DNA from: Enteractinococcus fodinae
GTDB taxonomy: Bacteria > Actinomycetota > Actinomycetes > Actinomycetales > Micrococcaceae
Assembly: GCF_031458395.1 (NCBI RefSeq)
Contig: NZ_JAVDYJ010000001.1
Location: 1,550,001 to 1,614,000 of the forward strand
DNA length: 64,000 nucleotides
Direction: 5' to 3'
Shown: positions 1-64,000 of the stretch, piece after piece
Numbering within the stretch: the stretch's first letter is position 1
How the letters are laid out: every line of letters begins with the position of its first letter
Made by a program: the position numbers and the translations under genes
The notes under the pieces: model-generated
The model's input: the letters and a program-made list of their open reading frames with translations, nothing else
Told to the model about the DNA's origin: nothing
Database searches by the model: none

Positions 1-543
1 AAATACCTGGGCGAGAACATCAAGCCGCTGCTGATCAACGGGTTCATTGACATACACCACACGCTGATCAACCCGCCCGGTCGACAGGATGAGTACTGCC
101 AACATCCGGTCTTCAGACAAGATGACAAACTCCACCCGACGGATCACTGACGAGTCCATTTGGGGGTATTGCACTACGGCAACCTGACGTGTCAGCTGCG
201 ATAGTACCTGGACGGTCGAGGCCATGACGTCGTCAATATCGTCGGCATTATTGAGCAGCGTGGTCACCGCACGTCGTTCGGCGACAGACAAGGGCCGAAC
301 CTCTGAGATGCGGTCAACGAAATAGCGGTACCCTTTATCCGTGGGGACTCGCCCCGAGGAGGTGTGCGGCGCTTCAATCAGGCCCTCGTCTTCGAGTGCG
401 GCCATGTCGTTGCGAACGGTTGCCGATGACACGCCCAGATCGTGGCGTTCCACGAGAGCTTTCGAGCCGACCGGCTCCCGGGAGGCAACATAGTCTTCCA
501 CGATGGCTTGCAAAACTTTCATACGCCGTGGCTGGTCAGTCAT
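1..543 (-). CDS. hrcA: Heat-inducible transcription repressor HrcA (3' end cut by window)
   Basis: HrcA represses class I heat-shock genes by binding CIRCE operators. Only the N-terminal 181 codons are inside the window; the frame is open to base 1. The N-terminus ([19 protein letters not shown]) is the usual winged-helix part, followed by the family signature [18 protein letters not shown] and [20 protein letters not shown] chose the ATG at 543 because GGAGG sits four bases before it; an in-frame ATG at 522 is less well placed. A CIRCE element lies 19 bases upstream, so the gene is probably autoregulated. In actinobacteria dnaJ usually follows hrcA, which here would be beyond the left edge. 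Confidence 0.95.
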
Positions 544-561
544 CCACCCTCCCCAAAAAAA

Positions 562-588
562 TTAGCACTGTAGACAGTTCAGTGCTAA
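562..588 (-). promoter_or_regulatory. CIRCE operator for HrcA
   Basis: Nine-base inverted repeat with nine-base spacer: TTAGCACTG at 562-570 and CAGTGCTAA at 580-588. The known consensus is TTAGCACTC-N9-GAGTGCTAA. The copy here differs at the innermost base of each arm, and the two changes compensate, so symmetry is kept. It lies between the probable hrcA promoter and its ribosome binding site, as in autoregulated hrcA operons. Confidence 0.93.
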
Positions 589-700
589 TGCTAGCCGGAA
601 ACTGTCAGGGATTACAGAATGACTTGCTGGTTCTTCGCTGTTGACTGATCAGCCTTTGATAACCTCAATTGAGCACTCGAGCAGAAAGAGATCTTAGGCT

Positions 701-1549
701 ATGAATTGGGACCAGTGGGGACCATCCGAGACTGTCGGTCGCCCGGCCGTTACCGCCCCGAAAAAAGTAGCAGCGGCCAGAGGGTTAGTCGTTGAGGATG
801 CGACTTCGGGCTTTACCGGGGCGGTCGAGCGTATTGAGAAATCCGGCGGGGTTCACCTCGTAGTGTTAGCAGGGCGCCGAGACCGGCGACGTTCTTTCCC
901 ATTGGGGCTGGGCTTTATGATTGACGGTCAGCCCGTCGAACTTGTCGTCCCCTCTCCGGCCCGCCAGTCAGCACCGCAGCGCACCGCCTCAGGTTCTCGG
1001 GCAGTCGGAACGCAGCGCGCAAAAGTCGCCAAAGCATCGCGGATCTGGGTCGAGGGTGTCCATGATGCCGAATTGGTTGAAAAGATTTGGGGGGAGGATC
1101 TGCGCGTAGAAGGCGTGGTAGTAGAACCCTTGCACGGGGTTGATGATCTGGCCGAGGCCGTCCGCGCATTCCAGCCAGCAACACGCCGTCGCCTGGCGAT
1201 CTTGCTAGATCACCTCGTGTCGGGGTCGAAAGAGGAACGCTTGGCAGCACAGGCCATGCAGGTTGCAGGCGCCAAAGACAACGTGCTGATCGTAGGTCAC
1301 CCGTATGTGGACATCTGGCAAGCAGTGAAACCTGAGGTGATAGGGATCAAAGCCTGGCCGAAGATTCCACGCAGTGAAGACTGGAAAACCGGGATGCTTG
1401 CCAGGTTGGGTCTCCCCCATAAAACCCCGGCGGATATCGGGCGGGGTTGGAAGACCATCCTGGCTCGAGTTAAGAATTTCACTGATCTTGAGCCCGAGCT
1501 TTTGGGCAGGGTTGAGCATATGATTGATTTCGTGACAGTCCACGATTAG
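701..1549 (+). CDS. DUF3097 domain protein
   Basis: Protein of 282 residues recognised as the actinobacterial DUF3097 family, which is often found near hrcA and hemW. The N-terminal part has a small beta-rich region (residues about 25-80) with VVEDATSGFTGAVERIEKSG. The second half begins with IWVEGVHDAELVEKIWGEDL (about 112-131), which resembles the first motif of Toprim folds (a Glu in VEG followed by D), and continues with a conserved VLIVGHPYVDIWQAVKPE segment. Function is unknown; the Toprim comparison is my inference. It is transcribed divergently from hrcA, with a 157-base gap. Confidence 0.88.
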   Translation: MNWDQWGPSETVGRPAVTAPKKVAAARGLVVEDATSGFTGAVERIEKSGGVHLVVLAGRRDRRRSFPLGLGFMIDGQPVELVVPSPARQSAPQRTASGSRAVGTQRAKVAKASRIWVEGVHDAELVEKIWGEDLRVEGVVVEPLHGVDDLAEAVRAFQPATRRRLAILLDHLVSGSKEERLAAQAMQVAGAKDNVLIVGHPYVDIWQAVKPEVIGIKAWPKIPRSEDWKTGMLARLGLPHKTPADIGRGWKTILARVKNFTDLEPELLGRVEHMIDFVTVHD

Positions 1550-1671
1550 CTGAATAGCTCTGACTCGCTCATAGATGTCAGGCCAGCCACATAATCGGGT
1601 TTAGACTGGTGATTGTTTGCTATGATCAGCCGGGTTACTTCCTGCTGAATGAAACGTAAAGGATGCTCGCC

Positions 1672-2061
1672 GTGTCGCAATCCCCTGGCACCTCACAGAA
1701 TGGCCCCGGTTCCACCACTCGTGGTCCCCTGACGCCATCTGAAGACCGCCAATGGGCAACAGTTGCTCACTTTGGTGCGTTCCTGGGATTTGTCCCCTCA
1801 CTTGTGGTGTTCATCGTGTTTCGCTCTCGCGGTCCGTTTTCCGAACAAGAAGCCAAGGAAGCGTTGAACTTCACCTTGCCGCTCACCGTCGTGGCGATTG
1901 CCTTCAATATTTTGGCGTTTTTGCCCGTAATGGGCGCGATCTTCGGTGTGGTTGCAGTATTGCTCTGGCTGTTCATGACGATCTCAGGAGTCATTGCGGG
2001 TATCGAAGTTAATAAGGGACGTCCTTATCGCTACCCGTTCAATCTCCGTATTATTCGATAG
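1672..2061 (+). CDS. DUF4870 family membrane protein
   Basis: Small membrane protein, about 129 residues. Family features are the N-terminal WATVAHFGAFLGF, the central SEQEAKEALNFTLP and a C-terminal KGRPYRYPFNLRII. There are three hydrophobic segments, at about residues 25-45, 65-85 and 90-110. I prefer the GTG at 1672 because AAAGGA lies eight bases upstream; the ATG at 1663 would leave no spacing to that site. It converges on hemW with only 12 bases between the stop codons. The biochemical role of the family is not established. Confidence 0.8.
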   Translation: MSQSPGTSQNGPGSTTRGPLTPSEDRQWATVAHFGAFLGFVPSLVVFIVFRSRGPFSEQEAKEALNFTLPLTVVAIAFNILAFLPVMGAIFGVVAVLLWLFMTISGVIAGIEVNKGRPYRYPFNLRIIR

Positions 2062-2073
2062 CCTGACTCGGTG

Positions 2074-3327
2074 CTAAAAACCGGCCAAGCGCCGGGTGAT
2101 GGCATCATCGAGGAGGCGGCCGCGCAAGGTTGGGACAATGCGTCCTGCTTCCAGAGCGTCGGGTTCAATGAGACCTTGTGTTGCTAAGAGCTGGGTTTCA
2201 GTCATCGCATGCTGGGCGGCATGGCGAGGTTGATCTGCTAATACCGCGGTATCGAGCCCTTCAGCCAACCGGACTCCCAGCATGATTTTTTCTAATAATC
2301 GAGCATCTGCATCCGGTATCTCATGTCCGATGGCCGGGGAAATATTTTCCAGCACTCGAGAGGCATAGGCCGCCGGGTGTTTGGCGTTCCACCAGCGGAA
2401 ACCGGCCATGTGTGAATGAGCACCGGGTCCGATCCCCCACCAATCTTGGTCTCGCCAGTAGGCAAGGTTGTGCTGCGACTGGTGAATGCCTTGATTGTCG
2501 GGATCGTACGCCCAGTTGGAGATCTCATACCAGCGGTATCCTGCATCGCTGAGCCGTTGCTCGGTGGCAAGATACTTATCCGCCTGGTCGTCGGGATCGG
2601 TATTCGGGTAGACACCGCGCCGTATCTGAGCGGCAAGCTTGGTGCCCTCTTCCACGATCAGGCCATAAGCCGAGACGTGGTCCGGTCGGAGTCCCAGGAC
2701 GGTATCCAATGAACGTTGCCAGTCTTGTAATGATTCTCCGGGGGTACCGAAGATGAGATCTAGCGATAGCTCGAGATGTGCTTCCCGGATCCATTGGGTT
2801 GCTGAGACCACATTGTCGGGGTTGTGGGTGCGTTCTAGCACCTGTAATACGTGAGACACCGAGGACTGCATGCCCATGGAAATCCGGTTGAACCCACCTG
2901 CAGCAAGCTCTTGTACGACCTGTTGCGTTACGGAATCTGGGTTGGCTTCGGTTGTGATTTCTGCACCTGGTTGGATGCCGAAAAGTTGTCCGGCCCGTTC
3001 CAGAATGGCGTTGAGATCTTCAGCGGGCAATAAGGTCGGGGTACCGCCGCCGAAAAAGACCGAATGTAAGGGACGTGGCACGATACCCGATCTGTCGAGG
3101 GTATCCGCGGCGAATTCAAGTTCTTTGATTGCCGTCGATGCATAACTATCGTGCGAAGCCCCCGGCCCTAGATCCGGTGATATATACGTGTTGAAATCGC
3201 AATAACCGCAGCGTGAGAGACAAAACGGTACGTGAACATATAACGAAAACGTCCGATCCGTGGCCTGCACTGCTTCGGCGACGAAGTCAGGTAGGACATG
3301 GGCGGCGGGAGCATCAGTGTGGTTCAA
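2074..3327 (-). CDS. hemW: Radical SAM protein HemW (heme chaperone, formerly HemN-like)
   Basis: HemW is a radical SAM protein related to oxygen-independent coproporphyrinogen oxidase; family members bind and deliver heme. The 4Fe-4S motif CxxxCxxC is visible at Cys36, Cys40 and Cys43 inside VPFCLSRCGYCDFNTY. It lacks the extra Cys next to the cluster motif that is typical of true HemN oxidases. GGGTPTLL follows near residue 93, and a HemN C-terminal domain fills roughly 300-417. The only good start is a TTG at 3327, three bases after the lepA stop, so the two are probably co-transcribed and translation may be coupled. Confidence 0.92.
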   Translation of the reverse strand: MNHTDAPAAHVLPDFVAEAVQATDRTFSLYVHVPFCLSRCGYCDFNTYISPDLGPGASHDSYASTAIKELEFAADTLDRSGIVPRPLHSVFFGGGTPTLLPAEDLNAILERAGQLFGIQPGAEITTEANPDSVTQQVVQELAAGGFNRISMGMQSSVSHVLQVLERTHNPDNVVSATQWIREAHLELSLDLIFGTPGESLQDWQRSLDTVLGLRPDHVSAYGLIVEEGTKLAAQIRRGVYPNTDPDDQADKYLATEQRLSDAGYRWYEISNWAYDPDNQGIHQSQHNLAYWRDQDWWGIGPGAHSHMAGFRWWNAKHPAAYASRVLENISPAIGHEIPDADARLLEKIMLGVRLAEGLDTAVLADQPRHAAQHAMTETQLLATQGLIEPDALEAGRIVPTLRGRLLDDAITRRLAGF

Positions 3328-3330
3328 GGG

Positions 3331-5181
3331 TTACTTGCTATCCGTATCTGTTGACAGCGCTGCAATGAAGGCTTCCTGGGGCACCTCGACGGTGCCGACC
3401 ATTTTCATGCGCTTCTTGCCTTCTTTTTGTTTCTCAAGCAGCTTGCGTTTACGCGAAATGTCACCGCCGTAGCACTTCGACAGCACATCTTTACGGATCG
3501 CTCGAATGTTCTCGCGAGCGATGATGCGGGAACCAATCGCAGCCTGGATGGGGACCTCAAACTGTTGTCGTGGGATGAGTTCTTTGAGTTTCGAGGTCAT
3601 CTTCACGCCATAGGAGTAGGCATGGTCCCGGTGGGTGATGGCAGAAAATGCATCCACGGTATCGCCCTGCAATAAAATATCGACCTTGACCAGGTCTGCA
3701 ACCTGAGAGCCCTGGCGCTGCCAGTTCAACGAAGCGTATCCCTTGGTGCGTGACTTCAGCAGATCGAAGTAATCGAACACAATTTCTGCCAGTGGGATCC
3801 AGTAGCGGATCTCTACCCGCTCCTCGGATAGGTAATCCATGCCTTCGAGTTGTCCACGTTTGGCCTGAGATAGTTCCATCACGGCACCAATGAATTCTGA
3901 GGGCACAATGATGGTGGCCATGGCCATGGGCTCTTCAACCTCGAGAATTTTACCTTCCGGGAATTCAGATGGGTTGGTCACTTTGACGACGGTGCCGTCT
4001 TCAGTGGTGACATCGTAGATGACGTTGGGTGCCGTCGAAATCAGGTCCAGATCGTATTCACGCTCTAACCGTTCGCGCACGATCTCCAAGTGCAACAGCC
4101 CAAGGAAGCCCACGCGGAACCCAAACCCGAGAGCAACGGACGTTTCGGGCTCGTAGGATAGCGCGGCATCATTGAGCTGTAGCTTTTCGAGGGCATCGCG
4201 AAGAGCTGGATAATCCGATCCATCTATCGGGTACAGCCCCGAAAAAACCATCGGCTGTGGTTCGCTGTAACCACCAATTGGTTCGGGAGCCGGGTTGTGT
4301 TTTGAGGTGACGGTGTCTCCGACTTTGGATTCCGAAACTTCTTTCACACCGGTGATGAGGTAACCAACCTCCCCTACGCCCAAACCCGCTCCAGGGATGG
4401 CCCCTGGCGAGTACACGCCAGTTTCTTGAAGCTCATAGTCGGAACCGGTAGCCATCATTTTGATGCCTTGACGGGGCTTCAGACTCCCGTCGACCATCCG
4501 GACATAGGTAATCACACCGCGATAGGTGTCATAGATTGAATCAAAAATCATCGCTCGAGCCGGCGCATCGACATTCCCGGACGGTGACGGGACGGTGTTG
4601 ACGACTCGATCAAGGAGCGCCTCGACGCCCTGACCGGTTTTGCCGGAGACTTTGAGCACATCGTCGGGGTCTACCCCGATGAGGTTGGAAATTTCTAACG
4701 CGTAGCGTTCAGGTTCGGCCGCGGGCAGGTCGATCTTATTGAGCACTGGAATGATTTCCAGGTCGTGTTCCATAGCCATGTATAGATTCGCTAGCGTCTG
4801 GGCTTCGATGCCCTGAGCTGCATCGACTAGTAAGATCGCACCTTCACAAGCTGCCAATGAGCGCGACACCTCATATGCGAAATCCACGTGACCGGGAGTG
4901 TCGATCATGTTCAGAATGTAGTCATTCCCGTCGACTTGCCATGGCATTCGGACGGCTTGCGATTTGATGGTGATCCCGCGTTCCCGTTCGATATCCATCG
5001 AGTCAAGGAACTGGTCTTGCATCTTCCGTGGCGTCACCACGTTTGTATTTTGCAGCATGCGATCGGCTAGCGTGGATTTGCCGTGATCAATGTGCGCGAC
5101 AATACAAAAGTTCCTGATGACCGATGGGTCAGTTGAACCGGGCTGAGGCGGGTTGGACGCCACTGGCGACACGTGCACCAT
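3331..5181 (-). CDS. lepA: Elongation factor 4 (LepA), ribosome back-translocating GTPase
   Basis: Translational GTPase of 616 residues, in the normal family range. GTP-binding motifs are in order: AHIDHGKST (29-37), [14 protein letters not shown] and NKIDLPAA. The EF-G-like domains follow, and the LepA-specific C-terminus ([19 protein letters not shown]) is intact. LepA acts on stalled or mistranslocated ribosomes and assists initiation. It is the first gene of a lepA-hemW pair. The start is uncertain by a few codons because ATG GTG and a second GTG lie close together. Confidence 0.97.
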
Positions 5182-5507
5182 CCTTAGAATGTTTTACTTT
5201 GAGAAAACTGAAAGCTTCTGGAGCACCGCGACGGGTGCGTTGCTCTATTCTTTCACGTTTTATCCTTCGTATCGACAACATATCGCGCACTGCTTGGCAA
5301 ATGGCCGAACACTATTTACTCCGCGACCCAGTACAGGCCGCAGGATTCGCTGTCTAGGTTGAATTTTGGTAAACTAGACCGCTGTGTGTCCGCGCAGGTC
5401 GACGGGCACTCTTAGTCAGGCTTTCCAAGGTGCCCCCACACCGCTCAGTCGTCTGGCTAGGAATACCCCTCACCGACCCACATTTTTTAGAATGAATAGG
5501 ACCAGTA
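5182..5507. other. Intergenic region between lepA and rpsT (326 bp)
   Basis: Divergent spacer holding the promoters of lepA (minus) and rpsT (plus). It is AT-richer than its flanks near 5190-5300. Apart from the proposed rpsT extended -10 and a possible leader hairpin (GGGCAC near 5410 with GTGCCC near 5430), I see no gene, tRNA or repeat. Confidence 0.6.
5366..5375 (+). promoter_or_regulatory. Possible extended -10 promoter for rpsT
   Basis: TTGGTAAACT contains TG-n followed by TAAACT (5370-5375), the form of an extended -10 hexamer. The -35 match is poor (TTCGCT at 5346-5351, 18-base spacer). Transcription from about 5382 would give an rpsT leader of roughly 125 bases. This is assigned by eye only. 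Confidence 0.35.
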
Positions 5508-5774
5508 TTGGCTAATCTCAAATCTTCAAAAAAGCGCGCAATTACGAACGCGAAACGTCGCGAACGCAACCACGCTATCAAGTCTGAACTCAAGACTGTG
5601 CTCCGCAAAGTAAATAAAGCCGTAGAAGCTGGCGATAAAGCCGCTGCTGAAAAGGCTCTTGCTGTTGCCGGGCGCAAACTGGATAAGGCTGTCAGCAAGG
5701 GTGCGATCCATCGCAACCAGGCCGCGAACCGGAAGTCCGGTGCAGCAGCCCGCGTGAACGCAATGGATGCATAA
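5508..5774 (+). CDS. rpsT: 30S ribosomal protein S20
   Basis: Small basic protein of 88 residues, which binds 16S rRNA during early assembly of the 30S subunit. The N-terminus MANLKSSKKRAITNAKRRER and the end GAIHRNQAANRKSGAAARVN are diagnostic. The start is a TTG at 5508 with AGG about seven bases upstream; no ATG or GTG is suitable. E. coli rpsT also starts with UUG, where the weak codon takes part in autogenous control, so similar control is possible here. The gene stands alone on the plus strand and ends at a strong hairpin shared with holA. Confidence 0.96.
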   Translation: MANLKSSKKRAITNAKRRERNHAIKSELKTVLRKVNKAVEAGDKAAAEKALAVAGRKLDKAVSKGAIHRNQAANRKSGAAARVNAMDA

Positions 5775-5791
5775 GTTCGCGAAGCGTTAAA

Positions 5792-5828
5792 GTTTGAGGC
5801 CGTCACGTTGAACGTGACGGCCTCAAAC
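5792..5828. terminator. Bidirectional terminator between rpsT and holA
   Basis: Two 18-base arms are perfectly complementary: GTTTGAGGCCGTCACGTT at 5792-5809 and its complement at 5811-5828. The central bases form a tight loop. The hairpin is followed by ATTT on the plus strand and preceded by TTAA, so it can serve rpsT and the converging holA. Confidence 0.9.
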
Positions 5829-5839
5829 ATTTAATAGCG

Positions 5840-6838
5840 TTAGCGTCGCTGCGCGAGCGTGGCAACCTTTGTTACCATACGTTCCACAGCAAATTCTGCG
5901 TCTCGCGCTTGGCCTTTCGCTTCGGCATCAGCACGGGCGATCAGCTCGACAGCCCCAGCAATATTGACGGGAGTCCAATGCCGAGCAGTAGCCGTGACCC
6001 GCTGAACTTGCCACGGGGCCATCCCGAGGACAGAGGCGAGTTGCCCCTGGGGCACTTTCGCGTCGATGATGCGTGCAACCTGGCGGGCTTTGAGCGCAAA
6101 CGAAGCGCTCACCGCGACCGGTTGCACTCCCGTGGCAAACGCGTGCCGGAGCAACGCGATGGCCGAGCCAAGTTGACCATCAAGTGCCGCGTCTGCCACC
6201 TTGAAGGCGGTGGCCTGGACTCGTCCGCCATAGTACTGTTCGACCATTCGCTCGGTGATAGTACCTTCGGTGTCAGAAATCAGCTGGTGTGCTGCGGCAG
6301 CGAGTTCTCCCAGGTTCTCCCCGATGGCGTCTGCGAGCGCGCGGAGGGCTTCAGCATCGATCTTTCGGCGCGCACTGCGGAACTCTGCTTGGAGGAAATC
6401 CATGCGGTCGCGGTCTGATTTGATGGGTTTGGCTTCAACGAAGACACCGGACTTTTTGAGTGCGTCGAGCAATCGTTTGCCTCGGGTGCCGCCTCCGTGG
6501 AGACCCAGGAAGGTGACGTCCGGGTTGGGTTGCTGGATGTATTCGAGCCCGTCGGTGACGAATGCGTCAGACATTTTGTGCATTTCGTCGAAGATGAGGA
6601 GCTTCTTTTCGCCAAACAGTGATGGGCTGGCGAGCACCTGGATTTCACCGGGTTGGTATTCTGCAGCGGAGCGGTGGTGTACCTCGGTGTCTGGCTCGGC
6701 CTGTTTCAACTGTGTTTTGATGGCCTCGGTGACTCGAGTGTGAATGTAGTCTTCACTGCCTTGGACAAAGATGAGCGGCGCTACTGTGACGTCGCGCCAG
6801 GAGGCGCCGGCGGTTTTGGTTCGTCGAGGAGAAGCCAT
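5840..6838 (-). CDS. holA: DNA polymerase III delta subunit
   Basis: HolA, 332 residues, is the clamp-loader subunit that opens the beta sliding clamp. The N-terminal part contains LIFVQGSEDYIHTRVTEAI and the LFGEKKLLIFDEMHKM segment typical of the family. The Walker A lysine is missing, as expected, because delta does not hydrolyse ATP. The C-terminal helical domain has ALLRHAFATGVQPVAVSASF. The gene follows comEC with a 10-base gap, an arrangement (comEA-comEC-holA) common in Gram-positive bacteria. The rpsT hairpin ends the unit. Confidence 0.93.
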   Translation of the reverse strand: MASPRRTKTAGASWRDVTVAPLIFVQGSEDYIHTRVTEAIKTQLKQAEPDTEVHHRSAAEYQPGEIQVLASPSLFGEKKLLIFDEMHKMSDAFVTDGLEYIQQPNPDVTFLGLHGGGTRGKRLLDALKKSGVFVEAKPIKSDRDRMDFLQAEFRSARRKIDAEALRALADAIGENLGELAAAAHQLISDTEGTITERMVEQYYGGRVQATAFKVADAALDGQLGSAIALLRHAFATGVQPVAVSASFALKARQVARIIDAKVPQGQLASVLGMAPWQVQRVTATARHWTPVNIAGAVELIARADAEAKGQARDAEFAVERMVTKVATLAQRR

Positions 6839-6848
6839 AGGGCTGATT

Positions 6849-9326
6849 CTAGCGTTGTGCGGCGACGTGTGCGGGACTGTGCTGCAAGGTCACAGAAAAC
6901 GTGCCGTGGAAATCAGTGCGTCGAACGTCGGTTCGTGGCCCGAGCGCCTCGAGAATGTCGTCGTGCGGGTGGCCATAACTATTGTCCATACCCACCCCGA
7001 TGAGTGCCACACTGGGTTCGGTATGTTCGATGAGGCCTGTCCCGCCGTTTTGTGCGCCGTGGTGGGCTAATTTGAGGATGTCGACCTTGGTGGGGATACG
7101 GTCTGCGGCGAGGAGCTTTTCGGCTTCGTCTTGTTCTAGGTCGCCGGTAAACAGTGCCGTGGCGACTCCTCCGTGGCGATAGATTTCGATGAGTAGCACC
7201 GCGGAGGCATTATTTTCATTTGGTGTTTGGTGATTTGCGCTGAGCACTGACCACCGGAGTTGTACCGGATGGTCGGGATCCTGTGCAGCGTGATCTATGA
7301 CGGAGACCGTGGGGCCTGTGAGTTGCTGGGCGGTGGAGGGCAGTCCCGTGGTACTGGCTTGATAAGTTGGGTCCGTGCCCGTGGCATATACGATGTGTTC
7401 TGGCTCGACTACGTCTAGGACACCTTGGAGCCCGCCGACGTGGTCTGCGTGGAGGTGGGTGATGACCAGAACATCGATGCGAGTAATGCCGGCAGCTCGT
7501 AGGCAGTGGTGGGCCAAGTCTGGTTCTGGTCCGGTATCGAAGACCATGGCTGATTCCGGCCCGGTACGCACGAGGAACATGTCGCCTTGGTCGACATCGC
7601 ATCCGACAATATCCCAATCGGGGTTAATACCACCGGCTTTCGTCGGCCAAAACACGGCCAGGTGCGCGACGACAGCTACCACCACGATCAGGTACTGCAA
7701 GCTTTGGGCGGGGCTGGTCTGTTGGGTGAGCCGTATAGCCAGTTGGTGCCATCTGGGGAGACCCCAGTCCACGCGCACGGGTGGTGGTGTCCGTCGTTGT
7801 CGCCGCAGGAGTTTGATTGTGACGATGCCGGTGGCAGCCCAGTGCAGGGCGATGAGTGCTGTTCCGACGACCCCTTCAGGCCACGGGAGCGTCGAGCCGG
7901 GTAGCTGGGTTGTGGTGGTAGCGATCCATCCGATGGCGGAGGTCGGCAACGACACCGCGTGCAAAAGTAGTTGGGAGACGCCCGGGGCGACCATGATTAA
8001 AGCTGCAGCAATGGTGCCGGGGATGGTGATCAGCGGCAGTAACGGCGTGGCAAAGAGGTTTGCGGCTACTGAGTAGAGGCTGACGTAGTCGATAAACGTC
8101 AGCAGCAGTGGTTGGCAGGCCAGTTGCGCAGCAGTGGAGATCGCCAGCGAGGAACTGATGAGGCTGGCCCAGAAATCAGGGAGAAATTTTTCAAAATATG
8201 GGCGTATCAGTCGGTCGAGGGGTTGGGCTGCTAGCACGATCCCAGCCGTAGCTGCCACGGAGAGTTGGAAGCCGACTTCGTGGATCAGCTCGGGGGTCAG
8301 CGTCAAGAGGGCGATCGTGGTGAGGGCCAGGATCGGCAGGGCTTGTGAACTCCGACCGGAAAATACCGCCCAGGCGCCGATCGCTCCCATTGTGGCAGCT
8401 CGAAGAACTGAAGGTTGTGTTCCCACGATGTGCACGAAGAGAACCAGGGTTCCGATAAATGCAACGATGACGATGGGGCGCGGGAAGCGCAAGCTGCGAA
8501 ACAAAAGCGTCGCCGCAGCGGCAATCACTGACGTATGCGCTCCCGAGACCGCTGAGAGGTGGCTCAGCCCGGAGATCTTCATGGCTTGATCGACAGTTTC
8601 CGATTGTTGGGATCGATCCCCCAGGATGAGTCCTGGAAGTAGTTCCGGGCCATAGCTGATCGTCTGGGCTGCCTGGTCTTGGAGCGCTGTGCGTAACGTA
8701 TCGCGACCAGTGGGTGCAGTTTGGCCGGGTGGTTGACCACAGCTGTCGGGTTGAGCTAAGTGGACTGCTTGGACAAACGTGGTGGCATCCTGTTCGGTGA
8801 CCCGCCCGAGAAAACAGACGTGGTCGCCGCTACGCATCTGCGACCAGGCCTCGTCGGCTGCGATCACGATCTTCGCTGGGTGGGGCGTGGGGGTAAGATC
8901 CCTGCCGTAGTGGTTTACCTCTGCGGTGACGAACCAGCTAGGCCCCCACGGCCCGTCACGTTCCACAGGGTCGTTTACCAGCTCGGCCGAGAGCTTGGCG
9001 GTCCCCAGATGCTCGGTAAATGCTAGCCATCCGGAGGTTTCTGCGGCGGCACGTTGTTGGTTGGTCAGCAGCGCGGCCGGAGTGGCCAGCCAGCAAGCCA
9101 GCGCGACGATGAGCAGCCATTGCCCCACCCGCTTACGGCGTCTGATACTTACCATGAGTATCATCGCGATGAGACCGCCCAGTATGAGGGTGAGGGGCAC
9201 ATGGTGTGCTACCCACGGTGGCAATCTGGGACTCAACAGACATACGGTTGCGGTAAGGCCCGCTGCTGGCACAAGTCGAATATCGACGGGGGCTGCGATG
9301 TCGTCGGGTTTGATGTGGCTTGTCAT
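6849..9326 (-). CDS. comEC: ComEC/Rec2 family DNA-uptake channel protein
   Basis: Polytopic membrane protein of 825 residues, expected to form the channel that carries single-stranded DNA across the membrane. Order: N-terminal membrane segments (about 20-90), a soluble DUF4131-like part (about 95-195), the competence domain with many membrane helices (about 220-540, including LSHLSAVSGAHTSVIAA), then a metallo-beta-lactamase-like domain with THLHADHVGG near residue 623. Its ATG overlaps the comEA stop in TAATG, so the two are translationally coupled. Natural transformation cannot be concluded from these two genes alone. Confidence 0.93.
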   Translation of the reverse strand: MTSHIKPDDIAAPVDIRLVPAAGLTATVCLLSPRLPPWVAHHVPLTLILGGLIAMILMVSIRRRKRVGQWLLIVALACWLATPAALLTNQQRAAAETSGWLAFTEHLGTAKLSAELVNDPVERDGPWGPSWFVTAEVNHYGRDLTPTPHPAKIVIAADEAWSQMRSGDHVCFLGRVTEQDATTFVQAVHLAQPDSCGQPPGQTAPTGRDTLRTALQDQAAQTISYGPELLPGLILGDRSQQSETVDQAMKISGLSHLSAVSGAHTSVIAAAATLLFRSLRFPRPIVIVAFIGTLVLFVHIVGTQPSVLRAATMGAIGAWAVFSGRSSQALPILALTTIALLTLTPELIHEVGFQLSVAATAGIVLAAQPLDRLIRPYFEKFLPDFWASLISSSLAISTAAQLACQPLLLTFIDYVSLYSVAANLFATPLLPLITIPGTIAAALIMVAPGVSQLLLHAVSLPTSAIGWIATTTTQLPGSTLPWPEGVVGTALIALHWAATGIVTIKLLRRQRRTPPPVRVDWGLPRWHQLAIRLTQQTSPAQSLQYLIVVVAVVAHLAVFWPTKAGGINPDWDIVGCDVDQGDMFLVRTGPESAMVFDTGPEPDLAHHCLRAAGITRIDVLVITHLHADHVGGLQGVLDVVEPEHIVYATGTDPTYQASTTGLPSTAQQLTGPTVSVIDHAAQDPDHPVQLRWSVLSANHQTPNENNASAVLLIEIYRHGGVATALFTGDLEQDEAEKLLAADRIPTKVDILKLAHHGAQNGGTGLIEHTEPSVALIGVGMDNSYGHPHDDILEALGPRTDVRRTDFHGTFSVTLQHSPAHVAAQR

Positions 9327-10006
9327 TACCAGCTCACGAGGCCATCGAGGCGTTCCCGGGTCGCGGGACCAATCCCAGAGACTGCTTCGATATCTGCCAG
9401 TTGCGTGAACGGACCGTGCTGCTGCCGGTGAGCAATGATCTGTTCAGCGGTAGCCGGTCCCACGCCGGGCAGGGTTTCCAGCTGGGTGGCGTCAGCAGTA
9501 TTGAGATTGACCGTGGAAGGGTTGCCGGGGCCAGCGGCTGAACCTCCTGGTGAGCCTGAGGAGGTTTCCGCTTGAGTTTCGGACTGTTCATCGGGCACCA
9601 AGATGTAGTCGCCGTCGTTGACGATCGCCGCCAGATTGAGCGCATCGAGGACGGCAGCCTCTGTGGGGCCGCCGGCGCCTTCGATAGCGTCTACCACCCG
9701 GGCCCCGGTTTCTAATTCAACAATTCCGGGCTGGTGTACCGCACCTGCAACATGGATGATCGTCGTATCCGGGCCTACCGAGGCGTCGCCGGGCTCGTTG
9801 TCCTGAGCTGGTTCCACAGTGGCACTGTCGGTGCGATCCACCGCAACGGTAGGTTCCGGTGAGCTCGGTTGTTCGGTGGTAAGCCAGCGGAAGCCATAAA
9901 TTGTCGCTGCCACCACGATGAGCATCAAGACCGCAGACAGCGTGATTTTGGTGCGCCACAGCGGGGGCCGCTGCGGCGGCGCTGTGTCTGCCAGATGTTT
10001 ACCCAT
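9326..10006 (-). CDS. comEA: ComEA family helix-hairpin-helix DNA-binding protein
   Basis: Membrane-anchored DNA receptor of 226 residues. A single membrane segment (LSAVLMLIVVAATIYGF, about 23-40) is followed by a low-complexity acidic linker, an SLBB-type domain (about 83-140, VHVAGAVHQPGIVELETGA) and a Ser/Gly/Pro linker. The C-terminus has paired helix-hairpin-helix motifs (about 165-226, TVNLNTADATQLETLPGVG and IEAVSGIGPATRERLDGLV). It is the first gene of comEA-comEC-holA and overlaps comEC by one base (TAATG). Confidence 0.93.
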   Translation of the reverse strand: MGKHLADTAPPQRPPLWRTKITLSAVLMLIVVAATIYGFRWLTTEQPSSPEPTVAVDRTDSATVEPAQDNEPGDASVGPDTTIIHVAGAVHQPGIVELETGARVVDAIEGAGGPTEAAVLDALNLAAIVNDGDYILVPDEQSETQAETSSGSPGGSAAGPGNPSTVNLNTADATQLETLPGVGPATAEQIIAHRQQHGPFTQLADIEAVSGIGPATRERLDGLVSW

Positions 10007-10104
10007 GCGTCCAGCTTCGCTGGGGATGAGCTGCTATTGCATCATGGCGGAATCAAATGTGGATAATCCGATCAGCCGGGGCAAGGCTGTGGATTCGGGA
10101 TCGC

Positions 10105-11070
10105 TTAGTTGGCCCCGTAACTAACGTAGTCCAAGTCCGGGCTCATCGATACACCAAGCGCGCCGAGGCCTAAATGGGCTGCTAGCACGGCCGGCAGCCG
10201 CACGACGGGTACGGGCATGACGGAGTGATCTTGTAACTCCGCGGCCAACTGGTGGGCTGTGTCGAAGTCGCCGTAGGCTTGGACGCTCAACCGTACGGGC
10301 GGTTCTACTGCTAGTGCAAGCTCGGTCATCGTGGCCAGTGCTTTGGCTTCGCTCCGGGGACGATCGAGCAATGCGATGGCGCCGTCGTGCAAGTGCATGA
10401 CAGGGCGAACCTGGAGCAGTTGGCCCAGCAGTCCGGTCAGCGCCGAAATGCGTCCGCCTTTGCGCAACGTGTCAAGGTTCGGCACGGTAAAAATTGTTTG
10501 CCCTGCTCGCGCCTGGCGAGTGGCGATGCTGGCCAGGAACGGTGTTGACAGGCCTAACCGCGTGCGCAAGAGGACATCGAGCACCGCATTGCCCAACGAT
10601 ATGCCAGCGTTATAAGAATCCAGCACGGTCACGGGAATGGGGGCTGTTTGGGCTGCGATACGTGCCGCGTCGGTGGTGCCCGAGAGCTTCGATGACAGGT
10701 GAATCGACAGAATCTGACCGTACCCCTGGTCGGCGATGTGTCGGTAGGTTGCGGAGAAGTGCCCGGGTGATGGCCGTGAGGTCCGCAGTGGGGTGCCAGC
10801 CGCTAAAGCAATGGCCAGATCCTGGTGCAGTATTTCGTCGTCTTCGGTATAAATCTGGTCGCCAATCATGACCGGAATGGGGACCACAAATAAATCTGAG
10901 CCCGTCGGTAATTTATACACCTGATCGGGCAACGCGGCCGAACTGTCGGTGACAATGGCTAGGCGTTCACGGCGTGGCGGGGTGATGTAGCGTGCCCAGC
11001 CGACCGCCTCGGTGCGCATATCGCGCGACCGGGCGGCCAATCGGGCTATCCAATCATCGACCTCGGTCAT
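10105..11070 (-). CDS. DegV family fatty-acid-binding protein
   Basis: Protein of 321 residues from the DegV (FakB-like) family, which binds a single fatty acid. Family motifs: LAIVTDSSAALP (about 38-49), a TSRPSPGHF segment (about 98-106) and STPF plus TLRKGGRISAL (about 200-215). Residues 1-35 are a family-variable N-terminal extension. In actinobacteria DegV genes commonly lie between leuS and comEA, as here; the gap to leuS is six bases. Whether it works with a fatty acid kinase (FakA) cannot be told from this window. Confidence 0.9.
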   Translation of the reverse strand: MTEVDDWIARLAARSRDMRTEAVGWARYITPPRRERLAIVTDSSAALPDQVYKLPTGSDLFVVPIPVMIGDQIYTEDDEILHQDLAIALAAGTPLRTSRPSPGHFSATYRHIADQGYGQILSIHLSSKLSGTTDAARIAAQTAPIPVTVLDSYNAGISLGNAVLDVLLRTRLGLSTPFLASIATRQARAGQTIFTVPNLDTLRKGGRISALTGLLGQLLQVRPVMHLHDGAIALLDRPRSEAKALATMTELALAVEPPVRLSVQAYGDFDTAHQLAAELQDHSVMPVPVVRLPAVLAAHLGLGALGVSMSPDLDYVSYGAN

Positions 11071-11076
11071 GTGGGG

Positions 11077-13569
<2,493 letters not shown>

Positions 13570-13623
13570 GATGTCCTGTCTACGTTTCATACGAAAGGTC
13601 AAATCTTGTTTCCGTCTAGTATT

Positions 13624-15156
13624 CTAACTGCTCTGGTCCCCCGACCACCCAATCGCGTGCTCAATGGCCCGGTGCCAGCCAGCTATGAGACGCCGACGCT
13701 TGTTCGGATCAATATCTGGGCTCCAGGTCCCTCCGGAACGCCATAGATCGCGCAACTCGTCGGTCGAAGCCCAGATGCCAACCCCCAAACCGGCCGCGTA
13801 CGCTGCGCCACGAGCGGTAGTTTCAACGTCAGCGCTGCGGTGGACCTCGACATCTAAAATATCGGCTTGGAATTGCATGAGTTGTTCGTTGACGGTCATC
13901 CCGCCGTCCACGTTGAGCTGTTGAAGCTTATGCCCGGTATCGGTTTCGACCGCGCTGATAACATCCAGCGTTTGATACGCGGTCGCATCCAGAGCAGCCC
14001 GTGCAATGTGGCCAGCAGTGGCATAACTGGTGAGTCCGATGATCGTCCCGGACGCATCAGCGCGCCACCACGGCGCAAATAACCCAGAAAATGCCGGGAC
14101 GAAGTACACGCCGCCGTGATCGTCGACGCTATTGGCCAACGATTCAATCTCGGCTGATGTTCTAATGATCCCGAGTTGATCTCGCAACCACTGCACCACG
14201 GAGCCGGCTTGGGCCACCGAGCCTTCCAGCGCATACACCGGGGCAGCATCGGGAAGCTGATAGGCCACCGTGGTCAACAAACCACTGGTAGAAAAGACGG
14301 GTTTCGACCCGGTGTTATACAACAAGAAACACCCGGTACCGTAGGTGTTTTTCGCTTCCCCGGCAGCAAAAATGGTTTGTCCAAAACTGGCCGCCTGCTG
14401 GTCCCCCAGGACGCCGGTAATCGGAACCCCGGCGATAGCCAGTCCGGGTGCGACCGTCCCGTAGTTGTATACCGATGGGTGGATGGCAGGGAGCGCGACT
14501 TCAAGCACGTCAGGGTCGATGCCGAATACCGCTCCGAGCTCATAGTCCCACTGGCCGGTCGTGATGTTCATCAGGGAGGTCCGAGAAGCATTGGTAATGT
14601 CCGTAGCGTGGACGCGTCCACCGGTTAGATTCCAGATGATCCAGGTATCGATCGTGCCAAAGCGCAGATCGCCGCGTGCTGCCAGGTCGGCAGCCTCCCG
14701 GGTATGTTCTAGGATCCAGGCCATTTTCGATGCCGAGAAATACGCCGAAAGATTCAGCCCGGTGGTCTGTTGTACGGTGGCATTATGTCCGGCCTGCACC
14801 AGGTCCGCGATGACCCCGTCGGTGCGGGAATCTTGCCAGACAATGGCACGATGGATCGGTCGTGAGGTGGTGGCATCCCATGCGACCACGGTTTCACGCT
14901 GATTCGTGATGCCTATGGTTGCGATATCGGCGGCCGTCAACTGGGCCCGCGCCAGTGCTAGCGCCGTAAGTTCCCGAATATTCGACCAAATCTCATGAGC
15001 ATCGTGTTCCACCCACCCGGGGTGCGGGAAATACTGGCGATGTTCGCGTGCCACGATGGTCACGGCCTCCCCCGCAGCGTCATACAGCGCTACCCGCGTT
15101 GAGGTGGTCCCCAAGTCAAGGGCCATAATGATCGTGGGTGAAGATGCTGCAACCAT
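13624..15156 (-). CDS. glpK: Glycerol kinase
   Basis: FGGY-family kinase of 510 residues, which converts glycerol and ATP to glycerol 3-phosphate in the cytoplasm. Signatures: ALDLGTTSTRVALYDAAG (phosphate 1 motif), NQRETVVAWDATTSRPIHRA, AIVWQDSRT, AGDQQAA-like GVLGDQQAASFGQ and the FGGY signature 2 region GLTSYATAGHIARAALDATA. The gene is not accompanied by glpF or glpD. It lies between leuS and a divergent hydrolase, an unusual setting for this gene. Confidence 0.95.
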   Translation of the reverse strand: MVAASSPTIIMALDLGTTSTRVALYDAAGEAVTIVAREHRQYFPHPGWVEHDAHEIWSNIRELTALALARAQLTAADIATIGITNQRETVVAWDATTSRPIHRAIVWQDSRTDGVIADLVQAGHNATVQQTTGLNLSAYFSASKMAWILEHTREAADLAARGDLRFGTIDTWIIWNLTGGRVHATDITNASRTSLMNITTGQWDYELGAVFGIDPDVLEVALPAIHPSVYNYGTVAPGLAIAGVPITGVLGDQQAASFGQTIFAAGEAKNTYGTGCFLLYNTGSKPVFSTSGLLTTVAYQLPDAAPVYALEGSVAQAGSVVQWLRDQLGIIRTSAEIESLANSVDDHGGVYFVPAFSGLFAPWWRADASGTIIGLTSYATAGHIARAALDATAYQTLDVISAVETDTGHKLQQLNVDGGMTVNEQLMQFQADILDVEVHRSADVETTARGAAYAAGLGVGIWASTDELRDLWRSGGTWSPDIDPNKRRRLIAGWHRAIEHAIGWSGDQSS

Positions 15157-15234
15157 ATGCGCAACTTAACCACATTCGTATCAGGTCAGTCACTGACAAA
15201 CCTCTCAGGGAGTCAAATCTATAGACTGGTCACT

Positions 15235-16194
15235 ATGATTGAGGGGATGACTGCCCGCTTGCGGCCGCGGTATTTAGTTCGTGACCGTTCAGTGTTGACC
15301 GGGCATCGACAACGGGATCCGCAACGTTTCGGATTACGCGTCAGTGATCCACTGACAGGCGCGCCATTCGAAATTGCCGTCTTCCGGTATCCCGGCCCAC
15401 CGGGTGCCCAACAGATACTTGGAGTTCATGGCTTCCGGGGTGATCACCACGGCTTAGAGCTGATGGTCGATGGGCTAGCTTCCTATGAGGTGTGGGTTCC
15501 TGATCTTCCAGGTTTTGGCGTATCTGGTGCGATGCCAGAGGCTGAGCACAACGTCGAGCACTACGCCCAGATCATCAATCAGGTGGCCCAACATATGCTC
15601 CATCCTGTGCTGTTGGGGCATTCATTCGGATCGGTGATTGCTGCAGCCGCTGTTGCCTCCGGAGCGGGGCACTACCCTCACGTGGTGCTGCTGAACCCCA
15701 TCGCTAAACCCGCGCTTGAGGCGGCCTCACCCACCGACCGGGCCGCGACCCTGATGACCGACGGGTTCTATCGCGTCTGTGCAGCACTGCCAGCAGCACT
15801 GGGACGGACCTTATTGGGCAACCAACTTATCGTGTGGGCCACGGGGGCCTTTATGACCAAAACCGAGGATCCACGCATCCTGGCGTACACCCATGATCAA
15901 CATCAGGCCTACTTCTCCGGCTTTGACTCCCCCACAACGCTATTGGAAGCCTACCGGGCCTCCATCACGCACACCGTGGCAGATTTTGCCGACCACCTTT
16001 CAATACCCGTAACCATGTTGGGAGGGGCAGCTGACGAACTGTCGTCCCCCGAAGATATCGCGGCGCTCGCAGATGTGATCGTCAGTGACGACGTGGAATT
16101 CTACGTGCTGGAAAATACTGGCCATCTGATGCACTATGAACGCGCTGGAGCAGTGGCGGTATTGATCATGTCACGCCTGGCTGATACCACATAG
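15235..16194 (+). CDS. Alpha/beta hydrolase
   Basis: Alpha/beta-hydrolase fold protein of about 319 residues. The nucleophile elbow is LLGHSFGSVIAAAA with Ser near residue 129; HGFRGDHHGLELMVDGL is the oxyanion strand-loop and ends with the probable catalytic His in ENTGHLMHYERAG. The acid is probably an Asp in GGAADELSSPEDI. No signal peptide is seen. The frame opens at 15157, directly beside the glpK start, but that would leave no promoter space. Starts at 15235 (ATG) or 15247 (ATG after GAGGGG) are both possible. The substrate is unknown. Confidence 0.8.
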   Translation: MIEGMTARLRPRYLVRDRSVLTGHRQRDPQRFGLRVSDPLTGAPFEIAVFRYPGPPGAQQILGVHGFRGDHHGLELMVDGLASYEVWVPDLPGFGVSGAMPEAEHNVEHYAQIINQVAQHMLHPVLLGHSFGSVIAAAAVASGAGHYPHVVLLNPIAKPALEAASPTDRAATLMTDGFYRVCAALPAALGRTLLGNQLIVWATGAFMTKTEDPRILAYTHDQHQAYFSGFDSPTTLLEAYRASITHTVADFADHLSIPVTMLGGAADELSSPEDIAALADVIVSDDVEFYVLENTGHLMHYERAGAVAVLIMSRLADTT

Positions 16195-16284
16195 CGGCGT
16201 ATGGGATAGCGGCTCATTCTGACTGGACCCAGCTATCAGCAAGCACAGCCCCGATACTCGTCTAAACACCCTCGAAGTTGGATA

Positions 16285-17334
16285 ATGAGTTGTATGTCTT
16301 CTGCCGATCTTGCCTTGCCCGACGATTACCGTCAGACACTCGAAGCGCTCAAACACCGGGTAAACCAAGCCCAAATTCAGGCGCGGCGCACCATCAACAC
16401 CGAGCTGATTCAGCTGTACTGGGCCATCGGCAAAGAAATCCTCCTGCGGCAAGAACGGCAAGGCTGGGGCAGCAAAATCATCGCGCGCCTAGCCGAAGAC
16501 TTACGGGCCGAGTTTCCACAGATGCGCGGCTTTTCACCTCGAAATCTGCAGTATATGACCACTTTCGCTCGACACTGGAACGTCGAGGCAATTGCGCCAC
16601 AACCTGTGGCGCAATTGCCGTGGGGGCATATCCGCACACTTCTCGACAAACCCTTGAGTCAAGAAGCGCGACAATGGTACGCCGCCGCGGCCGTTGAATT
16701 TGGGTGGTCGCGCAATGTGTTGCTCAACATGATCAAAAACAACACGCTTGAACGCACCGGAGCAGCACCGTCGAACTTCCCGCAGCGCTTACCCGCACCC
16801 GAGTCAGAACTGGCACAGCAGGTGGCAAAAGATCCCTACACTTTCGAATTTCTGGGATTAGCTGGCGAAGTCGCTGAGCGAGACGTGGAACAAGCGCTGA
16901 CGGAGCGGATTGTGGAAACTTTACGCGAGCTGGGACCTGGTTTCGCGTTCGTCGGGCGCCAAGTGCATTTCGAAGTTGGTGGCGATGACTACTACATTGA
17001 TTTGTTGTTCTTCCACGTCGAGCAGCTGCGCTACTTTGTCATTGAACTGAAAACCGGCAAATTCCAGCCCGAATACGCTGGGAAACTAAATTTCTACGTT
17101 GCTGTAGTCGATGATCAGCTCAAGCGTGAAGCCCACAGTCAGACGGTTGGGATCTTGATCTGCGGCAGTAAAAACGACCACAGCGTCCGGTACGCCCTGA
17201 GCCGGTCCGACTCCCCTATGGCTGTGGCCACCTACACCTATGACTCCTTGCCTACCGAGGAGAAAAAAGCGTTGCCCGCCGAACACGAACTCTCAGCGGC
17301 TTTCGAACAGATTGAAAATCCTGGCCAGTCCTAA
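16285..17334 (+). CDS. PDDEXK nuclease domain protein of the DUF1016 (YhcG) family
   Basis: Protein of 349 residues. The N-terminal DUF1016 helical domain (about 15-175) contains INTELIQLYWAIGKEI, FSPRNLQYMTTFARHW and PVAQLPWGHIRTLLDK. The C-terminal domain (about 190-340) is a PD-(D/E)xK nuclease with DDYYIDLLFFHVEQLRYFVI followed by ELKTGKFQPEYAGKLNFYV; the Asp in YIDL and Glu-Leu-Lys are the expected catalytic residues. The family is scattered among bacteria, often near restriction or other mobile genes, and is thought to act on DNA. Here it stands alone among housekeeping genes, which suggests acquisition. Codons for residues 101-112 form a perfect inverted repeat. Confidence 0.9.
   Translation: MSCMSSADLALPDDYRQTLEALKHRVNQAQIQARRTINTELIQLYWAIGKEILLRQERQGWGSKIIARLAEDLRAEFPQMRGFSPRNLQYMTTFARHWNVEAIAPQPVAQLPWGHIRTLLDKPLSQEARQWYAAAAVEFGWSRNVLLNMIKNNTLERTGAAPSNFPQRLPAPESELAQQVAKDPYTFEFLGLAGEVAERDVEQALTERIVETLRELGPGFAFVGRQVHFEVGGDDYYIDLLFFHVEQLRYFVIELKTGKFQPEYAGKLNFYVAVVDDQLKREAHSQTVGILICGSKNDHSVRYALSRSDSPMAVATYTYDSLPTEEKKALPAEHELSAAFEQIENPGQS
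16587..16619. repeat. 14-bp perfect inverted repeat inside the PDDEXK gene
   Basis: GGCAATTGCGCCAC (16587-16600) and GTGGCGCAATTGCC (16606-16619) are exact reverse complements around the five bases AACCT. The repeat encodes the region leading into VAQLPWG, a conserved part of the DUF1016 family. The hairpin could slow translation or be a recognition or recombination site; it could also be chance reinforced by coding constraint. Confidence 0.85.
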
Positions 17335-17357
17335 TGCAGGTGTCTAGTCTGCGGGTA

Positions 17358-19442
17358 CTACAGCACATCGGTTGGGTCGACCCGCAACCGCACGGTGGTT
17401 GCCTCACCGCGCGCAGAGAGTTGTGCCCGGGTTGTTTTGAGCGCGGAAATCACCTGATCTGCTACGTGATGCGGGAAAAAAAGTAATGCCCGGTGGGTGT
17501 GTTCTTCGAAGGGCACCGGTCCAATCCAGGGAGACTGATCTGCCTGATACGGCAACGGCGTGTGCCGAATCGTTTTCGTGACCTCATCGAGCGGCCCGAG
17601 CAGTTCTGCGACCCGTACAGCCGGTGGCAGACCCAGTTGTTGGCGCTGGGCTAATTGGCGGTCGGCCCACGCGATGGGGTTCATCTGGACCAGAGCGGCA
17701 ACCGCGTCATCATATTCCGCGGTGACGACCACCACTCCCCCGTCGCGTGCTGAGCGAACCAGCGTTGAAGCGCGCATCCAGTGGCCGAGAACGTGTTCTG
17801 GTACATCGAGCCCCTCGCGCTGTAACTGGGCGTCGCCGTCCAGCAGGAGCGCGGCCGCATAGCCTCCCGGTGCGACCGGTTCCGCTCCCGGGGTGGCGAT
17901 GACGATGGCTGGCTGGTCCGCCACGGTCACCAGGAGGTGATCTGCAGAAGACGACATGACCGGGGTCATGGGAAAGGCTCTGCCAAGCTCATCGGCGGTT
18001 CGATGCACTCCCCGTGCCCCAGCGCGCAGTTGACGTGACCCGCAGTTAGTGCACGCGAAGTGGCGCTCTTTGATGCCACACCAACGGCACGATGCTTCGT
18101 GTCGTTGGACCGCGAGTCGGTCAGTGTAACCCAGTGGTCCGGTGCAGTGTCGGCAGCGGGCTGATTCGCCACACTGACTACAAAACAGGCCCGGGATGAA
18201 ACCGGCTCGCGCGACTTGTACCAGCACCGGCCCTGGTGGCGCATGTTTGCCTTGGAGGGCCTCCTGTGCGGTGCGATGTGCCAGGTGTGGAATGCGCGCG
18301 ATTTGAGCCAGCGGGTCGCGTTCTGCGTGAAAAGAATCTGAGGTGGCAACCACTCGCGGTGCCAGGGCATTTCGGGTGGCTCGGTTGACGCCGATTTGTG
18401 CCAGTTCCCCTGTGGAGACCAGCTGCTGGACAGTGATAGCCCGGGAGGTTGAGGCTAGGACCAGGCGGGCATGGTGTTGCCTGGCACGCAAGCGTGCGAC
18501 CGTGTGGACGTGGAAATACGGGGTGCGGGGTTCGATGAGGTGTTCACTGGTAGGTTCCCAGACAAAAATCGCGTCGATGTGGTTCAACGGTGCCCAGATG
18601 GCTGAACGGGTCCCGATGACGATGCGGTGTTGGCCGGTCAGAATCTCTAAAAACGCTCGATACCGAGCCGTATTACCCTGTTCTGCACTGAGCAGGGCGA
18701 AGCCTCGCTGTCCGAGGTCTTCTTCCAGGTGCTTTTGAAGACGAGCCAAGTGTTTGTGGTCTGGCACGACGATCAGTGTGTTCTGCTCGGTGGCGGCCAG
18801 TCGTTGGGCTGCGTCAGCCAGGACCCCCATGGCGTCCCATGACCCATGAGCTGACGGTAGCGTCATCGCGTAGTGACCACGGTGTCCCGGGGTGAACAGT
18901 TCAGCTGCACCTTCGAGCAGCTCCCAAGAAAATGTTGGGGCGTTGCTGTCGCCCAATGGCATATCCGTCGGCGATGAAACGGTCGGAGGTGCCGGGATGC
19001 GATCGTCGTCCAGCTGCTGTGCGATGTCACGTTCAACGGCCGCCACACGGCGCGGGATGACCGCGCGAAGGACATCAGCGGTGATGGAACCGTACTGTTG
19101 AGCGACCTCGCGTGCCAGCGCGAGAACCTGGGGTTCCAACACGGGTAGCACAGAGACTACTTTCCGGATCGTGCTTAACCGGGCGGCTGTATCAATCGTG
19201 TCTGAGCGTTCAATAAGCCAGCCGAACAGTTCTTGGTGGCCGAATCGCACTTTGATTCGGACCCCGGGCTGGGCTGCCGTATCGAGCTCGTGGGGAATGA
19301 GGTAGTCAAAGAGCCGGTCCAGATGCAAGACCGGCGCTTCGAGGAGGACTTTTGCGACAGGCTGAGCGGGCCAGCCGTCGGCTACTGGCGGGAGGCTTGC
19401 CCGCGATTCTGGGAGATCAAATAAAGCATCTGTTTGGGGCAC
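17358..19442 (-). CDS. priA: Probable primosomal protein N' (PriA), helicase motifs lost
   Basis: PriA of 694 residues. The N-terminal DNA-binding domain begins at AKVLLEAPVLHLDRLFDYLI (about 30-50). The paired zinc clusters are intact: FCSQCGESARCRHC, CRWCGIKERHFACTNCG (about 420-465). The helicase core is degenerate: where Walker A should be, the sequence reads TPGHRGHYAMTLPSA without GxGKT, and motif II (DEEH) is replaced by VWEPTSEH. This loss is typical of actinobacterial PriA, which is thought to act as a primosome loader without helicase activity. It is the last gene of the metK-priA pair and converges on the PDDEXK gene with a 23-base gap. Confidence 0.9.
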   Translation of the reverse strand: MPQTDALFDLPESRASLPPVADGWPAQPVAKVLLEAPVLHLDRLFDYLIPHELDTAAQPGVRIKVRFGHQELFGWLIERSDTIDTAARLSTIRKVVSVLPVLEPQVLALAREVAQQYGSITADVLRAVIPRRVAAVERDIAQQLDDDRIPAPPTVSSPTDMPLGDSNAPTFSWELLEGAAELFTPGHRGHYAMTLPSAHGSWDAMGVLADAAQRLAATEQNTLIVVPDHKHLARLQKHLEEDLGQRGFALLSAEQGNTARYRAFLEILTGQHRIVIGTRSAIWAPLNHIDAIFVWEPTSEHLIEPRTPYFHVHTVARLRARQHHARLVLASTSRAITVQQLVSTGELAQIGVNRATRNALAPRVVATSDSFHAERDPLAQIARIPHLAHRTAQEALQGKHAPPGPVLVQVARAGFIPGLFCSQCGESARCRHCTGPLGYTDRLAVQRHEASCRWCGIKERHFACTNCGSRQLRAGARGVHRTADELGRAFPMTPVMSSSADHLLVTVADQPAIVIATPGAEPVAPGGYAAALLLDGDAQLQREGLDVPEHVLGHWMRASTLVRSARDGGVVVVTAEYDDAVAALVQMNPIAWADRQLAQRQQLGLPPAVRVAELLGPLDEVTKTIRHTPLPYQADQSPWIGPVPFEEHTHRALLFFPHHVADQVISALKTTRAQLSARGEATTVRLRVDPTDVL

Positions 19443-19443
19443 G

Positions 19444-20694
19444 TCACCAGCCTACCGCGGCGCGCAATTGATCAACTTTATCGGTGCGTTCCCAGGTGAA
19501 ATCTGGCAGTTCGCGACCGAAGTGACCGTTGGCGGCGGTGGCTTGGTAGATGGGGCGGAGCAGTTGAAGATCTTGGACGACTGCTGCGGGGCGCAGATCA
19601 AAGACTTCGTTAATGGCCGCCACGATCTGTTGGTGACTGACCTTTTCGGTACCGAAGGTATCGACGTAGAGACCGACCGGACGCGCTTTACCAATGGCAT
19701 AGGCGACTTGGACTTCTACGCGATCAGCGAGTTCAGCTGCGACGATGTTTTTGGCGACCCAGCGGGTTGCGTAGGCAGCGGAGCGGTCCACTTTGGAGGG
19801 ATCTTTACCTGAGAAAGCGCCGCCGCCGTGGCGGGCCATCCCACCGTAGGTGTCGACGATGATCTTGCGTCCGGTCAGACCGGCGTCACCGACTGGGCCA
19901 CCGATCACAAAGGGACCCGAGGGGTTGATGATGATATCGACGTCATCGTGGGGCAAACCGAAATTGACCAAGACCGGGGTGATGACGTGCTCTTGAACGT
20001 CTTGGTGGAGTTGTTCTTGAGAGACTTCGGCTAAATGCTGGGTGGAGACGACGACTGTCTCAACCGTGCGTGGGATGTGGTCTTCGTCGTAGCCAATCGT
20101 TACCTGAGTTTTGCCGTCGGGCCGGAGGTATGGCATCGGTGAGTTGGGCTGCTGCCGCACGGTGGTGAGTCGCTCGGAGAGTCGGTGGGCCAAATAGATT
20201 GGGGCTGGCATGAAGGCCGGGGTCTCGTTAGAGGCATAACCGAACATGATGCCTTGGTCGCCTGCACCCTGTTTATCGATTTCATCGACGGAACCATCGC
20301 GGGCTTCCAGCGAAGTCGAAACGCCGTGGTGGATATCAGAGGACTGCTGGCCGATCGATACATTGACCCCGCAGGTGGCGCCATCAAAACCATGCGCGGA
20401 GGAGTCATAGCCAATATTTAGGATCGTTTGGCGCACAATCTCCGGGATTTCAACGTAGGCAGAGGTGTTAACTTCCCCCGCTACCTGTACGAACCCAGTG
20501 GTCACCAGAGTCTCAACGGCCACTTTGGCGTTAGAATCTTTCGCGATAATCGCATCGAGTACCGCATCAGAGATCTGATCGCAGATCTTATCTGGGTGCC
20601 CGGCGGTTACGGATTCTGAAGTGAACAGACGCAGTTGGCCGTCGCCGATACCAGCGTAAGGTTCATACATGGCAGGAGTATTTTTAGCAGTCAC
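19444..20694 (-). CDS. metK: S-adenosylmethionine synthase
   Basis: MetK makes S-adenosylmethionine from methionine and ATP. Signatures: [32 protein letters not shown] (adenosyl-binding loop) and [20 protein letters not shown] give the GTG at 20694 as start (416 residues) by comparison with relatives that begin MTA; an ATG at 20670 and an upstream start at 20733 are also open. None has a strong ribosome binding site. The space to coaBC is too small for a SAM riboswitch. It lies just upstream of priA on the same strand with one base between. Confidence 0.95.
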
Positions 20695-20756
20695 AGTATG
20701 TGAGTGTACCCGCTTGTCATTCGGACGAGCCACCGTGGTTCATGCAACGTAAAACT

Positions 20757-21977
20757 CTATGCCAGGGCACGGGCGAGCTGGTCGATGATCTCGGCTGCAA
20801 CTGCTGTTTTGGTTCCCTTGATGGGCACGTCTGGACTGCCGTTGGCAAAAATAATGGTCGCATCGTTGTCATCTTGGCCAAAGACTTTGCCAACTCCAAC
20901 TTCGTTGACGACCAGGATCTCACAGCCTTTACGCTGCAGCTTGGCGCGACCATATTCTAATGGCGTCGTGGTGGCATCGCCCGTCTCGGCCGCAAACCCG
21001 ACGATGACACGTGGGAGCGGTTCACCGGCCGCGCGTTGTTCCACGGTAGTTTTGAGCACATCTTCGGTTTGTTCCAGCACAATGGTAGGTGCCGAGGCCC
21101 CGTCTTGTTTTTTGATCTTGTCCGAAGTGATGGTGGCTGGCCGGAAATCGGCCACCGCAGCGGCCATGATCAGGGCATCTTTGGCGCGTGCGTGGTTGAG
21201 CACAGCATCGAGCAGTTCGCGCGTCGACTCAATGTGAACGACGGTGATGTTCGGGTGCTCAGGGGCCGGGATGTCCATCGCTCCTGCAATCAGGGTGACG
21301 TCAGCGCCTTGCTGTGCCGCGACTTCGGCGAGGGCGACACCTTGTTTACCCGAGGATCGATTCCCGAGATACCGCACCGGGTCCAGTGCCTCTCGGGTAC
21401 CACCAGAGGAAATGACCACATGCTTGCCGGCCAGTGGCTTCTCGGTGTGCGCATCAGCCATGATCCGAAGCGTTTGATCCCAGATATCTTCTGGTTCGGG
21501 GAACCGGCCTTTGCCGGTATCTGCCCCGGTCAACCGCCCAACAGCGGGCTCGATGATATGAACCCCCCGGTGACGAAGGGTCGCAACATTTGCCTGGGTG
21601 GCGGGGTGTTCCCACATTTCGGTGTGCATGGCCGGGGCCATCACCACTGGCACGGTGGCGGTCAGCAGGATGTTGCCGAGCAGATCTGGGGCCAGACCTG
21701 CGGCTGCTTTCGCCAGCGAGTCTGCCGTTGCGGGTGCTAGCACGACAAGGTCGGCTTTACGACCTTGTAGCACATGATTGACGTCTTCGACGGCTTCGAA
21801 TGTGTCAGTGTAGACGGGCTTCCCCGATAGCGCCTCCCACGTGGGCTTACCAACAAATTTCAGCGCCGATTCGGTGGGGACGACGTGAACTTCGTGACCG
21901 GCTTCGGTCATTAATCGAAGCAGTAACGCGGCTTTATATGCTGCAATGCCACCGGTGACGCCTAATACAATCCGCAT
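20757..21977 (-). CDS. coaBC: Bifunctional phosphopantothenoylcysteine decarboxylase/phosphopantothenate-cysteine ligase
   Basis: CoaBC, 406 residues, performs two steps of coenzyme A synthesis. The flavin-dependent CoaC half (about 1-180) starts MRIVLGVTGGIAAYKAALLLRL and contains PAMHTEMWEHPATQ. The CoaB ligase half (about 190-400) has ISSGGTREALDPVRYLGNRS and the VVNEVGVG region. The gene follows rpoZ and precedes metK, the usual actinobacterial order gmk-rpoZ-coaBC-metK. Confidence 0.96.
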   Translation of the reverse strand: MRIVLGVTGGIAAYKAALLLRLMTEAGHEVHVVPTESALKFVGKPTWEALSGKPVYTDTFEAVEDVNHVLQGRKADLVVLAPATADSLAKAAAGLAPDLLGNILLTATVPVVMAPAMHTEMWEHPATQANVATLRHRGVHIIEPAVGRLTGADTGKGRFPEPEDIWDQTLRIMADAHTEKPLAGKHVVISSGGTREALDPVRYLGNRSSGKQGVALAEVAAQQGADVTLIAGAMDIPAPEHPNITVVHIESTRELLDAVLNHARAKDALIMAAAVADFRPATITSDKIKKQDGASAPTIVLEQTEDVLKTTVEQRAAGEPLPRVIVGFAAETGDATTTPLEYGRAKLQRKGCEILVVNEVGVGKVFGQDDNDATIIFANGSPDVPIKGTKTAVAAEIIDQLARALA

Positions 21978-22001
21978 GCACTCCCCCTACGGCCCGGTGT
22001 G

Positions 22002-22376
22002 TTATTCGTCGTCAGCTTCGGCGGCTGGTTCCTCTGGCAGCGCGAATGGATCATCCTCGTTGGCAGGCAGCTCGAAGGTTGGGAATTCTTCATCGAGTTC
22101 TTCTGCGGCAGCAGCGCGCACTTCTTCCACTGGCTTCATCTCTAATAGGCCAGCGTCGATCTCCCGGAGGGCGATCGAGAGCGGTTTTTCATTGAGTTCG
22201 GTGTCGACTAGCGGGCCGACGTATTCGAAGAGGCCTTCGTGCAGCTGCGAGTAGTAAGCGTTGATCTGGCGGGCACGCTGTGCTGCGAACAGCACGAGTG
22301 CATATTTGGAATCAACCTTGTCGATCAGTACATCGAGCGATGGGTTGACGATGCCTTCAATTTTTTGTTCAGTCAC
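22002..22376 (-). CDS. rpoZ: DNA-directed RNA polymerase omega subunit
   Basis: Omega subunit of 124 residues, which helps fold and assemble the beta-prime subunit. The core [16 protein letters not shown]-like segment (here [20 protein letters not shown], about 9-28) and [15 protein letters not shown] are diagnostic, and [14 protein letters not shown] closes the domain. The acidic C-terminal tail (about 90-124) is a variable extension. It sits between gmk and coaBC on the same strand. Confidence 0.95.
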
Positions 22377-22437
22377 TGACTCTCCAATAAATTTCTCCGG
22401 AGCGACCGGAGACGGTAGATGGTACTTTTTGTGCCGA

Positions 22438-23070
22438 TCACTGCCGGGTGGGTAACTGCATGAGTTCTACCAGCCTTGCAGAAGCTTGTCCAACTGTATC
22501 GTTGACGATCACGGCATCAAATTCTGGTTCTGCAGCAAGCTCCAGTTTAGCGGTTTCTAGTCGCCGTTGCTGTTCGGCTGCTGTTTCCGTGCCGCGGCCA
22601 ACAAGGCGTCGAACGAGTTCCTCCCAGCTCGGTGGCGCGAGAAATACAAAAAGCGCTTCGGGCATGGTCTTACGAACTTGCCTAGCCCCCTGCAGATCGA
22701 TCTCTAACAAGACGTGTTTGCCTTTGGCTATGGCGTCTTCAACGGTATCGCGACGCGTGCCGTACTTATTGAGTCCGTGCACTTGAGCCCACTCCAACAT
22801 TTGGTTCTCTTCAATGAGTTGATCAAATTGTTGATGCGAGACAAAAGAGTAGTGCACCCCATCGATCTCACCGGGCCGTGGTGGCCGTGTCGTTGCAGAG
22901 ACCGATAAACATACCTGGGGGTAATGTTCCCGGATGTGCTGGCTGACCGTTCCCTTTCCGACCGCAGTCGGACCCGCGAGGACGGTCACGGCGGGACGTT
23001 TGCCTTGATGTTCTGGCCGCAGGGTCAAATCACGTGGGCCGGGGATGACCGGGGGCGTCTGATCTGGCAA
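22438..23070 (-). CDS. gmk: Guanylate kinase
   Basis: Gmk phosphorylates GMP to GDP. The P-loop is [20 protein letters not shown]-binding residues lie in [22 protein letters not shown] and the lid in [17 protein letters not shown]. The frame is open to 23259, but that would overlap mihF and add 63 residues unlike the family. I prefer a TTG at 23070 preceded by GAGGGA four bases upstream, giving 210 residues. A TTG at 23028 (196 residues) and an ATG at 23139 are alternatives. A strong hairpin lies between this gene and mihF. Confidence 0.93.
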
Positions 23071-23137
23071 ATTGTCCCTCGAGAATTCGGTGTGCTGGCG
23101 CGATAGTAGTACCTGCAAGGGTATCGCAAAGCATGTC

Positions 23138-23172
23138 ATTCCCCCAAAATTCCGGTCGAATTTTGGGGGAAT
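23138..23172. terminator. Strong hairpin between mihF and gmk (terminator or attenuator)
   Basis: ATTCCCCCAAAATTC (23138-23152) and its exact complement (23158-23172) flank the loop CGGTC, giving a 15-bp perfect stem with a GGGGG/CCCCC base. It begins six bases after the mihF stop. On the mRNA strand it is followed by GACATGC, not by a U run, so it may be an RNA-stability or attenuation element. The T-rich side (TTTTATCT) is on the plus strand, where no gene would need it. Confidence 0.75.
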
Positions 23173-23177
23173 TTTAT

Positions 23178-23492
23178 CTATCGGCCTAGCGCATCGATCA
23201 GGGCGTTGCGTTGGCGGTGGCCCAGACCGCGGAGCCTGCGATTCAAAGATATGTCGCACTGTTCCATAATGCCCTGCGCTCGAATCTCGCCGATGCCTTT
23301 GAGGGCAGTGAGTAAATCGATGGTGCGCATCCGAGCGACGGCTTCGTCCTCATCGGCGCGATCGAACACTTCTGCCAGAGATAGCGTACCGTCGGCGAAC
23401 TCAGACTTGATTTTCGCACGCGTAGTTCTTGCATCCAGCGCCTTCTGACGTGCAGCTTGGCGCTCTTCGGGTGTCAGATCTTTTAGAACCAT
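23178..23492 (-). CDS. mihF: Actinobacterial integration host factor
   Basis: Nucleoid-associated protein of 104 residues, unrelated in fold to HU/IHF. It is recognised by the helical N-terminus ([20 protein letters not shown]) and the helix-two-turns-helix region [20 protein letters not shown], ending in [15 protein letters not shown]. In mycobacteria and Streptomyces it compacts DNA and supports phage integration and development. It lies between pyrF and gmk, as in other actinobacteria. Confidence 0.95.
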
Positions 23493-23600
23493 TAGTACTG
23501 CCTTTCGTGCCCGATCCTACCGTGACGGTAAGGACAGCCACACCCAGAAAGGTGAATGACTACTCCGTGTTTTCGGCTATCTTACCTAGTGAACTGTATT

Positions 23601-24443
23601 CTACTTCACAATGAGGTCTTTGCGAGCGTCACCAATAGCCAATTTTAGATCACCGAGGTTCGGTCCGTGCTGCAAGATACCCCGAGACGAGTTGACTAGG
23701 ACATTTGGCCAGGCTTCACCAAACCCGTCACGGATACTTTTCGCTTCAGCACCTTGAGAACCATACCCCGGAGCGAGAATGGGGGCGTTTGCCCCAGCCA
23801 GATCGATACCCAGCGCGGCCGCCTGGGCTGGCACCGTTGCACCCACCACCAAGCCGACTGAACCAAGAGTTTCGTCCCCCCGGTTGTCCCGGGCTGCCGC
23901 CTCCACGACCCGTTTGGCTACCGAGTCGTTTTCTGCGCCAAGATGTTGAACAGATGCCCCTTCGGGATTCGATGTCAACGCGAGAATGAAGACCCCACGC
24001 TGATGAGCTAAAGCCAAGTCAATGGCCGGGCGGAGGGACTCGTAGCCCAGATACGGCGACAGCGTCACCGCATCTGCGACTAACGAAGAGCCATCAGCTA
24101 ACCATGCTTGAGCATAGCCTTGCATCGTGGAACCGATATCTCCGCGTTTTGCGTCTGCGATCGTGAGGATATCGGCTTGGTGGGCCAGCTGCAGGGTTTC
24201 TTCTAGCACGGCAAACCCAGCCGACCCGAATCGCTCATACAGCGCGACTTGAGGTTTCAACGCAGCCACACCGGTTGTCTCGGCTGCGGCTTCTACGACG
24301 GTCTTCGAAAAGGTCGACAACCCTGCCGGGGTGTCATTGAGACCCCAGTCATGCAATAAGTGCCGGTGCGGGTCGATCCCCAAGCACAACGGACCATGGT
24401 GTGCCATGGCCTGAGCTAACCGGGTACCAAAAGTTTGTGACAT
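23601..24443 (-). CDS. pyrF: Orotidine 5'-phosphate decarboxylase (type 2)
   Basis: Final enzyme of UMP synthesis, 280 residues. Substrate and catalytic residues are visible in CLGIDPHRHLLHDWG (about 20-34) and in the signature ILTIADAKRGDIGSTMQGY, which carries the Lys-Asp pair. PGYGSQGAEA is the phosphate-binding loop. The length and motif identify the type 2 subfamily used by actinobacteria. It is the last gene of the pyr operon, starting six bases after carB. Confidence 0.95.
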   Translation of the reverse strand: MSQTFGTRLAQAMAHHGPLCLGIDPHRHLLHDWGLNDTPAGLSTFSKTVVEAAAETTGVAALKPQVALYERFGSAGFAVLEETLQLAHQADILTIADAKRGDIGSTMQGYAQAWLADGSSLVADAVTLSPYLGYESLRPAIDLALAHQRGVFILALTSNPEGASVQHLGAENDSVAKRVVEAAARDNRGDETLGSVGLVVGATVPAQAAALGIDLAGANAPILAPGYGSQGAEAKSIRDGFGEAWPNVLVNSSRGILQHGPNLGDLKLAIGDARKDLIVK

Positions 24444-24449
24444 CTTGGC

Positions 24450-27400
24450 CTACTGTTGGTTTGCAATCACAGCGGCGAGGCGACGGTCATGTTCCTGCAG
24501 GCTCGTGACATCCCAGGAGTATTCCCGCTGTGCTTGGATAGCTTGTAGCGCAGTACCGAACGCAGCCAGGGTGGTCACCAGTGGCACACCCAAGGAGTTC
24601 GCGGCGGCGCGGATCTCATATCCATCTCCCCGTGCCTCAGATCCGGAAGGGGTATTGACCACCAGATCCACGCGCCCGTCTTCGAGCTGATCAAGGATGG
24701 TTTCGCCAGGTGATGGAGCGTCACTGGTGATCTTATCAACCACTTCGGTCATGATCCCGTTGCGGGCTAACACATCGGCGGTGCCTCCGGTCGAAACGAG
24801 CTCAAAGCCCATATCGGTGAGACGTTTGGCGTGGGCGACGATTCCGCGCTTATCTCGGTTGGCTACCGAAATGAAGACCCGGCCACTGGTGGGCAGCCGT
24901 CCACCCACAGCATCTTGAGATTTCGCATACGCTGTGTCGAAGTATTTATCGATTCCCATCACTTCGCCGGTAGAGCGCATCTCGGGGCCCAACAGCGAAT
25001 CCACGACGCGACCTTCGGGGGTGCGGAAGCGCGTGAATGGGAGGACCGCTTCTTTGACAGCGATGGGCGCGCCTAGTGGGAGCGACCAGCCATCATGCGT
25101 GGCTGGCAAGTCACTGGTTTCACGTAGTTGGGCGATCGTTGAGCCTACGCCGATTTTCGCAGCGGCCTTTGCCAGGGCAACACCGGTTGCTTTCGAAACA
25201 AACGGTACGGTCCGTGAGGCGCGCGGGTTGGCTTCGATGACGTAGAGAATATCTGCGGCCAACGCGAATTGGATGTTAATGAGACCGCGTACCCCAACAC
25301 CTTTGGCGATGGCCTCGGTGGCTTCACGCACACGAGCCAGTACATCGGGGGCCAAGGTGGTTGGTGGCAGAACACAGGCCGAGTCACCCGAGTGGATCCC
25401 GGCCTCCTCGATGTGTTCCATGATCCCGCCCATGAACAGTTCGTTCCCATCATAGAGCGCATCCACATCGATCTCGATGGCGTCGTCCAAGAAGCGGTCG
25501 ACTAGCACCGGGTGTTCCGGCGTGATTTCGGCGGTGGAGTGTTTGATGTAGTTCGCCAGTTGTTCTTCGTCGTAGACGATCTCCATTCCACGCCCGCCCA
25601 GCACATACGAGGGACGGACCAGCACGGGATAACCGATTTCGTCGGCCACATGTTTGGCGTCCTCGAACGAGACCGCGGTGCCGTTTTTCGGTGCGGTCAA
25701 ATTCGCCTGCTGCAACACCTGCGCGAACAAGCCGCGGTGTTCTGCTAGATCAATCGCCTCCGGAGAGGTGCCAAGAATTGTAACACCGGCATCGGCCAGA
25801 TCTTGGGCGAGCTTCAGCGGGGTCTGGCCACCCAGTTGCACGAACACGCCCTCGACCGGGCCGGTTTGTTGTTCGGCATGAATGATTTCCAACACGTCTT
25901 CGAGCGTCAATGGCTCGAAGTAGAGCCTGTCTGACATATCGGAGTCGGTGGATACTGTTTCTGGGTTGCAGTTGACCAGCACCGTGTCATAACCGGCTTG
26001 CTGCATCGCCATGGTGGCGTGAACACACGAGTAGTCGAATTCGACGCCTTGGCCAATACGGTTGGGGCCGGAACCGAGGATCACCACGGTCGGGCGGGTG
26101 TGCTCGGTAATTTCGGTTTCCTGACCGTCATACGAGGAGTAGTGGTACGGAGCCTGTGCCACGTGCTCACCGGCTGCGGTATCAACCGATTTATAGACCG
26201 GACGAATCCCCAAAGCATGGCGTACCCCACGGACCACGGCTTCATCCATGTGTCGCAGCTGCCCGATCTGCTTATCAGAAAAACCGTGTCGTTTGGCGTG
26301 TTCCAACACGGACTTCGTGAGCTCATCAGCACCACGAATGTCTTGTGCCACCTCATTTATCAAAACCAACTGATCAATGAACCACGGGTCGATCTTGGTG
26401 TTTTCAAAGACTTCTTCGACGGAGGCTCCCCCGAGCAGCGCGCGTTGGATTTGACCAAGCCGAGCGGTGGTGGCGGTTTTAGATGCCTCAAGAAGAGTTG
26501 CGACTTCACTGGCATCGGGGACCGTAAAGTCTAATTCTGCGTCATCGGTTTGTTCCAGCGATCGCAGCGCTTTTTGCAGAGCCTCGGCAAAGTTCCGTCC
26601 AAAGGACATGACCTCACCCACGGCTTTCATCGTGGTGGTGAGGGTCGCATCAGCGGCCGGGAACTTTTCAAAAGCAAAACGCGGGACTTTGACGACCACA
26701 TAGTCCAGTGCTGGCTCAAAGGCGGCTGTGGTAGTACCTGTGATGTCGTTAGTCACCTCATCCAGCGTGTAGCCCAACGACAATTTGGTGGCAATCTTGG
26801 CGATAGGGTAACCGGTGGCTTTAGATGCCAGCGCCGAAGACCGAGACACGCGCGGGTTCATTTCGATCACCACGATGCGACCATCTTCTGGATTGACCGC
26901 AAATTGGATATTACATCCACCCGTGGCGACGCCAACCTCGCGGATGATTTTGATCGAAATATCACGCATCTTTTGGTATTCGCGATCCGTGAGGGTCACA
27001 GCAGGGGCGACGGTAATGGCGTCCCCGGTGTGCACACCGACCGGATCGAAGTTTTCAATCGAGCACAACGCGATGACGTTGTCAGCGCTGTCGCGCATCA
27101 TTTCGAACTCGTATTCTTTCCAACCCAAAATGGACTCTTCTAATAAGACCTCGGAGGTCGGAGAGTACTGGATGCCGGCTCCGGCGATACGGTGCAGATC
27201 AGTTTCGTTGTAGGCCATCCCCGATCCGAGCCCACCCATGGTGAAGGAAGGACGAACGACCATGGGGTAACCGAGTTCTTTTGCTGCCTCAAGGGCTTCA
27301 TCCATGGAGTGGACGATCACCGAGCGTGCCGATTCGGCACCACAGCGCTCTACTACCCCTTTGAAAGCCTCACGGTCTTCCCCGAGTTCGATGGCGGCGA

Positions 27401-27758
27401 TGTTCGCGCCGATGAGTTCCACCCCGTACTGTTCCAAGACCCCGGCTTCATCCAATTGAATGGCCGTGTTGAGCGCGGTCTGGCCACCCAGGGTCGGCAG
27501 AATGGCATCGGGACGTTCTGCGGCAATAATCTTTTCCACGACCTCAGCGGTAATGGGTTCCACATACGTGGCGTCAGCCATTTCCGGGTCGGTCATGATG
27601 GTGGCGGGGTTGGAGTTGACCAGGATAACCCGAATACCTTCGTCTTTGAGGACGCGGATAGCTTGGGTGCCGGAGTAATCGAATTCTGCGGCCTGCCCGA
27701 TCACAATGGGTCCGGAGCCGATGACTAATACGGAGTGGAGATCTGTGCGTTTTGGCAT
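24450..27758 (-). CDS. carB: Carbamoyl phosphate synthase large subunit
   Basis: CarB, 1102 residues, is full length. The first ATP-grasp half (about 1-400) contains [29 protein letters not shown] and [12 protein letters not shown]; the second (about 555-940) has [30 protein letters not shown] and [12 protein letters not shown]. The C-terminal MGS-like allosteric domain (about 960-1102) follows. All synthetase motifs look intact, in contrast to the degenerate glutaminase of the adjacent CarA. CarB homologues can use free ammonia directly, though with lower affinity than the glutamine-fed route. The gap to carA is 15 bases. Confidence 0.96.
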
Positions 27759-27773
27759 GGTATATCCTTAGTC

Positions 27774-28898
27774 TTATTTTCCGGTGGCCATCAGGGTTGC
27801 GAACGCATCGAAAACCGGGTGTGGTTCATCGATGGCAAGCGCGGTATTTTCTGGGTAATACTGCACGGTCAAAACCGGCAGTTCCTCGGCACGTAACGCT
27901 TCAACAGAGTGATCATTGAGACTGTGCTGGGTCACGGTGACGTCGCCGTAGCCTGCGTTTGGAGCAGGATGGGTCCCCAGAGGCGCATCAACGGCATAGT
28001 GGTGGTTTTGATTGGTAATAATGCTCTGCCCGGAGGCCACATCGAAAACCGGCTGATTGGGCCCGCGCTGGGCTTGCGGCAACAGCATCGAGGCGTAGCC
28101 CAGGGCGGCCGCGACGATCTGGTGGCCCAGACCAATCCCCAGGACCGGCATCCGTGTTTCAAGCAACGCAGCGGCCAAGCTAATTTGATCGGTGGCTTCG
28201 GCTGGGTTGCCCGGACCGGAGGAGAACACCACGCCATCAACATTGGCTGCGGTGAGTTCTTCGATGGTAGTGGAGGCCGGCATGACCTTGACGGTATTAC
28301 CGCGTTGCACCAACTGGGTGATGGTGGCTCGACGAACGCCCAAATCGATCACCGCAACGGTGGCTTGCGGTTGATCGGCTGCGACTTCATAGGCCTCATC
28401 TGTGGTGACAGCTTCTAATAGTTGCGAGGTGCTGGGTTGTTGCCATGCCTGCACTTGAGCCACGAGTTCTGCATCGGTGGCCTGGGCGTCAGCTCCGCCG
28501 AAGATGCCCGCAGCGACTTGTCCGCTGCGTCGAACGTGACGGGTCAGTGCGCGCGTATCAAGTCCGGAGATACCGACCACACCGGCAGTCGTGAGGTCTT
28601 CTACTAGTGACCGTTCGGACTGCCAGTTTGACCGAACTCGCGCTGGATCTCGAACCACGACACCGGCTGGCCAGTACTGGTCAGATTCGGCGTCAGCATC
28701 ATTGACGCCCACGTTGCCAATGTGTGGGAAGGTAAACACCATGATGGTGCCGACATTTGCGGGGTTTGTCAGGCTGTGTTGGTAACCGGTCATTGTTGTG
28801 TCAAAGATCAGGTTGCCAAAGACGGCGCCGGGTGCTGCATAGGAGGTGCCGGCGTAGATGGTGCCATCTGCCAGAACGAGTTTGGCTGATGCGCTCAT
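27774..28898 (-). CDS. carA: Carbamoyl phosphate synthase small subunit with a degenerate glutaminase site
   Basis: CarA-fold protein, 374 residues, with the normal N-terminal domain (MTGYQ at 36-40, FPHIGNVGVND) and a class I amidotransferase domain. By comparison with E. coli CarA, catalytic Cys269 is Gly256 (GIGLGHQ instead of GICLGHQ) and catalytic His353 is Tyr348 (YYPE instead of the HPE motif). Glu350 is kept. Glutamine-site residues are also changed: Ser47 is Ala47, Gly313 is His300 and Phe314 is Tyr301. Hydrolysis of glutamine therefore looks impossible. The protein may still stabilise CarB, leaving an ammonia-dependent synthase as in mammalian CPS1, where the Cys is Ser. It overlaps the preceding membrane gene by four bases. 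Confidence 0.93.
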   Translation of the reverse strand: MSASAKLVLADGTIYAGTSYAAPGAVFGNLIFDTTMTGYQHSLTNPANVGTIMVFTFPHIGNVGVNDADAESDQYWPAGVVVRDPARVRSNWQSERSLVEDLTTAGVVGISGLDTRALTRHVRRSGQVAAGIFGGADAQATDAELVAQVQAWQQPSTSQLLEAVTTDEAYEVAADQPQATVAVIDLGVRRATITQLVQRGNTVKVMPASTTIEELTAANVDGVVFSSGPGNPAEATDQISLAAALLETRMPVLGIGLGHQIVAAALGYASMLLPQAQRGPNQPVFDVASGQSIITNQNHHYAVDAPLGTHPAPNAGYGDVTVTQHSLNDHSVEALRAEELPVLTVQYYPENTALAIDEPHPVFDAFATLMATGK

Positions 28899-29404
28899 GC
28901 TGTCTGCCTTCCGTTAGTGAATGTTTCTAGTGTGGTGCGAAGTTCTTGGTGTTCCGAGATGGTCTCGGTCCGAAGCCCGGTCGTGACCTCGGTGTCATCT
29001 AAGTTCCAGGTGATAGCCAAAATGCCGTCTTTTTCGACGAATTTTCCGGCGATACCCGACACGGTAGCGACCTGGGTAATCTGTGGGGCTGGGATAAAGA
29101 AGTTGGGTTCTCCGACTCGCAGCAGCACAACCCCTTCAGGATGTACCTCAATGCGAGCCTGGCTGCGGTTACCTAACCGATGCGCGGTGACCCGTTCGAG
29201 AAGATGCTGTCCCAACACCGTGGTGATGTAGGTGCCGTCCACCGCAGCGGTGGGCTCGCGTTCCAATAACCGAGCTGGAACTTCGGTGGGAGCTGCAATG
29301 TGGTGTTGTCGCTTGGTTCGGTTCCGGCGGCCGAAATAGATACCTAGCAGGATGCACGCCACCAGGATGGCGGTGAGGGTGACGGTAAATGTTGTTTCGT
29401 CCAA
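28895..29404 (-). CDS. Membrane-anchored PH-like protein of the pyr operon (Rv1382-type)
   Basis: Protein of 169 residues: one N-terminal membrane helix (VTLTAILVACILLGIYFG, about 8-25), a basic stop-transfer stretch (RRNRTKRQHH), then a soluble beta-rich domain (about 60-165). A gene of this kind lies between pyrC and carA in many actinobacteria (Rv1382 in M. tuberculosis). Function is unknown; the PH-like assignment is a fold guess. It overlaps carA by ATGA, so it is translated with the degenerate CarA. Confidence 0.8.
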   Translation of the reverse strand: MDETTFTVTLTAILVACILLGIYFGRRNRTKRQHHIAAPTEVPARLLEREPTAAVDGTYITTVLGQHLLERVTAHRLGNRSQARIEVHPEGVVLLRVGEPNFFIPAPQITQVATVSGIAGKFVEKDGILAITWNLDDTEVTTGLRTETISEHQELRTTLETFTNGRQTA

Positions 29405-29421
29405 GTGTGGATCGTTCCTTC

Positions 29422-30747
29422 TTAACTGTGCCGGTATGGGGTCGTCAGGTTGGCGTCAGCGACGACCTGGTGGCCGCGGTAAAACACGTCCGTGACTTGC
29501 CCGGAGAGCTCCATGCCGCGATATGGGGAGTTGGTTGATTTGGAGGCGTGGTCGGTCGGGTTCACCGTGAACTTGTGATGGGGGTCGTACACGACCAGAT
29601 TCGCGACCGCTCCTTCAACCAGTCCCCCGGATTTGGTGAGCTGACCCTGCTCAGCGTGCCGATAGATACGGGCTGGATTCGCTGACATGACGCGGGCAAC
29701 TCCATGCCAGTCCAATAGCCCGGTATCGACCATGGCGTGCTGGATGACCGGCAGCGCGGTTTCTAGCCCGGTCATCCCCATAGCTGCCACTACCCATTCG
29801 CATTGCTTAGTCTCTTGGGTATGCGGTGCGTGGTCAGTTCCGACCGTATCAATCGTGCCATCGGCCAGACCTTCGCGCAGTGCATGAACATCGGAATCTT
29901 TTCGCAGCGGCGGGTTGACCTTATACACGGGGTCGTAGGTCTTGACGTAGTCTTCGGTCAACAGCAGGTGGTGGGGCGTGACTTCGGCCGTCACGTTGAT
30001 GCCTTGCGATTTTGCCCAACGAATCAGTTCGACTGATCCGGCGGTGGAGACATGGCAGATATGAATTCTGGAGTCGACATGCTGAGCTAAGAGAACGTCC
30101 CGGGCGATAATCGATTCTTCCGCCACGGCCGGCCAGCCGGCAAGGCCCAGTTCTGATGAGAGCGCTGATTCGTTCATTTGTGCGCCCTCGGTCAGTCTCG
30201 GCTCTTGGGCGTGCTGGGCGATGAACCCGTCGAAAGATTTCACGTATTCCAGTGCACGACGCATCAGCACGGGATCCCAGACGCACATGCCGTCATCGGA
30301 GAACATGGTGACCTGGGCTGTGGAATCATACATCGCTGATAATTCTGCCAGGCGTTCGCCCGCAAGACCAACGGTGACTGCTCCCACCGGATGGACGTCT
30401 GTCCAACCGGATTGTCTACCTAAGCGGTAGACCTGTTCTACTACCCCGGCGGTGTCCGCTACCGGATTGGAATTTGCCATCGCGTGGACCGCAGTGAAGC
30501 CGCCTTTGGCTGCCGCTTGGGTTCCCGTCTCGACGGTTTCGGCATCATCGTTGCCGGGCTCTCTTAAGTGAGTGTGTAGATCGACGAGTCCGGGCAGGAC
30601 GATCTTGCCGGTGGCGTCGATGGTCTGCGCTGCCTCGGCAGCCAAACTATTCCCTAGGTGAGCAATGGTGCCGTTAGCATCGATGGCGATATCTGTGGCG
30701 ATACCGTCTGGTGTCGTGCCGCCGGTGATCAAATACGAAATGGTCAT
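29422..30747 (-). CDS. pyrC: Dihydroorotase
   Basis: Class I dihydroorotase, about 441 residues, cyclising carbamoyl aspartate to dihydroorotate. Zinc ligands are in LVDLHTHLREPG, the carbamylated-lysine region follows KGGFTAVHAMANSNPV, and further ligands lie in HICHVSTAGS, VTPHHLLL and TVGTDHAPH. The frame extends to 30963, but that overlaps pyrB. I take the ATG at 30747 because AAAGG lies seven bases before it; an ATG at 30762 overlapping the pyrB stop (ATGA) is the alternative. Confidence 0.95.
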   Translation of the reverse strand: MTISYLITGGTTPDGIATDIAIDANGTIAHLGNSLAAEAAQTIDATGKIVLPGLVDLHTHLREPGNDDAETVETGTQAAAKGGFTAVHAMANSNPVADTAGVVEQVYRLGRQSGWTDVHPVGAVTVGLAGERLAELSAMYDSTAQVTMFSDDGMCVWDPVLMRRALEYVKSFDGFIAQHAQEPRLTEGAQMNESALSSELGLAGWPAVAEESIIARDVLLAQHVDSRIHICHVSTAGSVELIRWAKSQGINVTAEVTPHHLLLTEDYVKTYDPVYKVNPPLRKDSDVHALREGLADGTIDTVGTDHAPHTQETKQCEWVVAAMGMTGLETALPVIQHAMVDTGLLDWHGVARVMSANPARIYRHAEQGQLTKSGGLVEGAVANLVVYDPHHKFTVNPTDHASKSTNSPYRGMELSGQVTDVFYRGHQVVADANLTTPYRHS

Positions 30748-30758
30748 GGTCTGGCCTT

Positions 30759-31709
30759 TCATTGCCCTAGTTGCCCTGCCAGCAGCAGGTACAACACTGC
30801 CATACGGACTGACACGCCGTTGGCCACTTGTTCGAGTGCGGTGTTTTGTGCGGAATCCGCTGCGGCCGCTGAGATTTCTAGGCCACGGTTCATTGGGCCG
30901 GGATGCATAATCAGCGTTGGCGTATTCGCAATCTTTTTGTACCGATCGTTGGTTAAACCCCATCGACGCGTGTACTCGGCAGCTGACGGGAAAAAATCCC
31001 CGGACATACGTTCAGCCTGGACACGCAGCATCATGACTGCCTCGGGACGTTGGGCTAAGAGTGCATCCAAGTCATAGTTCACTTCGACGGGCCAGGTGTG
31101 CACTCCCACTGGCATCAAGGTGGGTGGGCCTGACAGGGTCACCTTGGCGCCTAACGTGTGCAGCAACCACACGTTTGACCGGGCTACGCGTGAATGTAAA
31201 ATGTCGCCAACAATCACTATGTGTATGCCGGCTAGGTCCTTGCCGGTCCCCTGTTGGTTGTATAGCCGGTTCCGCAACGTGAAGGCATCTAAGAGCGCTT
31301 GCGTGGGGTGTTCGTGCGTGCCATCGCCGGCATTGATCACTGCCGATGACGACCAACCGAAGTTCGCTAATTGTTGTGCCGCGCCGGAGGCCCAGTGGCG
31401 CATCACGATCGCGTCGCCACCGATAGCCTCTAAAGTTTGAACGGTGTCTTTGAGCGACTCCCCTTTGGAAACCGAGGATGTCTTGACCGCAAAATTTAAC
31501 ACGTCGGCTGACAGTCGTTTAGCTGCTGCTTCAAATGAAGTACGGGTGCGTGTGGAGTCTTCGAAGAAGAGGTTCACCACGGTTTGGCCGCGCAACGTCG
31601 GCAGTTTCTTGATGGACCGGTCCGAGACGGAGGCCATTTCTTGGGCGGTATCCAAGATCGCCAGGGCGTGATCGTAGGATAAGTCCCGGGTTGCTAGCAG
31701 GTGACGCAT
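30759..31709 (-). CDS. pyrB: Aspartate carbamoyltransferase catalytic subunit
   Basis: ATCase catalytic chain of 316 residues. The carbamoyl-phosphate site is [15 protein letters not shown] (about 49-63), with [13 protein letters not shown] and VMRHWASGA next; [14 protein letters not shown] is the aspartate-side signature. No regulatory chain gene (pyrI) is present, as in other actinobacteria. The start codon overlaps the pyrR stop in TAATG, so translation is coupled to pyrR. Confidence 0.96.
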
Positions 31710-32293
31710 TAGTTGATCACATCCACGATTTGTACTTGATCAGCGGTGTAGTACGCTTCGTCACCGTCAATTTCAGCCAGATGGACTCGCACGTGCTCTG
31801 ATGACGCGGTCGGCAAGTTCTTGCCCACATAGTCAGCGCGCAATGGAAGTTGGCGATGGCCGCGATCGACTAACACAGCAAGACGTACTGTGTGTGGTCG
31901 TCCGAGGTCGGCTAGCGCATCCAGTGCGGCCCGTATTGTGCGCCCGGAGTACAAGACATCGTCCACCAGCACCACCACAGCATCATCGATGCCGACCGGT
32001 GGGATGATGGTCGAGGCCGGTACGCGTGTACCGGTCCGGCCTAGATCGTCCCGGTAGAGTGTGATGTCGAGCTGTCCGGTACGCTCGGCGGCTACAAATT
32101 CCGGATCAATCTCGGCCAGTTTCTCCGCGAGCCGGTTGGCTAATGGCACGCCGCGGCGCGGGATGCCTAGCAGCAGGAGATTTTCGGTGCCTCGGTTTGC
32201 TTCTAGAATTTCATGGGCAATGCGTGTTAGGACCCGATTGATATCGGCTGCTGACATCACGGTGCGGACTTTTCGCACAGGTTGATGCACCAC
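31709..32293 (-). CDS. pyrR: Bifunctional pyr operon regulator / uracil phosphoribosyltransferase
   Basis: PyrR of 194 residues. The PRPP-binding loop is [20 protein letters not shown] (about 104-123), and [20 protein letters not shown] and [11 protein letters not shown] are typical. PyrR binds a purine-rich loop in pyr mRNA when UMP is high. The start is GTG at 32293, five bases after AAAGGAG; the next codon is also GTG. It is the first gene of the pyr operon, with a PyrR-loop match directly before it. Confidence 0.95.
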
Positions 32294-32304
32294 GATTTCT
32301 CCTT

Positions 32305-32358
32305 TCCCGCCTCACGGGACGGTGTTTAAAGGATGTGCGGGATCTGTGGTGGTCCCGT
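32305..32358 (-). promoter_or_regulatory. PyrR-binding leader before pyrR
   Basis: On the mRNA strand, CGUCCCGUGAGGCGGGA (32321-32305) contains UCCCGUGAGGC, which fits the known loop core UCCNGNGAGGY. It is framed by CCCG and CGGG, which would form the stem, and the next bases are the pyrR ribosome binding site AAAGGAG. Further upstream ACGGGAC (32358-32352) can pair with GUCCCGU (32320-32314), giving an alternative fold that would break the PyrR stem. This matches the translational control by PyrR described in mycobacteria. The loop is seen; the switch is inferred. Confidence 0.75.
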
Positions 32359-32383
32359 CATTCTCATGCGTTGTAACTGTAGC

Positions 32384-32405
32384 ACCGCTGGGGTGCTCCA
32401 GCGGT
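32384..32405 (-). terminator. Hairpin after nusB
   Basis: ACCGCTGG and CCAGCGGT form an 8-bp perfect stem with a six-base loop, starting five bases after the nusB stop. There is no U run after it on the mRNA strand, so termination strength is uncertain. It separates nusB from the pyr leader. Confidence 0.5.
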
Positions 32406-32409
32406 TGAA

Positions 32410-32853
32410 TTACAGCAATAAGGTGGGTTTCAGTTCCTGTAAGCGACCAAGCACACCATTGACGTAACCCGGTGAGTCGTCGTTGGAGTATTCCCGTGCC
32501 ATGTTCACTGCCTCATTGACAGCTGCTGCATCGGGCATTTCATCGTTGAACAGGAGCTCCCAGGCGCCTAGCCGCAGGATCGATTTATCCATGGCCAGCA
32601 TGCGTTCCATGGTCCAACCGTGTGCATACTGAGCCAGCAGTTCATCGATTTGTTCTTGATGGGTGATGACCCCATCGATGATCGCTGTGGTATACGGGTT
32701 GATCGTTTGGTCGGTGTATTCCCGACGGCGCTGCAGCGCGTCGAGCGGTGTGGTGTGCCGGTGTTCGGCTTCGAAGAGGATTTCGAGGGCACGGCGTCGG
32801 GCCCTGCCGCGGGAGCCTATTTTGTGGGGTTTATTGTCTGATGATTTTGTCAA
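32410..32853 (-). CDS. nusB: Transcription antitermination factor NusB
   Basis: NusB, 147 residues, works with NusE (S10) at boxA sites in rRNA operons. It shows the all-helical pattern GSRGRARRRALEILFEAEHR (about 13-32), RMLAMDKSILRLGAWELLF and PDAAAVNEAVNMAREYSND, ending PGYVNGVLGRL. The start appears to be TTG at 32853 with GGAG about ten bases upstream. It follows efp in the common efp-nusB arrangement. Confidence 0.93.
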   Translation of the reverse strand: MTKSSDNKPHKIGSRGRARRRALEILFEAEHRHTTPLDALQRRREYTDQTINPYTTAIIDGVITHQEQIDELLAQYAHGWTMERMLAMDKSILRLGAWELLFNDEMPDAAAVNEAVNMAREYSNDDSPGYVNGVLGRLQELKPTLLL

Positions 32854-32877
32854 TGTAGTGCTACTCCGTGCCAGGGG

Positions 32878-33447
32878 TTAGTCGGTTGCTCGGCCCTGGT
32901 ACTCACCGTTTTTGGTGTCTACACGGACTTTCGTACCTTCGTCAATGAATAGAGGAACTTGAATTTCCAAGCCGGTTTCTAAGGTGGCGGGCTTGGTCCC
33001 ACCGGATGAACGATCACCTTGGAGCCCGGGCTCGGTATAGGTGACTTCTAAGACGACCGTGGCGGGCAGTTCCAGGTATAGCGGGGAACCATCTGAGATC
33101 GCGATCTGCGCGTTGTCGTTTTCGAGCAGGAAATTTGCCGCATTTCCGACCACTGAGGAGGGGACCATGACCTGATCGAAGGTGGTCAGATCCATGAACA
33201 CAAAGTCGTCGCCGTCACGGTAGAGGTATTGGTATTCGGACCTGTCGACGGTGGCAAATTCTACTTTGGCTCCGGCATTCCAGGTTTTGTCAATGATCTT
33301 ATTTGAGGTCAGGTTTTTGATCTTGGTGCGGACAAAGGCACCACCTTTACCTGGTTTGACGTGCTGGAATTCTTGGACCTGCCAGAGCTGGCCGTCAAGG
33401 ACGACGACTGAGCCGTTTTTGATGTCATTACTGCTGAGCATAACCAT
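32878..33447 (-). CDS. efp: Elongation factor P
   Basis: EF-P, about 189 residues, relieves ribosome stalling at polyproline. The N-terminal KOW-like domain has [20 protein letters not shown] and the loop [18 protein letters not shown]; the Lys in PGKG is the tip residue. Two OB domains follow, ending [13 protein letters not shown]. The frame runs to 33507, but the ATG at 33447 has AGGAAG nine bases before it and gives the family length. It lies upstream of nusB. Confidence 0.95.
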
Positions 33448-33557
33448 GGGGCGTATTCTTCCTAAAAGTTGTGGGACGGGGATCGTATCTGGCAGTCCAG
33501 GGGTCACCCCTTTGGGGGCCGTGTCCTAGTCTAAGCCACGGAGCAAATCCGGGGCTG

Positions 33558-35225
33558 CTAGTCGGCGATTTCCTGGTAGGCGGCGAACAGTAACGATTCA
33601 TCGGGAACGTCGTAGATGACCGGTGCGCCCTGAGCCTCCAGGATCACAAAACGAAGTTGCTCACCACGGTTCTTTTTATCGCGCCGGATACCATCGAGCA
33701 GGGTGGCCCAGCGGTCGCCCTGATAGGAGGTCGGTAGGCCGACACCTTCGATGATGCGTTTGTGGCGCTCGACGGTGTCATCGTCGAGTCGGCCAACTGA
33801 ACGGGCGAGTTCTGCTGCAAAGACCATACCTACGGCAACGGCAGCACCGTGGCGGTATTGGTACCGTTCTGCCAATTCAATCGCATGGCCGAGCGTGTGA
33901 CCGTAGTTGAGCATCTGCCGCTGGTTAGATTCTTTGAGATCTTCACCAACGATGTCGGCCTTGACCTGCACGGCTCGTTCAATGAGTTCCCGTAACACTG
34001 GCGAGTGCGGGTTGGTGACCTGTCCCATGTTGTCTTCGATGAGGTCCAGAATCTTCTCATCAGCGATGAACCCGCATTTGATGACTTCGGCGAGCCCGGA
34101 GATCAGCTCATTTTTTGGCAAGGTCAACAATGTGTCGAGGTCTGCTAGGACTCCGGCGGGCGGGTGGAATGAGCCCACAAGGTTTTTTCCCTCAGCGGTG
34201 TTGATGCCGGTTTTCCCTCCGACCGCCGCGTCCACCATGCCCAGCAGCGTGGTAGGCATGTGGACCACGCGCACGCCGCGTAGCCATGTTGCGGCTACAA
34301 AGCCGGCAAGGTCTGATACCGCTCCCCCACCGACAGACACCACGGCATCTGATCGGGTGAAGTCACTTTGGCCAAGGACTTGCCAGCAGAACGAGGCAAC
34401 TTCGATGTGCTTGCCCTCTTCAGAGTCCGGAATTTCTACCAGAATCGCGTTGTAGCCTGCGTCATCAAGGGCAGCTTTGACGACATCTCCGGTTGCGCGC
34501 AAGGCACGGGGCAAAATGATGGCCACCCGATGAGGGTGCGGGCCCAAAATGCCCGGCAGTTGCGACAACAGCCCTTTGCCGATCACCACGTCGTAGCCGC
34601 CGGTGACTTCTTTTTCGGAGCCGCCAGAAACCTTAATAACTGTGGGTTGATCGACGGCGTGATTCGTGGATGGTTCAGACATATACTCGGTCGTTTTCCT
34701 TGACAAAAATTGCTCGTATCCTTCGATGATCTTAGTCGCCACAGCCTCCACGTCCAGTCCGGAGGTATCAACCACCCGATGGGCTGAATCTGTGTAGTAG
34801 GCCTGGCGCGCTTGGCGAATCCTGGACCAGTTGCCGGCGGGGTCCCCAGCCAGTACGGGCCGATCGGCGCCTTCCCCTAACCGTTGCAGCGCCTGGTCTT
34901 CGGCAACATCCAAGAAGACCACGTAGCCGTGTTGTTTGATGAGATCCCGATTAGCCGACCGAATCACGGCTCCGCCGCCCAAGGAAATAACCCCGAGGTC
35001 GCGGCGTGCTAACGCGTCAGCAATCACAGCTTCTTCTTCGTCCCGAAAAGCAGCCTCGCCGTGAGCGGCGAAGTAGTCTGCAACCACACCGTGGCGTTCA
35101 ACGAAAAGGTCGTCGGTATCGACGAACCCGGCACCGAGTCGTTGAGCTAAGTGTTTTGCAACGGTGGTTTTGCCAGAACCCATCGGGCCAATCAACACGA
35201 CCGGCGGAGTGTCCTGTGTCTCCAT
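33558..35225 (-). CDS. aroKB: Fused shikimate kinase / 3-dehydroquinate synthase
   Basis: One frame of 555 residues with two enzymes. Residues 1-175 are shikimate kinase: LIGPMGSGKTTVAKHLAQRL is the P-loop, with DTDDLF, ISLGGGAV and RPVLAGD next. Residues about 195-555 are dehydroquinate synthase: DAVVSVGGGAVSDLAGFVAA, GMVDAAVGGKTGIN and NYGHTLGHAIEL (zinc His). No stop separates the two. An internal ATG at 34683, near residue 181, has AAGGA 17 bases upstream and could also start a free AroB. The two enzymes are non-adjacent steps of the shikimate pathway. The stop-to-start gap with aroC is two bases. Confidence 0.93.
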   Translation of the reverse strand: METQDTPPVVLIGPMGSGKTTVAKHLAQRLGAGFVDTDDLFVERHGVVADYFAAHGEAAFRDEEEAVIADALARRDLGVISLGGGAVIRSANRDLIKQHGYVVFLDVAEDQALQRLGEGADRPVLAGDPAGNWSRIRQARQAYYTDSAHRVVDTSGLDVEAVATKIIEGYEQFLSRKTTEYMSEPSTNHAVDQPTVIKVSGGSEKEVTGGYDVVIGKGLLSQLPGILGPHPHRVAIILPRALRATGDVVKAALDDAGYNAILVEIPDSEEGKHIEVASFCWQVLGQSDFTRSDAVVSVGGGAVSDLAGFVAATWLRGVRVVHMPTTLLGMVDAAVGGKTGINTAEGKNLVGSFHPPAGVLADLDTLLTLPKNELISGLAEVIKCGFIADEKILDLIEDNMGQVTNPHSPVLRELIERAVQVKADIVGEDLKESNQRQMLNYGHTLGHAIELAERYQYRHGAAVAVGMVFAAELARSVGRLDDDTVERHKRIIEGVGLPTSYQGDRWATLLDGIRRDKKNRGEQLRFVILEAQGAPVIYDVPDESLLFAAYQEIAD

Positions 35226-35227
35226 GT

Positions 35228-36460
35228 TTATAGCGGGTCACCCATAGCGTCGTCGGAGATTACCTCTTCAGTGGGTTCTGGAATGCGTTGCAGCGTGGCA
35301 CGGTAGTTGTCCATATTCCGCTTGGTTTCCGCAACCGAGTCACCACCAAACTTTTCCAGCACTTCTTCCGCTAGCACTAAGGCCACCATGGCTTCGGCGA
35401 CCACACCGGAGGCTGGGACCGCGGTGACATCGGAACGCTGGTGGTGGGCTTTGGTAGCTTGGCCGGTTGCCACATCTACCGTTTGGAGAGCGCGGGGGAC
35501 GGTGGCAATTGGCTTCATCGCCACCCGGACGCGGATCGGTTCACCGGTCGAGATGCCTGCTTCGATGCCGCCGGCACGGTGCGTGGCACGTGTTACCGAC
35601 CCTTCTGGGGTGCGCAGGATCTCGTCGTGGGCAGCTGAACCAACGCGGGTCGCCGTGGCGAAGCCGTCGCCTATTTCGACACCTTTCATGGCTTGGATGC
35701 CCATAAGAGCCCCTGCCAGTTTGGAATCTAAGCGCCGGTCCCAGTGGATATGCGAGCCTAAGCCAACGGGTGCGTTATGCACGAGCACTTCCACAACACC
35801 CCCGAGGGTTTCGCCCGCTTTCTTGGTCGCGTCAACGACCTCGATCATCTTGGCCGACACCTGGGAGTCGATACAGCGCAGCGGATCCGCGTCTAGAGCC
35901 TCTACGTCGTCAGCTGTGGGAAATTCGTATCCATCTGGCACCGCTACGTCGCCCATTTGCACGGTGTGGGAGACGGTGGTGATGCCCAGCTGAGCTAGGA
36001 AGTGTTGCGCAACTCTGCCGAGTGCAACGCGGGTAGCGGTTTCTCTGGCGGAAGCGCGTTCGAGCAACGGGCGTGCCTCGTCGAAGCCAAATTTTTGCAT
36101 CCCTGCCATGTCCGCGTGGCCGGGACGTGGCCGGGTCAGTTTCGCATTGCGGGCTAAGCCTTCGATCTCTTCGGGATCAACTGGGTCAGGGTTCATGACC
36201 TTTTCCCATTTCGGCCATTCGGTGTTAGCAATGTGAATAGCCACCGGAGAGCCCAGCGTCACGCCATGACGGACCCCGCCGATGATGGTGACCTCATCTT
36301 TTTCGAATTTCATTCGCGCGCCGCGACCATAGCCGAGTCGACGACGTTGAAGTGCCTCCTGGATGTCGGCGGTGGTGATCTCAATCCCCGCCGGGAGCCC
36401 CTCGATTATTCCCACGAGTCCGGAACCGTGAGATTCTCCTGCTGTTAACCAACGCATCAT
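35228..36460 (-). CDS. aroC: Chorismate synthase
   Basis: AroC, 410 residues, makes chorismate from EPSP with reduced FMN. Signatures: [20 protein letters not shown] at the N-terminus, [28 protein letters not shown] and the late [10 protein letters not shown]. The HxR and SxT active-site pattern looks normal. It is upstream of aroKB, in an aroC-aroKB-efp-nusB string. Confidence 0.97.
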
Positions 36461-36529
36461 ACGCCCGATTCTTTCATGCTCAGCGCAGGTGCGCTGGCTT
36501 CATGTCGATGTTTGTCTAGTGTCTTGGTT

Positions 36530-37420
36530 TCACTGCTTGACCAGGCCCAGCGCCTTCGCCATGCGTTGTGTCGCGTCCTGCCAATCTACGCATTCGGGGT
36601 CCACGAGCCGGTGGGTGAAAAGTTTTGCTTGTTCCACCCCTTGATACAGCAACATATCCATTCCGGAAGCAACCGCACTGCCCGTTGCCCGCCAAGCCTG
36701 GGCTAGTGCAGTGGGCCATGGGTCGTAGATGACCTCTAGTAATGGCGGCAGCGGAGCGTGAGGCAGGTGTTCGGCTAACGAGTCCGCCGCGTGTGCCGGC
36801 AAGGTGGCGACCACGGCCTGGTGAGTAGGGCTCTCCTGAACAAATTCCGGGAGGCTTTTGATCTCTACCGCGAGGCCAAACCGTGTCGCTACGGCGCTGG
36901 CTTCGGCAGCTCGCTGCGCGTTTCGTACATATAGTACAACCGCATCTAAACCCATGTCGGCGGCAGCCGCTACAGCGGCCGTTGCGGTACCACCGGCTCC
37001 GAGAATCGCCATGGTGCCACCGCGCGATGGTTGATAACCGGCTTGCATCAAGGCCAGTCGGATTCCGTCGACGTCGGTGTTATATCCCCGGGTCTGTCCT
37101 GACTCGTCAAAAACCACCGTATTGAGTACACCAAGTCGTTCCACCCGCTCCGACAGCGTGGTCATATGAGGCACCAGAGCGTTTTTCAACGGCATCGTCA
37201 CCGAGAAGCCCACCAGGCGTTGGGTCGATCCGTAACGTTGCGGCAGCGAGGCCATGAAGTCAGCCGCCTGATCGAGGGTGACCTCGATACGGTCGTAGTC
37301 GATGGGCAGGTCGAGGTGCTCATACAGTGCACGATGCATATCAGGTGATTTGGAATGGGCTATCGGCGAGCCCAATACTGCTGCGTGCATCGTTTCTGCC
37401 ACAGTGGCCGACTGTCCCAT
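36530..37420 (-). CDS. aroE: Shikimate dehydrogenase
   Basis: AroE-family enzyme of 296 residues, reducing 3-dehydroshikimate. The shikimate site is VLGSPIAHSKSPDMHRALYE (about 15-34) with VTMPLKNALVPHM; the catalytic Lys is in MPLK. The dinucleotide loop is ILGAGGTATAAVAAA, and NTDVDGIRLAL is conserved. The usual GAGG has become GAGGTAT, still normal. It begins one base after the mltG stop, with AGGA four bases before the ATG. Confidence 0.93.
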   Translation of the reverse strand: MGQSATVAETMHAAVLGSPIAHSKSPDMHRALYEHLDLPIDYDRIEVTLDQAADFMASLPQRYGSTQRLVGFSVTMPLKNALVPHMTTLSERVERLGVLNTVVFDESGQTRGYNTDVDGIRLALMQAGYQPSRGGTMAILGAGGTATAAVAAAADMGLDAVVLYVRNAQRAAEASAVATRFGLAVEIKSLPEFVQESPTHQAVVATLPAHAADSLAEHLPHAPLPPLLEVIYDPWPTALAQAWRATGSAVASGMDMLLYQGVEQAKLFTHRLVDPECVDWQDATQRMAKALGLVKQ

Positions 37421-38944
37421 CTATCCTCGCCCACAAATGGACGGGTTTTCATCACAATAAGCTCGATATTCGGCTTGATATTCGCGATGCTCTTCGTACG
37501 TGGTAGAGAAGTGCGTCTCACCGGTCTCGATATTGGTGGTGATCCAATAGTAATACTCGTTGTCTTCGGGGTCAGCTGCAGCGTCGAGGGCAGCGATCGA
37601 GGGGGCGCCAATCGGACCGGGCGGCAGGCCACGGTGGGCGTAGGTGTTGTACTCGTTGGACTCGTCTTGGCGGTCTTCGGAGCTAAACTGCAGCTGGCGG
37701 ACGCCCATGCCGTAAATGACGGTAGCGTCGATTTGTAGATATCCTGCGGTTTCGGGGTTCGAGTTATCCAACCTATTTTCAATGATCCCGGCGACGGTTT
37801 CGAAATCTTCGGGCCGTGCTTCAGCTTCCAGAATTGACGCTACAGTGACCAGCTGATGCTGTTCGGTCGGGTCAGAGACCTCGAGTCGTTCGAATTCATC
37901 GAGTGTCGGTTCAATCATCTCTTGGAAGATTTCTTCGAGCGAAGCGTCTAAGGGGAAGTGATATTCCCCGACGGCAATGTAGCCTTCGAGTGTTTCAGCT
38001 TCGTCGGGTACTTCATAGTTCGCCGGATCCGCAGCCGCCTCTATTTCTTCGAGACTGTAATCGGTGCGGTCTTCCAAGGTGGCATAGACATCTTCGATGC
38101 GATGACCGGAGTTCACGTGCGCGTAGTTCATACCGGTGACGCCGACTCTTAGGAGTATCTCGGCGGCGTCTCTGGCCGGCATCTCGTACCGCAGCGTGTA
38201 TTCACCGGGTTGGATTTCTGAGGTGGTGTTCACCGCTTCAAGGGCATCACGAAACGCTCCGGTGGAAGCTACGATGTCTTGGTCTACCAGGCGGTTGCCA
38301 ATCACGATTGGCCCCTCCCCTGGGTTGACTTCAAATACTACTTCCTCGCCGCCCGGGCCCGGATAATCGTTATTGGTCCAACCAACTAGTTGGCCCACAC
38401 CAAGACCCACGATAGCTAAGAGACCAAGGAAGACTCCGAAGCTGGAGAGCATAATCAAAGTGCGCTTGCGCTTGCGTGCCTGACGTGCTTTGAGCTGTTC
38501 CTCGTCAAGTTCGGGGACTGCGATGCTCTCATCATCGACCAACATGTAGCCCAGCGACTTCTCATCGTCGGGCTGGTGTGGCTCTGTGGTATCTGAACGC
38601 TCTTCGAGCGTCGGATAATCGCGCTCGTCTTGCGGAAGCGGATTCAGGCCACCAAGGTCGCTATTGAGTTCGGGCGTATATTGCCGTTCTTCGGGGCGTT
38701 GCGGCCGATGTTGTAAGCCACCTGGCCCGTCAGCTGCTAGTGGCTGCGGATGAAATTCTCGGTCGGGCTCGCCTTGTGAGTCGCGGCTATTTGTTCCGGT
38801 TTGAGCCTCACTGGGGTCGGGCTGTGGTTCGGCAGAAGGAACATAGGCGCGACCTTCTGCAAGAGCACGTTCGTACTCGCGCCGGGCGCGGCGTGAACTG
38901 AAATGTGGTTGGGAAGATTGTTCAGGCAGATCTTTATCCGTCAA
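37421..38944 (-). CDS. mltG: Endolytic peptidoglycan transglycosylase MltG
   Basis: MltG (YceG-like), 507 residues, cuts nascent glycan strands and so limits chain length. There is a long charged cytoplasmic N-terminus (about 1-160), one membrane helix (TLIMLSSFGVFLGLLAIVGL, about 164-183) and the extracytoplasmic YceG domain. The catalytic Glu lies in VASILEAEARPEDFETVAG. RIDATVIYGMG-like LQIDATVIYGMG and GLPPGPIGAPSIAALDAA are signature segments. It overlaps ruvX by 11 bases and precedes aroE, a common actinobacterial order. Confidence 0.94.
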   Translation of the reverse strand: MTDKDLPEQSSQPHFSSRRARREYERALAEGRAYVPSAEPQPDPSEAQTGTNSRDSQGEPDREFHPQPLAADGPGGLQHRPQRPEERQYTPELNSDLGGLNPLPQDERDYPTLEERSDTTEPHQPDDEKSLGYMLVDDESIAVPELDEEQLKARQARKRKRTLIMLSSFGVFLGLLAIVGLGVGQLVGWTNNDYPGPGGEEVVFEVNPGEGPIVIGNRLVDQDIVASTGAFRDALEAVNTTSEIQPGEYTLRYEMPARDAAEILLRVGVTGMNYAHVNSGHRIEDVYATLEDRTDYSLEEIEAAADPANYEVPDEAETLEGYIAVGEYHFPLDASLEEIFQEMIEPTLDEFERLEVSDPTEQHQLVTVASILEAEARPEDFETVAGIIENRLDNSNPETAGYLQIDATVIYGMGVRQLQFSSEDRQDESNEYNTYAHRGLPPGPIGAPSIAALDAAADPEDNEYYYWITTNIETGETHFSTTYEEHREYQAEYRAYCDENPSICGRG

Positions 38945-39455
38945 ACTCTTCCTCCTGTTCGGGCGTGATGAGGTCCCCGGTATTGACGCCCGAGTTGCGT
39001 TCGAGCATCATAGCGTGTTCTAAAATCGCGACCGCAGCGAGCTGGTCAATCACAGCTCGTTGGTTGCGCGATGAAACCCCCGCCTGATGCAGTTGCTGCG
39101 AGGCACTGACCGTGGACAACCGTTCGTCAATCATTCTAACTTCGGTTGAGAGCTCGGTTTCGAACAGCAGGGTGCTGAGCTGGCGGGCAAACCGGTGAGC
39201 ATCCTCGGTGGATGCCGTTCTGTTGCCTTTGAGATTAATGGGGTCTCCGACATAGATACGCACTGCGTTACGTTCAATGACCGCTTCGACAATCTGATGT
39301 AAATCGCTCAGATTTTTGGTGTCGCGGGTCAGGGTCGCCACTGGACTGGCGAGAATGCCAGCTGGGTCGGTCGCGGCGAGCCCAACGCGGGCACGGCCCA
39401 CGTCTATTCCGAGCCGTACCCCGTTGACGGGTTCGTGGTGAGGTGTCTGTGTCAT
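38934..39455 (-). CDS. ruvX: Putative pre-16S rRNA nuclease RuvX (YqgF)
   Basis: RNase H-fold nuclease of 173 residues, needed for 16S rRNA 5' end maturation in some bacteria. Motifs: LGIDVGRARVGLAATDPAG (first Asp), VYVGDPINLKGN-like IYVGDPINLKGN and MIDERLSTVSASQQL, with a late DQLAAVAILEHAM. It begins 26 bases after alaS and overlaps mltG, consistent with an alaS-ruvX-mltG-aroE operon. Confidence 0.94.
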   Translation of the reverse strand: MTQTPHHEPVNGVRLGIDVGRARVGLAATDPAGILASPVATLTRDTKNLSDLHQIVEAVIERNAVRIYVGDPINLKGNRTASTEDAHRFARQLSTLLFETELSTEVRMIDERLSTVSASQQLHQAGVSSRNQRAVIDQLAAVAILEHAMMLERNSGVNTGDLITPEQEEEFDG

Positions 39456-39481
39456 GGGAGAGTTCTGCGCACTTGCGGTGC

Positions 39482-42169
39482 TTAGGAGGCCTCGATGTGC
39501 TGGCGGAGGGTAGCTAAAGCCTCATCGATCTTAGTGACATCCTGTCCGCCACCTTGGGCTAAGTCAGGTTTGCCGCCTCCACCGCCACCTAACACCTGTG
39601 AGGCGGTTTTCACCAGCGTACCGGCTTTCAGGCCTCGGGCTTGGGCTCCTTCGTTGACAGCTATAACTACCAGCGGGCGGTTATTTGCGGTCCCGATCAT
39701 GGCGACCACGATATTTTGGTTACCTGCCTTGGCGAGACGATCGCGAAGATCTTGCACGGCCGACCTTAGATCGTCAGCACTCGAGACTGGCCCAAAGTTA
39801 TGAGCCAGTAAGGTCACCTCACCTACGGTTTCGGCTTTTTCGACAAGCTGACCTGCTTGTGCCATCAGCTGCTGGGCTCGGAGTTGTGCGAGTTCTTTTT
39901 CTACTTCGCGCAACTTGTGCAGCGTCTGCTCGACACGTCCAGGGATGTCGCTCGCCGGCGCTTTGAGCATGGCTGATAATTGATTGACCAGCGTACGTTC
40001 GGCAGCGAAATGTTCGAACGCGTCGAGGCCAACGAGTGCTTCGACACGGCGGTTACCCGATCCGACAGACTGCTCGTTGAGTAGCGCTAGCGTCCCGATT
40101 TCCGCGGTGGAGGTGACGTGCGTGCCGCCGCACAATTCGCGTGACCAAGCACCGTCGATTTCTACGACGCGGACTCGGTCCCCGTATTTCTCACCGAACA
40201 GGCTCATCGCGCCCATGGCTTTGGCTTCTTGCAGACTTGTTTCCATCGTGTGCACGGTGAAGTTATCCCGGATGGCAATGTTGGACAGTTCTTCCACTTC
40301 CTGACGTGCTCCTTCGGAAAGCGCGTCTTGCCACCGGAAGTCGAAACGTAGGTAGCCTTCTTTGTTGAAGGACCCGGCCTGTACTGCTTCCGGACCCAGG
40401 ATTTGATGCAGAGCAGCGTGCACGATATGGGTGGCCGAGTGCGCTTTCTGGGCATCAAGACGGCGTTGGAGGTCGATCGCACCCACGGCTTCAGCACCCA
40501 TTGGCGCTTCACCTTCACGGATGATGCCACGATGTACCGATAAGCCTTTGATGGGTGATTGCACGTCGGTGACTTCGATGACGAAACCGTTACCTGTGAT
40601 CAACCCGCTATCTGCTGCTTGCCCGCCGGCTTCGGCGTAAAACGGGGTGGCATCCAGGACGACTTCGACTTCTTGACCCTGTTGTGCCACGCCTGCGGTC
40701 TGACCGTCGATCAACAGCGAGCGGATCGTGGACTGCGTGGTGTGCTCGGTATAGCCGGTAAAGACAGTATCTTCGCCGGCGTGTGCCTGGTAGTACAGGC
40801 TGGTGTCGGCGTGGCCAGTCTTTTTGGCTTTGGCATCCTTTCGGGCGCGTTCGCGTTGCTCTTGCATGAGTTCTACGAACTTATCCTGATCGACCGAGAC
40901 CCCCGCCTCTTCGGCCATCTCAAGGGTCAGATCGATGGGGAAGCCATAGGTGTCGTGCAGTTCAAACGCGGCATCACCCGAGAGTGCGATACCGGCTTCG
41001 CGTGCTTGAGCAACGGAGCTTTCAAGGCGCGTAGTGCCTGCTGCAATGGTGCGCAGGAATGCGCGCTCTTCGGCATAGGCGATGCGGGATATGCGATCAA
41101 AATCTTCGGCCACTGCGGGATACGACCCACGCATGGCATCGCGCGAAATTGGCAACAGTTCCGGCAGCACGGCAGTCGTGACGCCCATCAGACGCATCGC
41201 TCGCACTGCACGACGGATTAACCGTCGCAGTACATAGCCGCCGCCTTCATTGCCCGGCACTACCCCATCACTAATCAACATCAACGCTGAACGAATATGA
41301 TCAGCGACGTACCGCAGGCGCATATCATTGGCGAAGTTTCGGTCCTCAGGATCCTCCGTCGAGGTATATGTGACCCCCGCGAGCTCAGCTGCGCGATCCA
41401 ACACCGGGCGGACCTGGTCGGTTTCGTACATGTTCTCGACACCCTGCAAAATCATTGCAAGACGTTCCATACCTAGCCCGGTGTCGATATTCTTATTGGC
41501 CAGTTCGCCTGCGATGTCGAAATCTGCTTGGCCGCGAACTTCTCCGAGTTGGTATTGCATAAAGACCAGGTTCCAGATTTCTAGGTACCTGGTGTCGTCG
41601 GCTGCTGGGCCACCCTCGGCACCGTATGCTGGTCCGCGATCGTAGAAAATTTCGGAGCATGGGCCGCCCGGGCCGGGTTGGCCAGTGTGCCAGTAATTAT
41701 CTTCCTTGCCGATGCGCTGCAGACGTTCTTCGGGGATTTTCACCACATGGCGCCAAATGGCGTATGCCTCATCGTCTTCTTCATAAACGGTGGCCCATAA
41801 GCGATCGGGATCAAGCCCAAAGCCCCCCTCATCTTGTGGGGTGGTCAGCAGCTCCCACGCCATCGTAATGGCGCCCTCCTTGAAATAGTCACCAAAAGAA
41901 AAGTTCCCGGCCATCTGGAAGAAGGTACCGTGCCGGGCGGTTTTGCCAACTTCTTCGATGTCAGCCGTACGAATACATTTTTGGATAGAAGTGGCTCGAG
42001 TGTATGGGGGTGTCTGTTGGCCCAAGAAATAGGGGATGAATGGGACCATGCCAGCAACAGTAAACAGCAACGATGGGTCAGGTGAAACCAACGACGCCGA
42101 AGGCACTACGGTGTGGTTGTGTTTTTCAAAAAACGCAGTCCAACGACGAGCTATTTCATGTGTTTGCAT
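39482..42169 (-). CDS. alaS: Alanyl-tRNA synthetase
   Basis: AlaRS of 895 residues. The catalytic domain begins EIARRWTAFFEKHNHTVVPS with FTVAGMVPFIPYFLG; the editing domain carries the zinc set HSATHIVHAALH and CGGTHVTSTAEIG. A coiled-coil region (about 730-780) leads to the C-Ala domain ending in GGGGGKPDLAQGGG. Length and motif order are normal. A 107-residue membrane gene precedes it. Confidence 0.97.
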   Translation of the reverse strand: MQTHEIARRWTAFFEKHNHTVVPSASLVSPDPSLLFTVAGMVPFIPYFLGQQTPPYTRATSIQKCIRTADIEEVGKTARHGTFFQMAGNFSFGDYFKEGAITMAWELLTTPQDEGGFGLDPDRLWATVYEEDDEAYAIWRHVVKIPEERLQRIGKEDNYWHTGQPGPGGPCSEIFYDRGPAYGAEGGPAADDTRYLEIWNLVFMQYQLGEVRGQADFDIAGELANKNIDTGLGMERLAMILQGVENMYETDQVRPVLDRAAELAGVTYTSTEDPEDRNFANDMRLRYVADHIRSALMLISDGVVPGNEGGGYVLRRLIRRAVRAMRLMGVTTAVLPELLPISRDAMRGSYPAVAEDFDRISRIAYAEERAFLRTIAAGTTRLESSVAQAREAGIALSGDAAFELHDTYGFPIDLTLEMAEEAGVSVDQDKFVELMQEQRERARKDAKAKKTGHADTSLYYQAHAGEDTVFTGYTEHTTQSTIRSLLIDGQTAGVAQQGQEVEVVLDATPFYAEAGGQAADSGLITGNGFVIEVTDVQSPIKGLSVHRGIIREGEAPMGAEAVGAIDLQRRLDAQKAHSATHIVHAALHQILGPEAVQAGSFNKEGYLRFDFRWQDALSEGARQEVEELSNIAIRDNFTVHTMETSLQEAKAMGAMSLFGEKYGDRVRVVEIDGAWSRELCGGTHVTSTAEIGTLALLNEQSVGSGNRRVEALVGLDAFEHFAAERTLVNQLSAMLKAPASDIPGRVEQTLHKLREVEKELAQLRAQQLMAQAGQLVEKAETVGEVTLLAHNFGPVSSADDLRSAVQDLRDRLAKAGNQNIVVAMIGTANNRPLVVIAVNEGAQARGLKAGTLVKTASQVLGGGGGGKPDLAQGGGQDVTKIDEALATLRQHIEAS

Positions 42170-42245
42170 AACTGTTCATCCATCACGAGCTAGAAAACCG
42201 GCAGCGGGCCGGTTGTGGGTCCAAGAAAGTACAAAATATTGTGGG

Positions 42246-42569
42246 TCATGCAGAGCGTTCGGTGGTCACTTCGGTCACTTCGCCCTGTAGTGGATCCACG
42301 CGATGAGGGTACTCGACAACTGGCGGCGCGGGCTGTGCCCGGTTGAGCGCGGGGACTTGCTCTCGCATGGTCCCGAAGAAGGATCGCGTTGTTTCGACAA
42401 GAATACTAGCGGCACCTTGTCCGATGCTGCGTCCGATGTTTTCCGGCGACAGTGACGTGCGCAGGGCTTCTTCAGCACGAAGGGCGGCTGCGTCGCGACC
42501 TTGGGATAACTTGGTATGTCCATACCAGCCGATGGCAGCACCGACTCCAACCAGCAATACTCGTTTCAC
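42246..42569 (-). CDS. Small membrane protein of unknown function (alaS-rpsD interval)
   Basis: Protein of 107 residues: a short N-terminal hydrophobic segment (VLLVGVGAAIGWYGHTKL, about 4-21), then an amphipathic helix-rich part (about 25-75) and a Pro-rich, charged tail. It resembles short DUF6167-type proteins found at this position between rpsD and alaS in Micrococcales; that match is from memory. No catalytic motif is visible. It may be an envelope-associated accessory protein. Confidence 0.7.
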   Translation of the reverse strand: MKRVLLVGVGAAIGWYGHTKLSQGRDAAALRAEEALRTSLSPENIGRSIGQGAASILVETTRSFFGTMREQVPALNRAQPAPPVVEYPHRVDPLQGEVTEVTTERSA

Positions 42570-42724
42570 AACCGCAAACCTTTCTGATGTATAACCGTCC
42601 CTACTCTACCCAATGCGGTGGGTAGATGACTGCTGGAAGACAACAGCTTTCGGGTGAGACACCACCGGCCCGGGGCCTTGCCGAAGCAAGTCCACCGAGC
42701 CGGGAAGAGTGTGTAAGCCGAGGC

Positions 42725-43351
42725 TTAGCGTGAGTAGTGCTCGACGACCAGGTTTTCTTGGATAGAAACTGGAATTTCGGCACGTTTTGGTGCGCGAACC
42801 AAGCTCGCACGCAGCTTATCGATTTCTACATCGAGGTAGCCTGGCACATCTGGCAAGACTTCCTGGTGTGCCCCGGTTGCTGCGATCTGGAAGGGCACCA
42901 TGGTTTCGCTGCGTTCTGCAACATGAATCATCTGGCCTTCTTTAACCTGGAATGATGGGCGGTCAACACGCTGGCCATCGACGAGGATGTGCTGGTGGAC
43001 AACCAGCTGACGGGCCTGAGCAATGGTGCGAGCAAAACCGGCACGAAGCACAAGAGCGTCAAGACGAGATTCCAGCATCTCGACGAGGTTTTCACCGGCC
43101 AGACCCTGACGGCGGCGTGCTTCGTTGAAGTAGCGGACCATCTGGGCTTCACGGATGTTGTAGATAGCGCGGAGACGCTGCTTTTCTTTCAGACGGACCG
43201 AGTAGTCAGAGTCTGCACGACGACGTGCACGACCGTGCTGACCTGGACCGTATGGGCGGCGCTCCATGTACTTTTCTGCTTTTGGAGTCAGTGCAATGCC
43301 AAGTGCGCGAGAGTGGCGCACTGTGCGGCGGGTACGTAAACCTTTAGCCAT
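42725..43351 (-). CDS. rpsD: 30S ribosomal protein S4
   Basis: S4, 208 residues, nucleates 30S assembly. N-terminus MAKGLRTRRTVRHSRALG, then PKAEKYMERRPYGPGQHGRA and the S4 RNA-binding domain ESRLDALVLRAGFARTIAQA. It is the cysteine-free (C-minus) form: no zinc ligands occur in the first 40 residues. The frame continues to 43378, but the ATG at 43351 is preceded by AAGGAAG and gives the family start. The 200 bases upstream hold the promoter; no leader was recognised. Confidence 0.96.
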   Translation of the reverse strand: MAKGLRTRRTVRHSRALGIALTPKAEKYMERRPYGPGQHGRARRRADSDYSVRLKEKQRLRAIYNIREAQMVRYFNEARRRQGLAGENLVEMLESRLDALVLRAGFARTIAQARQLVVHQHILVDGQRVDRPSFQVKEGQMIHVAERSETMVPFQIAATGAHQEVLPDVPGYLDVEIDKLRASLVRAPKRAEIPVSIQENLVVEHYSR

Positions 43352-43569
43352 AGTGTTGTGGCTTCCTTTTCTTGTCATGCGGTATCGCTTGGTTTTGTCA
43401 TCCCCTGCACGACAAAGCCGACTAGCCTAAATGCAGGTGATTCCTGGCCTCTGATGTCAGTGTTTTCCAGAGAGCTGAGGGTTATACCGCCAACCGTCAT
43501 TACTACCGTCTTCTGTATTTAAAGACGTGCCAGACAAAGGGCTATCCTATCAGCTCCAACTAGCCCCGC

Positions 43570-45042
43570 CTAATCTGCGGTATCGGGGTCTGCTGTCGTC
43601 TTGCTGTGGGTTTCGGACCGTGGCGTTGCTGGGGACTCTGCACTCGTCGGTGGGTCAGTGCTCGGCTGGTTGTACAGCACCGCGCGCAATCGTTCGACTC
43701 GCTCCGACAACATGTGTTCACGGCCGTTATTCGTCGGCAGGTAGTACTGCCGCCCCAACAACTCATCTGGCAAATATTGCTGGCTCACGATCGAATGCGG
43801 ATACGAGTGGGGGTACTTGTAGCCCACGCCGTGGCCCAGAGCTTTCGCACCCGAGTAGTGCGCATCTCGTAGTGGTTTCGGAACGGCCCCAGCACGTCCA
43901 GCGCGCACGTCGGCAAGCGCTTGATCTATGCCTTGGTAGGCAGCATTAGATTTCGGCGCGGTCGCTAAGTGGACGACGGCTTGAGCAAGCGGGATCCGGC
44001 CTTCCGGCATACCGATTAGCTGAACCGCCTGAGCAGCTGCCACAGCGGTCTGGAGTGCCGTGGGATCAGCCATGCCGATATCCTCGGAAGCGTGCACAAT
44101 GAGTCGACGAGCGATATACCGAGCATCTTCGCCTGCGTGAATCATGCGGGCTAAATAATGTAAGGCAGCATCCACATCTGAGCCGCGGATGGATTTAATG
44201 AATGCCGAAATCACGTCGTAGTGCTGGTCGCCGTCTTTGTCATATCGCAAAACGGCCTGGTCCATTGCCTGCGCCGCTTGATCTAACGTCACCACCGGAG
44301 TGTGTGCCGTATCTTGGGCCTGATCGAGGCTCACACCGGCTGCCGCTTCGAGGGTGGTGAGCGCACGCCGTGCATCGCCTTGGGCCATCCGGATCAGATA
44401 GTCGCGTGCTTCGTCATCAAGTTCGACGGTCTTGTTCAGCCCGCGTTCTTCCGTCACGGCGCGGTCGATGAGCACACCTATGTCATCGTCACTCAGTGGC
44501 TCTAAAGTCAGCATGATTGACCGCGACATCAAAGGAGCCACGACGGAAAAGGAGGGGTTTTCGGTGGTCGCCGCGACGAGTACGACCCACCGGTTTTCGA
44601 CCCCGGGGAGCAGCGCATCTTGCTGCGCCTTGTTGAACCGGTGGATCTCGTCGAGAAATAAGATGGTGGTGCGGCCGTAGAGGTCACGGTTATCCAGCGC
44701 CTGATCCATAACCCGTCGCACGTCCTTGACGCCAGCTGAGATCGCGGACAATTCGACGAACTTGCGGTCCGGGGCCTGAGAAATGACGTGAGCTAGCGTA
44801 GTTTTGCCTGTTCCGGGTGGGCCGTACAGCATGATTGACGATGGCCCCACATTTGCGGGGCCGCTGGTCTCGGTGAGTTTCCGCAGCGGTGAACCCGGGG
44901 TGAGCAAATGCTGCTGACCGACCATTTCATCCAGCGTACGGGGGCGCATCCGCACGGCCAACGGCGCCGAAGCGGAGGTCTTGGCGCTCTGCATCGAGTC
45001 GTGGTCATCGTCGGGCTGGGCCGCGGAGAACAAATCTTGCAC
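43570..45042 (-). CDS. rarA: Replication-associated recombination protein A (RarA/MgsA)
   Basis: AAA+ ATPase of 490 residues, acting at stalled forks. [20 protein letters not shown] opens the domain, followed by Walker [18 protein letters not shown] and Walker [18 protein letters not shown]. Sensor 1 is [11 protein letters not shown]. The C-terminal part (about 270-430) forms the tetramerisation domain ending [19 protein letters not shown]. The last 50 residues are a low-complexity tail. It is divergent from dtd, with 56 bases between them. Confidence 0.94.
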
Positions 45043-45098
45043 GCCTCTACTCTACTGGTGGCCCAGGATGGTGGACATTCCCGGCTACACTTGGGGCC

Positions 45099-45557
45099 AT
45101 GCGTGCAGTAATACAAGTGGTTTCATCTGCCAGTGTCACGGTTGAAGAGCAGGTGGTGGGGCAGCTTCCGCGCCCCGGACTGATGATCTTATTGGGCGTC
45201 CACGTGGACGACACTCAAACACAAGCCGATGCCCTGGTAGACAAGATCGTCAACCTTCGGATCCTCGGCGACGAACAGTCCGCGCTCGAGTTACAAGCAC
45301 CCGTGATGGTGGTATCGCAGTTCACCCTCAACGCCGATGTGCGTAAGGGACGGCGCCCGTCGTGGTCGAAGGCGGCCCGACCAGAACAATCGGAGCCGTT
45401 ATACGAATACTTCCTGCAACGGGTTCGCGATCAGGGCTTGGAGGTAGTCACCGGTCAGTTCGGGGCGAGGATGGATGTAGCGCTGGTGAACACCGGACCT
45501 TTCACATTGGTGATTGATTCCGATGATTTGGCGGCCCCGCGACGTGGTGTGACATAA
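45099..45557 (+). CDS. dtd: D-aminoacyl-tRNA deacylase
   Basis: DTD, 152 residues, removes D-amino acids (and Gly from tRNA-Ala). The start MRAVIQVVSSASVTVEEQVV and the SQFTLNADVRKGRRPSW motif are diagnostic. The Gly-cisPro motif that excludes L-amino acids is present as NTGPFT, with Phe in place of the more common Val. It is followed after nine bases by an unknown membrane gene. Confidence 0.95.
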   Translation: MRAVIQVVSSASVTVEEQVVGQLPRPGLMILLGVHVDDTQTQADALVDKIVNLRILGDEQSALELQAPVMVVSQFTLNADVRKGRRPSWSKAARPEQSEPLYEYFLQRVRDQGLEVVTGQFGARMDVALVNTGPFTLVIDSDDLAAPRRGVT

Positions 45558-45566
45558 ACTCCTGAT

Positions 45567-46013
45567 ATGAGCTGGAACTCAAGGTACTCTGCCCAAAAGT
45601 ATCAGCGCCAAGAGCGCCGAAAAGCCACTATGATGATCGTCATTGGTGTTGCGTTCACTGCCAGTGGCGTGTTCATCTGGTTCACTGATAGTGCCTGGTT
45701 AGCCCTGACAAGCGTCGTATTCGGTCTGGCAGTCATACTGGGCGGAATGCTCACGTGGAGCCAATCTGACGGTTCGATAGGCTCATTTAGGGTCCTCATC
45801 AGCGCATGTGTCATGTTTGCTATCCTCTGCGCAATAACAGTCGTCCATGCGACGGTTGCCCCGCAGGACTTCGACGGTATGCTCAGACCGCTTTATGCAC
45901 TCATAGCCGGCTACCTCGGCCTGGCCTTATTCGGTGGAGGCTTGATTTTTCTTCTAATCAGATCCCTCAGAAACGCCCGCTCTCGAGCAGCTACTCCACC
46001 CTCGACCGAATAA
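45567..46013 (+). CDS. Four-helix membrane protein of unknown function
   Basis: Protein of 148 residues with four hydrophobic segments (about 22-38, 43-63, 72-94 and 105-130), a basic N-terminus (SAQKYQRQERRKATM) and a basic C-terminal end. I do not recognise the family. The short spacing to dtd suggests co-transcription. A decayed helicase remnant follows on the opposite strand, so this spot may be a point of gene turnover. Confidence 0.7.
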   Translation: MSWNSRYSAQKYQRQERRKATMMIVIGVAFTASGVFIWFTDSAWLALTSVVFGLAVILGGMLTWSQSDGSIGSFRVLISACVMFAILCAITVVHATVAPQDFDGMLRPLYALIAGYLGLALFGGGLIFLLIRSLRNARSRAATPPSTE

Positions 46014-46020
46014 TTTGCTT

Positions 46021-46290
46021 CTAGTGCTTCTCAGAAGGCTGCAAAGCCCGCAAGAGATAATTAGTAACCTCGCCAACCCAGGTCATCACGAGTTCGTCAC
46101 GGGCTCGTGTGGCAGCTACATACAGCGAAGATTTCTCTCGCAGTTCGACATCATGTTGTTCGGCTCCTGGTAGTTCTGCTAGCTGCCTGTAGCGGGTATT
46201 TTCTCGGTTCCGGCACCAATAATGATGGCACGTTCGGCCTCCTTGGCGCTTTGCATGCGGAGTCGACGAGCGCGTCCCACGAGATTTATG
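46021..46290 (-). pseudogene. Remnant of a UvrD/Rep-type helicase C-terminus
   Basis: The minus strand, read to the TAG at 46021-46023, encodes AELPGAEQHDVELREK and then SSLYVAATRARDELVMTWVG. LYVAATRARDEL is motif VI of UvrD/PcrA-type superfamily 1 helicases. Further upstream another frame gives RRLRMQSAKEAERAIIIGAG, which resembles the motif V region (HRAKGLE-type) of the same proteins. The two pieces lie in different frames, so a frameshift separates them near 46200, and stops upstream close off the rest. Walker A and the other N-terminal motifs are absent. Confidence 0.75.
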
Positions 46291-46349
46291 GCTCGGTAAG
46301 TGGTTCAGTTATGGTCAAATTCTTGGCTGACAACCCAGCTTCACAAATG

Positions 46350-46388
46350 AAACCGCCGACCTCTAGTACTTCTTGAGATCGGCGGCTT
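46350..46388 (-). terminator. Terminator of aspS
   Basis: AACCGCCGACCTC (46351-46363) pairs with GAGATCGGCGGCTT (46375-46388), allowing G-U pairs, around an 11-base loop. It begins 16 bases after the aspS stop and is followed on the mRNA strand by TTTCATTT. The decayed helicase lies beyond it. Confidence 0.7.
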
Positions 46389-46403
46389 CGATGTGCGAGA
46401 GCT

Positions 46404-48215
46404 TTATGCGTTGGCGGTGGCTTCTTCTTCGTCTTCTTCGGGGACGTAGTCGACACCGGTTTCGGCGCGTTGTTCCTCGGTAATCGGGGCGGGCGCATCG
46501 GTGAGGGGGTCGTGACCGTTGCCGGTCTTCGGGAAGGCAATGACTTCACGGATGGAGTCGGTGCCGGCTAACAGTGCCACGATACGGTCCCAACCAAAGG
46601 CAATACCACCGTGCGGTGGGGCTCCATACTGGAAGGCGTCCAGGAGGAAGCCAAATTTTTCTTGAGCGTCTTCGTTGGAAATGCCCATGATGTTGAAGAC
46701 GCGTTTTTGTACCTCTTGGTTATGAATACGGATCGACCCGCCGCCGATTTCGTTGCCGTTGGCGACGATGTCATAGGCGTAGGCCAAGGCTTCACCCGGG
46801 TTGGTGTCGAAGGTGTCCATATATTCTGGTTTCGGCGAGGTGAAGGCGTGGTGGACTGCTGTCCATGCGCCATCACCCACGGCCACATCACCTTCGGCTA
46901 CGGCTTTTTCGGCCGGTTCGAACATCGGGGCGTCTACTACCCATACAAAGGACCAGTCCTGTTCTTCGGCTGGGACTTCTGAGTTCGGTTTAATCAGTCC
47001 GATCCGATGGGCGATTTCAACGCGCGCGGCACCCAGCAAGGCGCGGGATTCATTGGGTTTCCCGGCGGCAAAGAAGATCGCATCACCTGGGTTGGCGCCG
47101 ACTTTGGCAGCCAGCCCCTCGCGCTCTGCATCTGAGATGTTGCGCGTAACCGGTCCGGTGAGTTCGCCGTCTTCTTTGTACAGAACATAGGCCAGACCGT
47201 GCGCGCCACGTTGTTTTGCCCATTCTTGCCAGGCATCCAGTTGGCGCCGTGGCTGGGAGGCTCCGCCGGGCATGACGACCGCGCCGACGTATTCGTTCTG
47301 GAATACCCGGAACGGGGTGTCTTTGAAATATTCGGTCATCTCGGTCAGTTCTAAACCGAAGCGCAGATCCGGTTTGTCCGTGCCGTATTTGTCCATCGCC
47401 TCGTGGTACGTAATCCGCGGGAACGGAGCAGGCAGGTCCACGCCGATAAGCTTCCAGATGGAGACCAGCAACTGTTCAGCAAGCTCGATGACGTCGTCCT
47501 GTTCGACAAAGGACGCTTCTATATCGAGCTGGGTGAATTCCGGCTGGCGGTCGGCACGGAAGTCTTCGTCTCTGTAGCAGCGTGCGATCTGGTAGTACCG
47601 TTCGATGCCGCCGACTTGAAGCAACTGTTTGAACAACTGCGGGGATTGTGGCAGGGCGTACCAGGAGCCCGGGTCTAACCGAGCCGGAACCAGAAAATCT
47701 CGGGCACCTTCAGGGGTGGACCGGGTCAGCGTTGGGGTTTCCACCTCAATGTAATCCTGGTCTGCCAACAGGTTTCGGGCGACGCGGTTGACTTCCGAGC
47801 GCAGGCGCATGATGCGGGCCGGTTCAGGGCGACGTAGGTCGAGGTAGCGGTGTGCCAAGCGTACTTCCTCGCCCACTTCGACATGCTCATCAATTTGAAA
47901 TGGGAGCGGAGCTGCGGTATTCAATACCACGACTTCAGAGGCAAAGAGTTCAACGTCACCGGAGGCGATATTGCGGTTCTCGCTCCCCTCGGGACGAGCC
48001 TTAACCTCCGCAGTGACCTGCAAAACGTATTCGTTGCGCAGCTGATCAAACTGCGATTCATCATGGACCACGATCTGCGCGACACCCGAGGCGTCGCGCA
48101 GGTCGAGGAAAGCTACTCCACCGTGGTCACGACGGCGGGCTACCCAGCCTGTCACGGTCACAGTCTGGCCGATGTGGTCGGCGTTGAGTTTGCCGAGTTG
48201 ATGGGTGCGAAGCAC
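46404..48215 (-). CDS. aspS: Aspartyl-tRNA synthetase
   Basis: AspRS of 603 residues, bacterial type. An N-terminal OB-fold anticodon domain (about 1-110, [20 protein letters not shown]) is followed by class II motifs: [10 protein letters not shown] region insert domain, [20 protein letters not shown] (motif 2) and [15 protein letters not shown] (motif 3). The C-terminus ends in an acidic tail. Whether it is discriminating or also charges tRNA-Asn depends on the presence of GatCAB elsewhere. Confidence 0.96.
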
Positions 48216-48273
48216 GTTGTGTTTCCCCTTTGAATCTACGAGTTGTATAAAACTGATCTAGTTCGGCGCTAGT

Positions 48274-49644
48274 CTACCGTTGAGCTGCCGCATGGGTTGG
48301 GTCAAGTTGTTTGATCTGGGGTGTCAGATCTTCCTGCGGGGGCAGCCAGGTGTTTGGATCTGCTGGTACTTGCTCACCCGAACGGATGTCTTTGACTTCG
48401 TGCGTGACAATGTCATTCTCCGAAGTCGTGAACCAGACATACGGTATGCCACGTCGATCTGCGTGGCGAATTTGCTTGCCAAATTTTTCGGCCTTTGTGG
48501 CCACCTCGGTCTTGATGCCTCGGGTACGCAATGCCTGTGCGATATCTTGCGCCGCTGACCAGTCTTCGTCCGAAGTTAAAGCGACGTACACAGTGGTCGG
48601 TACGCTGCGACTGGCCTCTACAAGCTGCTGAGAGAACAGTCGGGATAAGAGGCGTGTTACACCGATGGATAAGCCCACCCCGGGGAAGGTGCGTTTGCCT
48701 TTGGTTGCCAGCGCGTCGTACCGGCCCCCAGAACAGATAGAACCAAGCTCTTCGTGGCCGACAAGATTCGTTTCGTAGACGGTGCCGGTGTAATAGTCCA
48801 GTCCACGCGCAATAGATAAATCAGCAACGGCAGTGCCCGGGACCCGTTTATGCAGCTCGTCGATCACCTCGGCGAGTTCCCGCAGTCCTTCGTCGAGCAA
48901 CTCGTTTTGCACACCGAGTGCACGGACTTCGTCGACAAAGGATGAATCTTCGGCACGAATCTGGGCAAGCGCTAATGCCTGCTCAGCCTGCTGGGGGCTT
49001 GCACCAAGCTCATCTTGGAGTCCCTGGGATACTTGTGCGGCCCCGATTTTTTCGAGCTTATCGATATTGCGTAACACACCAGCGGTGTCTTCCAGGCCAA
49101 TCCCCCGGTAGAAACCCTCGGCCAGTTTTCGGTTATTGATTCGTATGAGAAACTGGCCGATCGGCAGGCGTGATAGAGCCTCAGCCATAACTAAGGCAAC
49201 GTCGATGTCATGGCGGAAGTCCAGGGCGCCATCGCCCACGATGTCGATATCGGCCTGGGTAAATTCCCGGGCACGGCCTTCTTGGGGCCGTTCACCACGC
49301 CAGACTTTTTGGATTTGGTAACGGCGGAAGGGAAACGCGAGGTGTCCCGCATTTTCTGTCACGTACCGGGCAAACGGTACTGTCAGGTCGAAGTGTAAGG
49401 CCAGCCGCGACGTGTCGGTCGGGTCTGGGGCTTCAGTGTCGTGGATCCGAGAAACCGTGTAGACCTCTTTGTCGATCTCACCTTTGCGCAAGAGCGTACC
49501 CAGTGGTTCAACTGCGCGGGTCTCTATGTTTGCAAATCCATGGAGTTCAAAGACTTCTGCCAAAGTGTGAAGCACATGGAGTTCAACGAGGCGTTCCTGC
49601 GGTAGCCATTCGTGGAATCCAGATAGTGAAGTCTTACGGGACAT
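48274..49644 (-). CDS. hisS: Histidyl-tRNA synthetase
   Basis: HisRS, about 456 residues. Class II motifs: RYQIQKVWRGERPQEGRARE (motif 2), the histidine motif ARGLDYYTGTVYETN and CSGGRYDAL, and GVGLSIGVTRLLSRL (motif 3). The C-terminal anticodon domain (about 350-456) contains VATKAEKFGKQIRHADRRGI. The frame extends to 49689, but MSRKTSLSGFHEWLP at 49644 matches the usual N-terminus. It is upstream of aspS on the same strand with a 58-base gap. Confidence 0.95.
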   Translation of the reverse strand: MSRKTSLSGFHEWLPQERLVELHVLHTLAEVFELHGFANIETRAVEPLGTLLRKGEIDKEVYTVSRIHDTEAPDPTDTSRLALHFDLTVPFARYVTENAGHLAFPFRRYQIQKVWRGERPQEGRAREFTQADIDIVGDGALDFRHDIDVALVMAEALSRLPIGQFLIRINNRKLAEGFYRGIGLEDTAGVLRNIDKLEKIGAAQVSQGLQDELGASPQQAEQALALAQIRAEDSSFVDEVRALGVQNELLDEGLRELAEVIDELHKRVPGTAVADLSIARGLDYYTGTVYETNLVGHEELGSICSGGRYDALATKGKRTFPGVGLSIGVTRLLSRLFSQQLVEASRSVPTTVYVALTSDEDWSAAQDIAQALRTRGIKTEVATKAEKFGKQIRHADRRGIPYVWFTTSENDIVTHEVKDIRSGEQVPADPNTWLPPQEDLTPQIKQLDPTHAAAQR

Positions 49645-49812
49645 AGTGGGGTCTACTCCAGAGGTTCTCGTCGGGGCTGCAATGCGCACCTTGGCGTCAG
49701 CTATTTAAAGTACTCTGCCATTGTATGCGTTTCGCGTAAGCTATCAGTGACCATCTCATGACAGTCATCCGATGGCTGACGGGATCTCCTCCTACGGAAG
49801 AAAGTTTTTGCG

Positions 49813-51174
49813 GTGACAACTAGTCAACAACCCGACGCCCCAAAACCAGCGGCTCCAAAACCAGGCGTAGTAACTCCTGCAGCAGTAACTCCGGTTGCTC
49901 CTGTAGCGCCGACTCCGGCCTACACCTCGGATATCGAGGAAGCTAAGCAATTTGCTGAGGTTTCTGCCGAAGGTGTCGTCACGCTGCTTGATGGCGACGA
50001 AAAGGTCGAGGTCGGTCAAGTGCCCGATGCATCTGAACAGGATGCTCTGGCATATTACGTGCGCAAGTATGACGAGGTGATGACGCAACTCCAACTGTTG
50101 AAACAGCGTCTTGACACTGATGTAGCGAATCAGGAACTCGAAAAAACGCTAAATCAAATTGATGAACTCATCATCGCACGCCAGATGGTCGGAGACATGA
50201 CGAAACTGCGGGAATTCTCCAAGCAGCTTCGGGATCAACTTGCAGAACGTCGTGCAAAACAGCAAGCAGAGCGTGAAAAGGCACTCGCGGAACAACAGGC
50301 CGCACGAGAAAAAATCGTGGAACGTGCCGAGAAACTGGCTGAGCAAGATCCTGACAAGACCCAGTGGAAACACTCCACAGCTCAGATGCGTCAACTATTC
50401 GATGAATGGCGTGACGTGCAAAAGTCGGGCCCACGGTTGCCCCGCGCTACCGAAGACGACTTGTGGAAGCGGTTCCGTTCAGCCCGTAATACATTTGAAA
50501 AAAACCGGCGCGCTTTCTTCTCACAGCTCGATGCACGCAATGCTGAAGCTAAGAAGACCAAAGAAGACCTGATCGCTCGGGCTGAAGCTTTGCAGGACTC
50601 CACCGACTGGGGTCCCACCACCTTGAAATACCGCGACCTCATGAATGAGTGGAAGAAATCTCCACGAGCATCGCGCAAAGACGATGATGCGCTGTGGACA
50701 CGTTTCCGTGCAGCTCAGGATGTGTTCTTTCAAGCTCGTGATGCGGCCAACGCTGAAGTTGACCGTGAATACGAAGCGAATTTGAAGGTCAAAGAGCAGA
50801 TTCTTCAAGATGCACAGCAGCACCTGCCGTTCAAGAACTTGGAGACGGCTCGCAAGGTTATGCAAGATGTGAGAAAGCGCTGGGACGATGCCGGGCGGGT
50901 ACCACGCAAAGATATGTCCAGGATGGAAGGCGAGCTATCGAAATTAGAACGCGCCTTCAATGAACTCGAGCAGGAACACTGGCGGAAGACTGATCCGGAG
51001 ACCAAGGCTCGGACCAATTCAGCCCTGGTGCAGCTCGAAGAGAGCATAGCCCAGCTCGAAGCCGACCTGGCAGCCGCTCAAGAAGCCGGTGATGAGCAGA
51101 AAATTGCAGCGGCCCAGGAGGCCCTGGACGCACGCCGTCAGTGGCTGGATGTCGTTCGGGCCGCAGGGGAATAA
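49813..51174 (+). CDS. DUF349 coiled-coil protein
   Basis: Protein of 453 residues, mostly charged helix. The Pro/Ala-rich N-terminus (about 1-40) is followed by a helical linker and DUF349 repeats, seen as units around KHSTAQMRQLFDEWRDVQKS, TTLKYRDLMNEWKKSPRASR and ARKVMQDVRKRWDDAGRVPR, each carrying a W-K-x-(S/G) pattern. The start is GTG at 49813. A gene of this type lies opposite rel in many actinobacteria. The biochemical function is unknown; a role in RNA or envelope stress has been guessed for distant relatives. A classic terminator follows. Confidence 0.88.
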   Translation: MTTSQQPDAPKPAAPKPGVVTPAAVTPVAPVAPTPAYTSDIEEAKQFAEVSAEGVVTLLDGDEKVEVGQVPDASEQDALAYYVRKYDEVMTQLQLLKQRLDTDVANQELEKTLNQIDELIIARQMVGDMTKLREFSKQLRDQLAERRAKQQAEREKALAEQQAAREKIVERAEKLAEQDPDKTQWKHSTAQMRQLFDEWRDVQKSGPRLPRATEDDLWKRFRSARNTFEKNRRAFFSQLDARNAEAKKTKEDLIARAEALQDSTDWGPTTLKYRDLMNEWKKSPRASRKDDDALWTRFRAAQDVFFQARDAANAEVDREYEANLKVKEQILQDAQQHLPFKNLETARKVMQDVRKRWDDAGRVPRKDMSRMEGELSKLERAFNELEQEHWRKTDPETKARTNSALVQLEESIAQLEADLAAAQEAGDEQKIAAAQEALDARRQWLDVVRAAGE

Positions 51175-51207
51175 GGCACCAACCACTCCGCCTGAGACGT
51201 TATCCAC

Positions 51208-51246
51208 AGCTTCGGCCAACTCACCGTTGGCCGAAGCTGTTTTTTG
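51208..51246 (+). terminator. Rho-independent terminator of the DUF349 gene
   Basis: AGCTTCGGCCAA (51208-51219) and TTGGCCGAAGCT (51227-51238) form a 12-bp perfect stem with a seven-base loop, followed by GTTTTTTG. This is the clearest intrinsic terminator in the window. The next gene starts 14 bases later. Confidence 0.92.
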
Positions 51247-51259
51247 TCATCATAGCGGT

Positions 51260-51871
51260 ATGACGTTTTTTGATTCAGAATCTCCCTGGACCATCACCAA
51301 CGACTACGACCTCTATGTTCCCCACAACCCATATACCGCTTCTGAACTCTCCGCAATGGCATACCAAGGTGTGCTGCGGCCGCAATTTGGTCCCTACTAC
51401 GTTGACAGTAACCAACCGGATACCCCCTCTCAGCGTGCCAAGAGCGTCCGGATGGTCGGAGAGCAGCTTATCGACGGGAGTTGGACCGCGACCCTGCTGA
51501 CCGCTGCGTGGATATACCTTGGTGGACAAGCTCCAGAGATGTTCGAAGCCGCCACGGCGGTGGCGCATCGCGGAAAGTCCCGGTCCACCGTGATGCCCAC
51601 TGCGTTACGGCAGTGCGACTACCTCGGTGATGAAAGCATTCACGAAGACGATCTGCGTGTCATTGGAGGGGTGGTGGTCACCAGTCCCGAATTAACGATA
51701 GAAGATCTGTTACGCCTCGGTGGACGCACACGTCACCAGGACCAAGCTCGTCGCTTAGGCGCCTTGACCGACCGCGACCGTCTGGAACAACGCTTGACAT
51801 CGGCGGGACTTGGTCCAGAGGCGGCTCACATATTGCAAGATCGCAACGCACCAGACCTTCAAACTGTCTGA
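51260..51871 (+). CDS. Conserved protein of unknown function next to rel
   Basis: Protein of 203 residues starting at the ATG at 51260; the frame runs further back through the terminator but that part is not protein-like. The N-terminal half contains YTASELSAMAYQGVLRPQFG and AKSVRMVGEQLIDGSWTATL; the middle has a small DNA-binding-like helix pattern, and the end is LTSAGLGPEAAHILQD. It converges on rel with 20 bases between. I recall similar proteins as conserved in Micrococcales and sometimes labelled AbiEi-like; I cannot support a toxin-antitoxin role from this sequence. Confidence 0.65.
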   Translation: MTFFDSESPWTITNDYDLYVPHNPYTASELSAMAYQGVLRPQFGPYYVDSNQPDTPSQRAKSVRMVGEQLIDGSWTATLLTAAWIYLGGQAPEMFEAATAVAHRGKSRSTVMPTALRQCDYLGDESIHEDDLRVIGGVVVTSPELTIEDLLRLGGRTRHQDQARRLGALTDRDRLEQRLTSAGLGPEAAHILQDRNAPDLQTV

Positions 51872-51891
51872 GAGCAGTTAACGTTGTTCCG

Positions 51892-54189
51892 TCACGAAGT
51901 AGACTTTTTACGGTCTGAACGGCGGTACACATCATACACACCATCGACTTGCCGCACGGCATTCATCAGATGATCAAGATGATCGGTGTCGCCCATTTCA
52001 AAGACAAAACTTGTCTCCGCTACCCTGTCGCGCCGGGTTTTCACATTTGCGCTTAATATATTGACGTGATGATCCGAAAGTACTGCTGTGAGGTCGGATA
52101 ACAGCTGCTTTCGGTCAAGCGCCAATACCAAAATATCAACGTTGAAGGTTGCGTCCGAACTCGGGGCCCACTGTACCTCGAGGATCCTATCCCGTTCAGG
52201 GGTGTTGACGATGTTCAAACAATCTTTCCGATGCACAGAAATACCAGACCCACGGGTCACGAAACCGATAATCTCATCGGATGGAACCGGCGTACAACAG
52301 CGGGCCAACTTCGCCATGACATCTCCCGCACCGGGCACGACAATACCTGAGTCGGTGTGGCGGGATGGGTGTGGGATGGTTGGGATGGCGACAGTATCCG
52401 GTTCCGGTTCTGGTCTTTCATCTTCCGGTACAAGAATCTGCTCAATATGTTTAAACACATTCTGCAAGGAGATGGAGCCCTCGCCGACAGCAGCATACAG
52501 CGCCTGGATGTCTTCATAGTTCAACCGCTCGACAACCTGACTCAGGGTGTCGGTGCTCAGCATCTGTTGCAAGGGTAAGGTGTGCTTGCGCGCTTCCTTC
52601 GTGAGCAGTTCTTTGCCACGTTCGATAACCTCATCACGACGCTCTTTGGAAAACCAGTGGCGAATACGGTTACGCGCACGCCCGGAGCGCACAAAACCCA
52701 ACCAGTCTTGCGAGGGGCCGGCATTTTCGTCCTTGTCGGTGAATATCTCGACAGAGTCGCCGTGGTTCAAGACCGTGTTCAACGGCACGAGGCGGTCATT
52801 GACCCGTGCGCCTACGGTGCGGTGACCCACCTGGGTGTGCACACTATAGGCGAAATCGACAGGTGTTGACCCGGAGGGAAGAGCCTTGATCTCGCCCTTA
52901 GGTGTAAAGACATAGACCTCGGAGGAGCCAATCTCCGTGCGTAGTGAATCGAGAAAATCATTCGGATCAGAAGCATCTTGTTGCCAGTCCAGCACGGTTT
53001 TGAGCCAACCGGGAGTTTGTGCCTCAGCACTACCCGCGCGCTTATAGATCCAGTGGGCAGCGACGCCGTATTCAGCGCGGTGGTGCATTTCATGAGTCCT
53101 GATCTGAATTTCGACTCGCTTGCCACCAGGTCCGATAACCGTGGTATGTAACGACTGATACATGTTGAACTTCGGCATCGCGATATAGTCTTTGAAGCGA
53201 CCAGGAATCGGTGACCACCGCGCATGTAATGCACCGAGGACTGCATAACAGTCACGTACTGACTCAACGAGCACACGGATGCCCAGCAAGTCGTAAATCT
53301 CGTTGAACTCTTTGTCTTGTTCCTGCATTTTTTGGTAGATCGAATAATAATGTTTCGACCGACCTGTCACCGTGGCTCGGATCTTAACGGAACGAAGCTC
53401 TTTCTCAACCTGTTCGGTCAGGTTCGCGACAATCTTCTGTCGTTGTGGCGTGCGCTCCCCCACCAGCCGTACGATCTCGGCGTATACCTTCGGCCACAGC
53501 GCAGCAAACGACAGATCTTCAAGTTCCCACTTAATGGTGTTCAGACCCAGTCGGTGCGCCAGGGCCGCGTAGATCTCCAAGGTTTCTTTCGCCTTACGTG
53601 CAGACGACTCTGGAGCTACGTACCGCCAGGTTCTGGCGTTATGCAAACGGTCTGCAAGCTTGATCATCAACACGCGCACATCTTTGGCCATGGCGATGAT
53701 CATTTTGCGCACAGTTTCCGCTTCGGCGGCTGAACCAAATTCCACGCGATCCAATTTCGTGACGCCATCAACGAGCAGCGCTACATCGGGGCCAAAGTCT
53801 TTGGTGAGCTGTTCGAGGGTGTAGTCAGTGTCTTCCACGGTGTCGTGCAGCAGCGCAGCGATCAACGTTTCACCGGTCAACCCAAGTTCGGCCAAAATAG
53901 TTGCCACTGCAACGGGGTGGGTAATGTATGGGTCGCCAGATTTTCGGAATTGCTCGCGATGATGATAATTCGCGACGTTAAAGGCGCGGATGATGGGGGT
54001 GATGTCGTCTTTGGGGTGGCGAACCTTCAGGGTGCGTATCAGTGGTTCAAGCAGCGGTGAGTAACCGCGCCCTGTCAAGCGGGCGAACCGGCCAAAACCC
54101 CGCGCCGGGGTTGTCTCGGCAGCGCCCTTTTGCTTTCGGTCATGCGAAGCGGGCTGAGTTGAAGCCACGGTCCCTCCCCTCGGGGTCAT
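51892..54189 (-). CDS. rel: Bifunctional (p)ppGpp synthetase/hydrolase Rel
   Basis: Long RSH enzyme of 765 residues. The HD hydrolase domain is intact (YITHPVAVATILAEL, ALLHDTVEDTDYT, IKLADRLHNARTW), as is the synthetase domain (GRSKHYYSIYQKM, FKDYIAMPKFNMYQSLHTTV). A TGS domain (VYVFTPKGEIKALPSGSTPV, about 435-490), a zinc-finger or helical segment (RCCTPVPSDEIIGFVTRGSG) and a C-terminal ACT domain (about 690-765) follow. Both activities should therefore be present, setting the stringent response. The apt gene often found upstream in actinobacteria is missing here. Confidence 0.96.
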   Translation of the reverse strand: MTPRGGTVASTQPASHDRKQKGAAETTPARGFGRFARLTGRGYSPLLEPLIRTLKVRHPKDDITPIIRAFNVANYHHREQFRKSGDPYITHPVAVATILAELGLTGETLIAALLHDTVEDTDYTLEQLTKDFGPDVALLVDGVTKLDRVEFGSAAEAETVRKMIIAMAKDVRVLMIKLADRLHNARTWRYVAPESSARKAKETLEIYAALAHRLGLNTIKWELEDLSFAALWPKVYAEIVRLVGERTPQRQKIVANLTEQVEKELRSVKIRATVTGRSKHYYSIYQKMQEQDKEFNEIYDLLGIRVLVESVRDCYAVLGALHARWSPIPGRFKDYIAMPKFNMYQSLHTTVIGPGGKRVEIQIRTHEMHHRAEYGVAAHWIYKRAGSAEAQTPGWLKTVLDWQQDASDPNDFLDSLRTEIGSSEVYVFTPKGEIKALPSGSTPVDFAYSVHTQVGHRTVGARVNDRLVPLNTVLNHGDSVEIFTDKDENAGPSQDWLGFVRSGRARNRIRHWFSKERRDEVIERGKELLTKEARKHTLPLQQMLSTDTLSQVVERLNYEDIQALYAAVGEGSISLQNVFKHIEQILVPEDERPEPEPDTVAIPTIPHPSRHTDSGIVVPGAGDVMAKLARCCTPVPSDEIIGFVTRGSGISVHRKDCLNIVNTPERDRILEVQWAPSSDATFNVDILVLALDRKQLLSDLTAVLSDHHVNILSANVKTRRDRVAETSFVFEMGDTDHLDHLMNAVRQVDGVYDVYRRSDRKKSTS

Positions 54190-54270
54190 CCTCCACTGTA
54201 ACCGATAAGTCTACTCCGCTACACGAGGTCACCACGAATTCTTAGCTACATTCGAACACGAAATTTAACG

Positions 54271-54334
54271 TCTGCTGTCCTGCAGCTTGTTGCCAAGGCT
54301 ACAGGACAGCAGAATCTAGTGACAGGACGGCAGA
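54271..54334 (-). terminator. Hairpin with a duplicated arm after secF
   Basis: TCTGCTGTCCTG (54271-54282) pairs exactly with CAGGACAGCAGA (54302-54313), and the inner bases AGCTTG and CAAGGCT extend the stem around TTGC. A second near-copy of the right arm, CAGGACGGCAGA, lies at 54323-54334, ending at the secF stop. On the mRNA the two 5' arms compete for one 3' arm. A weak AT-rich run (TTAAATTT) follows. Most likely the secDF terminator. Confidence 0.7.
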
Positions 54335-55363
54335 TTAGGTAGCGGTATTTGTTGACGCCTCGTCGTCGAGAGCGATGTCCGCGTTGCCAGTATTGCGCTG
54401 ACGCAGGATGCGTTGGTCGCGTTGACGGATACTGTCATCGTTTCGACGGAAGAGTGCATACAGCGGTGCTTGGATGAACAAGGTGGCGACCGTACCGACG
54501 ATGATACCGACGAAAATGGACAGGGAAATATCACGCAGCGTGCCGGCACCCAGCAGCCCAGCACCGATGAACAGGATAGACCCGACCGGCAAGATACCCA
54601 CGATGGACGTGGTAATGGAACGAACTAGAGTCTGGTTAACCGCGAGATTAACCAACTCGCTGAAGGTTCGTGTCCGGTCTTCTTCGAGACGCTGAGTATT
54701 TTCTCGGATCTTATCGAAGACGACGACGGTGTCGTAGAGCGAGTACGACAAGATTAATAGGAACCCGATAATCGCCGGCGGTGTGACCTCGAATCCTACT
54801 GCGCCGTAAATACCCACCGTGAGCATGACGACATAGATGAGGCCGATAATAGCGGCAGCTGACATCTTCCAGGTGCGGAAGTAGAACGCTAGATATAGGG
54901 CTACCAGGACGAGAAAGACAATAAGCCCGATAAACATTTGTTCGGATACCGCGGCACCCCATGTCGGACCCACGAAGTTCGAGGTGACTTGGTCAGCTGA
55001 GACGTTATAACCATCCTCGAGGTTGCTTGCCACTTGAAGGGTTTGTTCATCTGTCAGCTCGGCGGTCTGCACCCGAATCGTACCGGGAGCGATATTGGTC
55101 GCGGTTGCCTCCGCTTCGGGGATGACTTCGGCAACGGCTTGTTCACCAATGAGCGGATCGGTATTCTCCACAGCTGAGACGGTGAATTCGGATCCCCCAC
55201 GGAACTCGATGCCCAAGTTGAATCCGCCGCGCAATGCAGTAATGCCACCGGCTGCGGCCAACAGAATCAGAGCTACAACAAACCATGTCTTCCATTTGTG
55301 CACAAACGGGTACGAGGTCTTGCCCGTATAGAGCTCATTCCCCCACGTTGCTAAGCGACTCAT
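54335..55363 (-). CDS. secF: Protein translocase subunit SecF
   Basis: SecF, 342 residues, uses the proton gradient to pull preproteins through SecYEG. Hydrophobic segments: one near 28-48, then five between about 155 and 320. The periplasmic P1 region contains FNLGIEFRGGSEFTVS, the membrane domain has GYSLYDTVVVFDKIRENT as LSYSLYDTVVVFDKIREN, and TLRDISLSIFVGIIVGT is late. The C-terminal tail is charged. It starts inside the last four bases of secD. Confidence 0.94.
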   Translation of the reverse strand: MSRLATWGNELYTGKTSYPFVHKWKTWFVVALILLAAAGGITALRGGFNLGIEFRGGSEFTVSAVENTDPLIGEQAVAEVIPEAEATATNIAPGTIRVQTAELTDEQTLQVASNLEDGYNVSADQVTSNFVGPTWGAAVSEQMFIGLIVFLVLVALYLAFYFRTWKMSAAAIIGLIYVVMLTVGIYGAVGFEVTPPAIIGFLLILSYSLYDTVVVFDKIRENTQRLEEDRTRTFSELVNLAVNQTLVRSITTSIVGILPVGSILFIGAGLLGAGTLRDISLSIFVGIIVGTVATLFIQAPLYALFRRNDDSIRQRDQRILRQRNTGNADIALDDEASTNTAT

Positions 55364-57099
55364 GACTCCTCCTGTGCAGGCTCACGCTCTGCAGATTTCG
55401 ATGATTGCAAGGCCGCCTCGCGTTCGGCAGCGCGACGCTCCGCAATCGTTTGTCGTCGCTGCGCTTCTTTGCCAGAGCGCTTGTTTTTCTTCTGTCGGTG
55501 CTCTTTGACTTCGCCTTCAGGACGGAACTCACGTACTCGGCCTGCCCCCTGATAGAGCGGCTTTTGACCCAGCAGAGACGGATCCATACCAGACATCGGA
55601 TGACCGCTGGCAAAGAACTTGGTCTTTGCCAACAGCTGCATCACGGGGTGGGTGAATAAGAAGACCACAATGAGGTCCGCGATGGAGGTCAATCCCAGGG
55701 TAAATGCGAAACCGCGGACGTTGCCCACGGCAACGAAGAACAACACGACGGAAGCCAAAATATTGACGAGCTTCGAGACCGTAATGGTCCGCTTGGCACG
55801 GTCCCAGCCATAGTTCACGGCTGAGTCAAATGGACGGCCATTACGCATCTCATCTTTAATGCGCTCGAAGTAGACGATGAATGAGTCAGCGGTCAGCCCG
55901 ATTGAGACGATAATCCCGGCAATTCCGGCCAGTGAGAGCCGATAGTTATCTGACCAACCGAGAAGCACAATCGCCAGGTAGGTTATCAATCCCATGATTC
56001 CAATGGAGATCAATGTGACCAGGCCAAGCGCCCGATACTGGAAGAATTGGTAGATGGCGACTAAGGCCAGGCCAATAAGTCCGGCGATCAGACCCCAGAA
56101 CAGTTGGTCTTGACCAAGGGTTGCTGAAATCTGTTGTTCCGACTCAACTTCGAATGAGATCGGTAGTGCTCCGTATTCGAGCTGTTCTGCAAGCTGAGCA
56201 GCGCGTTCTTCGTCGAAACTACCTGAAATTTGGGCGCGTCCATCGGTGATGACGGCTTGTGATGCCGGCGCTGAGACTATTTGTCCATCTAGCAGGATCG
56301 CGAACTGATTCTGTGGTGGGTTCATGCCCGTGAGGCGTTGTGTCACCTCGCGAAAGGCTTCAGCTCCCTCATCCTCAAAGGCTATATTGACAACCCACTG
56401 ACTCGAAGCCACACCGGTTGGCGTCTGTGCCATTCCATGATCGGCCGAATCAATTTGATCGCCAGAAATCTCCAGCGGACCCAGAATGTATTTCACGCCC
56501 ATCTCGAAATCACAGGCAACTACGGCTTCATCAGCGGGCAGATCATCACGCACTTGGCCGGCATCGGGTGCTGTGCAATCGTGCGTTTGAAATTCATCGT
56601 AGAGTTCCGGGGTGACCCAGTTGGGGTCCGAACCGTGTTCGGGCGTAGCCTCAGGTTCTGGAATGTCAGATACATCGACTTGCTCTTCTTCAGGCACGGC
56701 GGTGAAGGGTCCCTGCGTGATGACCGAACGGAATTCCATGTTGGCTGAAGCCTGAATGAGTTCTCGGGTCTGTTCGTCTGGGCTACCGGGCATGGAGACG
56801 ACAACGTTATTGTCGCCTTGCGTGTTGATCTCTGCTTCTGAGACCCCCGTCCCGTCGACGCGTTGCCGGATGATCTCCACGGCCTGACTCATCTGCTCAG
56901 AGGTCACATCTTCACCGGTGGCTGTTTCTGGGGACAGTACCATCTGGGTACCGCCCTCAAGGTCCAGGGCCAGCAACGGGGTGCCGTCAGTATTGTTGGT
57001 CGCGATACCAATTCCCATGATGGCGCTGAGGCCAACAATGATTGCGGCTAGCCATGCCAGGGATCGTCGGGCGCGAGATTGCGGGGTCTTAGACGCCAT
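55360..57099 (-). CDS. secD: Protein translocase subunit SecD
   Basis: SecD of 579 residues. The first membrane helix is near 16-32 (LAWLAAIIVGLSAIMGI); DLEGGTQMVLSPE begins the large P1 domain (about 45-320). Five membrane helices follow, with GLTADSFIVYFERIKDEM as the conserved motif between them. The basic C-terminal tail (about 530-579) is family-variable. It follows yajC on the same strand and overlaps secF by four bases, so yajC-secD-secF form one unit. Confidence 0.95.
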   Translation of the reverse strand: MASKTPQSRARRSLAWLAAIIVGLSAIMGIGIATNNTDGTPLLALDLEGGTQMVLSPETATGEDVTSEQMSQAVEIIRQRVDGTGVSEAEINTQGDNNVVVSMPGSPDEQTRELIQASANMEFRSVITQGPFTAVPEEEQVDVSDIPEPEATPEHGSDPNWVTPELYDEFQTHDCTAPDAGQVRDDLPADEAVVACDFEMGVKYILGPLEISGDQIDSADHGMAQTPTGVASSQWVVNIAFEDEGAEAFREVTQRLTGMNPPQNQFAILLDGQIVSAPASQAVITDGRAQISGSFDEERAAQLAEQLEYGALPISFEVESEQQISATLGQDQLFWGLIAGLIGLALVAIYQFFQYRALGLVTLISIGIMGLITYLAIVLLGWSDNYRLSLAGIAGIIVSIGLTADSFIVYFERIKDEMRNGRPFDSAVNYGWDRAKRTITVSKLVNILASVVLFFVAVGNVRGFAFTLGLTSIADLIVVFLFTHPVMQLLAKTKFFASGHPMSGMDPSLLGQKPLYQGAGRVREFRPEGEVKEHRQKKNKRSGKEAQRRQTIAERRAAEREAALQSSKSAEREPAQEES

Positions 57100-57149
57100 A
57101 GAGTTTAGGGACTTTCAATATTCTGTTCGTCGAATGAAGTTGCTAGGGT

Positions 57150-57608
57150 CTAGCGGTCGCGATCATCGCGGGGATCGTTATACTCGGAGCCATAGTCGGA
57201 GTTCTTGGTGTCAGGACCAGCTTGCTCAGGGTAATCCGGAATGTCATCAACGGTGATATCCGATTCCGGCAGCTGCTCTGGATCAGTTTCTTCCACCACT
57301 TGACCGATGGCTTGTAGGTGTATGGTCGCGTACTGACCAGGTGAAAGTTCCATGATGGCTTTGTTATCGTCATGGTCTACCTGTGTGATGGTCCCGAAAA
57401 GACCGAAGGTGGTCATAACTTCCATACCCGGCTGCAGCGACGCGCGCTGCTCTTGCTGGGTCTTCATAGCTTTACGGCTACGCCGGATCATCATGAAGAA
57501 CAGCAAGGCAAGCACCGCTAGCATCAGCAGCATGAACATGCCTGAACCGCCTTCTTGGCCGCCTTGGGCTTGTGCCACAACGGTGGTTAACTCAGCGTTA
57601 TTAATCAT
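57150..57608 (-). CDS. yajC: Preprotein translocase accessory protein YajC
   Basis: YajC, 152 residues: one membrane helix (MFMLLMLAVLALLFFMMIRR, about 24-43), then the beta-sheet domain with SLQPGMEVMTTFGLFGTITQ and VDHDDNKAIMELSPG. The C-terminal tail (about 105-152) is long and acidic, ending NDPRDDRDR, which is common in actinobacteria. It associates with SecDF. A 162-base gap to ruvB probably holds its promoter. Confidence 0.9.
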   Translation of the reverse strand: MINNAELTTVVAQAQGGQEGGSGMFMLLMLAVLALLFFMMIRRSRKAMKTQQEQRASLQPGMEVMTTFGLFGTITQVDHDDNKAIMELSPGQYATIHLQAIGQVVEETDPEQLPESDITVDDIPDYPEQAGPDTKNSDYGSEYNDPRDDRDR

Positions 57609-57770
57609 CAGTAATCTACCAACTATCTAGGTCGTATTCGTGCTCGGTCGGCACGCACGGAAAACTACCGCCCAGCGGCAATTAACACATATTGTCTGAG
57701 CCTATCCTAATGGTCCATAGGAAATAGCGTGAATTCTGGGACCGGATCTTCGATCAAATGCGGTGACGTG

Positions 57771-58937
57771 TCAGTCTCGGTCCTCAAAATATAAGATCCC
57801 GTCGAGGTTTTCTTGGTGTAGTGAACCAGCTGGTTCCGTGTTAAGTCGTGATGAGTCGCCCATAGCGGTCTCTTCAGGAATCAGGGACCATAACCCCTGG
57901 GTCGAGGTATCTTCTGGTGGGGTCAACCCTAGATGTTCCCAAGCCGCGGGCATCGCGATCCTGCCACGAGGAGTTCTACCGAGTAAACCCTCTCGCACTA
58001 AATAGGGCTCTGCCACTGTTTCGACCGTTTCGACTTCTTCTCCCACGGCAATCGCCAGAGTCGAAAGTCCCACCGGGCCGCCATGAAACTTCGTACATAA
58101 CGCATCAAGCACGGAGCGGTCTAGGCGATCCAATCCCCGCGAGTCCACTTCATACATATCGAGAGCTGCGGCAGCTGCTCGGGCGTCAACGTCAGATAAC
58201 TGGTTGACTAAAGCCCAGTCCCGCACACGACGTAGCAGTCGATTGGCGATACGAGGCGTGCCGCGAGAACGCGTTGCAATTTCGGTAAACGCCTCGGAGG
58301 TAAGGTGCATATCAAGCATCGTGGCAGATCTGCGCAGCACCAATTCGAGCTCGTCGTTGGAGTAGAAATCCAGATGTCCTGTAAACCCGAATCGATCCCG
58401 GAGCGGTCCGGGCAGCAAGCCGGCCCGCGTGGTGGCGCCCACGATCGTAAAATGTGGTAACTCCAGAGGGATGGAGGTCGCCCCGGCGCCTTTGCCTACG
58501 ACGATGTCGACTCGGAAATCTTCCATGGCCATGTACAGCATTTCTTCGGCTGGCCTGGACATGCGGTGAATTTCGTCCAAAAACAGCACTTCACCTTCGG
58601 TCAGTGAAGATAAGATGGCAGCAAGGTCCCCTGAATGTTGTATAGCGGGACCCGAGGAGATGCGTAGTGGGGCGTTCATTTCTTCTGCCACGATCATCGA
58701 TAGCGTGGTTTTACCCAGCCCTGGCGGCCCGGACAACAGGATGTGATCTGCTGTCGCACCGCGCAGTTTCGCTGCTTCTAATACTAAAGACAGTTGATTT
58801 CGGACTCGGTGCTGGCCCACGAACTCCGCAAGATGTTTGGGCCGTAATGCCGCTTCGACTTCACGTTCTTCGCTCATGGAGCTTCCGGCAACGATCCGAT
58901 CGTCACCTTGTTCTGGGGAGAATCCGCCGGTAGTCAT
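57771..58937 (-). CDS. ruvB: Holliday junction branch migration ATPase RuvB
   Basis: RuvB of 388 residues. Walker A is [18 protein letters not shown], Walker B is [17 protein letters not shown] and the sensor region [20 protein letters not shown]. The winged-helix end carries [17 protein letters not shown] and [20 protein letters not shown]. The last 45 residues are a tail longer than usual. Its start is three bases after the ruvA stop, so ruvC-ruvA-ruvB form one unit. Confidence 0.97.
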
Positions 58938-58940
58938 AGA

Positions 58941-59573
58941 TTAGTGTCTCTGCCTTGTCTGGCCTTCACCGAGGTTCTGCAGGGTTGCTCGGAGTGCGGC
59001 CGATACATCAGTTGAGGTCGCCAATTCTGGATCATTGTCAAGGGCATGCTGAATGCCCTTGAGCGCATCTTTTTCGCTCCACCCTAAGCCCACCAGAGCT
59101 TGTTGAACTTGTTCTTTCCAGGAGGGCTCTGCCCCGCGAGGCGCGCCTGATGCGGGTGCATCGGGTTCCTCGCGTGGTACGAGCTTGCCTGAGAGCTCTA
59201 GAATAATGCGGCGAGCAGATTTTGGTCCGATTCCTGGCACTTTTGTGAATGCCTTATCGTCCTGTTGATCGATACTTTGTCGAACTTCGTCAGGATGGTA
59301 AACGGAGAGTACCGCAAGCGCAATGCGGGGTCCGATGCCCGAGACCGTCATCATAGTTTCAAAAATCTCGCGCTCGTCGGCGGTACCAAAACCGTACAAG
59401 ACCGGATTGTCATCGCGGATCAGCAAGAGCGTCTGAACGCTGATATCTTGACCCAAGCGCAGCGCAGACAGGGTGGTTGGGCTAGCCGAAAACACGTATC
59501 CGACGCCGCCTACCGCAATGACAGCATGGTCGATGCCAATGTGTTGGATTTCGCCGGTGAGCGACGAGATCAT
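58941..59573 (-). CDS. ruvA: Holliday junction DNA helicase subunit RuvA
   Basis: RuvA, 210 residues, tetramerises on Holliday junctions and loads RuvB. The N-terminal OB fold begins MISSLTGEIQHIGIDHAVIA; two helix-hairpin-helix motifs follow (TVSGIGPRIALAVLS and VPGIGPKSARRIILELSGKL), and domain III at the C-terminus has ALVGLGWSEKDALKGIQ. It lies 75 bases after ruvC. Confidence 0.96.
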   Translation of the reverse strand: MISSLTGEIQHIGIDHAVIAVGGVGYVFSASPTTLSALRLGQDISVQTLLLIRDDNPVLYGFGTADEREIFETMMTVSGIGPRIALAVLSVYHPDEVRQSIDQQDDKAFTKVPGIGPKSARRIILELSGKLVPREEPDAPASGAPRGAEPSWKEQVQQALVGLGWSEKDALKGIQHALDNDPELATSTDVSAALRATLQNLGEGQTRQRH

Positions 59574-59648
59574 GTGTGCTCCCTCTGATGGTCCGAGCCA
59601 TCGCTAACCGTGGGGGCAAACTTTCGGGTTGTACCCACACGTAAGTAA

Positions 59649-60284
59649 TTATTGTGTGCGTCGTTCAGCTGCCAACCACAATTTCTGGGCCGGTGTCAGG
59701 TCTGTCGTGGCACCCGCAAACTTCGATGCCCGGGCCGGACTCGTCAGTTTGCCGGTGTCTAATCCGCGACCGAAAAGACCACCTCGCCAGGCATGGGCGA
59801 TAGCAATCGCAATCGCATCGGCAGCATCTGCAGGTTTTGGTGAGGTGGTCAGTCCCAGAATTCTGGTGACCATGGCTGTGACTTGTTTCTTATCGGCTGT
59901 TCCCGATCCGGTGACTGCCGCTTTCACTTCCGATGGAGTCAACAAAGCAGTGGGGATGTTGCGTCGAGCCGCTGCTGCAATAGCGACCCCGGACGCTTGT
60001 GCAGTACCCATCACGGTCGGGGTGTTATGTTGGGCAAACATTCGTTCTACCGCTAAATGTTCGGGCTGATACTTATCCAACAAGTCATCCATAGCCTGAT
60101 CAATAACGGCTAAGCGTTTGCCGATGGGCTCGGTTCCGGGACTACCGACGACAGTCACGTCGACAAGTTGAGCCTTCCGGTTCGATGCGATATCTACTAC
60201 CGCAATACCGCAGCGGGTCAGCCCCGGGTCTACGGCACAAACCCGAAGACTGGTGGGTGCTGGTCGGCGGTTACGGTCGGTCAC
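59649..60284 (-). CDS. ruvC: Holliday junction resolvase RuvC
   Basis: RuvC, 211 residues, cuts Holliday junctions. Acidic residues are in [16 protein letters not shown] (first Asp), [11 protein letters not shown] (Glu), and the C-terminal [14 protein letters not shown] (Asp pair). The N-terminal 12 residues are a short extension. Start is GTG at 60284, directly after the yebC stop (TAAGTG), indicating coupling. The C-terminal 40 residues are Ala/Thr/Lys-rich. Confidence 0.96.
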
Positions 60285-61046
60285 TTAGGCGTCCTGTGCA
60301 GCTAATTCATCGAGAACTTCAGCGGTAATTTCTACATTGGCGTAGACGTTTTGTACGTCGTCGAGTGCTTCGACCGCGTCCCACAGTTGAATGAACGATT
60401 GGGCAGCTTTCGCATCGAGTTCGACTTTCATCTCGGCAAAAAACTCGACATCGTCCGACTCGTATTCGATGCCGGCTTCATCCAAAGCCTTCGACACTTC
60501 ATGGACATCAGCAGGTTCTGAGACAATCTCGAATGCAGTACCGGACTGGATGATTTCTTCGGCTCCAGCATCGATCACGGCCATCATAATGTCATCTTCT
60601 GCATGATTGTCCGCTGGAACACGCACAACGCCACGGCGTTCAAACATAAATGCCACGGACCCTGGGTCCGCCATCGAGCCACCGTTGCGGGTCACCGTGG
60701 CGCGTACTTCGGAAGCAGCGCGGTTGCGGTTGTCGGTGAGACACTCAACGAGAAGAGCGGAACCTTCTGGGCCCCGGACTTCGTACATGATCTCGGCATA
60801 ATCAATTACTTCCCCGGTCAGTCCTGCGCCACGTTTAATCGCACGATCAATATTGTCGTTCGGTACCGACTGTTTTTTCGCCTTGGTGACGGCGACTTCC
60901 AAAGCGGGGTTACCGTCAAGATCGGGGCCACCAGCACGTGCAGCTACTTCGATAGCTTTAATGTGGGTGGCATACATTTTGGCGCGCTTAGCATCTAACG
61001 CAGCTTTCTTGTGTCGCGTTGTATGCCATTTTGAGTGACCTGCCAC
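60285..61046 (-). CDS. YebC/PmpR family transcription or translation factor
   Basis: Protein of 253 residues, family start [20 protein letters not shown] from the GTG at 61046, with GAGGAG nine bases upstream; the frame extends to 61076. Family features are [39 protein letters not shown] and the acidic-helical end. YebC proteins were described as DNA-binding regulators near ruv genes, and more recently as helping ribosomes through proline runs. It is the first gene of yebC-ruvC-ruvA-ruvB. Confidence 0.94.
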
Positions 61047-61089
61047 TGTTGCAAACTCCTCTTCCGTTGAATTCAACGGGGGTTAGGGT

Positions 61090-62424
61090 TCATTGACTGC
61101 TCCCATTATAGGCGCTACCCCATTCCTGAGCAGTTTTTGGGCCCGCAAGGCTTAAGCGGTGCTCGGCTGCGCCATTGAGCAAAACATGTAACCAGGTCAG
61201 CACCGCTGATTCGAAACGCGCCGGATCAACGTTCCACTCGCGGGTATGGCGGGCATCGTGGAAGCGAATAAGGCTCACCAACTGGGGATTTTTTCTTGCC
61301 AGTTGCGCGGATGGTCCGACCGGCACAAAATCGTCGTCTTCGGAGTGCAAGATCAACACGGGGTGTTTGAGTTCGTTAGACCTTGTGACCCAATCGAGCG
61401 AACCTAAATTGACCGGGGCCGCTAAACCCGTGATGGTTCTGCCCCATGGCGACTCAATGAGCCATCGGCCCAATTTTCCTGCCGCGTGTGGCAGACGATT
61501 GATCCGTGCCTGGTGGCGCAAAACGTCGAGCCAGTCGATCACCGGCCCGATCAATACCAAGCCCCGGACGTATCGTGCTAGTACAGAGCGATGGACCAAC
61601 TGCAGGCTGACGGCTCCGCCCATAGAATACCCAGCTAGCACCACAGACTTGGCGCCGTTGTTGAGCGCATAAAGGATCGCGGCTTCTACGTCTGGCCATT
61701 CGGTTGCACCCAGTCCGTATCGCTTATCAGGCGCATCTGGTGCTTCGCCATCGTTGCGATATGAAATCAACAATCCGGGCATCCCCATGCGCTGGGCGAT
61801 ACCCATCATGCGCAGGCCTTCGCTGCGTTTCGAACCACGTCCATGGACCGTGATCATCCAGGTGTCGCGGTGCGCAGTCTCTCGGGTTGACGGAATGAAC
61901 CACGCCGGAGCCAGACCATTGTCGACCGGAATAAGAACATCTTCATAGCCATAACCGGCTTCGCGGGGAGTGGGCCAGACGAAACCCGCCCACCGTCCTC
62001 GAGCAGCCGTGGTCAGATTGCCCCGGTATATCTCTTCAACAACTCGAGTCACTGTTTGCTCTTTGACATTGGTCGAAACGACTTCCCCGATTCGGGCAAT
62101 CCCCTCCCCTAGATGAAATGCCAAGGCGTACCGCCCCCGGACAGTGGTCTGGGTGGTGATCGACAAATCGATCACGTCTTGGCCCGCAGGGCCCGCTCCT
62201 GGGCGATATGAAAGTATCCGAACGTCTTCCGCTGGGTGAGGTTCTGGAGTCACTACCGTGCGCGCAAAGATAGAGGCCAGTGTCGGAATTGCGGCAAGGG
62301 CCGTTCCGGCGACCGCACCGGTAATGGCTCCTAGGGCAGACCACCGAATGGTTCGCTTTGTTCGTCGATTCTGGGTGCCTCTGAATGGTATTCGGACGCG
62401 GTTACGTAGGTTGTCATCACCCAT
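61090..62424 (-). CDS. Membrane-associated alpha/beta hydrolase
   Basis: Hydrolase of about 444 residues from the ATG at 62424; the frame is open to 62607 but would overlap msrB. A basic N-terminus is followed by a hydrophobic segment (SALGAITGAVAGTALAAIPT, about 30-50), a probable anchor or signal. The catalytic fold (about 210-420) has VHGRGSKRSEGLRMM, the nucleophile elbow VVLAGYSMGGAVSLQLVH, LILHSEDDDFVPVGPS (acid) and FHDARHTREWN (His). This type (dipeptidyl-peptidase-like or BEM46-like) may act on peptides or lipids; the substrate is unknown. The start is uncertain and has only a weak ribosome binding site. Confidence 0.82.
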   Translation of the reverse strand: MGDDNLRNRVRIPFRGTQNRRTKRTIRWSALGAITGAVAGTALAAIPTLASIFARTVVTPEPHPAEDVRILSYRPGAGPAGQDVIDLSITTQTTVRGRYALAFHLGEGIARIGEVVSTNVKEQTVTRVVEEIYRGNLTTAARGRWAGFVWPTPREAGYGYEDVLIPVDNGLAPAWFIPSTRETAHRDTWMITVHGRGSKRSEGLRMMGIAQRMGMPGLLISYRNDGEAPDAPDKRYGLGATEWPDVEAAILYALNNGAKSVVLAGYSMGGAVSLQLVHRSVLARYVRGLVLIGPVIDWLDVLRHQARINRLPHAAGKLGRWLIESPWGRTITGLAAPVNLGSLDWVTRSNELKHPVLILHSEDDDFVPVGPSAQLARKNPQLVSLIRFHDARHTREWNVDPARFESAVLTWLHVLLNGAAEHRLSLAGPKTAQEWGSAYNGSSQ

Positions 62425-62554
62425 GGCTACATTGTTACTTGAAAGCAACATTTTCGCTAGCGTGTCGTTGACATTCGCCTGATTGCGTATGAGGGGTGTT
62501 TTGCAGTCAGGTAAATACCTCGACCGCGCCCGAGGCGACCGATAGATTAGCACC

Positions 62555-63025
62555 ATGACACAAGATGCCACGACACCCTCGGAAAATACAGCAGCTGCCA
62601 CTAACAAGTCGCTTTCTCGCGACCAGGCGCGGGCCTTAACAGAACAACAGTGGCGTGAGCGCTTGAGCCCAGAGGCATATCACGTACTACGTCAAGCCGG
62701 TACGGAGCGCCCATACACCGGCGAATACTGGGACGCTACAGAGGTTGGCACGTACTCGTGCCGGGCCTGTGGCGAGGAGCTGTTTACGTCATCGACAAAA
62801 TTTGATGCACGCTGTGGCTGGCCATCGTTCTATGCTCCAACTGATAACGAGCGGATTACCTATATTGAAGACCGTTCCATGGGGATGACCAGGGTTGAAG
62901 TTCGGTGCAGCAACTGCGATTCTCACCTGGGTCACGTTTTTGCGGGCGAAGGCTTCGACACCCCCACAGATCTTCGGTATTGCATCAACTCCTTGAGCTT
63001 AGATTTGACAAATACCACAGAATAA
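62555..63025 (+). CDS. msrB: Peptide methionine-(R)-S-oxide reductase MsrB
   Basis: MsrB, 156 residues, repairs R-methionine sulfoxide. Two CxxC zinc pairs are in [10 protein letters not shown] and [14 protein letters not shown]. The substrate site includes [13 protein letters not shown], and the catalytic Cys is in [13 protein letters not shown] near the C-terminus. Cys in CGWPSF may act as the resolving Cys. It starts opposite the hydrolase gene and is followed by DUF3000 with a 66-base gap. Confidence 0.96.
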
Positions 63026-63091
63026 TTTCTAGAGCGAATATACTCGGCGCGCCGCCGCTAAATCCTTCAAGTGGGGGTTTAACCTAGAATT

Positions 63092-63685
63092 GTGAATCCC
63101 CAACAAGCTCAGGCGCACAGTTTAAACTCCGCGCCGCAGACCTTCCGGGTCGCGCTCGACCAACTGCGGCAGGCCGATACGCGTAGCGAAGTAGAGCTCG
63201 ATGAGGTGCCAGCACCAGCACAGCTGGCACCCTACGCGGTCGCGATGTCTGCAGACGTCGCGGGCCAACACGGTGAAGCGCTGGCCGTGGGCCGATTCAT
63301 CCTCTTATACAACCCACAATATTCGCCAGTGTGGGACGGAAACTTTCGAATCATTACCTACATTCGCACCAGTCTCGAATCCGATGTGGGTGAAGATCCG
63401 CTCGTCTCGGAAGTAGCGTGGACATGGATGGTCGAAGCCCTCGATGAAGCAGCAGCCACGTACCGTCAACCTGGCGGGACAGCCAGCCGAGTGCTGTCAC
63501 AAAGTTTTGGGATGATAGACCAGCAACTCGAGACTATAGACTTAGAACTACGAGCCTCGTGGACTCCTGCCGGCGACCACCTAGATAGACACCTCACTGC
63601 GTGGAGCGATATGGTGTGCACGTTCGCTGGTTTACCACCGACCACGGATGGTGTCATCCCCTTGAATCACATACGAAGGAAATAA
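63092..63685 (+). CDS. DUF3000 family protein
   Basis: Protein of 197 residues, actinobacterial DUF3000, usually found just before ribonuclease D. Signatures: FRVALDQLRQADTRSEVELD, LAPYAVAMSADV, GRFILLYNPQYSPVWDGNFR and SEVAWTWMVEALDEA, with SDMVCTFAGLPP near the end. Start is GTG at 63092. The function is unknown; the constant neighbourhood suggests a link with RNA or DNA processing. Confidence 0.9.
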   Translation: MNPQQAQAHSLNSAPQTFRVALDQLRQADTRSEVELDEVPAPAQLAPYAVAMSADVAGQHGEALAVGRFILLYNPQYSPVWDGNFRIITYIRTSLESDVGEDPLVSEVAWTWMVEALDEAAATYRQPGGTASRVLSQSFGMIDQQLETIDLELRASWTPAGDHLDRHLTAWSDMVCTFAGLPPTTDGVIPLNHIRRK

Positions 63686-63687
63686 CG

Positions 63688-64000
63688 ATTTCTAGCGCCC
63701 GTCTCGCCGCAGATGATTCGGAAGAATCACGCGGTGCTATACCTGCACCTCAGACGCCGGACAACGAGCAGGAACCGGTCCTTGTCCAGGCACCTGCAGG
63801 CGGGATCCCCCCAGTCATCGACACCGAAGCACAATTACGTCACGCTGCTGAGAAGCTCCGCCAAGGCTCAGGCCCTGTGGCCGTCGATACTGAACGCGCC
63901 AGCGGGTACCGCTATGGTCAACGGGCTTTCCTTATTCAGCTTAAACGCGACTCTGAAACCATCTGGCTCATCGATTCCGAGGCCTTGGAAGACCTGCAGC
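63688..64000 (+). CDS. rnd: Ribonuclease D family 3'-5' exonuclease (5' part only)
   Basis: The last frame reads GGIPPVIDTEAQLRHAAEKL, then GPVAVDTERASGYRYGQRAF and LIQLKRDSETIWLID, the start of a DEDD exonuclease (D-T-E in the first motif). The gene runs past the right edge. Only ATT at 63688 has a good ribosome binding site (AAGGA seven bases before it, two bases after the DUF3000 stop). No in-frame ATG, TTG or GTG occurs between it and the catalytic region except a GTG within the DTER segment; earlier in-frame GTGs (63601, 63616) would overlap DUF3000. Confidence 0.85.
   Translation, partial: MSSARLAADDSEESRGAIPAPQTPDNEQEPVLVQAPAGGIPPVIDTEAQLRHAAEKLRQGSGPVAVDTERASGYRYGQRAFLIQLKRDSETIWLIDSEALEDLQ

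Follow-up and report, generated by a model that had tools for sequence, protein, structure and literature searches.

The window, a stretch of 64,000 nucleotides from the genome of Enteractinococcus fodinae (G000; a single contig of 2.93 Mb, completeness 99.04, contamination 3.54), contains no N and carries a pyr operon on its minus strand. Two genes of this operon encode the subunits of carbamoyl phosphate synthase (CPS): carA for the small subunit (27774..28898, minus strand) and, 15 bases downstream, carB for the synthase subunit (24450..27758, minus strand; 1102 aa). The start of carA is overlapped by a gene for a bacterial PH-like protein (28895..29404, minus strand), recognized by its match to the bPH_11 domain and likewise situated inside the operon. 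The neighbors named from sequence are presumably pyrR, for the regulator (31709..32293), pyrB, for aspartate carbamoyltransferase (30759..31709), pyrC, for dihydroorotase (29422..30963), whose start probably lies further inside the frame, and pyrF, for OMP decarboxylase (23601..24443), all on the minus strand. Elsewhere in the window, a single 555-aa frame (33558-35225) reads as what we take to be shikimate kinase fused to 3-dehydroquinate synthase.

The intact carA frame comprises 374 codons, free of stops and frameshifts, and its product matches PF00988 and PF00117. The CPSase_sm_chain domain (residues 7-132; 28503..28880, minus strand) is ordinary; the class I glutamine amidotransferase (GATase) domain (residues 183-364; 27807..28352, minus strand) keeps its predicted fold and has lost the catalytic Cys and His. 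The protein scores 329.1 bits against TIGR01368, the model of the glutamine-hydrolysing CPS small subunit (cut-off 307.35), but presents Gly256 and Tyr348 where that family has its catalytic pair. Judged by these residues, it is a CarA homologue and not a glutaminase.

Alignment with E. coli K-12 CarA, together with a check of the codons, bore out the active-site residues of the original prediction. Gly256 (GGT, 28131..28133, minus strand) occupies the position of the catalytic Cys269 and Tyr348 (TAC, 27855..27857, minus strand) that of the catalytic His353, and Glu355, the third triad residue, is retained as Glu350 (GAA, 27849..27851, minus strand). The pocket changes listed in that prediction, Ser47 to Ala47 (GCA), Gly313 to His300 (CAC) and Phe314 to Tyr301 (TAT), are equally correct by the alignment, but the list had missed a further replacement, Arg189 (CGT, 28332..28334, minus strand) at the position of Lys202. 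Residues 354-357 read LAID (27828..27839, minus strand) where close relatives carry the GPHD loop, part of the wall of the ammonia tunnel, a placement that is ambiguous relative to E. coli: alignment with E. coli alone puts PH on PH, and alignment with close relatives puts GPH on LAI. The tunnel position of E. coli Gly293 was discarded as an argument, as the Pro found here is matched by Pro or Ile in the three outgroups. An AlphaFold2 model of CarA built from 32 sequences reached a mean pLDDT of 91.4 and has the strand-Gly256-helix elbow in place; its lowest-confidence block (64) covers residues 351-360, the place of the GPHD loop in close relatives.

The companion subunit had been described as apparently intact, and this proved right: CarB scores 1585 bits against NF003671 (cut-off 599). 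Six C-terminal positions that were checked, which belong to the UMP/IMP/ornithine region, match those of E. coli. Of 29 E. coli positions compared in all, among them the triple of gate residues (PMC4655335), 28 are unchanged and the exception is Ala270, replaced by Lys. A protein search of G000 with the window CarA returned CarA itself and one weak match, a PabA-PabB fusion (E 9.6e-4); no second CarA, which the original prediction had named as the finding that would overturn it, emerged from this search. Apart from the CPS of the window, no carbamoyl phosphate synthase was found in G000.

Conservation and selection within the clade

We compared G000 with eight relatives, which together form the Enteractinococcus/Yaniella genus set of nine genomes: Enteractinococcus helveticum, E. 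coprophilus DSM 24083, Enteractinococcus sp. bin101, Yaniella halotolerans DSM 15476, Yaniella sp. 38_S52, Candidatus Y. excrementavium, Ca. Y. excrementigallinarum and Micrococcaceae KG10. Three of the eight relatives are isolates, and two members of the set are incomplete (G007, 71%; G002, 88%). Their CarAs share 67-77% identity with that of the window. The comparison with related genomes that the original prediction had called for showed both replacements to be conserved across the genus: the Cys position is Gly in all eight full CarAs, window included, and the His position is Tyr in 9/9, counting the C-terminal piece of the split G007 copy, so that no relative within the genus has a normal Cys and His. 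Outside the genus, CarA matches were obtained in 50 of 50 genomes, with an N-terminal piece only in G038 and a weak match only in G051. From these, active sites were read at 22 loci of other genera of the family and order, and the catalytic Cys and His are present in all 22. The Lys202 position is Arg in 8/8 genus CarAs and Lys in the three outgroups aligned. Recurrence of the same two replacements in relatives at 67-77% identity, and in none of the 22 outgroup proteins, rules out a sequencing error, against which the original prediction had argued, as well as decay in a single strain.

The GATase domain of CarA, though devoid of its catalytic residues, is under purifying selection. By the Nei-Gojobori method, its dN/dS is about 0.10 (0.082/0.80) for the pair G005-G006, 0.064 (0.061/0.95) for G001-G002 and 0.083 (0.064/0.77) for G002-G003; these are the least diverged pairs, many others in the genus being near or at dS saturation. 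The dN of the GATase domain exceeds that of the N-domain in 25 of 28 genus pairs versus 4 of 15 outgroup pairs, so selection on this domain is partly relaxed. A quick tree of 72 CarA rows placed the genus, on a branch of 1.47, inside an actinobacterial set of 33 rows (SH-aLRT 100). This tree omits L075 and L085, which were too short, and came with a warning of long branches meeting; with that caveat, nothing in it points outside Actinobacteria, as a horizontal origin of carA might have done.

Other amidotransferases and missing genes

The original prediction was right about CarA but too narrow in confining the loss to it, since GuaA, PurQ and PabA are likewise changed; more than one unrelated synthetase has thus lost its glutaminase residues in the same genomes. 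In GuaA, Cys is replaced by Ser or Gly and His by Asp or Asn in 9/9 genus genomes, whereas both residues are kept in 6/6 actinobacterial outgroup genomes. The outgroup motif ILSGGP corresponds to V(I/L)A(A/V)RS in the genus, GICYG to a stretch in which Ser or Gly replaces Cys, and QWHPEV to.W(D/N)... The G000 protein reaches 449.6 bits for the synthetase part (cut-off 338.75), but only 100.0 for the GATase part (cut-off 172.15). In PurQ, GICNGFQ has become G(L/V)GNGFQ, with Gly for Cys, in 9/9 genus genomes, and His is Ser or Asn in the 8/8 genus copies that have that end; among the outgroups, G037 keeps Cys and His and G038 keeps Cys, this search having left out G009 and G010. PurL is normal (914.6 bits, cut-off 648). 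The PabA domain of the PabA-PabB fusion has lost Cys and His in all seven genus copies read (G002 and G007 were not recovered), and the fusion of G009, a member of the same family, retains Cys.

The loss does not extend to all glutamine amidotransferases. HisH keeps Cys and His, and PurF keeps Cys1, in 8/8 genus copies each (G007 was not recovered for either), which makes some remaining use of glutamine probable. The RYSTT and AHNGN motifs of PurF (L179, L228 and their orthologues) are altered in 8/8 genus copies. Among class II proteins, where uncertain start codons make nucleophile calls less firm, an AsnB-like protein of G000 begins MSAIVA, with Ser for Cys if the start is right. In proteins of the N-acetylglutaminylglutamine amidotransferase (NAGGN) type, an assignment made by score for G000 alone, the nucleophile position reads Cys in G000 and G008 and Ser or Thr in G006 and G005. 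At the class II loci L153, L154, L155, L157 and L165, the nucleophile is apparently lost in some genomes and retained in others, as if loss were still going on. Of the weak matches to PdxT, the two that were read (L145, L147) look PfpI-type.

Three further glutamine-using families were searched for by score. PyrG (TIGR00337) was over its cut-off in 0/9 genus genomes versus 5/6 others, the exception being G038. In G009 and G010 the gene order, with names assigned from sequence, is nadK-recN-pyrG-nudix-xerD. The recN and nudix genes adjoin or overlap without pyrG in 8/8 genus genomes where recN was found (in G000 at G000:C1:1726000-1736500, L253). The TrpG/PabA family (TIGR00566) was over its cut-off in 0/9 genus genomes versus 5/6 outgroups, with weak matches below the cut-off read in part, and GlmS (TIGR01135) in 0/9 versus 3/3, the three outgroups being from other families of the order and none from the same family. 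In G000, no glmS lies between the genes that we take to be glmM and alr, its usual place (G000:C1:792000-811999, L337). Masked stretches exist in these genomes, for example 252 N in L036, so a single absence could reflect masking; the recN-nudix region is free of N in seven long stretches, and masking is not likely to lie behind nine concordant gene absences.

On the supply side, loss of glutamine synthetase was rejected as a cause, because the GlnA family is present in 9/9 genus genomes. No gltB was seen in the ~120 kb of G000 around glnA and recN that were read by eye. The original prediction had proposed looking for a stand-alone glutaminase, and PF04960 was indeed found in 9/9 genus genomes; a clade-specific partner it is not, as three of six further genomes searched have it too.

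Free ammonia as the probable nitrogen donor

We consider it probable that a clade-wide change has taken place in which CPS and several other synthetases use free NH3, CarA persisting as a structural remnant beside a complete CarB. Without nucleophile or catalytic His, CarA would release no ammonia from glutamine; the remnant would still bind CarB, which would take NH3 from solution, and the GATase domain may persist for a role in assembly or regulation. A working synthetase part beside a dead glutaminase part would likewise characterize GMP synthetase, FGAM synthetase and aminodeoxychorismate synthase. High ammonia and alkaline pH probably permitted the change, free NH3 sufficing so that glutamine would not be needed as a carrier, and nucleotides and arginine in this clade probably derive their nitrogen from free ammonia. 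The original prediction had proposed a CPS unable to hydrolyse glutamine that depends either on free ammonia or on a separate glutaminase. Our analysis supports that proposal, and the same loss in GuaA, PurQ and PabA, together with the failure to detect PyrG, GlmS and TrpG, favors free ammonia over a private partner of CPS.

The E. coli CPS accepts NH3, though only when it is very concentrated (PMC6245113), which implies that the clade has either high internal NH3 or a CPS of improved affinity. The habitat of Enteractinococcus fits the former. E. helveticum was obtained by selecting for nitrifiers with high tolerance of ammonia, and members of the genus grow at pH 7-11 and stem mostly from animal faeces and soil (PMC4966478); another study lists Enteractinococcus as a core genus of turkey litter (PMC7746545). 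This evidence concerns Enteractinococcus, not Yaniella. Yaniella itself is mentioned in litter, cheese and tobacco studies, among others.

Sites at which the E. coli ammonia tunnel was altered reportedly included Gly359, Pro360 and His361; the 1m6v sequence has Phe at 359. Variants with a blocked or perforated tunnel could no longer use glutamine but remained active when ammonia was supplied from outside (PMC4655335). Given this behavior, the GPHD-loop change of the clade is compatible with ammonia entering from outside, though no proof of it.

Several findings count against the preferred explanation: pyrG is gone as a whole gene although PyrG, too, accepts NH3, the PF04960 glutaminase present in 9/9 genomes could be a source of ammonia, glutamine synthetase is likewise present in 9/9, HisH and PurF keep their Cys, selection on the CarA GATase domain is partly relaxed, and CarB has Lys in place of Ala270. 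Nor does an ammonia-rich life account for which enzymes were lost, HisH and PurF having stayed.

The glutaminase leads directly to the strongest alternative, namely that a separate enzyme of ~665 aa raises cytoplasmic NH3 for CPS and the other dead amidotransferases. Its occurrence throughout the genus agrees with this, as does the long C-terminal extension of both copies that were read. However, PF04960 also occurs in G010, in G040 and, with three copies of which one lies in a 665-aa frame, in G009, and normal CarA in G009 and G010 and normal GuaA in all three indicate that the glutaminase is not specific to the loss; running it alongside GlnA would moreover be a wasteful cycle. We regard this alternative as unlikely.

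Somewhat less probable still is relaxed decay, in which purines, pyrimidines, arginine and folate would be taken up from rich surroundings and the enzymes would be on their way out. The undetected pyrG, glmS and trpG recall auxotrophs, CarA changes faster in its GATase domain than in its N-domain in 25 of 28 genus pairs, and G038, from another lineage, combines a missing pyrG with a CarA lacking the GATase domain. Yet carA and guaA are full length in the eight and nine genus copies, respectively, that were read whole, dN/dS lies far below 1 in the unsaturated pairs, and the synthetase parts of GuaA and PurL pass their family cut-offs. Also against decay, the pyr operon is kept in the window and genes that we take, from sequence, to be arg genes are present.

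We think it improbable that the losses protect against glutamine-analogue antibiotics. Drugs of the azaserine, DON and acivicin type alkylate the catalytic Cys, and enzymes lacking it would be immune and run on ammonia. The proteins hit include class I enzymes (CarA, GuaA, PurQ, PabA) and some of class II (the AsnB-like Ser in G000, the NAGGN-type Ser or Thr in G006 and G005), but HisH and PurF still carry the target Cys. An artefact of assembly, sequencing or translation has a negligible chance of explaining the data, given that eight further genomes, three of them from isolates, agree at 67-77% identity.

Returning to free ammonia as the donor, we tentatively entertain a broader version that seems to us rather less likely to be true than false, in which this free-living clade for the most part no longer relies on glutamine to carry nitrogen. 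Synthetases with dead or dying glutaminase parts would use NH3 directly to make carbamoyl phosphate, FGAM, GMP, aminodeoxychorismate and, in some members, asparagine, and CTP and GlcN6P would arise by ammonia-dependent routes independent of PyrG and GlmS. If true, an ammonia-dependent, PyrG-independent route to CTP would be hitherto unknown biochemistry; the clean absence of pyrG, which includes two strains with DSM numbers, in any case raises the question of the source of CTP. The parallel losses in GuaA, PurQ and PabA make it testable whether a glutamine carrier is needed when ammonia is plentiful.

Relation to known synthases and recurrence elsewhere

Carbamoyl phosphate synthesis by the carbamate-kinase-like enzyme of Pyrococcus furiosus, which belongs to an unrelated family, is reportedly ammonia-dependent. 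E. coli CarAB has the same subunits as the window CPS, with carA before carB. Rubino et al. and Miran et al. reportedly described mutants of E. coli CPS at Cys269 and His353; in contrast to them, the loss seen here is natural, fixed in a clade and accompanied by changes at Ser47, Lys202, Gly313, Phe314 and the GPHD loop. In E. coli, Cys269 and His353 are essential for glutamine hydrolysis and the ammonia reaction is possible at very high concentration (PMC6245113).

With vertebrate CPS I, such as human CPS1, the window CPS shares a retained, inactive class I GATase domain; ammonia dependence is known there and inferred here. As in ammonia-dependent CPSs, the domain appears folded, judging by the predicted model and purifying selection, and inactive, judging by its residues. 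The window CPS is not, however, a single fused polypeptide: CPS1 is one chain of 1500 residues, activated by N-acetylglutamate and serving ureagenesis, whereas the window has separate carA and carB in a pyr operon for biosynthesis. Human CPS1 has Ser294 at the Cys position (PMC4655335), versus Cys to Gly plus His to Tyr in the window CarA. By its sequence, then, the window enzyme would function in the manner of CPS I while being a CarAB of the bacterial type. Alcolapia, the soda-lake tilapia, provides a convergent shift from glutamine to ammonia in CPS III in an alkaline habitat; that enzyme is a vertebrate CPS that keeps the triad and has lost one glutamine-binding residue, unlike the window CarA with its lost Cys and His (PMC7657897).

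Among the literature matches listed, all open-licence papers, we found none on glutaminase loss in Yaniella or Enteractinococcus, none on a bacterial CarA that naturally lacks the Cys or on free-living bacteria devoid of pyrG, and no parallel to a whole-cell loss in several enzymes. The statement in the original prediction that no such case had been described in an actinobacterial pyr operon therefore stands for this clade within those matches, though Cys-less CarAs do occur in some Dehalococcoidia (see below). Ureotelic animals and E. coli mutants are known to have ammonia-dependent CPS, and a natural, clade-fixed bacterial CarAB of this kind would add a case in which to ask how a CPS gains usable affinity for ammonia and why a dead domain persists. 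CarA and GuaA still pass models named for glutamine hydrolysis, so annotation by those models would hide the loss.

Beyond the clade, the Cys position was readable in 50 of 54 named CarA loci and not in four; the 50 comprise seven from the genus (Gly), 38 with Cys and five others without it. Four CarAs of Dehalococcoidia/Chloroflexota lack the nucleophile, as here, with Ser in L049 and L052 and Gly in L050 and L053, but all four keep the His that the window CarA has lost. On the 72-row tree, which does not include L085, loss of Cys requires at the fewest three changes. In the four Chloroflexota genomes GuaA keeps its Cys (4/4), as do TrpG (L283, L284) and PyrG (L310) where read. As far as seen, the Dehalococcoidia loss would concern CarA only, and the multi-enzyme loss appears, among the genomes so far seen, limited to the Enteractinococcus/Yaniella clade.

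Two further cases lie in other lineages. G038, a single contig from another family, encodes a 136-aa CarA consisting of the N-terminal domain only (L262:4013-4423), which overlaps the following carB; its PyrG and TrpG were not over the cut-off, and its GuaA, PurL, GlmS, HisH and PurF keep Cys. A divergent CarA-like protein of Oscillospiraceae (L085:8910-9857; 29% identical) reads AVGLGHT and VQFRPDE and has lost both Cys and His. The genome that carries it encodes another PF00117 protein, in a 369-aa frame.
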